From Antennarius striatus (taxonomy: Eukaryota; Chordata; Actinopteri; Lophiiformes; Antennariidae), in the NCBI RefSeq assembly GCF_040054535.1, contig NC_090784.1, forward strand, positions 11,288,501 to 11,352,500: a stretch of 64,000 nt of DNA, written 5' to 3'. Position numbers and translations under genes: made by a program. This document shows positions 1 through 64,000 of the stretch, in pieces. The notes under the pieces were generated by a model. It searched no databases and was not told where the DNA came from. It saw only the letters and a program-made list of their open reading frames with translations. Every line of letters begins with the position of its first letter. Within the stretch, counting starts at the first letter, position 1.

Positions 1-691
1 TTGACAGGCCGGACATGTGTGTATACACTAAGACACGCACAGGGGAAATGTCCCTCCCTTGTCTGTTTTGCTCTGGACAGTGTCATGATGGGTAAAAACC
101 TGGCCAGAAAACTAATCAGGAAAAGACATTCCTGGGACAATACTGGTTTAAATTAGTGGGGAGCTTGAGACTATGTTGATGAAAATAGCAGAGTTTAGGC
201 CAAAGCATTGAAAAATAATTATAATGGTAGTATAAAAATTATTAATTAATTGTCTCGTGTTTTTTTAGCATAGATGCTGTATGGCATCATCGGTGCAGTG
301 ACTAATAGAGCATGTCCCTCCTACTGCAGCTGTTTCTGAAAAAATGGTTCCCCGTAGTGATTTTTAGTGTGTACTTTTAAAATGTCATGTAGCCTAGATC
401 TCTGGGGCTTACATATGTCCTGTAAGAGAAGTATACCAGTCCAAAGTACTGAAAAGACACACAAGACACGGAGAGAAACAGTGTCCCTCTGTACTGTAGC
501 GTACCACATTATGATGCATGGTTTAAATACATCACTGTTATTTCCTTCTAATGCAGCCTTTTGCTTGGGAAAGCAAAACAGACATTATATTGACACTTTG
601 TTTGCATTAGAGTGTTTAATTTTTTTGTTTGTGTATCACAAAAGAAAACATCCGTAGTGTAAGTAACAATTGTTTAGCATAAACAAGATGG
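1..691. other. Non-coding, AT-rich, no gene seen
   Basis: No exon with matching splice sites or a recognisable protein family is seen on either strand. Open frames here are short and low in complexity. It is probably intronic to the ADAMTS gene further right, whose earlier exons lie outside this window. Confidence 0.5.
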
Positions 692-1053
692 AATTGCTAA
701 AGTCAGTCAGTCAGTCATCTTCAGATTATCACCGCTAAATCCACCGCAGCGGGTCACGGGGAGCCGGAGCCTAACTCGGCGGCATAGAGCGTGAGGCAGG
801 GTACACTCCGGGCACGACGCCAGTGCACCTCGAAGCCACACACAAAGACACACACACTCATTCCTACGGGCAATTTGGAACGGCCAATCAACCTGAAGCG
901 CATGCTTTTGGGGGTGGGAGGAAGCCGGAGAACCCACGCAGACACGGGGAGAGCATGCAAACTCTGCACAGAGCGAGACTCGAACCCAGATCCACCATGT
1001 TGTGAGGCAACAACGCTAACCACTGCACCACCGTGCCGCCCAATTGCTAAAGT
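692..1053 (-). mobile_element. tRNA-headed SINE with L2-like tail and intact target-site duplication
   Basis: Read on the minus strand, the element starts at about 1041 with a tRNA-like head. An A-box-like stretch (TGGTGCAGTGG) is followed by a B-box-like GGTTCGAGTCT. It runs through the common fish stretch that encodes 'GTTTGCATG..CTCCCCGTGTCTGCGTGGG' and ends near 704 in (GACT)n. The 12-bp sequence AATTGCTAAAGT flanks it on both sides, at 692-703 and 1042-1053. This is a perfect target-site duplication that fixes the insertion limits. The perfect duplication suggests a fairly recent insertion. It is a pseudo-tRNA head and not a tRNA gene. Related but degraded copies lie at 20880-20985, and a similar tail lies at 29755-29945. 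Confidence 0.85.
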
Positions 1054-1404
1054 GTATTCCGCAAATGTAATAAAGATAAAATTATTAATGTTAGCCTATG
1101 CTCCATAGAGTGGAGAACACTGCACAGATGTAGTGTTATTACAAATGCTGCATCTCCAATACAATTTAAGCCCACAAAATAGTGGAATAATTAGTATACT
1201 ACCTTTGAAGAATTGCGGTCTAAAGTTACTGATAGGGTACATGCCATTGTTTAGGGCAGAAGAAAACTACTTCATCGACCAAACATTTCATCTGTGGACT
1301 ATCTGTCTTTCTATATCCCCAGGCAAACTACTTAAACATGTGGAAAAATCCCAAGCTTGACATGCCCGCCATGCCTAGTTACAGTTGCTAAGCTATAACA
1401 GGCC

Positions 1405-1806
1405 AATCAATGGTGGCTCAGCGGTAGAGCAGATGTCTCGTAGACAGATCACCCCAGCCATCGGTGGATCGAATCCCGCTCCCACCAGGAGTGTGAGCTG
1501 ATGGTGGGAGGTGAGCCGACACCTCCCACCATCAGCTCACACTCCTCAGCAGTGGCTCACCTCCCAGCCACTGCCGAGGTGCCCTTGAGCAAGGTGCCGA
1601 CCCCCATACAAGCTGCTCAATTAGGGCGCTTTCCAGAAGCCGCTGCCCGTCACTCTGCCTCCTAATGTGTGTAGTTTGATGTGTATGTATTAACTGCATG
1701 CTTACAGGCCCCCTTGTGTGCTGTGTTCAGGGGTCCTGTATACTGTTAAAAATACTAACCTGAGTGACCATGTAGTTTCCCCTTGCAGGATCAATAAAGT
1801 ATTCTT
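1405..1806 (+). mobile_element. Second SINE type (tRNA-like head, AATAAAGTATTCTTC tail)
   Basis: A plus-strand A box (TGGCTCAGCGGTAGAGCA) and B-box-like GGATCGAATCCC mark a tRNA-like head at about 1412-1480. The body includes the GTGCCCTTGAGCAAGGTGCC stretch that recurs at 27340-27365. The 3' end reads GGATCAATAAAGTATTCTTC, the tail style shared by several fish LINE/SINE pairs. Inside it, 1489-1544 is a perfect inverted repeat. Target-site duplications were not found. Confidence 0.7.
1489..1544. repeat. Perfect 25-bp inverted repeat (hairpin) inside SINE
   Basis: The left arm 1489-1513 (GAGTGTGAGCTGATGGTGGG...) is matched exactly by the reverse complement at 1520-1544. The loop is six bases, AGCCGA (1514-1519). 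In RNA or single-stranded DNA this would be a very stable stem. It looks like a local inverted duplication of SINE body sequence. Confidence 0.9.
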
Positions 1807-2389
1807 CTTCCAGTCCTCCTTTTGAACTTCTCCAACCACCCACGCGATGCCTTAAATGCCTTAAACTTATTTTTGTTTTAATAACGATTGTAGTTGCATT
1901 TCGGCCATGTTCTTTGGCGAGATCAACCAAACGCATCACTTTTTCATACCTTTCCATTATCTCTTTCTATGTTTGTATGCACAAAAAACTCTTTTCTTCG
2001 TCTTTTCCCGTTTTCTCCGTCACTTCCTTGGGGTCCATAGTGAATTCTCAAAAAGTTATTATATTTGCGCAAAAATATCAGAACACCTCACTGGTCGAGT
2101 GCTGAATGCCAAAGACACTACATAAGCACCTATCTAGCTCCACACAGAGGTGGAGTGGCATCCCTCTTAGCCAATGGGATGCCAGGAAGATAGGTAATAG
2201 GTAGAGCAGCTATGAGAATGTTGCGTTCAGGAACCTGTGGGAGATTCGACTATCAGCCGATACTGTGTTTTTACATTACGTAAATTTCTTTCGTAAGAAG
2301 AGGCAATATTTTCCTGCTGAGAAATTCCGTAAGTAGAAAATTTCGTAAGTAGAGACATTCGTAAGTAGAGGTATCACTGTAATATAGAA
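1807..2389. other. Non-coding spacer between elements
   Basis: Nothing coding is recognised. The stretch at 2270-2385 has short direct repeats of 'TTTCGTAAGTAGA', an imperfect tandem array of about 16-20 bp units. The rest is unassigned. Confidence 0.4.
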
Positions 2390-3045
2390 TCATATACAGC
2401 ACACCTCACCACTGTCTTACAGTCCTCATACTTGTCCTGCACCGCTCTAACATACTTCTCTGCCACTGCAGACTTCCTCACACAATACCACAGTTTCTCT
2501 CTGGGCAACCTGTCATAAGCTTTCTCCAGATCTACAAAAACACAATGCGGCTCCCTCTGGCCTTCTCTGCACTACTCTATCAACATCCTCAAAGCAAGTA
2601 TTGCATCTGTAGTACAGTACTCTTTTTTGGCATGAAACCATACTGCTGCTCACAAGGGCAGAAGTGAGCATTTGAGGAAAAGACAGGAGACAGAGCTGGA
2701 GGTAGCAGAGATGAAGATGCTGGGGTTCTCTTTGAGAGTGACCAGGATGGATAGGATCAGAAATGAGTACATCAGAGGGACATCACGTTAGAGGTTTTGC
2801 AGATAAAGTCAGAGAGGCCAGACTGAGATGGTTTGGACATGTTCAGAGGAGAAATAGAGAATATATTGGTAGAAGGATGCTGAGTTTTGAACTGCCAGGC
2901 AGGAGGCCTAGAGGAAGACCAAAGAGGAGGTTTATGGATGTAGTGAAAGAGGACATGGAGGTAGTTGGTGTGAGAGAAGAGGATGCAGAAGACAAGGTTA
3001 GATGGAGGCAACTGATTCGTTATGGCGACCCCTGAAGGGAAAAGC
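2390..3045. mobile_element. LINE fragment with inverted 5' half (twin-priming structure)
   Basis: From 2390 to about 2635 the minus strand encodes reverse-transcriptase sequence, including the motif VFVDLEKAYDRLPRE, with at least one stop codon. From about 2650 the plus strand encodes the C-terminal end of the same sort of polyprotein: RWFGHVQRR..., then GRPRGRPKRRFMDVVKEDM (2763-3035), ending GDP-stop. A GAAGAAGAAGG tail follows at 3053. The RT portion therefore lies inverted and head-to-head with the 3' portion. This arrangement is typical of twin priming during LINE insertion. It is dead: truncated, with in-frame stops. The clade (RTE/Rex-like) is not certain. Confidence 0.7.
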
Positions 3046-3075
3046 CAAAAGGAGAAGAAGAAGGAGAAGGAGAAG

Positions 3076-4060
3076 ATTTTTTTTTTGGAAGAAACACTTT
3101 AATCACATTCAAACATTTTACAATTTTACATTAGATGAAAGTACTAAAAGTGCTTCAAAAACACTAAAAACCAATAAATAAAATTAAATACAATTTAAAA
3201 ATTAGTGCATTATATCAGGAAGTTTGCAAAAGTGAGTTGATCCTCAACTAAAGTGCATAGGACATTTTTGTGACACCAGATGTTCCTAAAGTTATTTAGG
3301 TCTTTTGTCATTTTATAAAAACCAAATTCTAGTTTTAAGCGACAGCTGATGTTGCAGCAAAAAACAGTAGCTGCTTCTTGAACAGTATTGTTTTCAATTC
3401 TCCTCTTCCTGGTCACGTAAATTGCGAGTTTTGCCTCTCCAGAGATAAAATTTAAAAGCTGCCACTTTCTTTGATTCGATTTATTGTACACAGCACCGTA
3501 GATGAATTTCCTGATACTAAAATCTTCACTGAACAGATTAAAAACATTCGTTAGAAGAGTGAAGAGCACTGCAAGTCTCCCACACTCACTGAAAGCATGA
3601 AAGACTGTCTCACGAAGGGGACAGAAGGGACACTGGCTGGACACAGCAGGGATAAAAGCATTGGAACCGATGGCACCATGTAAAATTCTCCACTGGAGGT
3701 CGGCTGTTTTTTTCTTGAGGAAGAAGAAGAATATAGGATCATATAGAACGTAGAAGATACTGAATAATCCCCAAAAGCTTATTTTCAGCAGATGATTATC
3801 AAATAAAGCAATGCAGTTACAGTCGTCTCTCAAGGAATAACAAGAGCTCCCTTAGGGAGACTTTTGACAGCTGCTGCTGAGGCATCAATTCCTCTGTGTC
3901 TCTATTCTGAGTATTCCCATGCACACTCTTAGCAATGGTCTGAAATATCAGCCAAATTCTTGAAAATGAAGTGGACACTGCTGACATGTTGTCCTTTGAT
4001 TTACGAGCAGAAAGGGGTTTCACTACGGCACTGACCTCATCTCGTCAGAGTTGCCTAGAA
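3076..4060 (-). mobile_element. L1/Tx1-like LINE ORF2 3' end, decayed
   Basis: The minus-strand open frame at 3210-3833 (207 aa) encodes the post-RT region of a fish L1/Tx1-type ORF2. Typical landmarks are LQWRILHGAIGSNAF, a zinc-knuckle-like CPFCPLRE...FHAFSEC, and FRNIWCHKNVLC. The element ends in a poly-A tract, seen as poly-T at 3076-3087 on the plus strand, abutting the preceding LINE's tail. It has apparently inserted into or beside the older element. The upstream frame (3817-4023) is poorly preserved. Family assignment rests on remembered protein patterns. Confidence 0.65.
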
Positions 4061-6452
<2,392 letters not shown>

Positions 6453-6610
6453 GTGGAGATGCAGAGAGAGAGAGCACAGAGAAACACCAGTTTGGTTGTG
6501 GCCAGACATCCACTGCACAGCATGTGTGTTTTTAAGTTCAGCTTCAAACATAACCTCACTGTCCTGAGTACTTCGGCATGTCGTCTCTCTCTCTCTTCAC
6601 ACAAACACAC

Positions 6611-10430
<3,820 letters not shown>

Positions 10431-12726
10431 CTGGTCTGTAGGAGAGTGGGGGGTGTGCAGTCGAAGCTGTGGAGGAGGGGAGCAAACCCGGAAGGCCCGC
10501 TGCGTCCAGAGAAGCAGTCAGACTAATCTAGATGACCTGGATGATTCCCGCTGCACCCAGCCCACCCCAGCCAGGAGGCAAGCCTGTAACACACACAGCT
10601 GTCCAGCCGTCTGGACTGCTGGTCTGTGGTCACAGGTAAGCATGTGTGAAATTGATCTACGGCTGTCATTTAGACATGAGAGCTTTCTTTGTGCTTGCAA
10701 GTCACTAGATGCACACTGCTGAAGTAGTTATCCACAGCAGGAAAAAAAACACTTCAAAGTTGCACAATCATCCATTCAGCCTGGAGAGCTTCACACACTG
10801 TGTTGTGAAGTGAACCCTAGCATTGATGGCTTCACCACATTTTATGATCTCAGTCTCTTTAAACTGCTAATGTCCTCAATGAGACCTCCCTAGTTTAGTT
10901 CTCTGTCCAAACCCAATGCACATTGATTTTTTCCCCTGTTTTTAAGTGCCATTTTACTCCAAATACCCCAAACTATCTGCCACAATCAGTGTCCGGTTTA
11001 CCTCCTCAGTGCTACTGCACATGGTAGAAGTGTTACGGTTCCCTAAAGAAATGGAACCCAGTCAAGATTTTATATTTACGTTGTGCCATAGCATAAATGC
11101 ATAGGATTAAAGTGAATTGTGGGAGGAAGTTTTAGACCTCAAAGGAATTATTAAGAATGTAGAGCAAAAAAAAGTTACTGTGGAGTACGTGGATACATGT
11201 TAGCCATGTTGAAATGATTTCTGTTTATAGCTGGCTCAGATCTTTAGGCAGGGACATTTTTTGCCAAAGTCACTTAATAGCTATGCTATGCAAAATCTTG
11301 GATTCATTCACACAAATTCCTACAGTTAGAAGTAAGACATTCAGCTAGATGTGAGAAACAATTTATCCAATATTCATGAACAATTGTTCCTGTTGTTGCA
11401 TCACAATCAGATGATTAAGACATGGACTAAAGCTTTATTATTAATTTGGCAGTGCTCCCGTAAGTGTGGTAACGGCGTGAGGAAACGGACAGTGCTGTGT
11501 ACGAACACCAACCCTGGTGTCCAGACACATACGTTGTCAGACAGTTTGTGTGCAAGACTGCCAAAACCCACCAGTCAAGAATCCTGTTTCATCAAACGCT
11601 GCCCAAAACAACGGAAAGTTCAGTGGTTTGTTTCTACATGGCAAGAGGTAATTAAAAAACAGCTACATATCCTATTAAAGCATTGAAATTATAATTTAAC
11701 TCATATAAGTGACTCTCTCTGTCTTTTTCTGTGTGTGTGTCTCTCTCTCTCTTTCTCTCATTCACTCATTCTCTGTCACGCTCTCTGTTCTCTGTCCTCA
11801 ATTTCTTTGATTGTTCAGTGTTCAGTGACATGCGGGCTTGGTCATCAGGCACGCTTCATCAAGTGTGCAGAGAAGGTGTGTTCAGTCATATTCTGTATAA
11901 TACTGATTCCAAGTCATTAACTGAATAATTTTACATCTTCGTTTATTACTATGACACGTGCTGTGATGTGTTTTTGATTTCCATAATACAGGACACTGCA
12001 GGAAAATACAGAGAACTTGCTGCCAAGAAATGTCACCACATTCCCAAGCCCATAGCAGAGCTCCAGAGGCCCTGCATCCAAACTGAGTGCCCCATCCGCA
12101 CCACGCCTCCTGTCCACCGGTGGAGCACATATTATCACTCCTATCCACCTCAACTCCTCCCTCAGCCACCGCCTCAAGCAGAATGGCAATCATCCCCTTG
12201 GTCTCAGGTATGTTAATTTGTACAAGGATCATATTGCTGGATTCAGGCAATGCTATTATGCATATGTTTCAAGGCATTCATGTAATCTACAGTGCACAGT
12301 GACGTGTGGAGGGGGAGTGCAGGTCAGGACAGTTAAATGTCTGGAACAGGGAAAAATCTCTTATGGCTGTGCCCTCCACCTTAAACCCTCAATGTCCCAG
12401 GCCTGCAACACCAACTTCTGCCCTCAACCTGAGAAGAAAGGTACATAACTATCTAGCAAAATTTTGTATTGTTTTCACACTGGTTAAAAGTAGAACAGTG
12501 CTTTTGTCCTGTAATCTAAAGAGAGATACTGAATCTTTAAATATGCTTTTACAATGGAAAAGCAATTTATTTTACTTTAATTTCACCTATTGCATATTTT
12601 GTCTCTTCAGACAGTGCCTGCAAGGACTACTTCAACTGGTGCTACCTGGTGCCCCAACATGGAGTCTGCAATCACAAATTCTATGGAAAGCAGTGCTGCC
12701 ATTCTTGTTCTAATTCAAACCTATAA
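10431..12726 (+). CDS. ADAMTS16/18-type metalloprotease, C-terminal exons (5'-partial)
   Basis: Six exons encode the ancillary C-terminal region of a secreted zinc metalloprotease that acts on extracellular matrix: 10431-10635, 11453-11647, 11819-11875, 11992-12207, 12293-12440 and 12611-12726 (stop TAA). All splice phases agree. Thrombospondin type 1 repeats are shown by VGEWGVCSRSCGGGEQTR, WSQ|CSRKCGNGVRKR, CSVTCGLGHQ and CTVTCGGGVQVRTVKC, with junctions falling at the W-x-x-C boundaries usual in ADAMTS genes. The last exon encodes a PLAC domain with CKDYFNWCYLVPQHGVC and FYGKQCC, which puts the protein in the ADAMTS16/18 pair. I could not separate these two. Linkage to clptm1l, which I recall shares 5p15.3 with ADAMTS16 in human, slightly favours 16. 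Signal peptide, propeptide, catalytic and first TSP exons are not in the window, so the preceding intron exceeds 10.4 kb. Poly-A signals lie at 13345 and 13640. Confidence 0.9.
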
Positions 12727-13344
12727 TCACAGAGTGATTAGTCTGAGTAGTTAAATATGCAAAAGACAATATTTTAAATCAGTGCAAAGACAATGTTTTT
12801 GTTTAAGTGTGTGGCAAGCACTGAAAAAAATGACATTTCAATGAAGTGCAAGAAAGTTGCAGTGCCCTTTCTTCTCCCTGCGATGCCGGACATCTGGATA
12901 CAAGGATTTGATGCTGACACTACTACACAGGACTGTCGTCGGGATGGTGCAAAATTTGAGAAAGTGTTCAAACGGCAATCTTGTTTTAAGCAAATAGGAC
13001 TTGTAACTGAACTGATTTGTACCCTGGACGCCCTACATCTTCCTGCCAACCAAAGGTCAATGATGATGGCAGGACAACAGAGAAAAAATAGTTTACAAGG
13101 TTTCAAGTGTTACCATAGTATCACATGTATTGCGCTCTTGTCTGCACTACAATTTTTGATCAATAGGAATTCTTGTGCCTGAAATGAAAAGGGATAATTT
13201 AAAGAAACAAATGAAAAAATCATAAATACTTGATTAAAAAAAAAAACAGGCTGGGTCTAATCAAAAAAGGGCTTCCTTAATGGCTGGACGATATCAGGAA
13301 GTTGTTGTTTTTTCTGTAATGAAAATGAAAAAAGGAAAATCAAA

Positions 13345-13350
13345 AATAAA
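13345..13350 (+). terminator. Candidate poly-A signal AATAAA for ADAMTS gene
   Basis: Canonical AATAAA about 620 bp after the ADAMTS stop codon. A second candidate, ATTAAA, lies at 13640-13645. Which one is used cannot be decided from sequence. Confidence 0.4.
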
Positions 13351-13650
13351 TGCATCATGTATGAGAACTGTTTTGTGATGCATGAAAGCTGTCTGAACTG
13401 ACTTTTGTACTCAGTGGTGCTATATCTTTTGTCAAAAAATTAATGTGAAATACTCAAGTTTCAGGAAAAAAACAAAGGAATTGTTTGACCCATGTACAGT
13501 ATTGTTTGTTTTATTTATTGGCTTTTCAATGCAGGAAGACTATAAATATGTCCTTTTCTTACCCTACCCTAGACCTATTACCCTTATGTTTTGTATTATA
13601 TTTCACCAGACTTCATGCTGACAAATTGCACCTTTTTTTATTAAAATAAT

Positions 13651-14680
13651 TTCTTTTAGTAAAAAAAAATATCTCTCACTAAAATCCCAAATCAGCAGCT
13701 TTTTTTTATCAATGAGCATCAACAACAATGGAAGCAAAACAACAAAAAACTTATTGAGGAGTTGCTGCCCCTTATTTTACATTGTCCAATATTGTTGCAC
13801 AAGTAATGTATTGTATGCATTGATATGGCACAAAAATGCATTACATGTTGGTTATGGTTGAAAAGCAGTGACAAATGATGACTAAATGCTATTTCAAGGT
13901 GATTTTCCCAGTGTAAACAAATGTGTAGCATTTCAGCATGTCATCATATCAGCAGCGGCCCGAGTCCTTATTTCATACACTGGTTAGTTACAGTGATTTG
14001 GATTTCCATTTTGATTAAACCTATCCCAATTGACCTTAAGATCACCAGACACCAACATGTGCTTTGATTCAAAAGGAAGCTAACTTCTTTTTTTATCACT
14101 GTTAAAAAAAGTACTGATGATCAACTATTAACCAACATTGTGTTCCCACACAGGTGTTTGATATACTGTATTCAATAATACAATTCTGAGATTTGCTGAT
14201 ATTGAACATTAAATAAAACATGACCCTAATTTGCATGTAATATGTGTATGTATTTTTAAATAATAAAAGTGCTAAAATTCCTCTGTGTGTGGGTGGTGGT
14301 AGAAACAAGCCACCCTGCACTGTCATCTCAAACTTTATTGTTTTGTGAAGTCATAAAACAAGTAGTGAGAGTACTGTACTATACAGTACCGTCCCACCAC
14401 ATATCTGTATTTAGAATCTGCACTGTTGTGTTGGAAGTTGCTTGAAACAACTGGACACATTCACAAGTAGTCAAGGAGAAGGATGTCAAAAACACGCAGC
14501 ACAACACACCGGATGTTTGGATTTGAATTCTCTCGTTCTTAGTGTGATAGTGTTAACTAGCCCCCATATGTGATAGAAAGATATAATATAAGTAAACCAT
14601 GATTAAATCATAGTTAACTTACTTACATCCCCACACATATATATGTGTGGGGATATAGGTGGGGAGATATATATATCTAT
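13651..14680. other. Non-coding spacer after ADAMTS gene
   Basis: AT-rich and without supported features. It leads into the compound microsatellite that follows. Confidence 0.4.
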
Positions 14681-14962
<282 letters not shown>

Positions 14963-16490
14963 TGTGCAATTCAATGACCAAGACAAAATGTGGTAGTTTA
15001 AAAAAAACACTGGTGATACGTCAGCATATTATAGCATGATGAAACAAAAGAAAATTGATATGATGATTTTGTGTCTAATAAATATCACTTTAATTTCATT
15101 CTAAGATGTACAATGGTGTAGCACATAATCTGGCACTCCAGTTAATAGTACTGTAATGTCAATGGAGTATTAACATTTCAACACCTATGACATATTGTGT
15201 CTGGGCTTTGCTTTTGAGTCATTTCTGAACAAGTCATTGAGACACATCCTTCTAACAAAATCCCCATTGTCATGATCCCCAATTCTCAGTCTTAAGGCCT
15301 GAGGAGAGAGAGCAAGGGAGGAAGAGTGTGACATTGAAGAAGAGTGTGAGAAGACAGGGAAAAATTAAGTAGAAGGAAAATGGGAGGAGGAAGGGAATCT
15401 TTGTATTTGATCCTGTCATGGAAAAATGCTGTGAGAAAGACTGTGAGTGAGCCAGAGGGAGAGGTAGGAACGGGGAGAAAAGGGGATTTCCTCCAAGTCA
15501 ACCATCATCTCTAAGGTTGATTTATAGTCGGTCAGCTGTGGGCACGGTGTTAATCTGTCTGTGTGCCTTTGTGTGCAAGGACATTTTACTACTGAATAAA
15601 TGTTGGCCAGGGTAGCAGCATGTTTGTTCTATGTAAATGTATTCAACCTATACTTATTGCTGTAGATGTGAAGGAAGAAGTGACATTGCCCAAAAACTGG
15701 CTTAAGCCACTCTGCTTACATTAGACAGGAAATGAGTTTCCACCTCACTGTGTATACTTTGCTACAGCTGTTTCATAAATAAACAAGGAGAGGAGAAAAG
15801 CCAACCACATAAGAACAGGATTTAGAAAATGAAGCACTTTTGTTTATACACAGAAGATCAATAGACAAAGGTTACCTGTAGTTACCAAAAATAATGTAGA
15901 TACATACCTTAAGTGTTGCTTAGCCCATGTGCGACAACATAAAAGATTATCTGTCAGGGAGAGACAGGAAGAGAGAAAGCTTGCACATTACCACATCTGT
16001 TTGGAGAGAACTGACTCTTTAGCCCTGAGGCTACACTAAGATAGCTCATCTGAAGTTACGGGGATATTATCTTTCCGTCAGGATGCACCAACAGGAATAT
16101 TCCTGCACCTTTAGTTATTGTCTCACAACTATTAGAATCACCAGGTTGTAGACAACCTCCTGTCAATGTATTTTAACAAGACATGAATCACTGTTGATTT
16201 TGCAGAAGGACTTTGACTTTCGCAATCTAAATGATTGTACAGTATATCAAATATTGTATTTGAAAGACAATTCACTGTCTGATTAATGTCCTTGTCTGGA
16301 TAAAAACTATGTATCCCAATTTTGTAAGGCGTTACCTTTCCTGTGCAAAGCACTTTTACCCTTCCACACGTGACTTTTTGCGCTACATACAAAATAAAAT
16401 GAAACTGAGCTCAAGACATTTCTTTTACAGCGAAGGCAAATTTAGATATTAGAGAATCATTGCATCTAGACATACAAGATAAGTTCAAAT
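14963..16490. other. Non-coding stretch, nothing recognised
   Basis: No exon, RNA gene or clear repeat family identified on either strand. The 15300-15500 part is purine-rich (GA-biased). Confidence 0.4.
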
Positions 16491-16493
16491 CAG

Positions 16494-17500
16494 TGGCGGG
16501 CCGTGCATTTCACACCTAGGCCTTCAGTGATGCTTTCCGTAGTCAAACATGCATAAATACATCCCATAATACTGTGAGTGGCTCCCACCGCTGCCACCAA
16601 TGTAGCGTGCAGGACGTTTAGAACTTCTCTCAAATGGGACCAAAAACCGACGTCAGCCCCACTCCTTTTTATTGTCACTGGCACAGAAGAATCCCGGGGT
16701 CACACCTTTTATAGACGTCACACAACTACGTAACAGAACAAAACCGACTGAAATGACCATCATTTATGGCACCGCAGCTAGAGAAACAAAATACACACAT
16801 ACACTAACACAATACTAGATGTTGCATCACCTCTATCATCTATAAAACAGGCTATTTTCCAGCAGGGACACAAGTCTCTTTGTGCATTTCAACTACAATC
16901 ACACAGCTGCACAAGTGCACCACATCATTTACACACATTGCAGAAGAGTACATCTGTCATTTTATTTCATTATAATTTGTCAGTCAGTCAGTCATCTTCA
17001 TATTACCACCTCTAATTAATTTGATATAAATTAAATAAAATTACAAGAACATTAAATATGAAAACTTAGATAAATGAATTGGTTATTTAAACACAAAATC
17101 CACTCTTCTTTCATTCCTCAAGAACACTCCGTTAGCTAGTTCAGGTTAATTAGTTCAGGTTAGCTTGAACAGGTTAGCTAGAACAGGTTGGCTAGTTCAG
17201 GTTAGCTAGTTCAGGTTAGCTAGAACAGATTTGCTAGTTTAGGTCATTTTGAATAGGTTATCTAGAACAGGTTAGCTAGTTCAATTAGCTAGAACAGGCT
17301 AGCTAGAACAGGTTAGCAAGAACAGGTTAGCTCCTTCAGGGATCGGATCCTCTTCTGACTAGAGCTTCTCTTCAAATGTGCGTCTGCATGGCGCGAGCCT
17401 TCTCAGAGTGAGTATCCAATCACAGGACACATACATGTCAGGTGAACATGAAAGCCAGCTAGAAGGCCTTAGTGTCGCCAACTCGTGATTTGACTGGCTA
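16494..17500. mobile_element. Putative non-autonomous DNA-transposon remnant
   Basis: The left edge begins CAGTGGCGGGCCGTGCATTT, a start of the kind seen at terminal inverted repeats of fish DNA elements. A weak, partial reverse-complement match (AAGGCCT...GTGTCGCC) occurs near 17465. There is no transposase frame. The internal part contains the 14-bp minisatellite at 17131-17335. Limits are approximate. Confidence 0.35.
17131..17335. repeat. 14-bp minisatellite, GGTTAGCTAGTTCA / GGTTAGCTAGAACA
   Basis: About 14 imperfect units alternate between two versions that differ in the TTC/GAA core. Some units are shortened or mutated. Confidence 0.85.
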
Positions 17501-18023
17501 TCTCATCCATCTATTAACTATATGTTACCATTCAGTCAGTCAGTGACGTGCGGTCAGGGGAGGCAGGTGAGGCAAAAAAATGAAAAATGGAAGAAATAAA
17601 TTAAATGGTTATATTTATCCAATGATGAGTATTATAAAGTTATTTTATATCCAACATCACCAATTTTGGGTTATTTTTACTCGAAATTGCTGAATTTTCA
17701 CATTTAATGCTGAAATACTGAGAAGCGACCTGCAGTGAGGCACCAGCCAGCCAAGCCTCACCATGGATTGCGCAATGGTTCGATTAGCTGTGCTGGTTTG
17801 CTGCACAGTGAGATAGTAATGCTATCCCTCTATATGTCGCTATTAAAATGTTCAAACACGTTTGCTCTATGAACTAAATTTCCATAATTTAGCTAATGTA
17901 TATAATGTACAGTGTTTTTTGTCAACAACTGCATGACTGTAACTTCTCTCTTGAGTTGAGCGATTCTGAAACTGGATTCAGTCAAGGAGTCTTCTTCCTC
18001 GGCCGTAGAAGAAGTGACAGCAA

Positions 18024-18103
<80 letters not shown>
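18024..18103. repeat. (GTTA)n tract at the 3' end of the LINE
   Basis: About 20 tetranucleotide units lie directly after the LINE's 3' end, reading (AACT/CTAA)n on the LINE's own strand. It is probably the element's simple-repeat tail, later expanded. Confidence 0.9.
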
Positions 18104-20347
18104 CCACCCTTTCCTATTTGGAACATTGGGCGACGAGTCTCCTCCAATTGCTCCGGTCTCTGGCAACCCTTCTTGCTCCATGCCAGCTGACACCCATCTC
18201 GCTTAGGTCTTCTTTGGCAGTCTGTCTCCACGTCTTCTTTGGCCTCCCTCTCTTCCTCTTTCCACCCTCTGGCATCCAGTCCATGGCCACACTTGCCGGT
18301 CTCTCTCTTGGCAGTCGGAGTACGTGGCCAGTCATTCTCCTTCTCCTTTCAGAGACGATGGCTGACAGTGCAGCTACCCCTGCCCTCCTCATCACCTCTT
18401 CGTTGGTGATGTGGTCTCTCCATTCGATCCTCAGGATGGATCTCAGGCAACGCCGATGGAAGACATCTAACTTGTTGGCAATGTTGTTGGCTGTCTTCAT
18501 CCATGTCTCACAGGCGTAAATCGCTGTTGGGATGACCACTGACAAATAGAGGCGTAGCTTGGTAGCCGCAGTGATGGATTTCGATGACCAGATGTTGCGG
18601 AGGTGTTGGAAAACTCCCGCAGCTTTACCAAGTCTACTGTTGACGTTTTTCCTCCACATCACCTGTATTTGAGATGTTACTCCCAAGATATGTGAAGTTG
18701 TCAATGTACTTTATGTCGTGTTGGTGTAGAGTGAGTGGTTGAAGGTGTTGGTGCTGTCCGATGGCCATGGCCTTGGTCTTTTCCTGGCTTATTTCGTAAA
18801 CCGACCTTAACTCCGTGCTCATGCAGATTGTTGGTCAACTCCTGGAGTGCGGGCTGGGTGTGACTTAGGAGAGCCAAATCGTCTGCAAAGTCCAGGTCAG
18901 CTAGTCTGCCCCCTCCCCACTTGATACCAACGTTTGCTTGAAGGCGATGGAGCAGAACACTGCAAAATACCTTGACATCTTGCTTCTTGCTCCTTGTTGC
19001 TTAGGAGTGTCCTGCCATCCTTGCTCCTGATTGGCACGCTAGAGCTGCTCCTGGAGTTGGTTAGTTCCCGCACGATCTTGTATAGGGTCGTCGTGTTGTT
19101 CTTCTGTGCTACTTCCTGTGCTTCTCTTGCTTTCTCCTCTAGCTACTGTCTTTTGTCCTTCCTGCAACTCTTCTTCACTGCCCTGTCCAAGCGCCTGTAC
19201 TCTTCATCCTCCATCCTCCAGCTCCGGAGCCTCCTCTTTTGTTCCGTTTTTATCTTGGCCACCTTCCTTGCATGAATCAACTCTCAGCTGTTGTCTGATA
19301 TCCATCTTTGTTGGTACCCCTCTTTCTGCCTATAACTGCTTCCGCAGTTTCAGCGATGGCACAAGAGAACATACTTCACTGCTCTTCAATGGTTGCAAGG
19401 TGTTGTGGTACCTTGAGCTTCTTACTCAACTCCTCACAGAAGATTTCTGAGATGTTGTTATTCTTCAGCTTGTCCACTGTGTAAGGTCTCTTTGGCTGCA
19501 CCTTTTTCACCTTCTTCAGCTTCAGCTTGATTTTACCCACCACAAGGAAGTGGTCTGAACCCACGTCTGTACCTCTGTGGGAGCGAACGTCTAGCAATGA
19601 CGAGCGCCACCTTGTGTTGACGCAGATGTAGTCCAGCTCGTTCCGGGTCCCGCCACCAGGTGAAACCCAGGTCATTTTGTGGATCCGCTTGTGCTCAAAA
19701 AAGGTGTTACCAATGCTGAGGCCATTGCTACTGGTTAGCATCAACAGTCTCTCCCCGTTGTTGTTCATGGAACTTGCAGACCCATGTGGTCCAACTGTGG
19801 CATTAAGGCCCCTTCTGTCACTATCCAGTTTTGCGTTGAAGTCTCCAATCAGCATCTTGATGTCATAACTGGGGATCTCCTCAAGCACGGTCTGGAACTG
19901 GTTGTAGAAGGTGTCTTTATCTTCCTCTGAGGCAACTTTGGTTGGGGAATAGACTTGCACGATGGTTACTTTGGTATATCTAGTATATAGCCTCGCTGTG
20001 ATGATCCATTTATTCACCGGCTTCCATCCAACCAATGCTTGTGCCGCACTGCTGGAGAGGATAATGCCGACTCCATGGGAATGGTGGTCTTGCTTCCCAG
20101 AGTACAGAAAAGTTGCTCCGTCAACCATGAGGCGCCCCTGCCCCGTCCACCTCATTTCACTAACGCTTAAGATGTCTAGGCGATAGTCCCGCATATTCTT
20201 CAGCACCTGGTCCATGCGACCAGACTGGAACATTGTGCGCACATTCCAGGTGCCTACTCTGGTGTTGGTCTTGGTTCCGGAGATCAGGGTCATCAGAGGT
20301 CGTGCTTCCTGCTGGATTTCACCCGGCCATGTCATAGATACGTCCAA
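18104..20347 (-). mobile_element. Non-LTR retrotransposon (endonuclease plus RT tail), RT core deleted
   Basis: The minus-strand frame 20347-19376 (323 aa) is an intact apurinic-type endonuclease domain. It has VGTWNVRTM near the start, a catalytic GDFNAKL, and a terminal GSDHFLVV motif. Next come connecting sequence (TLYKIVRELTNSRSSS near 19080) and, near 18850-18960, the RT active-site box LDFADDLALL. The RT tail (18704-18114) has TKLRLYLSVVIPTAIYACET, HVLRLPRERP and GRPKKTWRQT. Most of the RT palm between about 19000 and 18970 is missing, so the element cannot be autonomous. A (CTAA)n tail follows. The protein resembles the 'craniofacial development protein 2-like' models that automatic pipelines often produce from such LINEs. 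The clade (RTE- or I-like) is uncertain. Confidence 0.8.
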
Positions 20348-20879
20348 GGATGTGCCGTCTCTTCTTCGCCGTGATTTACCGGAATGGCTTCCTCTCGTCG
20401 TTTCTGTAACAGATTTTTGTTTTACAGGGTGAGGTTGTTAACCTCACTCCCAACCCCCAACCTGGAGGACCAGTTGGATGCAGTTCAATGTCATACCCAG
20501 GACGACAGCAAACTACTGCTATTCATTTTTTTTCTACTCGCCTTGCCATACTATATAATTTTTTTCACTGCTTTTGTTCAGAAAGAGCGGCGCATGGACT
20601 TCATTTGTAAGTAAACGTAACATATAAACAAACATATAGCTAACAACATAACGTATTTTTGAAACAAATTTGCTCATTTGTGTGTTACAGTTTGTATGTG
20701 TAAATAATTCTAATAATTCTGCTCTAAGACTTTAAAAATAACCCACTCACTGTTGATAATTAAATTGTGAATGAGCTACACTGTAGGTTCATATGTTTGT
20801 AAATCTAATTATGATTAGATCAGTGCCTCACCAGCCATGAACCTCCCCGCACGTCACTGATACATAAGTACAGTCCATT

Positions 20880-20985
20880 TGGGAGCGGCCAAGTAACCTG
20901 AAGCGCATGTTTTTGGAGGTGGGAGGAAGGCGGAGAACCCAGATAGAACCCACGCATACACGGAGAGAACATGCAAACTCCTGTG
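20880..20985 (-). mobile_element. SINE fragment related to the 704-1041 element
   Basis: It shares the GCGCATG..TTTGG.GGTGGGAGGAAG body and the GAACCCACGCA..ACACGG stretch with the SINE at 704-1041. The tRNA-like head and tail are lost. Confidence 0.6.
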
Positions 20986-21505
20986 ACGACTAAGGTCGTG
21001 TGTGATGGGTTTGTTCCCTTGCTCCCTATTTTCTGTATGCTCATTGTGGTATGCAGATATGCATATTAGCTTGTGCCATCGCCCGATGGTGATTGGGGGA
21101 GCGCACCTGTTCGCTCTTTTGATTGGCTGCACCAAGGCCTTCCCAGGTATATGACGATCAAAGACGAGTCCTTCGGTGGCAGCAGGGTGTCAGGCAGCAG
21201 ATTCTCATCCTCTCCATCTTCCAACCAGCCACATGCCATTTTGTATGAACTACTTAGTCATACAAAACAGCAGTAGGATTGGACTGCCTGTTTATTTGGT
21301 GATTCTTTTCTCCTGTTTAATTTAATTAGGAAGGTTAGATCCTGTCATTTGTTTTTCTGTTAGGTTAATTATTATCATTTTACAGATAGGATCGTTTTGT
21401 TTGTTATTTTGGCATTAGTCCAACCTAAAGTGAGCTCAACATTTTGTTTGATACTTAGTTCTTGTTAATAAAAACTGATTTTCCTCATATACTGCAACAA
21501 TTCTT
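20985..21505 (+). mobile_element. LTR-like segment (possible solo LTR)
   Basis: It begins TGTGACGACTAAGG, typical of Ty3/Gypsy LTR starts. It has a TATA-like GGTATATGAC at about 21147 and an AATAAA at about 21467, and plausibly ends with CAACA near 21500. The following TGGTGGCTTCTTGGG could be a primer-binding-like start of internal sequence. No gag or pol frames follow and no second LTR was found. Confidence 0.45.
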
Positions 21506-21654
21506 CCTGGTGGCTTCTTGGGATTTGGGGAAGATGGGGCCTGTTCGTTTTATGGCTTAAGCACTCCTAGACTGGGCGACGCGAACGTAATGGGTCTCAG
21601 AGCCGGTAGTGAAGAGCCAGCTCTCAGAGTCGAGAACATAACCTCTGATCGTAA

Positions 21655-21800
21655 ATTCTGATCTGAGACTTTAAAGATAACCGACTCACTGTTGATAATT
21701 AAATGGTGAATAAACTACATTGTAGGTTCATATGTTTGTAAATCTAATTATGATGAGATCAGTGCCTCACCGGCCATGAACCTCACCGCACATCACTGGA
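21655..21800. repeat. Second copy of the CAGTGACGTGCGG element end
   Basis: Near-identical to 20697-20860, sharing CTGTTGATAATTAAAT, GTAGGTTCATATGTTTG and the terminal GCCTCACC.GCCATGAACCTC. A third partial copy lies at 22880-22951. Confidence 0.8.
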
Positions 21801-22552
21801 TTAGTGTCACTGGAAAAAAACAAGGTCTATGTTGTGAGATAAAAGTTGGGTTTGCGAGACGTCATCACAGCAGCACCACAGGCTTCATTCTCACGTCTGG
21901 ATCAGTAACGCCTCATCTTTGATGGTGTGTTGTTACTGTACGTCAGGTGGTGGGAACAAAGCAAACATTTCACCTGTAAATTAAAAATGACATATGTGTG
22001 GTTTAATATTTTCTAATGTGTGAGCAACAGAGCCTGAAAATAAGTTTATTAGAAATTAAAATCTACTTTGTTCGGCGGCACCGGTTCTAAATGTTCCCAG
22101 ACTTGAGATCTCTTTCTGGTTGGATCCATTGCAAAGTAATTACGACGCAAACTGTCAGCAATCGGAACACTAATGTGATCAATCCAAGGGATATTGACAC
22201 GATTGGCAGCGCACCACACTGTTTCATCCATTTTAACACATCTGGGACCGGCCGGTATTTCGGATCACCCATTGACCACTAAACTGTTTCACCTGGTGAA
22301 TGGAGCGCCAGTGTGTCACCTGGTGAATGGGACCGCTTAGTCTTTCGGCACACTTGTGTGCCAAACGTCATCAGTCACTCGTTTATCCAAGTTTGAAGCA
22401 GGCTCCGGAGCAGAGCAGTGCTTCACATGGGTATGCCCACCGGGTCCGGGGCATGTATCGGAGCGCCGGAACAAATCGGACATCACTACTAGGAAGCTGA
22501 GCTGTCCGTCTGGCCCGAGCGGCAGTCAGGCTGCAACAAACATGACCATCGA

Positions 22553-22652
22553 TCAGTGAATCAATCAGTGAATCAATCAATGAATTAATCAGTGAATCAA
22601 TCAATTAATCAATTGGTGAATCAATCGATCAATCAATCGGTGAATCAATCAA
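22553..22652. repeat. Imperfect (AATC)n array
   Basis: Degenerate tetranucleotide repeat with interspersed GTGA and GGTG variants. Confidence 0.85.
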
Positions 22653-22879
22653 TGTCGGTTGCGAAAGTAACGGCTCTGAGAGCTGGCTCTTTGAAGTAAA
22701 CGACGGAAACCAGCTCCTCTGTGCCTCTCTGTCTGCACTTAAAGCACTCACTGCGCTGAGCAGAGGAGGAAGGGGCATTTCTTATATTTTAGTTTTAGTT
22801 TATTTATTGTTGCACTGAAGAGTAAATATTTTTAATTTATATATTTTTTGCGTTGCGTGTTTTTACCGGATTCTGTGTT

Positions 22880-22951
22880 GCTTGACTTTAACTATGTATG
22901 TTTGTAAATCTAATTATGATGAGATCAGTGCCTCACCAGCCATGAACCTCA
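22880..22951. repeat. Third, partial copy of the CAGTGACGTGCGG element end
   Basis: Shares GTTTGTAAATCTAATTATGA and the GCCTCACCAGCCATGAACCT terminal stretch with 20790-20850, but breaks off before the outer TIR. Confidence 0.75.
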
Positions 22952-23331
22952 TCGTATTCACAGTGCAGGGAGACCTGCATTATGGATTCTGAAGGTCCTG
23001 GGCAGATTTCATTCAACATGGCAACACAAGCAAGCTGAATTCTGATGGATAAAACCCCTCTAACCTAAAAATAGAACACTGACCCAGTGTTGGTCTATGT
23101 CATATTATCTCCAAAGGTATAATTATATATTTATACATATATTTGAATATATTTATTTAAGGAAAATTCATTCAAATATAATTAACTTTTATTATATTAT
23201 CATGATTTCTGGTTATGTTAGACCAACAGAGAAGGCCTTGCTGGCCCTGACCGCCCACCACTGGTTCAAATACTCATAAATCAATGAAAGTCAAACATTT
23301 GACTATGAACTGATGAACACACTAGGTCAGG

Positions 23332-24056
<725 letters not shown>

Positions 24057-24656
24057 AACTAGATGGAGCTGAAGCCAAAGTGAGTTTACCGTCCCTGTTC
24101 AAGATTGTTAATAACTTAAAGTTAATTTGAGCATATCCAGAAGTCATTATATAATTGGTGAAAACTAGTCAGAGCACTGTTATTTGACAGCTGTTGTTAC
24201 TTGTTATTTTGTGGTTGTCTTTCTTCTTTTCAATGGTTTACATGTATGTTGTCAGAAGTATTTGCACCATTACACCACCCCTTATGCAGTCAACTACCCT
24301 TTAGAACGCTCGCAACAGAAAAAGTCGCTGTCACAGGGAAAATAAATTCCTTCCCAAAATTGTGCCTTTCTTAGATTTTTTAAGAGATTGACAAGGATCC
24401 CTTTTTCTGTATGTTGCTCACTTTGACCCATGGTTGTTACTGCATCACCCAGAAGACACTGCTAAAGTCATCAACTTTCAAACCACTATGATGCAGCATC
24501 CCTGAGAGTGATAGCGCTTAATGTCATTTCCATGTTGTGAACCTACCACTCGGAGTCTTTTTTGACATCATGACTGACTTGCCTGACTCCTCTGTATGTT
24601 ATGAGATCATTTCCATTCAATCCCTCCCACTCTCAAGTTTCACAGAAACAACCCCG

Positions 24657-24713
<57 letters not shown>

Positions 24714-24741
24714 CCACACACACCCCCACACACACACACAT
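24657..24741. repeat. (CA)n microsatellite with CCCCCA interruptions
   Basis: Dinucleotide tract broken twice by short C runs near its 3' end. Confidence 0.96.
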
Positions 24742-26426
24742 AAACTACTGAAGATTCACCATCACATAAAGGCAGACAGCTGATGAAACTTTCATACTTG
24801 TCACAGATTTCCAAAGTCCAATTTCTCCCATGTAACACTGGGGACACCATGACCTCTGTGGAGGAACTGACCAGAGATCACTGCATGTACAGTTATGTGT
24901 TGTACCCAGATGCATCGATCAATATTAGCCAATAGATGGCAGTGTTGTAGAACCTAATGGGGCTCCCAGAATTAGAGAGAATCTTCTAGTCTAGTCCACT
25001 AGGTCTTCTAGTGCAGCAGTGGGGGCAGGGGGCAGGGGGCAGTGGGCAGCGCTGTGCAGTGTTCACAGCAAGAAGGTATCCGATTCCATTCCACCTGTGT
25101 GTATGTTCTCCCTGTGTCTGTGTGGGTAGTCTTTCTGCAGTGTCAGTAAAATTCTTTCTAGAGCTTTAGCTCTAAAAACAAATACCCTGCCCAGCAGGCT
25201 AGGGCAGTGTGTTCGAGGGTGACCAGTAAATTCTGTCTGCAGGGCACACCTCTCAGACCCCTCCACTATGGTAAGGTGGACGTGGAGGGGTTTGAGTACC
25301 CTGATGAAACTGGGAGCTGATGATGATAAGTTTTCTATTCAATGAGTATTTCTGCTCAAGGTCATTTAATTAGAACACATGGCCTCTATATTTTAACTCT
25401 CTGGCTGCCAACCCTTTTAAAAGCAGATACTGCATGCGGTTTGAGAGCACTTTGACCAATCTTTCAAGACCCAGTGAATATTGTGTTGTTGGGGACCGCT
25501 GATCTAGGGGTAACGTGAGACAATGACACCTGAAGTGTGTTCCGGACATCTGGTCTACTCCGCAGTTTAGTTTTCTTTACGGTCACTGCAGAAAATCCCA
25601 CTTCACAAAGACAGGAGGTTGGAAAAGGAAGCAGGGTTTCAATACTTTTTGGGCAATCTCAGGATAATCTGCCTTGACTTTAATCCAGAACACTGGCACA
25701 GTTGTGGGCGTTTAATTTAGGGTAACAGCTGCTAACCTGTCACGTGACCGAGACCTGTCAAGAGGCACAGACGCATCTGTGCGTCATTCCACACAGACAT
25801 CACTTTTCAAAATAAAACATCTTTAGACTGGTAATCAATAAAAAAAAGAAAATCAAACGTTCTATTTGACTATGGACTGATTAAAGGTGTTTCATTAAGT
25901 GACACTTTGACTCTCGCACCTGGTTCTTTTGGAAACATAACAGAAATGAACACAACATATAGAAGAAGAGATAAGAGGGATGGATTAGTATGTAAAAAGC
26001 AAAGAGACAAAGCAAATGAAGCAGAGAGGAAGAACACAGCTGGCAAAGGGAGAATCACAAGGAGTGATGAAGACCAGACCAGGTAGAGTAGGTAAGGAGG
26101 AGAGGACAATGGAAGCATTTTTGCATGAGATTTATGCAGCCAAGATTAAAAATAAAACAGTCTAACCTCTATACTCGCATATTGTATTGACAACCAACAT
26201 TGAACCTGGTTCTTATGTGTTACTGTTTGACAGATCGCTATTGCTACCAATCACTTTCTTGGCTGCTAGTGAGCTCCAAAAAGTCTCAGCTTGTGTTTCT
26301 AAAATCTTGTATTTCCTGGTTCAAGTCTCCATAATACATGGAAACTTAAACCAGGAACTGTTTCTGCTCAATGTCATTAAAATATAACACATGACCTCAA
26401 TATCTTTAATTAAAGTTGGAGAAAGC
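24742..26426. other. Non-coding spacer before iqcg 3' end
   Basis: No supported exon. The segment at 25257-25291 holds a 10-bp perfect inverted repeat (ACCCCTCCAC / GTGGAGGGGT). The stretch at 25330-25400 resembles 26345-26405 (TTTCTGCTCAA.GTCATT, ACACATG.CCTC.ATAT), a short dispersed repeat. Confidence 0.4.
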
Positions 26427-28970
26427 TCATTTCTTTTTCTTTCCCTTTTTTCCCTTCTTTTTCTTGCCTTCCTTTTTGAAACTACCAAGGCCTCTGCGGA
26501 CCATGCAGCCTCTCCACCAGGCCTGTATCTGCAGGGAGAAAGATCACAGGGCTGGGTTGGATTTATCAATCAGTACCCTAAATGAAGATGTTGATCTGAG
26601 TGCTAACTGGATGCTGTTACCTTGGTAGCAGCTCTGATCTGTTCTTCCAGTTGACGCAGCTTCTCCTGTTCCTCCTCGTCCTCCATCACCATCTGCTCCA
26701 TGTCCCCAATCTGAACACAACTCATTGTCTCAGTACTGTTTATCTAAAAATCGCTGTGCATCCTGTTTATCATTCAAAGCTGTTAACTGGGCCATGCTCC
26801 ACAAAAGGAGAGCCTACCCTCTCCTCCGTGTCCATCAGCCTGTCCGCAATCACTGTTCTTTTACAACACACATTATTGAGCTGCTGCTTTTTCTGCTGAA
26901 GCATCTCCTCTGTCTGCTGTTTCCACTGCTGAAGCTCTTCCTGCCACTCCTGAAACAAATACATAGAAAAAAAGAAAAGAAAAGGTGGTGTATCAAATGT
27001 TAATTTTGTTCACAGTCATCAATGGTCTCTCTTTATGTGTTAACAGCTTTTGTTCATCATTTTTCCAAGTAGGTGTAAAAATGTTGGATTTTCAACTTTG
27101 GCTGTCTGTTGAGTTCACACCTTACAAAGTTAAATTGAATAAGAATGAACCTTTATTTCCACTGTAGTGGTTAATAGTCACAAACTATACACACACACAC
27201 ATAAACACTGGAAAAAACGGTGAGAGGTAATGGTAACGATAATAATAATAATCATAATAATAAAGATAATGGGTAGAGATAGGATGGTGTGAAGCTTCCT
27301 CGTGGGGTACCCCAAAGAGCAACTTGTAAGGGAACACGGTGCCTTGCTCAAGGGCACCTCGGCCAGTGCTCAGGAGGTGAACTGGCACCTCTCCACTGCA
27401 AGTTCATACTCCAAACTTTTTTTTTTTGGTTCACATGGGTTTTGTACCAGCCTGATCCCCAGCCCAAGACCCAGTGTACTGAGTCACTCTTTCCCCCAGC
27501 AATACAACACATTGAAACTTCATTCATGCTAAAGAACCATATGTTTAATAGCATTAAAGGTTAATGGTAATGTGACCGCACCCACCTGATGCTGATTGTC
27601 AAGGAAAGTCACTAGCATATCTTGTATTTCGGCTGCGTTCTTAAGCTCTTGGGTCAGCAGCTGAAAGCGGAGGAAGATAATTTAACATGTTTTTGATGTC
27701 TTGTGTTTTTTGGTCATGTGTGCACATTTTCAGTCAAGAAGAGGAGAATTGAGAGTATTAAAAATTAGATGATGTGTCCTCTCCTTTTGGAGAGGAAGGG
27801 AACAGAGAGCATGTATCATATTTCAGTTCTATATAATGATGAAGGATCACTTGAAAGCATGCACTATGAACTTGGTGTGCAGGAAGAAAGAACTGAGAAT
27901 TTATTGGACTTAATGGACTGCTGGACCCACCTCCACCTGGCGAAGAAGCGACCTCTCAGCTTGGATGTTCTGTTTTTGCACCTGCTGGAGCTGCATCTCT
28001 GCATGTGTTTTCTCAATCCTCTCCCTGCTAGCAATCTTTGTTTTCTGCTCACTCAGCTCATGTTTCAGGTCTTCGATGACTTTGATAATTTCCTGAGGGG
28101 ACAGAGTATTCATGCTCTGAAGCACTACATCAACAACCTTCAGATTAACAAGTTTGCTTCTGTTTTCTAAGAAACCTAACCAACTGTTAAGCATAACAAT
28201 CATTTATGAAGACAGTTTTTGGATCTGTTCAGTTCGTCACCTGCAGTTTCTCATTTTTCTGCTGGGCCTCCGCATGCAAGCTCTTTAAAGTTTGTTTTTT
28301 AAGCTCCAACTCTCTGTTTTCACGTCTAGGTGGAAAGAAACAGTTTTTTACTGTCATCGCATAAACTCCCATTCTCTTTGACAATTTGCTTTTCCACCAG
28401 AAAGCACAGCAAATTGTCTCTACAAAAATATTTCAGTGGTCAAAACCTTATTACAGTGAACTGCTATAATTATTGTTTCTGAATGATGCAGTGCTGCACC
28501 TGTTCATGATAACAGGGTCCTCCTCCAATGTCTCCTGCAGAGGACTGACACTGTGCTTCTCCTGCAGCTCCAAACACAACTTGGAAACATGTTTTGAGAC
28601 GTACTCACTAGGGCATAGAGGAAGAGAGAAACTCAGTAATGCAAATGTGGATGCAGAGAAATTATTTTCCATTTGTGCTACTCACCAGTCTCTTTTCAGC
28701 TTAGTCATCATGTCCTAAACACACACACATTAACAGTACCATTGTGTTTTAGTCAACAAATGGCATAGTCCAGTTACATCATCATGCAGTCAATTAGCTG
28801 TATAACAGACAGATGATCAAATGCTAAGCAGTGAATCTCACCCCAGGAGCTGCAGGTCCTGTCTTCTGGTCAATCCGCAATTTTAGAGTGCATCCCAGTA
28901 TGTCCAACTGGACTGCACAATCCTCCAGTACAGCTGCCAGTCGGAGACTCTGAATGTGGGACAGGGACAT
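26427..28970 (-). CDS. iqcg: IQ domain-containing protein G / dynein regulatory complex subunit 9
   Basis: IQCG (DRC9) is a coiled-coil, calmodulin-binding subunit of the nexin-dynein regulatory complex, which links microtubule doublets in motile cilia and sperm flagella. Nine coding exons, listed 5' to 3' on the minus strand: 28970-28842, 28714-28686, 28607-28500, 28325-28241, 28092-27931, 27660-27586, 26949-26818, 26710-26621 and 26528-26427. All phases agree, giving 303 aa. The N-terminus has a short conserved helix (RLAAVLEDCAVQLDIL). Long heptad-rich coiled coil follows, including EWQEELQQWKQQTEEML. A classic IQ motif, IQAWWRGCMVRRGLG, starts at residue 271, followed by a Lys-rich tail as in the human protein. 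Human IQCG is about 443 aa. This model lacks part of the N-terminal and middle region, and a 5' exon may be missing because an acceptor-like CCACAG abuts the ATG. An RFX X-box lies about 240 bp upstream. Confidence 0.88.
27286..27490 (-). mobile_element. SINE fragment in iqcg intron
   Basis: Carries GTGCCTTGCTCAAGGGCACCTCGG, AGTGCTCAGGAGGTGAAC, and AGCCCAAGACCCAGTGTACTGAGTCA. These match the element at 63770-63945 and partly the one at 1405-1806. Read on the minus strand, the last stretch is a tRNA-like head. Confidence 0.6.
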
Positions 28971-29202
28971 CCTGTGGATATAGACAGAGATTTTATTGGG
29001 ACGGCTAACAATAAGAAAAGGGGATAAAATATTTATCTAGTTATTGCTGGTAGATAGATGATTCTGATCAAGAAGCTAGGAAATGTTATTTTGCAGTGGA
29101 TCCTAAACACACTAACTCTAATTGTCACTTTGAATCAGGCTTTTATTTTCTCGTGTGATCTTCTCTCTCTATTGACTATTCTGGTAGTTCAACAGTGTAC
29201 GC

Positions 29203-29216
29203 GTCACTATGGTAAC
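29203..29216. promoter_or_regulatory. RFX X-box upstream of iqcg
   Basis: GTCACT-AT-GGTAAC is two half-sites separated by two bases. GGTAAC matches the RGYAAC half exactly and the other half has one mismatch. X-boxes bound by RFX factors sit just upstream of ciliary genes. The site lies 230-250 bp 5' of the iqcg start codon on the correct side. Confidence 0.6.
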
Positions 29217-29435
29217 AACGCGGAGCAGGTTTGACTCAACTTTATTTAAAGAACAGTACCAAAGCGAAAAGCAGTGAAGAAACACACCGTGATAGTTTAA
29301 AAGAAATGTCTGTGCAGTATTACAGTTGCGATTGTCCCTCCGTAAGTAAGTAAATTAGTTGTTAGTCCGTAAATAAAGCCGCAGATCAAAGCGCAGATTG
29401 TATGACAACAGAGAACTAGATTACATTAGAGCACC

Positions 29436-29610
29436 GGGGGGGGGGGGGCAAGTAGACAGCACAGGGTGAGATCACAGGAGTGTAGATCAGAGGACGTACG
29501 GAACTCATGAGACCAAAAATGCCCCAAATTCTTTGCAGACTTGGGTCCAGAAATTTGTATTAGTAGAGATTAAAAGGTCTGATCTCCTTTTTTTTTTTTT
29601 TTTTTTTTTT
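29436..29610. repeat. Poly-G (29436-29448) and poly-T (29588-29610) tracts
   Basis: Two homopolymer runs in the spacer upstream of iqcg. The poly-T may be the poly-A tail of a degraded minus-strand retroelement. Confidence 0.9.
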
Positions 29611-29754
29611 GTAGCTTCGTTTATTCAGCCGATGCTACGCTTATACTCTTGCCTGTCTTTATTAATATCTTATACATGTTAGATATGTTTATTGATACAT
29701 TTCCTCTCTGGCTTCTTTCCACTTCCAAAAATGTACAAATTAGGTGAATTGATC

Positions 29755-29945
29755 GTTCCGTGCGTCAGTGGCTGTTTGGCTTCAGTGTGGCTCCGTAGTG
29801 TGCTGGCGTCGTGCTCGGAATGTCCCCCGCCTCTTGGATGCAAGTCAGCTGGGATAGGCTCCAGCAGTCCCCGCAACTTGCTAAAGGTAGAACAAAGCCA
29901 CAGAAAATAGTAGAAAATGAATGAATGAACGAATGAATGAATAAC
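29755..29945 (+). mobile_element. L2-like SINE/LINE 3' end with (AATG)n tail
   Basis: Contains the CAGCTGGGATAGGCTCCAGC stretch typical of fish L2-related 3' ends. It finishes with AGAAAATGAATGAATG repeats. Only the 3' end is present. Confidence 0.7.
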
Positions 29946-31081
29946 AAAGGTTGAATTTTATTACACTCATTTGTTCACATTTATTATCTCATGACATGTT
30001 ATGAAGGAGAACCCCCTTTCCCCTTTACAGTTAGTGACGGAGTAAAACAAAACAAAATAAAACAAAGACAAAGAGACAAAGAGCTTTATTTGTCATTATT
30101 ACAGGGATGGTACACTGAAATTGAAAGGCCAGATGGAAGTCGGCCTAGAGCCGCTGCACAAAGGTGTTCTTCATTTTAAAAATATCAAAAGTTTCCAAGG
30201 AGGGGGAATAACTCAGCTTCTGTTTCATTCATCAGAGTACTAGGAAAAACCCACAATCTTTTTAACATTAAGTAACCATGTCTTTTTACAGTCAAAAATA
30301 AATAAAATACTGTTGGAGCCAGTGCAAAGAACAAGTTAGTGAAAACAAGCTACTTGTATGTGTAATATATAACACTCATATTATTATACAAACTTAATTT
30401 GTTCAACAGCTGCCTCAGGCCAGAATTATGTGTCCTTTCATTACCTCTGAAATTGTCTTCCCTCTTGAATTTTGGCTATAACTGAATTACCTCCTAAAGC
30501 TCACCATTGACCGTTTCTAATTGTGCCCATAGAACCTGGTGAGAGCTAGGATTATCTTGATAATTGTTTTTGAATGTCCAGCTAAACCATTAACATGATG
30601 TGTTGGGAATTTCCAGATTTCTTTTGATAGCGTATCAGTACCTGCAATGCTCAAATATTCAGCATTGCTCAGGTTCTGAGCAAGAATCAGGTAAAAAAAA
30701 CATACTGAATGTGTTTGAATCGCTACATAGACACACTGAAAAAAACGTATGCAAACCCCCTCCATTGAGCATAAACAGTAAAATTAACCAAATGCACATC
30801 ATGAATCCTGTGTTGCAAATACATTTGTAAAGAAGGTAAAGGTAGCCTGGTATAACATGCAGCAGACAATAGTAATTCATTCAATTGCTGTAGTGATAAA
30901 GGGAGGCAGAAGGGAGCCCCAGTATAAGTCAACCGCAGTGAAGAGGAGCAGAGCAGAGCATCCTGGAGAACCCTGAAGCAAATGCTTCCTCTGAGCTTCC
31001 ATTTCACTTTCTCAGTGTTGTTTCAAAGATAAGCTTTTGTTTGTTTCTGGAAAAGTAGGTGGAGATGAATCTGTCCTCTCC
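29946..31081. other. Spacer between iqcg promoter side and clptm1l 3' end
   Basis: No exon seen. It probably includes the clptm1l 3' untranslated region, which runs leftward from 31081. No poly-A signal could be chosen with confidence. Confidence 0.4.
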
Positions 31082-33676
31082 TCATTGAGTCTTCAATTTC
31101 TTGATGTGCATTCCAGACTCTCGCTTCCTAGCTTTGGGAGTGTATCGCCTGGTTGAAATGAACAAAGGCACAACAGTCACTTGGAAGTATACAGCACAGG
31201 AAGTGTTTGTGCTGTCGAAACATCTTATTGCACTGATGTAAGAATCACACTTAACTCTAAAGCAATTGGGCTGTTTCTCGGGTTTACTGTTTTATTAGTT
31301 TTTTCACAGAAGAATACATGAAATTAAAAACTGTAGAAAATTCGCTTTGGTTTAAAGATGTGTATTTTGTGTATGGAGAGTCCTACCTTCGTTGGTAGAG
31401 ATACAGGAAAAAGAGGAGCTCGTCTCTGAAGCAGGAAAGTTGATGAGGAGAAGAAAGGATTTTAGCGGAAAAGAAAAAGGAGGCACAGGAGCAGAAATCT
31501 GTGATCAGCGTGTTCACTCCCTGTTGGGACAGGAGAGAATGGACTCATTAATAAGACACAAGTATTAGTTATTTTTCAAGATGCTTTCTGAAAATACTAA
31601 ACGACTGAATTGAAAATCTAATATAAGAGGGTATATAACATTTCTACATAGTTCCCTCAAAAAGGTTTGAATCTGCTGCACACAGAACTCACAACTCAAC
31701 AAAAAGTGCAAATAAACAAAACAGGCAAATAAACAGGCATATTCAGCATATCCACTGCTAATACAATGCAACAAAAATACATTTATAAGTATCGAACGTC
31801 TATGACATTTTAAAATCTCTGGTGCTTATCAACAAAAATGAGCATGTCCTAGTTTATCCTTTTTGTGACTCCTTATTTGTAATATGACTGCCTCTTGGAT
31901 TGTGCTGTGTCTACAGTACATATGTGCCAATGTGATCAAGTTGAAGAAGGCGGGTGCATGTAGTTAGATGAGCCAGATGTTCACACTCACTCTGTACATC
32001 AAGACTGCCCCTTGCAGGTGGTTCACAGACTGCAGCTGATCCAGATAGAGATAGAGGACAACAGAGAAGTCAGAGAGAGCAGAAGCCAGTTCATACAACG
32101 ATTTACAATGGTTTGTATGATTAGCATTAGTTGCCAGACAGACCTTGTAGTTGATGAAAAGCTGTGGGGCCATAGACAAGAATCCAAAGGCATACACTCC
32201 TGAGAGGAAGAAGAGAGGCGCAGAGTCAATACAGCACAAGTCAATAAAAATATATACTGTAGAATGCAATAAATTACACTGAAAATGATGGATGAAGTTG
32301 TTTCAGTCATAACAACTGATGTAAATCAACTTACCAGTCACCAGAGTGTTCATCAACCAAGAAAAGTAACTGTTAAGAAAATGGAATTTATCTTTAGTAC
32401 AGCAATCGTAAGTGTTTTTAGTCATTTAGAGTACTACAGTAGATGGATGAGTCTGGACTGAAATATTACCAAGTAGAGCAGAGTGTGTGCCATTTATCAT
32501 AAATAAAAAGTACTAACAGAGCACATAACTAATCAGTACCGTTGTAACTAAATGGGAAATGTGACAGTGTCTTAATTTTAATGTCCCAGATCAACACTAA
32601 TATGGAAGCTTGCATGGAACAGTGCTGTTGTCCATATCTTTATTGTGAGTGCCATCATTTTGTGTTTAATTCTACTGGTTAAATGCTGTATGATCCTGAC
32701 TACAAATCCATGACCATGCATTATTTTTCTTTTATGCATTGCCACTTGAGTCAAGACCCAACCTTAAACAAAATTTCATCAAAATCCTTGGAGAGATTTT
32801 ATAGAAATGTTGCAGCAAAACATACAAACATGGGAGAGCATATAAGATGACACGCATTAGAGGTAAAACATGAAATGTCTGTCAGTGATTATCTCACCTC
32901 TTCTGGCGTAAGTAGGCCAGTGAGAAAATAGCTCCACTGATGCACAGAGGATAGACCAAGTAGGACACATATGATGACGCCTGGAGAGAAATCCACACTG
33001 AAAATATCAAGGCAGATAATGATAGCAGAACTGAAACAACAACAGAATAAACAGAAACAAGCTGATACCTCTGTATCATACTCCACTGTCTTTCTTTCTT
33101 CGTCATCCATCTTTACCTATATAGCAATGGTGAAGACAGTCTTAGATGAAATCGCACACATTAAAACCACCATAACATGATGGCTAAACTCTAACACACT
33201 CACATGGAGTTTGGAGTTTTTCAACTGTGGCTGGATATTGAAGACTTTAAAGACCTTCCACACCTGCCGGAATGACAACTTAGTTTTGACTGTAATTTAA
33301 CTCTCAACATAGAAGTGCACCATGTACCTCTACACATGCTCCCAGTCCGACAGGAAGCAGAACTAGCAAACTGGTCTGTTCTAGCAGATGGAGAAAAATC
33401 AGCAGCATGCTGAGACAACGCCACAAAACTAGAAACAGAAGAAGTAGAAGGAAGCATCAGGCCCCAAAGCGAACCATTGTCCACGGGCTGAATCAAAACT
33501 AAAATTTATTGTCATTAATAACCCTAACCCTACAATGCAGTGCACAATTAGTTTAATGTTTAAGCTTGCATACTTGTATTTTCTTACCAGTGTTCCTTGA
33601 CATCCCCCCCATGGTCTTCTTCTTTCTCCATGAGCTGATGTCATTTTTAAGAGCCAGGAATTCACAGATGAGCTGT

Positions 33677-33713
<37 letters not shown>

Positions 33714-35376
33714 GAGATTTATTAAATGATTCATGAAGGACATTCTGTGTGACATTGTAAAATCTTACTTGTAGAGCTGTGATGAGTGCAGTCACTACCA
33801 ACAGGTACAGATTGGAGCCCACCAGTGTTTCTTTTATCTCATCTACATACTCCTCTGTGAAACCTGCGTGAACAAATAAATGGACACAGAATTCAGTTCT
33901 CTTGATTAAGTTACGTGACAACCCAAAAAATCTGTTATTTTATTTTCTCACCAAATTGTTCCAAGGAATAAACCACATCCTGTAAATGTACCCAGAACCT
34001 GAAGCCCCGTAGAGAGATCCCCTCATAGGACACAGTCAGAGGAAGTTCTGCATCTCTGCTGCTGATCTCCTATGATCATATGGATGCATAAATTCCAGGA
34101 CATTGTCAGTTCAGTATTAACACAGCATTTATGAGATGAAGTTTGAGTGTGAAAGCGTCCCACCATGAGGTCTTTCATTCTAAAGCTGAGCTCATCAACC
34201 AGCAGCAGAGGAAGGTACATCAACTGTTGTTCATACTGAGAGCTGCAAAACGAGGAAAAAAGAGAGTTGCATTCAAACATGTACATGAGAGCTCTGGGCC
34301 AAACGCTTATTTACTTGCTGGGGGACTTGAATGAACAAATATTACTTAAATTACATTTGTTTACACAGTGAAAAATGGTTAAGCCTCCATTACAACAGTA
34401 TTTCTACAGAATAGCAAACCTATTGGTAAAGCTGCAGCACATTATACAATTTCAAAATGATAACAAATATTTCACCCATGACCATACAGCACTTGTTTTT
34501 TTGTATTTTATAATAACATTTGTTTATACGTAATAATTTTTAAAAAATCAACATTACTTAATGATAAACTCCCTAAAATATGCAACTTGATGCAGCAGGC
34601 TGCAAACAGGAAATCCTTTATTTGAAGTCTGAGAACCAGTGATCTATAATGTAGAATGTTTGGAATATAATGGATCCTTCACAGACATCTCCGGCGATAA
34701 GTGTGACATGTCAGTAACACACTGAAATCAACTTCAATACAGTAGTCATCACAACCTTCAAAACCAACCACAGCTGTGCATTATACTTAAGAACCCTCGT
34801 TTCATGTTCTGTTATAAATGAATTAGATTTAAAAACAAGAAGAACAGAATGTGAGCATGTGTTTGATAATCTGACAAACATCCCGACGTGTACTGATGGA
34901 AGGTGGCAATAAGGCCGATTTCAGCCACAGACTGTCTAACTAACACTCTCATGTAGCGCCGCACATCACTAGGCAGCGCCGCCTTGTTGAAGGTGAAGTC
35001 CTCTGACATCACAGTGATTGGCAGGCGAGGTTTCCAATGGGATACAGGATTCTCTGATCTTGGCCTCAGCCTCTGAAGGAGCACAAAAATCATATTTGCA
35101 GCAGGACTGTGTTCTCAATATTCACAATATATAGCATGACTACGTCAGACAGTGAGTAACAATTTACCTACAGTATAATAATTTACCTTCATGTCTCTCT
35201 GCTCCACAGTGTGTGTGGGAGTAATGTAGGTGGTGAGCTGAGCTGCGTAGTGGACTTCTCTGCTATCCTCCAGGGGTGAAATGCCAGCTTTGTGAACATA
35301 CACAACTGCATACAAAGAGCCATTAGCTCTAGTCTGCTGTGGTAGTGAGACATTGACCTGCCTACAATGAGAGAGA

Positions 35377-35464
<88 letters not shown>

Positions 35465-36518
35465 TAGTCAAATGAGAAAAGGCAGTGAGACAGCAAGTTA
35501 ATACAACCTGCCTCAGACATACATTTTTTCCTCTGAATAATGCTTACCAATATGATTGCGCTACTGCATTTTCAAAACCTCTGTATCTCCAGTGTCAGTG
35601 ATAGCAGTCCTTTAACAGTAATGAGTAGGAAGTCTTATCTGACCAGTAGATGTGCCAACATGTTATTAAACCCACCTGTTAAATCTAGAGAGTGGATCAA
35701 ATGGGTCTATTTTTACAACGAGGTTGAGTTGGCTGTTGTCTGGCACAAGGCAGGTGAAGACACTCAGCTAGATGACACAAAGAAGAAGAGATTGAAATCT
35801 TTTGACTTTTAGAAAAAGCTCTGTGTACATACTGAGATGCAACTGTAAATGGCAAAGAAAAAAATTATTAGAAAACATATATAGCCTACTCCATGTTGAA
35901 TGATTATCTCACTATTTTAGGTGAAGCTGAGGTTACTGCTCCAGGAGTATAAATGTGTACAGAGTGCAATCCTCTAATTTAATCACAAAAAATCAATTTA
36001 CAGAAGAAAAAAAAAGTCCAACAAAGCATATTTATCCAAAAAAACTGTGCAAAGTGACCCAGAGAGAGGACTAGAGAGAGGACTGTAATTCGAAAACCCC
36101 CAGAAGACAGGAAATCACAAATGAATAAACAAATGAAAAAGAAAGCTCAAGACAAGACAAAACCACTCTACTGCAAAGTCAGATAAGAAATAAACAAACA
36201 CAAAAACCCAGGATCATGACAAAATCACACATAAGCTCCAGAAATGCTACGTTTTACCTATGTAAAATTTAACTTTCACATACTCAGCAAGCTCCAATAT
36301 TATTCAATGCTTTGTGTCAATAATATAATTTAGATAATAAAACACATACAACGCAGTGTCATTGTTGTAGTTAACACACTTTTGCACATACTGACTGGTT
36401 GACTCCAGTCAGTAAATGATTGTTTCTTTAAAAGGTTAGTTCCTCTGTAGTATTTTATAATTACTGTAAAATGCAACACAATACAAATGTATAAGTCGAA
36501 TTGCATTTGTTATTATTA

Positions 36519-36582
<64 letters not shown>

Positions 36583-37168
36583 GGTATTGTTGTTGTCATA
36601 CATATGCAAGGTATGACTTTCATGCAATAAAAATATACTGAGGTTTTCATGGTACATGCTGAAAACTTCATTTTTATTGGGATGAATATCTCTACAGTGT
36701 ATATGTTTACCCATCCAGTTGTTGTCATTTAGACAGCAATACTGTTGGCCGTACGACGGAGAAGGCCAAGCACACATAACGCATATGCAACACAACAAAA
36801 CACATTTCAAACATGCAGCAGGTATTCGAGAGAAAGAAAAAAACAACAGCCGTCAGGCTCTTGTTTGTGTTTACATCATGGTGGCCGTGGAGCGAAAAGC
36901 GCGTCTAAACCTGATTTATTGTATCTGCCTAGATTATCTAGGACAATGAGAGACTGGGTCTGCCAACCTGCAGTCTTGGTCTTGCTGCGAGGTAGGAGGC
37001 GATGCAGAGCTCTCCTGTGTCCCCATCACAGGCTCTGGTGTTGAGGAAGCCGTAGATCAGCCAGACGGTGTGGAGCATGTAAACCACAAACACCCCCAGC
37101 AGCAGTTTCGCGATAGAGCATCGTTTAGCGCCACTGCTGCCCGGTTTGGTGTAACAAGACGGTAACAT
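31082..37168 (-). CDS. clptm1l: CLPTM1-like protein (cleft lip and palate transmembrane protein 1-like)
   Basis: CLPTM1L is a multi-pass endoplasmic reticulum protein of the CLPTM1 family, reported to scramble glucosaminyl-phosphatidylinositol during GPI-anchor synthesis. Seventeen exons, 5' to 3' on the minus strand: 37168-36968, 35767-35676, 35361-35187, 35072-34945, 34242-34164, 34069-33952, 33863-33769, 33672-33588, 33428-33328, 33263-33204, 33116-33069, 32980-32898, 32369-32335, 32199-32144, 32035-31991, 31520-31387 and 31148-31082. All phases agree and predict 533 aa (human 538). The N-terminal signal-anchor is AKLLLGVFVVYMLHTVW. Luminal signatures are NPVSHWKPRLPITV and ELPLTVSYEGISLRGFRFWV. 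Membrane segments follow near residues 280-300, 325-360, 400-420 and 433-452. The C-terminus is basic (KARKRE...IKKLKTQ). The start was chosen to match the family's short N-terminal tail. The stretch after residue 452 is unusually diverged. It is head-to-head with mrs2. Confidence 0.92.
33679..33709. repeat. (CA)n in clptm1l intron
   Basis: Short dinucleotide tract a few bases upstream (in gene sense) of the exon 33672-33588 acceptor, replacing the usual polypyrimidine tract by (TG)n on the coding strand. Confidence 0.9.
35368..35462. repeat. (GA)n microsatellite in clptm1l intron
   Basis: Nearly pure GA tract immediately upstream, in gene sense, of the exon 35361-35187 acceptor. On the coding strand it is a long (TC)n that acts as the polypyrimidine tract. 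Confidence 0.95.
35768..36967. other. clptm1l first intron
   Basis: No exon seen. It contains the (TTA)n tract at 36509-36582. Confidence 0.7.
36509..36582. repeat. (TTA)n trinucleotide repeat
   Basis: About 24 TTA units. The poly-Ile frame across it is an artefact. Confidence 0.97.
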
Positions 37169-38249
37169 GACACTAATGAAAAGAAAATACCAGTAATGTA
37201 AGAACAATGGTCGCGATCTGGTGTAATCCGAAAAGGTTTACAACCGGATCTGCGTCCGCGCAATGAAAGCCGTCTTCTGTATCTACACAATCCATCCGTC
37301 TGCGTCCATCTGAGGAGCAGGTGCGTAAAAACGTGTGCAGCTGTACCGGGGCAAGGGGCGCTGAGGCGCATTATCTGAAAATGTATACATGATGCATGAA
37401 ATGTCAGTAAAATGTAGTGGATCCGTATTTCTTCATTAAAACGAGGAGAGTAGCTTTCTAGTGCTAAAAACGAAGCACTTCCAAAATACCTTAAAGTCAT
37501 ATTTCAATACCTACCAAAAATAATGTAAACTATTATTGGGCAAATATATATAATTCATGGATTCAAGTTTGATATATCACCGCTTTGAAGCGGGATTTAA
37601 TTAATTTGAATCCTGCTCCTAAGCTTCTACAGTTAATATCTTTATTTTTTTGCTTATTTATAATTTTTTTGCATAGAATTTTTTCTGTTCTTGATTTACG
37701 TCGGTAAGTGATCTTCTCAACTAGAGACGATCTTGGTAGTTGAAGCGGTGCATTATGGTCCGAAACAGTCTTGTGTTTGAGTTCTTTCCACTATGCTAAC
37801 CTGCGCAAAAACAATCTATTATTATCTTAAACATGAGCTGAACTAGTGTTGTGCTTTAGTCTGTAACTGTCGGCGGGTAACTGGGTGAAGCTTATCGTAT
37901 TCTCCTTTACTGTCATTAAGTATTTCAAATGATAATGACGAGGGCGCACATGCTAGTTTACTAACACAACTCCGCAGCTCTCTGACAGCTGAAGGGAGTT
38001 AGCAGACGGGCTCGGCAGCGTTAACCAGTATTCCATCTGCATTTGACCCGTGGTTGTGGACAGTCAAACTAGTATTTTCGCGAACAGACACGTGGCTCCT
38101 AACGACATGGCTCCAAAGACTGAAGGGTTACAAACACTTTGCTTCTTCCCATTGCTAACTCTGTCCTCTTGAGACCACTGTTTGTTCTTGGCTGTTGTGT
38201 TCTGGTTGGAAGACCTCGCTGGGGCGCTGATCTCCACGTCGGTCTCATC
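37169..38249. promoter_or_regulatory. Shared 5' region between clptm1l and mrs2
   Basis: The two genes diverge from this 1.08-kb interval between start codons. CpG is locally richer at 37200-37370 and 37910-38110 than in the surrounding AT-rich DNA. This fits two promoters or one bidirectional region. No TATA box was recognised. An upstream open frame for mrs2 lies at 38107-38172. Confidence 0.45.
38107..38172 (+). other. Upstream open reading frame in mrs2 leader
   Basis: ATG at 38107 in the context CGACATGG (G at +4) opens a 21-codon frame ending TGA at 38170-38172, 77 bp before the mrs2 ATG. If it lies within the transcript it would lower mrs2 initiation. Transcription start is not known. 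Confidence 0.45.
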
Positions 38250-41200
38250 ATGGCAGGTTATGTGAAGACTCTGTCTCGTAATGGCCTGGAGGTCAAGCTA
38301 CGCCGGGTGCTGCTGACCGGATGTATTAACTGTGCCGGGATGTGTCTCCCATTCAATGGAAGCTTTTTTCCAAAGCGTCGTTGCAGTTCTATTTTCTCCT
38401 CAAGACTTGGTGCGATCGGAACCTTCATGCTTTGCGGTATTCGTACAGCAGTCTGTCCGCTGAGGTCTGCTGCTACATCTGGAACTATTAAACCCAGATT
38501 GAACGCCTACAGTGAGGTGGTATCAAGAACGCCAGTGACGTCTGGATGTCAACACAGAAGATCTCAGTCTGCGACGTGGAGAAATGAGAAGCTGCTAAAA
38601 CAAGTTGCACCGGGCCCCGGTAAGTGTCACTCCGTGACTTCACAATGCATGTTTACATCTTCTGTCCTGTAATAATAAAACATTGTTTTGTAGGTCTCCA
38701 TCATTAATATTGTTAGCTGTCTATTACTGATCACTGGGGGAGTTATTGTCGATCATCTTAAACCGCTTATTATGACATTATGGCATGGATCCAATTTCGC
38801 ATGACGGATTTGCACAAGCCACCATGGGAATACCTTGTGTAGCTACTTAACTTTAAGTATTAACTCTTTTCAGGAGCTTGAGACATGTTATTGAGAGCGC
38901 ATACCCAAACACACATACCCACACATTGGTGGATGTGTGTGTTTGGTGATTTTTGTTTCAGAAATACGTCATGCAAATGTAAAAATAAGTCTTGGTTTTT
39001 ATCAGTATATCAAATATGGCATCAACTTTACATTATCAAATTTTAATCGATGTTTGGTATTCTGACATGCTATTACAGTATCCTCTTCCTCTCCTCCATA
39101 ATGCTTATCGGATATCTGGTTGGATAATTTAAATATTCCCCTTTACGTGTGGTTTAAAATCTTTTTTTCTTTTTAGTGTCCTTCGTCCGCCACAGAGTGA
39201 CCGATGCCTGCGTTTCAAGTGTGTCTCCATTTTTTGTAGTGGTAAGGCACAGAACTTTTCACCACTTTACATTACTGCCAGTCTCTGGATTGAACATCTA
39301 TATTACAATGCAATAATGTAACTATGGTGCCTGCTGCACTTTGCGAGTAGCACCCAAAATTTATGGAGTTCAAACTATATTTCAAGAGGTGTCAGTTTGC
39401 CTCCACGGTGTCCTTGAGATGGCAACGTCCCCACCAAGTTGCTCATTGGGAACAACAAAGATGTAGCTGTCTGCCACTCTTCCATCGTCCTCTCTGTATT
39501 TGCATGCCTACAGGTCCCTTCTGTGTGTGTGTGTGTAAATGTACATAAAATATCGTCAAAATTTTATTCAATATTTGATTCATTCAATCATGCAAGGAGG
39601 ATATAACCTTTTATGTATCTCTTTTTTTTTTTTTTACAATACCACACAAAGACCATATGTTCATATATTTCCTAATTGTTAAACACAAAAACAAGAAGAA
39701 TATTTAAAGCAATTGAGTTTATTATTAATTTGTTTTATTTAGAACATTTTTTCAACAAAAGTGTAGGTTGAAGATGTATGTTTGTTCAATGTCAGTAATC
39801 AAACTCCTGATTATTCCACAGATGAAATTTGACAAAGAGGGAAATGTGACAACATTTGGTAAGTGTTGGAAAATAAATTGGCTTTGATTCATTTACATTG
39901 AAGAGAGAATCAGGGGTTGTTTTTTTTTGAAGACTTATGTTTATTGTCCTGGTGGGATACTTTTTTCTTAACAGAGAAGAAGAAAACAGAACTGTGCCAG
40001 GAGCTTAGTCTTCAGGCACGAGACCTTCGCTTTCAGCACGCTACCAGCCTCACTGCCAGAAACAGCTGCATTATCATACGAATGGAGGTATGCTCCTTTC
40101 TCTTATTAGCACTCTGTGATTGATGGGACAATTTCCTGCACCAAATAAACTCACGTTAAGCTCATCTTTGATGTGGGTGATGATTAGGAGATCTTGTGGC
40201 TCTGAGTCTTACCTAAATTTCTCCTGACAATGCCACATTCATGACAAATCAGAAATTATATAAAATTAGGAACACTTCAGAAATGTGTCATCATATTGTG
40301 CTCCAGTATCTCTAGTTGTATTTGTTCAGATTATTTTAAGAAATACGTAAATTAAATCTGTAAGTTTAATGCATAAGCTAACATTTAAAGTAAAACCAGA
40401 GAAAATTTTACATCCGAGGACAATCTCTATCCCGTAGTACAATCAACTGTCCTCCCGAGGGCGTTCTGGAGTAGGTGTAGTGGAAGATGCAAGAGTCCTC
40501 ACGGCTTCTCATCGAACATAGTGGTTCGGTGATCTCTTGTTTGAGCTCCACCATCCTTACAGTGAGGTAGCCACACTCTTCGTCACACCTGAGGAAGACT
40601 GAACATGTTCAAACCAGGAAATGTCCGTGCACTTGAAAAAAATCCCAACAAATATTTTTATTTTGTAATTAATTCATATCTGAGGAAAAATTATTTAATA
40701 ACTATAAAATAAAATTGTTATAAAGAGACCAATTAACTCCTTTTCCAGGCAGTTGTTTTGAAAAATATTATGACTAAATGGCAACAAGAAAATGCTTTTT
40801 TAAATATCTTGTGAATTGTCCTATGATTTAACCAATCATTTAGTTTAGTTTTAGTTGATCCCAAAAATTTTGAGTACCTATTTACTTTTTATCATTCTGC
40901 ACACTTTTTTAAAATTATAAGTCAATTGTTCAGTCATCAAAAGAAGATACGTGTTATTTTTGTGCCCATGAATAAACCTAAAAGCACGTCTTACTTAAAC
41001 GTCTTTACACTGATATGTTTCTACAACTTAATTTCTCGTATTGCCGTTATTCTATATATAATAACCTGATTGTAGGACGAGAAAGCGGTTCTCACCTGTT
41101 CTTCTTCCTTCCTGTCCCAAATGCCCGACATTCCACACAATCTCTGTGCTGCTGGCATACACCTATACAAGTTGGGCAGTCCTCACAGGTCGCCCCCATA

Positions 41201-44200
41201 TATGGAGGAGTGCACATACATGTTCCACACTGACAAGACCCTCGACCATTACACAGCATCTGGTTGTAAGCCATACAGGTAGCAGTTTCCATGGAGCAGC
41301 TGCAGTCTTCACCCATCCAATCATCGTCACAGACACAGTTTCCACACTGGCACTTGCCATGGCCCCCGCAGATTCTGTTTGACCAGATGTTAAGTTTTAA
41401 GTATAAGTGTGCTTCTTAAATAAAGGTGAGGTCTTGAGCAGAAGCTGTTTACTATTCATCGCATACCTGTTCTGAAAGCGAGGACAGTCAAAGTTGCTGC
41501 ACTGGCAGAATTGTCCACTATATTTTTCTTCCGGTTTTTCTCTGTTGTCACACTCACAGAAGCCCTCCACACACTTCCCCCTACCACTGCATAAAGGGGC
41601 ATTTGGGCCAGAACGGCAGGCTCTTTCATCTAGAGAAAAATATGCATCTGTCTGGCATTGTTGCCCAACATAAGGACTGTAGCACTCACAGCGGCCACAC
41701 ACCAGAGCCCCGTGGCCACTGCAGCCAAGACTGTATTCCTCACGGTCTCTTGTGCAGCCACACTGACCTAAGGAAATACATTTTATTAGTTGCTTGATAA
41801 ATATTCCATTCTCAGTCTTCAGATGACTCATTTTCATCCCATCCTCCAATCAACCTACATATGTAAACACATGTCCAATTTCTTTCAGTGTCAGATTTCA
41901 TTTATAACAGCTTATCCTATGTAAGGGTCTGGGAGGGCTGGAGTTTATCTCTATAAAGAGTCTTTATGAAGAAGAATTACAAGCTACAGATAATTTAGAG
42001 TAATCGATTCACATTTAGTGCATCTTTTGTGGTGGAAGGAAACAACAACCCAGAGGGTTCAGAAATGTACAGAACATTTCTCAGGTTCTCAGATGGATTT
42101 TAACGGATAACCTTCTTTTTGTAAGGCAACAGTGCTGCCCACTACTTCAGCATAAAGTCCACTGACAAAATTAAGCCAAAATTTTCTAGACAGCAATACT
42201 ACCATCTTTGTCACCATCAACTACCCACCCATGCAACTGCCTTTTTCTTAAGGCATAATATACAAAATCTAAAAAAAAATGTAAGACTTGAGTGAAGGTC
42301 TGTGTGATTACCATGACCTCAACCCATTTTGTCAAAATGTGTTTGGCTTTTGTTTTTTCGAGCAGTCGAGTTGTCCATCTTCATGCAGTATTATGCTGAT
42401 TGTCTCATGCCCTTATAACTGGCTGTCAATGGGTTCCGAAGTTACTCACACTCCAAAGTTATGTTTAACTTCACACTCATTGGAAATTGCCTGGGTGTGA
42501 TGTAGAAACTCCATGGCCCAGTCCTGTTCTGCATCTCTTTGACACTCCCACTGGCACAGTGGACATTTCCAACATTTACCTGCACAGAGCAGAGTTTATA
42601 ACTGAAATAAATACTCTTTAAAATTCTGGACAAGTCCTGTGCACCTTCATGCTGCTGACCTGTACAACCATTGGGTTCCTATTGTCGATGGTTGTAAGTG
42701 TAATGTTGACTCCAGCTGGCAGAGGGCTGATATCCATTTTAAGCTCTGTGACTGGCTGGTCTGTAGGCATGGTGATCGTGAGAGGGAAGGACTGGCTGGC
42801 CCCTGGCCTCAAACGTAGAGAGAGCTCCTGGGGTTGGAGGAATGGGGCCTCGGCACTCATCGGCTCAGTGCTGCAGAAGTTCAGATCAACATCTCAGACA
42901 TCATTGTGGTCTTGAACCAATAATGACTGGTATTCAGTCTAAGCATCTTTAAAGTAGGAGACTTACCTGCTCTCATTCTTAAGGACCTCCACTCCACTCT
43001 GAGGGTTATACATGTACTGTTTGGGACAGCCTGCCCTCTGCAGTCCCTTTAAGGTATTACAGCGGATGCTAAAAGAAGGAGACGCACACCAAACACACTT
43101 GGGGCTGGACTGGATGCACTCATCACAGTTGGAAGCGGATTTGGGACATGTTTGTTTTTTGGTGCAGCTATGACTTATCAGAACCAGCAGCAGGAAGAGA
43201 CACAGCAGCTTCAGATCCATTCTGCATTCAGAATAACGCTTTGGGTTGATGTTCTTATTAATCAAGCCCTTGTGGGAAAACGCTGTATGTGACAAAGCAA
43301 TAATGAGTCAGCCTTAGCACATAATTACATCTCGCTTCAAAGTAGTGATGTATTGTAATTGTCAGTGTTGGTGTGTTTGTTCGTCCGTCCGTTAGTCCAC
43401 CAAATATCTTCACAACAGTTGCAGATAGAAAGATGACACAAAAAGCACATTACGCAGGCGGCAAAGGGGATGAAAATGAGATGATGTGAGGAAGGCCATA
43501 GATCAAAGCTAGTACTTTGATCAATGACAGTAGGTCAGAGCACTAGCTTTGATCATTTACCTATTCAGTGCATTATGAAAGCAGGAATGACATTTCAGGT
43601 GATATTATGGATTTGTATTGTTTATTTAGGGATTATCTTATACCTAACACTGAGTATATTGTCGAACTAAACACTATCTCTGTCTTGGCAGAAGAAACCA
43701 TAAGCCATAGAAACAGTACTTCTGTTTAAAATATAAATGAACTACTATGACTTTCAAAGTCAACTAGTAATATTCTAATATACCTGTTAACAGCATTCTG
43801 TAATGTTGATCTTATTATGCTACATAAAACATACACATCAGTTTCAGTACCTGAGGTATTGAAGGCTCTGTTCTGCAGTTGCGTCTCAGGTACAGTCTGC
43901 CTCCACTTCAGTCATATATTGGCTGGGTGTGAATGCAGCTTGAGAACTGGGATGCTTGACTCTGATCATCGCAGCAGTGTCATGTTTGGCTCTGGAGAGC
44001 AAACACAACGGTGAACTTTAGCACGCTTTGTTTCACAACAATGCTTGTTCATTGGCTACGTCTGTTGCAGCAAATATTGACGGATCAGAGTCAACTGTAT
44101 GGACCATGGTTGTCATATGTAGTTTACGTGCACAGAAAGTTTTGTGATGTTTGTATGAGTTTCAGTATTGGCAAGCATTTTCCAGGGGATTTGTGTTTTC

Positions 44201-47200
44201 TAACATCCCCCTTCTGGTTTTTCACAGTCTTTGAAATCCATTGTGACCCCAGAATCCCTGTTGGTGTTAGATTTTCGTGGAATGGGATTGGAGCGTTGGC
44301 TGGTCCTGGAGTTGGCTCCTCAGCTAGCCTCACAGACACACACTTTGCCCTTTGAGTTCAGAGCACTAGAGGCCATACTGCAGAACAAGGTAAAACAGAT
44401 TAGAAGAACACTATGTCAGTATATTTAGGTATCTGAACTAGATAAAGCATGTGTCTATTCTCAGATAAGTGTGCCTATGACTATGAAGGTATGGGTCATG
44501 TCTCTGTGTCAATAGGTAAATAACCTTCAAGCTCGCCTCAGTGATGTCAACTCAATAATACTGGACACATTGGAATCCCTTGTTGATCCTAAAATCCTGT
44601 CTGCAGATAGAAGTAAGCTACATATGCTGCTGCAGAGCAGCAAAAGGTAAAGCACCCAATTACATGCATGGGCATAGTTTTCAAAGATAGTTACAAATGA
44701 GATTTGTGCACACTTTGGTCTAAATCTCTGGGACTGGACTGACTCACAATAGTCCCTCACCTCTCATGTTTCCAATCAAAAAGCATCAACAGTCACACAT
44801 CTCTGGTCTAAACTTGTTCTGCCTAACCAGTCACACTGCATAATCACAAATTTAGTTTTTTTCTGCCTCTTTTGTCTCCGACAGCTTATCAGAGTTGGAC
44901 ACAGACGTAAAAGTTTTTAAGGATTCCTTGCTGAAGATTTTGGATGAGGATGAGATCATTGAAGAGTTTTGTTTGACCAAGTGGACGGACCCAAGAGTTT
45001 TGTATGTCATATTAGTGCTCACTTACACTCAAAGGAACTTCAAAAACAGTTTTTCTTAAGAGCGATTTTGTAGCTAAAAGTCCTGAAGATGTTTCATTTC
45101 TTACTTAAACATTTTTGGATAACCATGACCTGGATAAATGAGTACCTACACAGACACGGCTGATCAGAAGATGCCAAACCTGTCTTTGGCATGAGTTGGC
45201 CTTGTGAGCAGATTTATTTCTCAACACAAAACTCCATGGTGAACAATCCTTCAGAACAATTTCAAACTTATTTAGTTCCATTTTTATTAATGTTAATTTT
45301 GATTCTGCTCTAAATCATACAAATTCACGACTACTTGTGAACACATGCTTTCAAGTTATTGAGAGTGTCTTCTCTCTTCAAGAAAAGGAAATTGAATATA
45401 TGATTGAAAAAAAGTCATATGATTGTTATTCTTAAATAACCGTTGTTATATGTTTGTCTAAGTGAGGAGAGTAGTTTGGGTATTGACCACGCTGAAGAGA
45501 TGGAGCTGTTGTTGGAGAATTACTATATGCAGGTAAGCCCATATATATTTTTAAGTAAGTAATTTCTAAGTGTTTTTACATGAATGTCACACCAGCTTTA
45601 TCTTTGAGGTAACTCTTATACTTCACTCTTACATTGTTTTCTAGTGGTACAGGATCTGTCCAATTTATAATAGTTTTGTTTAATATTAAAAATACCACCT
45701 GATTTCAATGCTACTACCCTCAGGCTGAGGAGTTGGGGAACAGGACCAGAGAGCTGAAAGGACTAATAGATGACTCTGAGAATGTTATTTTTATCAACCT
45801 GGACAGGTACGCACATACAGTATATACATTATATAATTTGTATAGAGAGACCTAGTCAGTTCATTTTAAAGCTGAAACTTCTGTCTTTTGTAGTGAAAGA
45901 AATCTTCCAGAATTTTTTCACAACCATCATGTTTTACTTGTTTTCCTGCCATTCACTGGATTTAGTTTGAAACTGTTTTATTTACATTTTTTTAAACTCT
46001 ATGGAAATATTTTTTGATGTTTTGATGGTAATATGATGGTTGACAACTGATTAAAAAAAGAGAAATGAGTACAAGAAGAAAAGCGAGAAGCAAACTTGTG
46101 CACCTATACTTTAAGTTGACACTTAATCACATACTCACACTTGAAACCGAATCTGTTTCTCCGTGTCTTTTTTTTTTTTTTACTACAGCCATCGTAACGT
46201 GATGATGAGGCTGGATCTGCAGCTGACGATGGGCTCCTTCTCCCTGAACCTGTTTGGTCTGATTGGAGTTGCTTTTGGAATGAACTTAATGTCGACATTT
46301 GAAGAGGTGAGACAGCTTTCTGATGAGGAAATGCGTCACAAAAAGTTTTTACATAGTATAAAGTATGGTGTTATTATATCCCGGAAAGCGGTGATGTATT
46401 TGTCAGTGTTTGTGTGTCCGTCCATCCGTCCACCAAATATCTTCACAACCGTTGCAGATAGAAGAGATGAAAGAAAAAGCACATTACTCAGGCAGCAAAG
46501 GGTATGAAAATGAGATGATGATCTTGACCTTGAGAAAACTAGGTCAAAGTCGAATTTCAACTATTGTACATATTTTGCACATATCTCAGGAACCAGATAA
46601 GATAGAAAGACGAAACAAAAGGCATTATATTCAGGGAGGTGAGGGGATGAAAATTGGATCACAACCTTGACCTTGAAAAACAAGTTCAAGGTCAAATTTT
46701 CACTTTTACACCTTTTCAGGGACACATCTCTGAAACTTGATGAGATATAATCACAAAACAAAAATGAAACATTTTCAGGAAGCCAGAGGCACAAAAATGT
46801 GTAGGTCAGGGTAAAATTTGGATGTGTCACGGGATGTTGTTGTCTCTGACTGCCTTGTTTTTGTTTGTGTTTAGGACTGTTAGTCTGATCATCAGGATGA
46901 GCATCCTGTGGACCTTCAAAACTTTGGAAATTTCACTGAAAACACTTTGTGCCTTTTTGTATGTTTATCCTCCTGTATATTTATGTTTTGTCTTTGTGTT
47001 TATCACCAGGAGCCTTGTATGTTCTGGCTAGTTACAGGATTCATGTTTTTGGGCAGTGGGCTTATCTGGAGGCGGCTGCTCTCATTCTTGGGACGACACC
47101 TAGCACCTGCGGCACCCCCACTGGTAATATAAAAGACTTCCTACAGGGGGGCCTCAAGTGAAACACAAGTGTTTTCTCTCTGGGTGGGGCTGTACAAAGT

Positions 47201-47360
47201 CCATTGCTCAACAAATTGTTTTCCTGATTTAATTCGATCTGGTTATGCTCGGTGGGTGGACAACAGTCAGATCCTTATTGTTGTCTTTTTTGTCATACAG
47301 ATCCCTCCACTTTGGAAGAGAAGTCTAAAAGCAACTGATGTCAAATCAGGACCCAGATGA
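38250..47360 (+). CDS. mrs2: Magnesium transporter MRS2, mitochondrial
   Basis: MRS2 is the CorA-family Mg2+ channel of the mitochondrial inner membrane. Twelve exons: 38250-38619, 39177-39241, 39822-39858, 39975-40087, 44228-44389, 44516-44646, 44885-45001, 45463-45532, 45724-45806, 46189-46306, 47010-47123 and 47301-47360. All phases agree, giving 479 aa (human 443). The first ~120 residues are rich in Arg/Ser and poor in acid, as expected of a mitochondrial targeting sequence. The conserved matrix domain includes ELSLQARDLRFQHATSL, TLPFEFRALEAILQ, DRSKLHMLLQSSKSLSELD and IDHAEEMELLLENYY. The selectivity motif GMN (residues 413-415, in VAFGMNL) ends the first membrane helix. The second helix is FWLVTGFMFLGSGLIWRR. 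The start is the ATG at 38250; the frame extends upstream but without another ATG. Intron 4 (40088-44227) contains an intact gene on the other strand. Confidence 0.96.
40365..40370 (-). terminator. Candidate poly-A signal for the nested integrin-like gene
   Basis: On the minus strand this reads ATTAAA, about 38 bases after the integrin-like gene's TAA stop. It would give a very short 3' untranslated region that stays within the mrs2 intron. Confidence 0.4.
40408..43220 (-). CDS. Secreted integrin beta-like protein lacking the beta-I domain, nested in mrs2 intron 4
   Basis: Six exons, 5' to 3' on the minus strand: 43220-42967, 42870-42660, 42579-42450, 41767-41467, 41374-41096 and 40588-40408. 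Every intron has GT-AG ends and every phase matches, giving an uninterrupted 451 aa. Domains are: signal peptide (MDLKLLCLFLLLVLISHS); PSI domain with seven cysteines (C25 to C65, including CDECIQSSPKCVWC); hybrid-domain strand LSLRLRPGASQSFPLTI, followed directly by VTELKMDISPLPAGVNIT and NVGNVHCASGS; integrin EGF repeats (about 199-372: CSGHGALVCGRCEC, CSGRGKCVEGFCEC, CGGHGKCQCGNCVC, CNGRGSCQCGTCMC); and beta-tail (VCQQHRDCVECRAF, DSCIFHYTYS). The roughly 240-residue beta-I domain with its metal sites is absent. Translation stops at DRDCPRM-TAA, where integrin beta chains go on to the membrane helix. The cysteine-rich part most resembles beta1. It differs from ITGBL1, which has only EGF repeats. 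Function is unknown; a soluble modulator is inference. An in-frame ATG lies 75 bp further upstream. Confidence 0.85.
43340..43480 (+). repeat. Dispersed repeat, copy 1 (truncated)
   Basis: Contains GTCAGTGTTGGTGTGTTTGT, the CCACCAAATATCTTCACAAC block and GAAAGATGACACAAAAAGCA, matching 46381-46510 and 49217-49340. The later part of the family is missing. Confidence 0.8.
45002..45462. other. mrs2 intron 7
   Basis: AT-rich intron. No feature seen apart from the splice sites (donor GTATGT, acceptor TTTGTCTAAG). Confidence 0.8.
46381..46862 (+). repeat. Dispersed repeat, copy 2, in mrs2 intron 10
   Basis: Shares its start (GTGATGTATTTGTCAGTGTT), middle (GATAGAAAGACGAAACAAAA) and end (GTGTCACGGGATGTTG...CTCTGACTGCCTTGTT) with 49217-49730. 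It is built of about three degenerate units of roughly 140 bp. These units repeat the sequence CTCAGGAACC..AGATAGAAAGA..GATGAAAAT..CTTGACCTTG. It contains three copies of TGACCTTGA / TCAAGGTCA, at 46525, 46668 and 46686. No protein is encoded. Confidence 0.8.
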
Positions 47361-49216
47361 TTCCTCCTCTCTTTAAAATACCACAGACCTTCTACAGACT
47401 TTAAAGACATTTGCTTTCATTCCCCAGACCTCCTCCATTTTCTACAGATGATTCTCTAGATTTTTATTTTTCATATGTACCTCAAAGTTTGGGATTGCAT
47501 CCAAATGTCAGAAGACTTGGTGTGTGCTTCTGTGTACCCATTATTGGAATTTTCATTGGATTTATTCCAGATACACATTAGATATCTTCATATCTGAACA
47601 TATGATAACTTCATATATGTAGATAAAACGTGTGCACAGACTTTTTTTATGTGATCAGCGGTTTTACAGATGTGTCTAAATAGAGAGGTGGCATTGGAAC
47701 TGAAACAGAAAAACGTATAACTTACCTTCACATGACTTATTAAATTAATGTAATTTGTTATTTAATAAGTATAATTTCTTCAATACAAATATCCAAGCAA
47801 GATTGACTCATGTTAAGATGCACAACATTTTGAATGACTAAAATATTTAATGTGGTGGAAAATTTTTTCAAGCATTTCTGGCAGATCTATGGATGAGCTG
47901 CATCAGCTAATTTGTTTTCAAATAATGAGGTGTCAGTTTGGTTTTGTTACCTATTTATTTGGTTTTTGCTGGTGTTTCTGTTTTATTTGTCTTTCTGTCT
48001 GCTGGAAGGACTACATGAAAAGCTAAAAATGGATATAGATTAATTTCTTTTTTTAATATAATCCATTACATCATCTGGATACAGAATTTTCGTAACCACT
48101 GTCGATAGATAAAGGCAGTTGACAAATTGTTGCTTCCAACTTCATGGATGATGCCAACAATGCTTGGACAAATATAAAACATCCCCACAAGACCTTCCAC
48201 AACTATCTCATTTGGATCCACGTAATATTCCACATTTGGGGATTTATAAAACTTAAATACTGTATGTAAGTCGGACATTTTACTACAATTACATAATATT
48301 TCAAGAAAGATTGTAGCTGAAACTGCATATTCAGGTAGGTAAAATGTAATTCTTCAGTAACTATCAAATTAGTAATTGCACCAGTGTGCTTCCACTTTAG
48401 CATAGGCTTCTGTGGTCAAGGTGTCTCATGAGTAAAAATAACATGACTATTGGATTTAAGTTTGATTATATAATGGGAAGACATTTGCTTTGAGTGTTAC
48501 TGTGAGTTTCTCAGATTAACGTTTCCTAGTAACTGGAAGTTTAAGTAATGTTACTGTGGAGGCAAAACTGAAACCTTATCGCTTTTGCACGACAGCTACT
48601 GGCATTCTAAATGTTGACAGTGCAAGCCCATGAAACTTTTTGAAAGTTCTACCAAAGAAAGGTTTTGGTATTGCTCCAAACATGACACACACTGACAACC
48701 CACATCTTATGTTTGTGATTTCCAGCCTGATGTTTCAAGATGTCCTCAAGGAGCCAAATAAACCTTCAAAACCACCGCTATATTCTAAGGAAATTTCCAG
48801 TTAAAGGAATTGATGACAGTTGTAGCACAACACGGAAAAGTGTCGGAAAAGAAGTTGCAATTATTTAAGTGGAGAGATAGTAAAAAGACATAAAGTCCAT
48901 ATGGTAGATGATAGATTTTTTAATGAAATCGAAATATGGTATGCAGACTTGTTTTGTGCGTGTCAGAATAATTTGCTCTGTTTTCAGTCAAAATTGACTG
49001 AAGAAATATTAAACATCTCAATGTACTAGGTCAGTTCTGATCACTTTCTGTATAAATTTGACAAATTAACATAGTTGAAAGGTTTCCTGATTTTTATGAT
49101 GGAAGTGCTGTAATATATACATGACAGCAAAAACAAAAAAAAATGACATTGCGTTAATGGTCGAGGTCTGCACCTGCAAGTAGGCTATTCAATCCTAAAT
49201 TGAAGTGTATTTAATT
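47361..49216. other. mrs2 3' UTR and spacer
   Basis: The 3' untranslated region begins at 47361. Its end was not fixed. No further exon or known repeat is recognised up to 49216. Confidence 0.4.
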
Positions 49217-49730
49217 CCGAAAAGTGATGATGTAACTGTTAGTGTTTGTGTGTTCATCCGTCTGTCCACCAAATATATTCATAACCGTTGCAGGTATAAA
49301 GATGAAAGAAAAAGCACGTTACTCGGGGATGAAAATGAGATGATGAACTTGAGAAAACTAGATCAAGGTCAAGTTTCAACTTTTGTACATTGTTTTTGCA
49401 AATATCTCAGGAATCGGATAAGATAGAAAGACGAAACAAAAGCCGTTATATTCAGGGAGGCAAGGTGATGAAAATTAGATCACAACCTTGATTTTGAAAA
49501 ACTGGGGCAAGGTCAAGTTTTCACTTTTATACCTTTTTAATAGAACAATATTATAGGTTGTCCTGAGTCTGTGCTACAGTATACCTCTAGCAGTGGTCAA
49601 CTTACAAATATGAAATGAAAAGCCGAATACTCAATAGGACAATATAGAATTGATTGCTGCGACTATTATGGAAGGAGGTCAGGGTCGGGGTGTCACGGGA
49701 TGTTGCAATCTCTGACTGCCTTGTTCACAT
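49217..49730 (+). repeat. Dispersed repeat, copy 3
   Basis: Same order of blocks as 46381-46862 with about 80-90% local identity by eye. An unrelated ~130-bp stretch (about 49550-49680) replaces the third unit. Ends in the shared GTGTCACGGGATGTTG...ACTGCCTTGTT. Confidence 0.75.
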
Positions 49731-50177
49731 TGCAATGACCGCTCACGTGCACCAGATGGGATCACACAGTTTAAAATAGATTATCTGATTCGTCTGCATA
49801 TACTGCAGCATATGATTAATGTATCCAAGGTCAGAATGAAAATGTTTGTGTCAGTATGAGATACAAAATATGTCATTAAAAATGACTGAAACACAAAACG
49901 TATTTATAAACATTGGGATTTTTCCTGTTTCAACTATATCGTTAGTATTTATTTATGTTGATAACATTTAGATACTATACTGTATTTCTGTATTGTCTTC
50001 TGTCATGCAATCCAGTTTGGTATTGTTTTTTCTGTCGCAGAAGTTTTGATGCACTTTAATGTTTAACAAGAGATTTGACACCAACATTTTCATAACGTTC
50101 ATCAGAATTCACATTTGTACATCACCTACTTATTTAGCTTAAAATGGAACTTAATAACAAGGACTTAGTATCTGGTA

Positions 50178-50178
<1 letters not shown>

Positions 50179-50224
<46 letters not shown>

Positions 50225-50270
50225 CTTTATTAATCCCGGAGGAAATTGCATAGGGGGCTTTGGACCGTCA
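50179..50270 (-). mobile_element. Retroelement 3' end with (GATA)n tail, inverted
   Basis: On the minus strand the sequence reads AATTTCCTCCGGGATTAATAAAGTATC and then (TATC)n. This is the same tail architecture as at 23610-23806. Only the 3' end is present. Confidence 0.7.
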
Positions 50271-50605
50271 AAATCAAGCTTATATAAAAAAGTATGTAGT
50301 TAGGTAATAACAGAATAGAGGAGTGTTATTTCTCCCATGTAATTGCTTCTCCTAATTCCTAAATATAAGATGTGTTTCACATTGACTGTTATATCCGTTC
50401 GTGAACCAGTGCAGCTTCTCCATTTCGTTTCTTAATTATTTTTCAACAAACTTTAGGAAACTAATTTTTTTTACATCACAATACCGGTAATATGACGTAA
50501 TGATCATAATAATTATTGACAACACACCCCCCCTAAAATTACAGGTTAATTACATTAGGCATCAGTCAGAGATATTTCCATAATAACTTGAACGTCACAC
50601 CGTGC

Positions 50606-50613
50606 TGACGTCA
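50606..50613. promoter_or_regulatory. Perfect CRE (TGACGTCA) in syndecan promoter
   Basis: The full palindromic cAMP-response element lies about 245 bp upstream of the syndecan ATG. It sits in the only locally CpG-containing part of this region (50585-50760). Confidence 0.5.
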
Positions 50614-50856
50614 TCACGTAGCCACGCTGAACTCTTAGTCCAAACAAGTTTTCAGGCGGAGTTCTTAACGTGTGGAGGAGCCGACCATTTAAATCCGAAG
50701 GTCAGGAGAATTAGCTGCAGTCACCCGTGGAAACGTGCCGAGGAATAAAAGGAAGGACATACTTTTTAGGTTTCGACGATTAAGAATATTGACTCATTAA
50801 AAAGATATAATTCTGCCCTCCCCCCCCACAACTGCAGTTTATTTTTGGAAGTTAAG

Positions 50857-53800
50857 ATGTGGAGTCTGCGGTTGTTGTTTATCGTCGGGCTAGCGGCTGG
50901 GTTTATCAGTGAAAAAGTAAGTTGTTTTTAATTCCGGTTTTTTTAACATATATCGAACTATTGACTTTTGAATCTTACTTGCCCCCATAATGTTAACTTT
51001 CTAACTTTCTTTTATTCCTGGAAAAAACGCTTTAGCAGTTTACTCACCTTAAGAAAAGAGTCGTTCACAAAACCCAATATTTTAGCTGCAAGTTCTTTGT
51101 TTTTCTCATTTGGGATCCCACTCGGGGGAACATTTGGAACATATTTCGTGCAGCTTATGTAGTATGTTTATCTTTTGCCCTCGTGGATTTTTATGTAAAA
51201 ATGACCAACACAGCAATAGACTGCTTTTAAATGTATATATCTTGATAGATCAACATAAGTCACGCCAGCATGCGTGCTAATGGTGGTTTTGGACAGTTCT
51301 ATTCACTATCTAAGCCAATTTCAGGCATCTATTTGGTATCATGTTCACATAAATCCAAAGTCTACAACTCGGGCTCAAAGTTTTGACATATTAATTTAAT
51401 CCTCCAGATCTGATTTACATTTGTGATCCACACAGGGTTTTGGATTAATTAAAATTTGAAAATATCAGCTTGTTTTCCCCCCTCCTTGGCTATGTTGGCT
51501 GCAAAGCTGGAAAACACCTGGAAATGACAGGCGAGAGGAAAGTGCTTTACATTGACACAAGTACAAAAATATCCTGACTGTATGATTAACACACTGTTAA
51601 GGCCCCCATGCAATGCCAGCGATTTTCACCACCTCGCTAGAAATGCATGATGTTATTTATAATCTCTGAAGTGTACACTATTTTGTAAATGAAAGCTGAG
51701 AATGACCTGCTGTCCCATAGGACAACTTGGTAAATGCTTAATAAATATTGAAACGTTTGAAAAGATGAGGAGAATTCTGTTGAATCTATTTCTACCCTGT
51801 GAATTTTCCTCCGAAAAGAAACAAAACCTTTTTTTTTTTTTTAGCTAACATTGTGCTTGCCTCCTATTATAATGTGTATCATACTCTGTCTAAATCATGC
51901 TTTGATTCTCCTTCACGTCATCCCACTAATACACAGACTGCAGTCCAAATTGCTGGGCGTGATGGGTTAAAGTATGTATTCTTTCTCCGTGTGGCTGTAG
52001 AATTACTGGTTAGTCCATGATGTCTCTTCCATCGTAAAGATGAATGTTTTAGCAAGCTCACTCCTCATAATGCTTTGTGAGGCTATCGTGGTGTCATTTT
52101 CTTGACGGATGACTCACTGTGAGTCTCATACAAGGCTAGTTCAGACAAGCATGGAACGGCATGGAATACACTGTTTTCCAGTTCAGGCAAGAGGAAGAGG
52201 GAGACACGTGCTTTCTTTAATATTTACAAATGTTCAGCACTTTGCCAAAATAGACAGAAATAGATGGGATACACATGAGCACAACATATGATATTTGTTA
52301 AATGAAAATACAGTATAGTGGTTTGGTGTCGCCAGTTGTGAAAAGTTGATAGTGTTTACATGAAGTTTTATGTGCTCTTGGGTTATCTGTAACATAGGAT
52401 GAGTCACAACATATTAATCACAGCACAGCTCACTTGAAGACAAGACTGTACACATCCTGTCATTCTGATAGGAATTGTTTGGCTGCTGTACTCTTTCTGT
52501 GATTTGGTTGTGTGCCCTTACTTTCAGTCTCAGCATGTCTTTGATGGATTTACACAAGTGGACCTGAATGAATTGTGAAACCAGGGATCTTCTTATCATA
52601 ATCACATCCATGACTCTATTTATATAGCTATTTGTTCTCGGTTAATATGTATAGCTGGGCATTTGTAAATTTTCTGTTCTATTTATATTACTGTATATGC
52701 TGTATTTTATAATCTGAGTGTGTATTGTGTACTGTGTGTTGTCAGTCTGCTGTTCTGTTACGCTGCTTAATGAAAGGAATTTCCTCTTTGGGGAGGAATA
52801 AAGTAAAATTCTATTCTACATTGGTAAACCGGTAGGTATTGGTGGCTAGGGGACTCTAATGAAACAAACTCTATTAATGGTTTTGTTTTGGGGGGTTTTT
52901 CTCTCTTTTTTTGTCAGTGAGAACAGGGAAATTGGTGGGACTCCATCATGAATATTATTACATACATCTCAAAACAACATGATATTTATCCTCTGGTGGG
53001 TCAGTTGAAGAAGATACTAGGTCACTTTCAGTCTGCTCACATTTAGGAATCTGGAAAAAAAATATCCCTATTTTTCTACACAGTAAAAAATGTCCACTAT
53101 CTACTACGTACTGTATACCAGTCATCTTTTTGTTTGTATATTTTATTGATCCTGTTTGGGGAAATCCCTCGGAGAAATTATTTTCTACGTTTGATTCATC
53201 CCTGAGGAACACTGTGTAGCTCTGATAGTGCCGGTGGAGCAATATGGGGTTAAATATCTTGGGACTGGGACTCCAAAAATTTACCTTCCGAAAAGTGGGC
53301 AATGCTATTACTACAGTATAGCATTTAATGACTTGTAGATCAGGTCAAACCCAGCGTTGTGTGCTTCTGCGATCTGGGTGGTTTCACAGCCTCACTCTTT
53401 GCCCTCTGCTTTCATTATCGACTTTCATCTAGTAGGAGAAATATTTTAATATAACAACTTTAAACACAACAGACACAAAATATAGAAATTTGATAAGATT
53501 TTTTTGACAGTACACTAACAGTGTAAATATTGAATTTCCGTAGTGTTTCAATCACTGTGACTGGCTGGTTTCAGTGAATAGTTTTCACTTGAATGGAGCA
53601 CAGGGATGCCAGATGGTAATACTGTACAGTTTATAGTCTGTGTATATATTTGTGAGCTTTGTACATTTGTATGTTTTTCAGATGTGTGTAACCTCTGAGT
53701 GACTCAGTGTACATCTTTCAGTAAACATTATTGCATAATGTGTTGCCTGCAACAGGAATGAGCAGACAGTCATTTATTTTCCTTCTCATCTCTTAATATT

Positions 53801-56800
53801 GTGCGGAGAGATACTTGAGCTGAAGCTGTTAGTTAATTATGAGACAGTTAACTGAAAATCATCCACCAATAATACTACAAATGAAATTCAAGTGATATGT
53901 CAAAAAAAAAAAAACAATGAAAGAGGTGTTAATTAGATGATAAATGAAACCTAAAACATCACCTTGTATATGACATTTGTGATTGGTATCTTTCTTTGAA
54001 TTTTACTAAAAAATGATTGAGACTCAAAGTAATACTATTTTTAGATGCATTTTTCCATGGTCTGTCTATATCACAACAGAATAAAGCATAATGAAAAAAG
54101 TTCAATTTTAATGATTAAACTCAAGTGAAAGATCACAGATAATGACTAACTGTGACTAAGCTCTACCTCACATTGTAGTCACATGATATGTGCTGGAGGT
54201 GGTGTGTTTGGCAATACATCAGTTCAGAATAACTCAAGGTCATAGTAGTAGCTCTTCTGGCCTTAAAAGGGAATCCAGGTCATTTTCCAGCATGTAAGAC
54301 CCAGTATTCACTGAGATGCTTCATCACTAGAGGCATGAACATGGGCTGCTTTCGCTCAAAAATTAATAAATCAGCCAATCCTGCATGTTTGCAGGCATGA
54401 CGATAAATATATAACAGCTTCCAGTTAAGAATTGATCATCCACATCATTGTATGTTTGCAAAGCAAATAACGAAGGCCTCGTGAACAACATGTTTGTGTC
54501 CTTGCAGCAGGTCCATTCTGTGAAAGTGTGTATGTGGTTAGTTTTGACAAATTCAGCATCTGTTTTTTTAATCCAGGGCTGAAGACGGCAAGTATGTCAG
54601 ATTTCAAAATTCCCCCATCTGCTTTTGTAGTCAGCCCTGAGATGTTGCTGTGCCTTTAAAATGGATGTTAGGGGTTTTATCTTAGCCTGTGTCACTACAA
54701 TGTGAACACATCTTGTTTGTCTCAGAGTGGGTTATGTCTTGTTACATCTTGGCTCAAATAAAAATATTCTATCTCAGAAGTCTGTCTTGAGGTTTGAGCT
54801 ACATCAGTTCATTGATGCCAGAAATGTACACGTCTACTGGTCTATACAGAATGAAATTATGAGGTGTTTGTTAGAGACTTCAGAATAATTACACAAACAC
54901 AACTCTGGTTTATTCGACTCTCACTCTATTCTGCAATCAGAGGAGATACTCTCAACAACATTTATTCCTATGGCAAGTTTTGTCACTATAGGGATCCTGA
55001 TGACAAAACAGACAAATATAATATAGATATGAATCACACAAAGAAGTGATTTACTTCTTCCCTGAAGCGTGAATATTCATTCCAATGAAGTTTTATTGGT
55101 ACACTTCCTCACACATCGCCTCCTAAGTCATCAACACCCGCTTTACGGGAAAAGTACAGTAGTGTCCCTGTCTCTCTCGCCCTTCTTCCCTTCTTTCCGT
55201 TTTTCTCCTTTCTCCTGCTCTCAGCACCTGTGTTAGTGGAAGCATAGTATACATACCAGACATACTTCAGACCTCAATGGGCCATATTTATCCATGTCTG
55301 CATGTGTTTCTCTGTCTTACTACCAACATCTGCTGAGCTTTTCCTATCTTTTTGATTTTCATCATTAGTCTCCTCCTTTGATTCGTGTGTTTTTTTTAAT
55401 CTCCTGTTACCCCTGTTTGTCAGTATGAAAGGTAAATTTATCCACATCCTCAAAAACTGCCGAACACAATTCAATTAAATTCACACATCCACTGAAGGCA
55501 TCCGGTCGTGTGCATCTGTTAATTGTTTTCTTTATTTGGTGTATTTTTGCACTGTTTTATCTTGGGCAATTTTCACATTAGTGACATTTCATTCACCTAT
55601 GCGACCTGTGATATGGGCACAAACACTTTTTTTTCCAAGAATTGGGGTGTCTGATCCCTTGGACACAAAGATTTTGGTCTTCTGTGTGTTCTCTTGACTT
55701 GGAACTGGCTAGATTATTCTCTCCTCACAATCACACATCAACCTCTGCTGTCTGGCGCTCTTGCATATGTTTCTCATAGATCACTGACTGCAGTACTTAT
55801 TTTCTTACTCCCAAGCTGTAGAGACGTTCATGTTTTTGATTAGTGGATAGATCTATGAATGTATGTATTTTTCTGCCTTTGCCGATTTCTCTCTTGTTTC
55901 AGTAATAAAAAACAAACTGCTTTTCTCTTTTGCAGTTCTTCGTCTCCTCCCAGTCACCTTTTCCTGCAGGAGATGACCTATACCTAGAGGAACAAACATC
56001 AGGTGACCCTATAGGTAGTGAAGATGGCAAAGATTATTTAATTCCTCCAGATGATGAAGATGGTGATGGTTCAGGCTCTGGATCTGGAGACTATGGTAAG
56101 GACATGACTTGATTTGCTTAATTTCCATTAATGGACACAGTATTACATTTCTCATTGTAGAAGATTTAGAAAATGGATTACAGATTAAAATTGGTTTCAA
56201 ATCATAACTCAGTCCACTCTTGGGCATTTAGTTTTACAATAGTTTTCCAAATTGAGTGCGTGTCCTCTACGATCTGTGCATTTGGGTACACATGCTCATA
56301 TTTACGGAAGCCATCACTCAGAATGTCAGATGTGTGTCCTGGGGTTATGAGGAGTTAGCAGGTGAGGTTCTATTAGAATCACTCAGATTTCAAAATTCCA
56401 AAATTTTGTATTTTCATGAGCAAAGAGAGGCTGCCCTCCTTTTAGCTTTTATAGAATTTTTAGAAACATTCTTTTCACAATTTCTTGTGAAATTAAATTT
56501 CCTCAACCCATAAGCATACAAAAACATTTAATCCTTCAGTTCATCTGAAAAAAAAAATCAAACTAAATTTGACATGATTTTCTTCAGACAGGAAGTACAA
56601 AATTCTGTCCAAAATCACTAAAACTGCAGAGCTGAAAAAGTCAGATTTTAATTTATTTTATTGATGGTTTTATCACAGATGGCACAGACTTGATAGATGA
56701 GGCAGAAATACTCTTGAAGTTCTTCAACGCCACCAAGACTGAAGTGGTTCCAAGTCAACCCCAAACAACAGCAGACTCTCCTCTCAACCCTCCTGTGACC

Positions 56801-57937
56801 ACGTCGAAGGACATCAAGATAATTCCATTCCCTGAGGGAGACAGCAGGAATAAGGTACAGTTTTTATAAAAATCCTTCAAGGTTAAATTTTTTATTTACA
56901 CTTTATTTCTTTTTTTTTTAAATTCCGGTGTTAAGGACACCATCAACTTACATTCGGACAGTGACATTAACATTCAGACATTGAAATTATGTAATATACA
57001 GTCAAGAATTACTTGTTTACTGATGTGTCTAACTGATTGAAAACCCTCACCAGAATACATCTACAGGTAATACCTGTATATTATGATTAATGGTGAGGTT
57101 AGGGGTGTAATGAAAGAGATTGCTAAAAATATTAAATTTAACATCTGCCTCACTTGACAAATTTTTAAGAACTGAGAGCTCAATGGATGTACGTATTTAT
57201 TCCTCCAGGAGGCAAGTGTTGACCCAACAGCTGATTGGTTGACACAGTCTACCAGTCGCATCACCATCCCTCCAAGTGAATCTACCATAACTAAATCCAC
57301 TGTGGACATCAGTGTAAACAAGGACACAGATGAGAACAGTCTGGATAGGTGGAATGTTGCACCACCCAAAAATACTGGCGATGAGGTCCCCAAGAACTTG
57401 GACGACAATGAAATTGTGGCCGTAGATGGCAGGGGCAGCAGAATTTATGAACTGGATTCTCCCAAGGATGTGACCTCAGAAAACCTGTGGGAAAGGACTG
57501 AGGTGCTGGCAGGTAAGGACAGAGTTCCACTCTGATTACTCCAAATCTGGTTTTGTGGGGTGATTTAGAGAATTTAATCGAACTGAATCCGAAAACTTAA
57601 CGAAAAAGTTTTGCTTTCATTTTAGAAGCTGTAAAATTTGTAAACTATTAATAATCTGTTGAAAAAGAGTTCTATTACTGTATTAAAGTACAGTATTAAT
57701 CTGTTGATGAACGCATTCTGCAGCAAGTGTGGGACACCAGAGAGATTTGACTTTCTCCTTATGTCCCCTATAGCTGTCATAGCTTGTGGCGTGGTCGGAT
57801 TCCTCTGTGCTGTTTTCCTCCTTGTCCTGCTCGCCTACCGCATGAAGAAGAAGGATGAAGGCAGCTATGACCTGGGAGACACCAAGCTTTCCACAACGCA
57901 GTATCACAAAGCACCAACCAAGGAGTTCTATGCCTGA
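50857..57937 (+). CDS. Syndecan (sdc2/sdc4 type) transmembrane heparan sulfate proteoglycan
   Basis: Syndecans are single-pass proteoglycans that act as co-receptors for growth factors and matrix. Five exons: 50857-50916 (signal peptide), 55936-56095, 56679-56854, 57209-57512 and 57774-57937; phases agree, giving 287 aa. Glycosaminoglycan attachment is suggested by acidic [16 protein letters not shown] (Ser-Gly run at residues 65-71) and SGD near 42. The juxtamembrane ERTEVLA leads into the membrane helix [20 protein letters not shown]. The cytoplasmic tail has C1 [10 protein letters not shown], a variable region [17 protein letters not shown], and the PDZ-binding C-terminus [13 protein letters not shown] excludes syndecan-1 and -3. 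RMKKK is syndecan-4-like, while the helix and DLYLEE near the N-terminus are syndecan-2-like, so the paralogue was left open. The ectodomain is longer than in the human proteins (about 200 aa total). Intron 1 is about 5.0 kb. Confidence 0.93.
50917..55935. other. Syndecan intron 1
   Basis: No exon or RNA gene seen. A LINE/SINE-like 3' end (GAATTTCCTCTTTGGGGAGGAATAAAG) lies at about 52780-52815. The rest is AT-rich and unassigned. Confidence 0.6.
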
Positions 57938-60900
57938 ACTGACCAATAGGAGCTTCAAATGGAGTCCGTCCCCTCTCAATCCAGACTGAGAACAGGTCTA
58001 TAAACACCGAAAAATTTGTTTTAAGTTTGAAGTTAAGCACCTCTTGTTTTCTCCTCATTAATTTTTGGTGTTTCCCACATTTTTGCTCTGATACTTTTTT
58101 CATAACTCCACATATTTTCAGAAGAGCTGTCATAAGAGAAGACTATTTAAACATTCCTATCATTCCATTGTGGGGTGTTACACATCCTACTTTTTAAGCA
58201 AATGATCTTCTCTAAAAAAAAGTCACTGAGGCTCAACTGAACTAGTCGAGGGAGGTGATGAAAGTACCCTTTACCATCAGATCCACATTGTTCCTATAAG
58301 CTGAAATTGGGCGACATTTGCTCTGTATTACTGTTAGTCGTTTGAACCCATATAGCAGAGCCACGGGCTGAACTGTTTTTTACAGTTTAACGGTACAAGT
58401 GGGATTAGTATTACAATAGTTCACAAAAATGTAAACTTATTTCAATTCAACTTTGCGCCAACAATTTGTTACATTTCATTGTATGCTTTCATTAGTGAAC
58501 TGAAGATTTTTTTGTTGTTAGGAATTGATATGTTTTTCATATGCTGTCCAGTATTGGTGTGTTACTCTGCAGGTACATATGTTTATTTCCTCATAGATAT
58601 TTGACACTTAGAGAACTGAATATAAATATGCTGTATTTTATTTTGGACAATTATAATAGCCTTTTTAATGTGCTATAATGTTGAAATTATTTATCCAACT
58701 ATTTTGAAAAGATTTCATATGGTAGTAGCCTTGAATACATAAAGGTCCCTTAGTCTTGCTTCTGTCAACCTTGTTCATATCTTTAGAACTATTATTTTGT
58801 GACTTGTCACACCAAGCTTGCTGGACAGTATTTGTAAAGAACAAATGCTGATTACTATAATTCAGAAACCATAAACGTGACCAACATTTCAGATGACAGG
58901 CAAAACACATTCCTTCCTGAATGTCAACTCTATTGAGCTACAATAGCAGGTCTGAGTTTAAAAGTATAATGACAGTATTTATTGGTTCCTCACACAGTGA
59001 GCACTTGGCACAATTGCCAAGTTGAAAAAGCTCTGTCATAGATGAATCAGTAGTTGTCAGCTGAGAAAAGTTATGTTTGAGTGTAAGCATGTTGGGTTCT
59101 GACACATAATTTATTTCTCCTTATTTATCTTTACCTCAACAAGATTAAGTAGAAGTTGACATTTTTAGTAAGGAGATGGTTACAGAAATTACATCAAAGT
59201 AGCATTCCTTTTGGTAGCTCGTTATTTACTTCTATAAACCTGTATGTACACTGTATATTTTATTGAGAATATTGGAGTTAAATGTGATGTCACCAGACTT
59301 CAAAGTACATACTGCCTATTATGTGCCAAAGAAAGATGCTTTCCACATCAGCCTGTTATAGAAATAGGAGTAATGTTTTGGAGTAGTTCTATATTTTAAT
59401 AAAAGATCAAATACATTTCTAAAACTATCATCACTTCAGATGAATGTTCAAGTATGCATAGGACTGCCCCTACCTAATAAGTCATTAATATTTTTTCTCT
59501 GTTGATGACTATCTCATAATATGTAATTGGTATAGACATTTTCTTAAAGGATTGAAAGGTTTTGTGTGTGGGGTTTTTTTTTTTTTTTTAATACATGTAT
59601 TTTATTTCTTTGCTGCGCTGAAGCTCACTGCTCCCATCTTTGTGAGATCTGTAACCGTAGCTCGTGTGGCTATTAACAGCTGGATTCCGTTTGCAACTGT
59701 TTAAAGTCAGTGGGAGGTGAAATGAGTCGGGCTTCATTTCGTCCTATAGTGGAGATTACATTAACATTTACATGGTATAACTTCCTTTGCCATAATCGAA
59801 AATATTATTTGAGATGTTATATTTTATCTGATTTAAAATGCAAACTACCTATTCACTGGCTGGAATAAACAGGACAATCTCATCTCTAATCCACTGTTAT
59901 TCACTGTTGATATAATGACAAAATACTGCCTTAAGTCAATGTATGCATTCCTTTACAGTTTCCCGGGGGTAGGTGTGGTGCCTTTGCCATTGTATTGCAC
60001 AAAGTCACACCTGTAATAGTTATGGAAAAAAAACTGGGACAAGTCTGTTGTCATACCAGAAAAGACTGATGTAAACTTTTTCCCTAAAGGATTGACAGGC
60101 TAGCACCAGCTAGCATTCCAAAGGTGGCGAAACAATACTCTTTCTGCTAACATTTTAATGATATGATAATTTATGTGCATTAATTTATACTTGCTTAAAC
60201 TATAATCCTGGTTATTATATCAGCACAAACTGTTTAACAGTATTTAATCATGTCAGTTTTTTGTTGAGTGTTTTATATTTATATTTTCTGTGTGTTTTTA
60301 CAAGCTTTACAAATTTCAATATCACTGATGATTACGGCATAACAAGCCCTCTCTACATATATTTGTGTTAATTTTCATTTTAATCCAAGTTGAGAATGAA
60401 TTGACTGAAGCCTCAATTTTGACAAACACCTACAAAAGAATCCAACCAAAGAAAAACTGGTACTGTGCTAGGAGTTAAAATGGTAAGCACTCAAGGAGTC
60501 AAGACAGAAAGGGTTAAGCTTTACGGATTTACTACCAAATAAAATTGGCTTTAATACAATTCTAAAACTGGTTGTGATTTTTTTTTGGGGGGGGTGTATC
60601 TAAGGAAATGTTGCATCTATACTCATGCATACAACAGATCTGTTAACTTAACACCATGTGTCTTCTACCACAACCTTTTTTTGACCTTAACTTTCATACT
60701 CCCCATCTATGACACAAACGGTTTACTCACTGTCTGCTGAGGCAAGAATTATGTTTCTACAAGTGTAGAACCTCAGTGCTGTCATTAAGAGTTCTATGTC
60801 AAAACAGAAAAAAAACATTCTCCCTTTTTCAAAACATCTATTTGGTTAAAACTCAGTAGATACCTTCATTTTATGACATTTTAATGTGCTTTTATTTATA

Positions 60901-61690
60901 AGTCAGTTGTGGGTAAAAGCACTGAGTTGTACTGTAGCTTTTGGTCCAAACAAATATTTCCTCCCAGCCTCAAAAAATATCTTCTGACAAATATGGATGC
61001 CGGAAAAAAATAACCTTAAATTGTTGACATATCTAAAAATGTCCCCAGCTAACACTTGGTAATTGGGGACATTTTAATATATGTTATCGTTTTGCAACAT
61101 ATTATCAGGTTCTGTAATGAAGGTGCAAGAAGAAATAAAAAAAAACCTCCCTGATTGTGAATATCATACACACAACACCAAATATAAAATGAGTAGGAAA
61201 AGAACAAGAAGCAACAAAAATAAAATATACTAAATGAAGAATTTGATTAAAGCTCCAGCATAACAGGAGAAAACTGCTTTCAATTTAAGCACAAGGAACC
61301 CGTGGAGCAATCCCCATAAAAAAGAGGAAGGGGGGCTGGGCATACAATATTTAAATATGAAGCTGGATATAATAAGTCATCTTACCCTTGCATCTTTTAT
61401 CTGATGAAAAGACCAAATAAAATGGTATGGATTATTGTAAAGACTACTGACCATGTGGCAACTGACAATTAAATTTTACATTCCCAAATTAGACAAAGTA
61501 TAAAGTTAAATAATGGTAATGCACTACATCAGACCATTGATTTGAGATGTAAAAAGGGATGTGAATTGGTGTAAATTTGACAAAAAGAGATATTGACACT
61601 GGTAAACAAATGCTGATCTGTCCCCAAGAAGCTGGAGGAAAGCTCTAGTTCTGGTAATGAAGGAAATCTGAAGCAGATCCAAATAACTTG
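57938..61690. other. Syndecan 3' UTR and downstream spacer
   Basis: The stop TGA is at 57935-57937. A canonical AATAAA at 59398-59403 would give a 3' UTR of about 1.5 kb; another candidate is at 60538-60543. No further genes were recognised up to 61690. Confidence 0.45.
59398..59403 (+). terminator. Candidate poly-A signal AATAAA for syndecan
   Basis: Canonical hexamer 1.46 kb after the stop codon. The alternative lies at 60538-60543. Confidence 0.45.
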
Positions 61691-61809
61691 GCCTCCATTT
61701 ATTTGACGACGTTTCACATTTTCAGATCAGGGATTGTTCGGGGAATTTATGTCCTTGAAGAAGGCAAATTTACAAATCTTGCTATGGTTACGCGGGTTCA
61801 ACCCTCCGC

Positions 61810-61925
61810 TCCCTCCAATTGGCTGGACATAGCAGACCCTCTCAGTGAGGGTCTACCAAATCAGCCAATCAGAAGCGCAGTAAGGCGGACCTTGGCGTCA
61901 TTGATGTAGTTTGACTTCCGGGCGC
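61810..61925. promoter_or_regulatory. Promoter-like cluster: two CCAAT boxes and an ETS site
   Basis: CCAATTGG at 61815-61822, AGCCAATCAG at 61863-61872 and CTTCCGG at about 61914-61920 lie in GC-richer DNA within an otherwise AT-rich zone. This is the pattern of a TATA-less housekeeping promoter. Between the boxes is an 8-bp hairpin, AGACCCTC/GAGGGTCT (61834-61854). Direction is not certain; the exon-like interval at 62828 suggests plus. Confidence 0.45.
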
Positions 61926-62419
61926 ACACAGATGTTTGTTTTGACTGTTTTACTTGTATAAATTAGAAATAGTACTTCCATCAAAAAAGTAATGGGACCG
62001 GAGAATCACGTAATTTAAGAACGTGTAAAATGAATTCATTGAAAATGGTAACTATTCTCCACTTGTCTCTTTTCAATCTGGACTGTCACATCAGCGATAA
62101 CGACAGTCCGGATGGTTATCTAGCGATGTACAAATATTTTAGGTGTCTTCAAGGTCATATTTGTTTAGACTGCTACTTATGTAAACAGTACTGACTCCGT
62201 CATCATGGAGTGGTTTGACGGCTCATTCACTAACGTTGTCATTCTTGAAGCAAAAGCAAGTTAAAGTTATAATGTTAACATTAATTTACGTTTTCCCAGC
62301 TACGAAGTTAGTGTTACACTACTCATTGGCTGGAAGACGTTGCCTTAGATCTGCGTGTGGTTGGTTGTTATCCCAAAAGTGGTTCCATTTCTTTACAATG
62401 ACATTAATGGGGGGAGAGT

Positions 62420-62645
62420 GGCAATGATGGCTCTAGATCAGTTTGTTACAAGGTTGGCATGGCGATATTGGCCAAGATTTGAGGACCTGAAAAATGCTGG
62501 AGCACTACACACTCTGATTGATATCAAGATTCAGGGAGACTGTTGTTGTGTTGGACCGTCCTCAGAGGATGAAGTTATGCAAGACATCTGTATGGAGTTA
62601 CACATCCAAGTTTGGGGTTTTAGAAGGATTGGGTATATTGATTAG
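62420..62645 (+). other. Open frame of unknown nature
   Basis: A 72-codon frame from the ATG at 62427 (within a longer frame open from 62355) encodes MALDQFVTRLAWRYWPRFED... and ends TAG. It matches no family I know. No splice signals clearly bound it. It may be exon, repeat-derived, or chance. Confidence 0.2.
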
Positions 62646-62827
62646 GATTTAATACATCTTAGTTGATTAATGAATCTGCTCCAGCTTAGTATTTAATACA
62701 AAACCAATGAAGTGATTCAGTTAAGTCCATATGAACCTGAAACAGTGTCAGGTCTCTGATCTGCTGGTAGTTACCAGGAAGTTTATTTCATACAGGCATC
62801 CGATTTATCTGACTGATCTCTCTGCAG

Positions 62828-62958
62828 ATGCCTCAAAAAACTGGACTGCCCTTCATCTCTCTCATATTTCTCTCTATGCTGTATCTGCGTATCTGCAATC
62901 CTCACCCACCATTGGTCATTGATTCAATGGCTGCAGCCAACCAAACTGCAAAGAAAGG
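62828..62958 (+). CDS. Possible first coding exon of an unrecognised gene
   Basis: The acceptor CTCTCTGCAG ends directly before ATG at 62828, and AAGAAAG|GTAATG gives a donor after 62958. The interval encodes 43 codons plus two bases. A hydrophobic stretch, LPFISLIFLSMLYLRI, near the N-terminus could be a signal peptide or signal anchor, followed by NPHPPLVID. If the promoter-like cluster at 61.8-61.9 kb is real, this would be exon 2 of a gene that continues beyond the window. I do not recognise the protein, and no further exon was found by 64000. Confidence 0.35.
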
Positions 62959-63769
62959 TAATGTGTGCCATTTTACATTTAGTCACAGAAGTCTAGGAAT
63001 AAGTGTCAGGCAACAAATGTCTGTGGTTAAGATTTTGGAAATCAGTGACTCATTTTAATGCTAAACAAGTTAAACCCCCAAACCTTTTTCTGGTTTATCC
63101 TTTGAGTTTGTTTATTGGACAGAATATTTTTTGTAATGTCTTCACACAAAAATTCTCATAATGTGCTGCTTAGGTGTCTATTTTTTTAACTATTATTCGT
63201 ACAAAATCTTGTGGCGTTTAATTTATAAAAAATATTGCTTGCAGCATATTTACTGTTCACTTCAGTCACAGATATATTTAATGATACTAAATTTCTTTAA
63301 AGATTAAATGAATTTTATTAGTCCCCAAAGGGAAATATTTTGTCCACTCTGTTAGTCTTTGTTGTTAGTCACATATACTTGTTACTCGCGGTTAAATGTG
63401 TTCCAAGAACCACACACAAATAACCAATTTTGCTTATTTAAAGGTAATGAAACATTTATGAACCCTCTCCATACTGATATTAAACCACCTTCTATCTGTA
63501 TTACCTTTACCTACACTCTTACAGACTGTTTAAAGCACTTGTGTCTCACATAAGTCAGAGAACATAGCGCATTTCCAGATGATGTCAGCCCATAGAATGC
63601 ACATACGGTATCACGTGACTACCAAAAATCCGTGATAAGGGGAAGTCACCCGTGTTGATGGGCGAGGGCGTACTGTACAGTATGTGTACAGGCCCATGAC
63701 TGACACAAACACACACGGCCTGCAGATGAGACATACGGCAGCAGGCAGCTCCTTCATGATGCACTCCCT
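62959..63769. other. Non-coding, possible intron
   Basis: No exon recognised. 63300-63345 (TTTTATTAGTCCCCAAAGGGAA) resembles an inverted retroelement 3' end. Confidence 0.35.
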
Positions 63770-63945
63770 ATGAGCAACTTATAAAGCGGATGGTGCCCTG
63801 CTCCAGGGTACCCCGGCAGTGCTCGGGAGGTGAACTTGCATCTCTCCACCACCAGTCCATACTCATTCAATTTTTTGCCTAACACAGGTCTTGATCTGGC
63901 CACCCTCCAGTCCCCAACCCAAGACTTAGTGGACTGAGCTAATTT
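63770..63945 (-). mobile_element. SINE, same family as 27286-27490
   Basis: On the minus strand it starts with a tRNA-like head TTAGCTCAGTCCACTAAGTC and continues through AAGACCTGTGTTAGGC to GTGCCCTGCTCC-type sequence (read inverted). The 3' end is truncated. Confidence 0.6.
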
Positions 63946-64000
63946 GAGCATTTTGATGAACAGATTTTAAGTACCTCTCTGTGAACCCAATTTCAGACAT

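Follow-up and report, generated by a model that had tools for sequence, protein, structure and literature searches.

An integrin beta-1-like gene without beta-I domain and membrane anchor lies antisense in intron 4 of mrs2 in the frogfish Antennarius striatus

The window, i.e. the whole stretch of DNA analysed here, comprises 64,000 nucleotides from Antennarius striatus. On its plus strand, exons 1 to 6 of the magnesium-channel gene mrs2 (38250-38619, 39177-39241, 39822-39858, 39975-40087, 44228-44389 and 44516-44646) join to a single open frame with a Pfam match to the MRS2-like family (E 5e-28). Exons 4 and 5 are the upstream and downstream borders of intron 4 (40088-44227), which hosts a second gene on the minus strand. 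Exon 1 of this nested gene (43220-42967) contains the start codon, a signal-like N-terminus and the PSI domain (residues 24-66). The hybrid domain is encoded by exon 2 (42870-42660) and, in its C-terminal portion, by exon 3 (42579-42450). I-EGF1 and I-EGF2 follow in exon 4 (41767-41467), where two knee cysteines are gone; I-EGF3, I-EGF4 and the beginning of the beta-tail are found in exon 5 (41374-41096). Exon 6 (40588-40408) supplies the remaining beta-tail and the stop codon, but no membrane helix. An ATTAAA on the same strand (40365..40370), 38 nt past the stop, is a possible poly(A) signal by consensus match alone.

The five introns of the nested gene (96, 80, 682, 92 and 507 nt) are all of the GT-AG type; since they have been retained, retroposition was rejected as the origin of the gene. 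The coding sequence of 1356 nt specifies 451 residues without an internal stop, and neither frame breaks nor lost splice sites were found as pseudogene marks in this sequence and its introns. Over its 451 aa, the product matches an Antennarius striatus protein in NCBI/UniRef (P0001) with 100% identity; NCBI names this protein 'integrin beta-1-like'.

Pfam detected the PSI domain (PF17205, PSI_integrin, residues 24-66, E 1e-9) as well as I-EGF_1, EGF_integrin and Integrin_B_tail (371-450), all above the cut-offs. With the hybrid domain, which is also present, the order is signal-like start, PSI, hybrid, I-EGF1-4 and beta-tail. A search of the PDB yielded integrin beta-1 with an E of 2.4e-71, which excludes a chance resemblance. 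The beta-I domain (PF00362) was not found by Pfam in the 451-residue protein, and a hydropathy analysis detected no membrane helix; there is no cytoplasmic tail either. When seven full-length integrins were compared with the whole window by means of tblastn, the PSI/hybrid, EGF and tail exons were recovered and no beta-I exon was found; no match in the beta-I range fell below an E of 0.94. A preliminary description had placed a gene of six exons with matching phases and this domain content at 40408..43220, antisense within mrs2 intron 4, and had stated that it lacks a beta-I domain and a membrane anchor. The mrs2 frame with its Pfam match, the exon model, the domain and tblastn searches and the hydropathy analysis agree with it on each of these points. 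Note that one beta-I-range match of 24 residues (36669-36740, plus strand) lies outside the mrs2 intron; it was obtained with five of the seven queries (E 0.94 to 7.1).

The beta-I domain is excised at its borders with the hybrid domain, and the resulting junction V125/T126 falls within exon 2. According to an AlphaFold prediction, the hybrid domain is still folded and well predicted despite the loss. It could be argued that beta-I or membrane exons were overlooked and that the layout is an annotation artefact, given that 10 of 46 full-length fish chains are without a C-terminal hydrophobic window and that some records look broken. However, the junction is not at an exon border, the window has no beta-I exon match in tblastn, and the same layout occurs in 62 listed relatives. 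We consider an artefact highly improbable; the junction and the tblastn result largely refute missed beta-I exons.

These relatives stem from two protein searches, one of which listed the best 120 of 158 matches; a further search listed the best 120 of 528. At least 62 are without beta-I, as judged from a precomputed Pfam column, and those with an assigned species all belong to Acanthomorpha. P0075, P0110, P0111, P0112 and P0114 are also without PF00362 and were left out of the 62. No member of the headless family outside Acanthomorpha was seen among the matches listed. The main alignment contains 33 of the 62 relatives, picked by length, and a wider alignment contains 51. PF00362 was found in none of the 33 aligned members; Pfam detected PSI in 20 and the beta-tail in 26 of them. 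A hydrophobic membrane segment beyond residue 50 was found by hydropathy in none of the 62 listed relatives. Ligand mimicry based on RGD was rejected: the motif is absent from the window protein and present in 6 of the 62.

Of the 56 conserved ectodomain cysteines of ITGB1, 48 are retained in the headless family. The eight lost ones make up four whole disulfides; among these is the knee bond (C473-C503 in beta-3), which is gone in all 62 listed relatives. The hybrid C-C loop is missing as well. The loss of the knee disulfide throughout suggests that this bond matters only where a head needs switching.

Inside the family, the identity of non-cysteine residues is 0.43-0.57, depending on the domain, compared to 0.76-0.91 among five itgb1a-type rows. 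Judged by these sequences, the headless family is fast-evolving. One might suspect a functionless beta-1 duplicate that decays toward a pseudogene, its open frames reflecting the selection of annotated proteins. The long stem and tips of the family in our trees are in line with such a decay, as are some short or odd records among the relatives. Moreover, the beta-tail is missing in 15 of the 51 rows, for which the starred branches of a quick tree force at least five loss events; 13 of the 51 relatives terminate 2-9 residues past the last 'TC' of I-EGF4, whereas the window protein retains its beta-tail. Records from medaka and stickleback are of the kind without a tail. Against decay speak open frames in relatives that range from Polymixia to the percomorphs and are 46-68% identical to the window protein (database proteins being biased toward open frames), 57 invariant alignment columns, conserved sequons and the loss of cysteines only as whole disulfides. 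We regard decay as unlikely. That the gene is intact and no pseudogene had already been proposed from the window, as had the good preservation of its cysteine-rich modules; the 62 relatives, the well-predicted hybrid domain and cysteines that are either kept or lost as whole disulfides support both statements. The nested gene is almost certainly a beta-1 paralogue conserved in Acanthomorpha that lacks beta-I and the anchor, and it is probably functional.

Several short contigs hold the open reading frame of relatives and are too short for its introns. Because they leave no room for introns, spliced RNA is likely to exist in other fishes. Alternatively, these intron-poor contigs may be retrocopies. 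P0111 and P0112, whose contig source is labelled 'lgn', appear in our reading to continue past an exon, which implies that this source is not RNA alone. With 535 spare bases in P0013 and 1815 in P0046, these two are uninformative on splicing.

In phylogenetic trees, the 33 near-full-length relatives form one clade with a support of 100/100, which clusters with beta-1 and not with beta-3, -5, -6 or -7. When far outgroups are included, the family branches as the sister group of all remaining beta-1 rows, with an unsettled bootstrap. This placement is unlikely because of the taxon range of the family, and we read it as long-branch pull. In a tree without far outgroups that included 13 of the 33 members, the family lies inside euteleost itgb1a with a support of only 89/80. 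An itgb1b-like origin was not rejected by the AU test (p 0.13), which presumes that groups are named beforehand.

Further headless copies of beta-1 occur in Alosa and Sardina (P0144, P0146, P0192, P0075, P0143) and in Lepidogalaxias (P0219). As in the window gene, beta-I is cut out between the same hybrid strands and the membrane helix is absent. In contrast, these copies are far nearer to full-length itgb1, retain the hybrid C-C loop and keep the knee cysteines where aligned, except for one position in A. alosa. Under the same presumption of groups named beforehand, the AU test rejected uniting the family with the clupeid copies (p 0.028), but not with the Lepidogalaxias copy (p 0.104). The copies of shads and sardine are probably of independent origin.

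Compared to integrin beta-1 (ITGB1; itgb1a and itgb1b in teleosts), the window gene has the identical order of PSI, hybrid, I-EGF1-4 and beta-tail. It lacks beta-I, the hybrid C-C loop, the knee disulfide, the membrane helix and the cytoplasmic tail, and its product has 451 residues instead of about 800. The deletion is the one a structural biologist would design in order to obtain a beta-1 leg without its head. ITGBL1 (TIED) contains ten EGF repeats, as its name says; to our knowledge, and in line with the preliminary description, PSI, hybrid and beta-tail domains are all absent from it. It shares integrin-type EGF modules and the missing anchor with the window gene, which is a beta-1 paralogue with PSI, hybrid and beta-tail and is set apart from ITGBL1 by description; an ITGBL1 orthologue was rejected because the layout differs. 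ITGBL1 has been described as a secreted protein that inhibits the activity of integrins (PMC8921176).

The nearest precedent is given by the truncated beta-1 paralogs beta1tr-1 to -3 of zebrafish, described in 2006. According to Mould et al. (PMC1538996), they are divergent and lack membrane and cytoplasmic parts but still carry the A (beta-I) domain; they stop four residues past EGF-4, are near beta1-2 and beta1-3, and are presumed to be secreted regulators. Like the window gene, they are anchorless teleost beta-1 paralogs, but the window gene has no beta-I, keeps the beta-tail and is located in mrs2. The layout had been called undescribed in vertebrates, and none was found in open PMC papers; the automatic annotation 'integrin beta-1-like' and zebrafish beta1tr have to be added.

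The paralogue lost beta-I at the hybrid-domain borders along with the membrane helix and the cytoplasmic tail. In the mechanism that we propose, no alpha/beta head could form because beta-I is absent, and secretion is to be expected because the anchor is absent, presumably as a disulfide-rich glycoprotein that equals an integrin beta leg. The PSI-hybrid-I-EGF modules might engage integrin legs or partners that bind to them. The effect would be a soluble modulation, probably an inhibition, of cell-surface integrins, comparable to the reported reduction of integrin activity by secreted ITGBL1. We give this mechanism, which is drawn by analogy, somewhat less than an even chance. As a whole, the combination of a headless beta-1 paralogue and a soluble integrin modulator is the best explanation, with the odds evenly balanced.

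Alternatively, the protein could act unsecreted as a dominant negative that binds integrin alpha in the ER via leg contacts and lowers surface integrin. I-EGF2-4 are indeed the modules closest to ITGB1 (non-cysteine identity 0.42-0.47 versus 0.24-0.31 in other parts), and Mould et al. (PMC1538996) proposed alpha-chain competition for zebrafish beta1-3. However, the window protein is without beta-I, the domain through which the head contacts alpha; its N-terminus is signal-like, and no retention motif was noticed in it. This role is rather unlikely. A secreted thiol-exchange factor would have as its working part the CXXC pairs of PSI, which reportedly endow integrins with thiol isomerase activity. 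Cysteines 32, 35 and 45 are found in all 33 members and cysteine 42 in 32 of them, which yields two CXXC motifs, and the activity of integrin PSI in protein-chemical assays is positive according to a review (PMC12383024). The same review states that the crystal structure pairs these cysteines elsewhere and that PSI is without a thioredoxin fold; furthermore, the CXXC cysteines are common to every integrin PSI. We consider thiol exchange improbable.

If the soluble modulator does bind integrins, the leg alone would be a control handle and the protein a natural soluble reagent. Many fishes kept in laboratories and on farms have the gene annotated as 'integrin beta-1-like', and expression studies may mix it with true beta-1. 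More tentatively, and with less than an even chance, teleosts may have repeatedly turned beta-1 into soluble, head-free leg proteins that form an extracellular, leg-directed control of integrins. One such event would fall in Acanthomorpha, where the frogfish copy came to lie inside mrs2, a separate one in shads and sardine, next to the parent gene, and perhaps a third in Lepidogalaxias; the anchorless beta1tr genes of zebrafish would stand alongside, and the knee switch would have been removed in the oldest group. The predicted fold of the Alosa copy has a mean pLDDT of 64.8, with values below 50 for the junction residues 140-146.

Six exons on the minus strand (43220-40408) join into a single open frame of 451 codons, and all five introns have canonical borders and compatible phases. 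The translation is identical at every residue to P0001, the NCBI entry "integrin beta-1-like [Antennarius striatus]"; the species is a percomorph according to a taxonomy look-up. The gene is nested antisense in intron 4 of mrs2 (40088-44227, plus strand). The mrs2 exons before this intron (38250-38619, 39177-39241, 39822-39858 and 39975-40087, plus strand) and after it (44228-44389 and 44516-44646, plus strand) join in one open frame, which Pfam assigns as MRS2-like (E 5e-28). The exon structure with matching phases, the intact frame and the nesting claimed in the preliminary description are thus borne out. A CLPTM1-family stretch (34900-35090, minus; PF05602, E 8.6e-6) lies upstream of mrs2 and is oriented oppositely to it; we take it to be CLPTM1L-like, and the gene probably spans about 33600-37180. 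Reading the sequence also showed an extended AG repeat (about 35370-35462, plus strand).

A first protein search listed 114 matches, 62 of which (P0001-P0061 and P0077) are close relatives lacking PF00362, the Pfam beta-I domain, and are termed headless here; the count excludes five other matches without PF00362. Pfam assigned PSI, I-EGF and beta-tail domains of the integrin type to the frogfish protein but did not detect beta-I. Residues 20-127 and 178-449 align to integrin beta-1 in the PDB, where their counterparts are residues 22-145 and 441-724. The deletion junction is V125/T126, within exon 2; in P0213, the full-length frogfish paralogue, the aligned positions flanking the deletion are 143 and 380, with 236 residues in between. 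A tblastn search of the 64-kb window with seven full-length integrins recovered the known exons but none encoding beta-I, the matches within the beta-I range having E values of 0.94 or more. The first 19 residues resemble a signal peptide, as judged by hydropathy only. A hydrophobic window starting past residue 50 is present in none of the 62 headless relatives, and one after residue 500 occurs in 36 of 46 full-length chains, the other ten probably being broken models. The earlier observation, including the absence of beta-I domain and membrane anchor and the presence of the PSI, EGF and beta-tail modules, is correct in all checkable details; the gene is intact, conserved and already auto-annotated.

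A comparison of 32 full-length with 33 headless rows showed that 48 of the 56 ectodomain cysteines conserved in full-length beta-1 are kept and eight are lost, namely four in beta-I, a pair in the hybrid C-C loop and a pair at the knee between I-EGF1 and I-EGF2. Read on human beta-3 through the PDB alignment, assuming a 26-residue signal peptide, the knee pair corresponds to C473 and C503. Passages of a review whose numbering varies in places (PMC12383024) describe C473-C503 as bridging the hinge between EGF1 and EGF2, and give C374-C386 as hybrid pair and C177-C184 and C232-C273 as beta-I pairs. Since the lost cysteines match these pairs, each loss amounts to one whole disulfide. In a larger alignment, none of the 62 headless proteins has a cysteine at either knee position (the first is gapped in eight), compared to cysteines at both positions in 154 of 155 full-length proteins. 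By our own arithmetic, two of 50 leg cysteines lost randomly would be partners once in 49. This disulfide-wise loss speaks for a product that folds and is under selection. With the knee disulfide, a bond is gone where integrins bend. In human beta-8 a landmark disulfide of I-EGF1 is absent, which is linked to distinct conformational regulation in a section of PMC10187181.

A profile search with 33 near-full-length members as input gave no further headless relatives among 120 of 158 matches listed. The named headless relatives all presumably belong to Acanthomorpha (Antennarius and Polymixia were looked up). The frogfish protein is 46-68% identical to the other 32 aligned members, and 57 columns of the alignment are invariant. 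At E 0.01, Pfam detected I-EGF_1 in 33/33, beta-tail in 26/33, PSI in 20/33 and beta-I in 0/33 members. The 33 members form one clade (support 100/100). In a tree with beta-3, -5, -6 and -7 outgroups this clade is sister to every other beta-1 row, a deep position that we distrust because the branch is long (stem 0.76 changes per site). When these outgroups were dropped and 13 of the 33 members used, the clade lay inside euteleost itgb1a (89/80); an itgb1b-like origin is not rejected by the AU test (p 0.13).

When cysteines are disregarded, family members match five itgb1a-type rows at identities of 0.42-0.47 in I-EGF2-4, compared with 0.24-0.31 in the remaining domains. Among themselves, the members reach 0.47-0.57 in all parts except the tail, where the value is 0.43. 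The beta-tail appears to be dispensable. Most of it is missing in 15 of 51 rows, for example in P0022 (Xiphias), P0036 (Gasterosteus) and P0050 (Oryzias latipes), and 13 of these 15 stop 2-9 residues past the last "TC" of I-EGF4. This end point is close to that of beta1tr, the zebrafish truncated beta-1 paralogs, which according to part of PMC1538996 stop four residues after EGF-4. In a quick tree of the 51 rows, tail presence and absence needs ten changes, at least five of them forced by starred branches. Some tail-less records may be annotation faults, but one of them, P0040, is a contig with hardly any sequence beyond its ORF (54 bases). Five short contigs with the source label "lgn" (1500-3171 nt) bear the full-length ORF, and a further one bears the tail-less ORF; 315 bases are left over beyond the ORF in P0008, 159 in P0037, 360 in P0039, 54 in the tail-less P0040, 535 in P0013 and 1815 in P0046. 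Compared to the 1457 nt of the five frogfish introns, these remainders are small enough in P0037 and P0040, at the least, to suggest a spliced transcript or a retrocopy.

Without beta-I, an alpha/beta head and a ligand site would be absent, and without an anchor, signalling would be too. What remains would be an integrin leg with a signal-like start and three sequons, which are kept in 25/33, 27/33 and 26/33 members. The best reading is a predicted secreted modulator, which would target the legs of integrins or partners of these legs. The nearest functional precedent, of different layout, is ITGBL1, which PMC8921176 describes as being secreted and inhibiting integrin activity; its authors were unable to find how trailing-edge integrins are selected. 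The nearest structural precedent is the beta1tr group, again of different layout, whose members were proposed to be secreted and to act as regulators (PMC1538996). Open papers, a body of literature that mostly excludes subscription journals, yielded no account of a beta chain without its head; within them, the statement that no described vertebrate protein has this layout stands. The frogfish protein is a predicted soluble integrin beta-1 derivative, of a kind known before, in a new, head-free form. Three points stand out most: the domain was deleted cleanly, the knee cysteines were lost as a pair, and there are signs of comparable deletions on more than one occasion.

Among 120 of 528 matches listed in a search from a Sardina match, headless beta-1 chains comprise at least two from Sardina and at least one each from Lepidogalaxias, Alosa sapidissima, A. 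alosa and A. pseudoharengus. The clupeid copies are headless, anchorless itgb1 proteins (P0075 and P0143 from Sardina pilchardus; P0144, P0146 and P0192 from Alosa). Four of them were placed in the tree and join the full-length Alosa gene (100/99), apart from the acanthomorph family; constraining both headless groups together was rejected (AU test, p 0.028). The clupeid copies probably arose independently. In Alosa sapidissima, the headless copy and its full-length relative are both on records of length 32206363 and thus probably share one chromosome. The predicted fold of an Alosa copy has a mean pLDDT of 64.8, with hybrid strands present and the junction poorly predicted. P0219 from Lepidogalaxias salamandroides is a headless, anchorless itgb1a-like protein; the AU test does not reject a shared origin of this protein and the acanthomorph family (p 0.104). 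Furthermore, an annotated itgb1 isoform of Pseudoliparis swirei (P0214, isoform X2) is missing the membrane helix and the larger part of beta-I, which it skips; it is possibly a model artefact or a splice form of the same headless kind.
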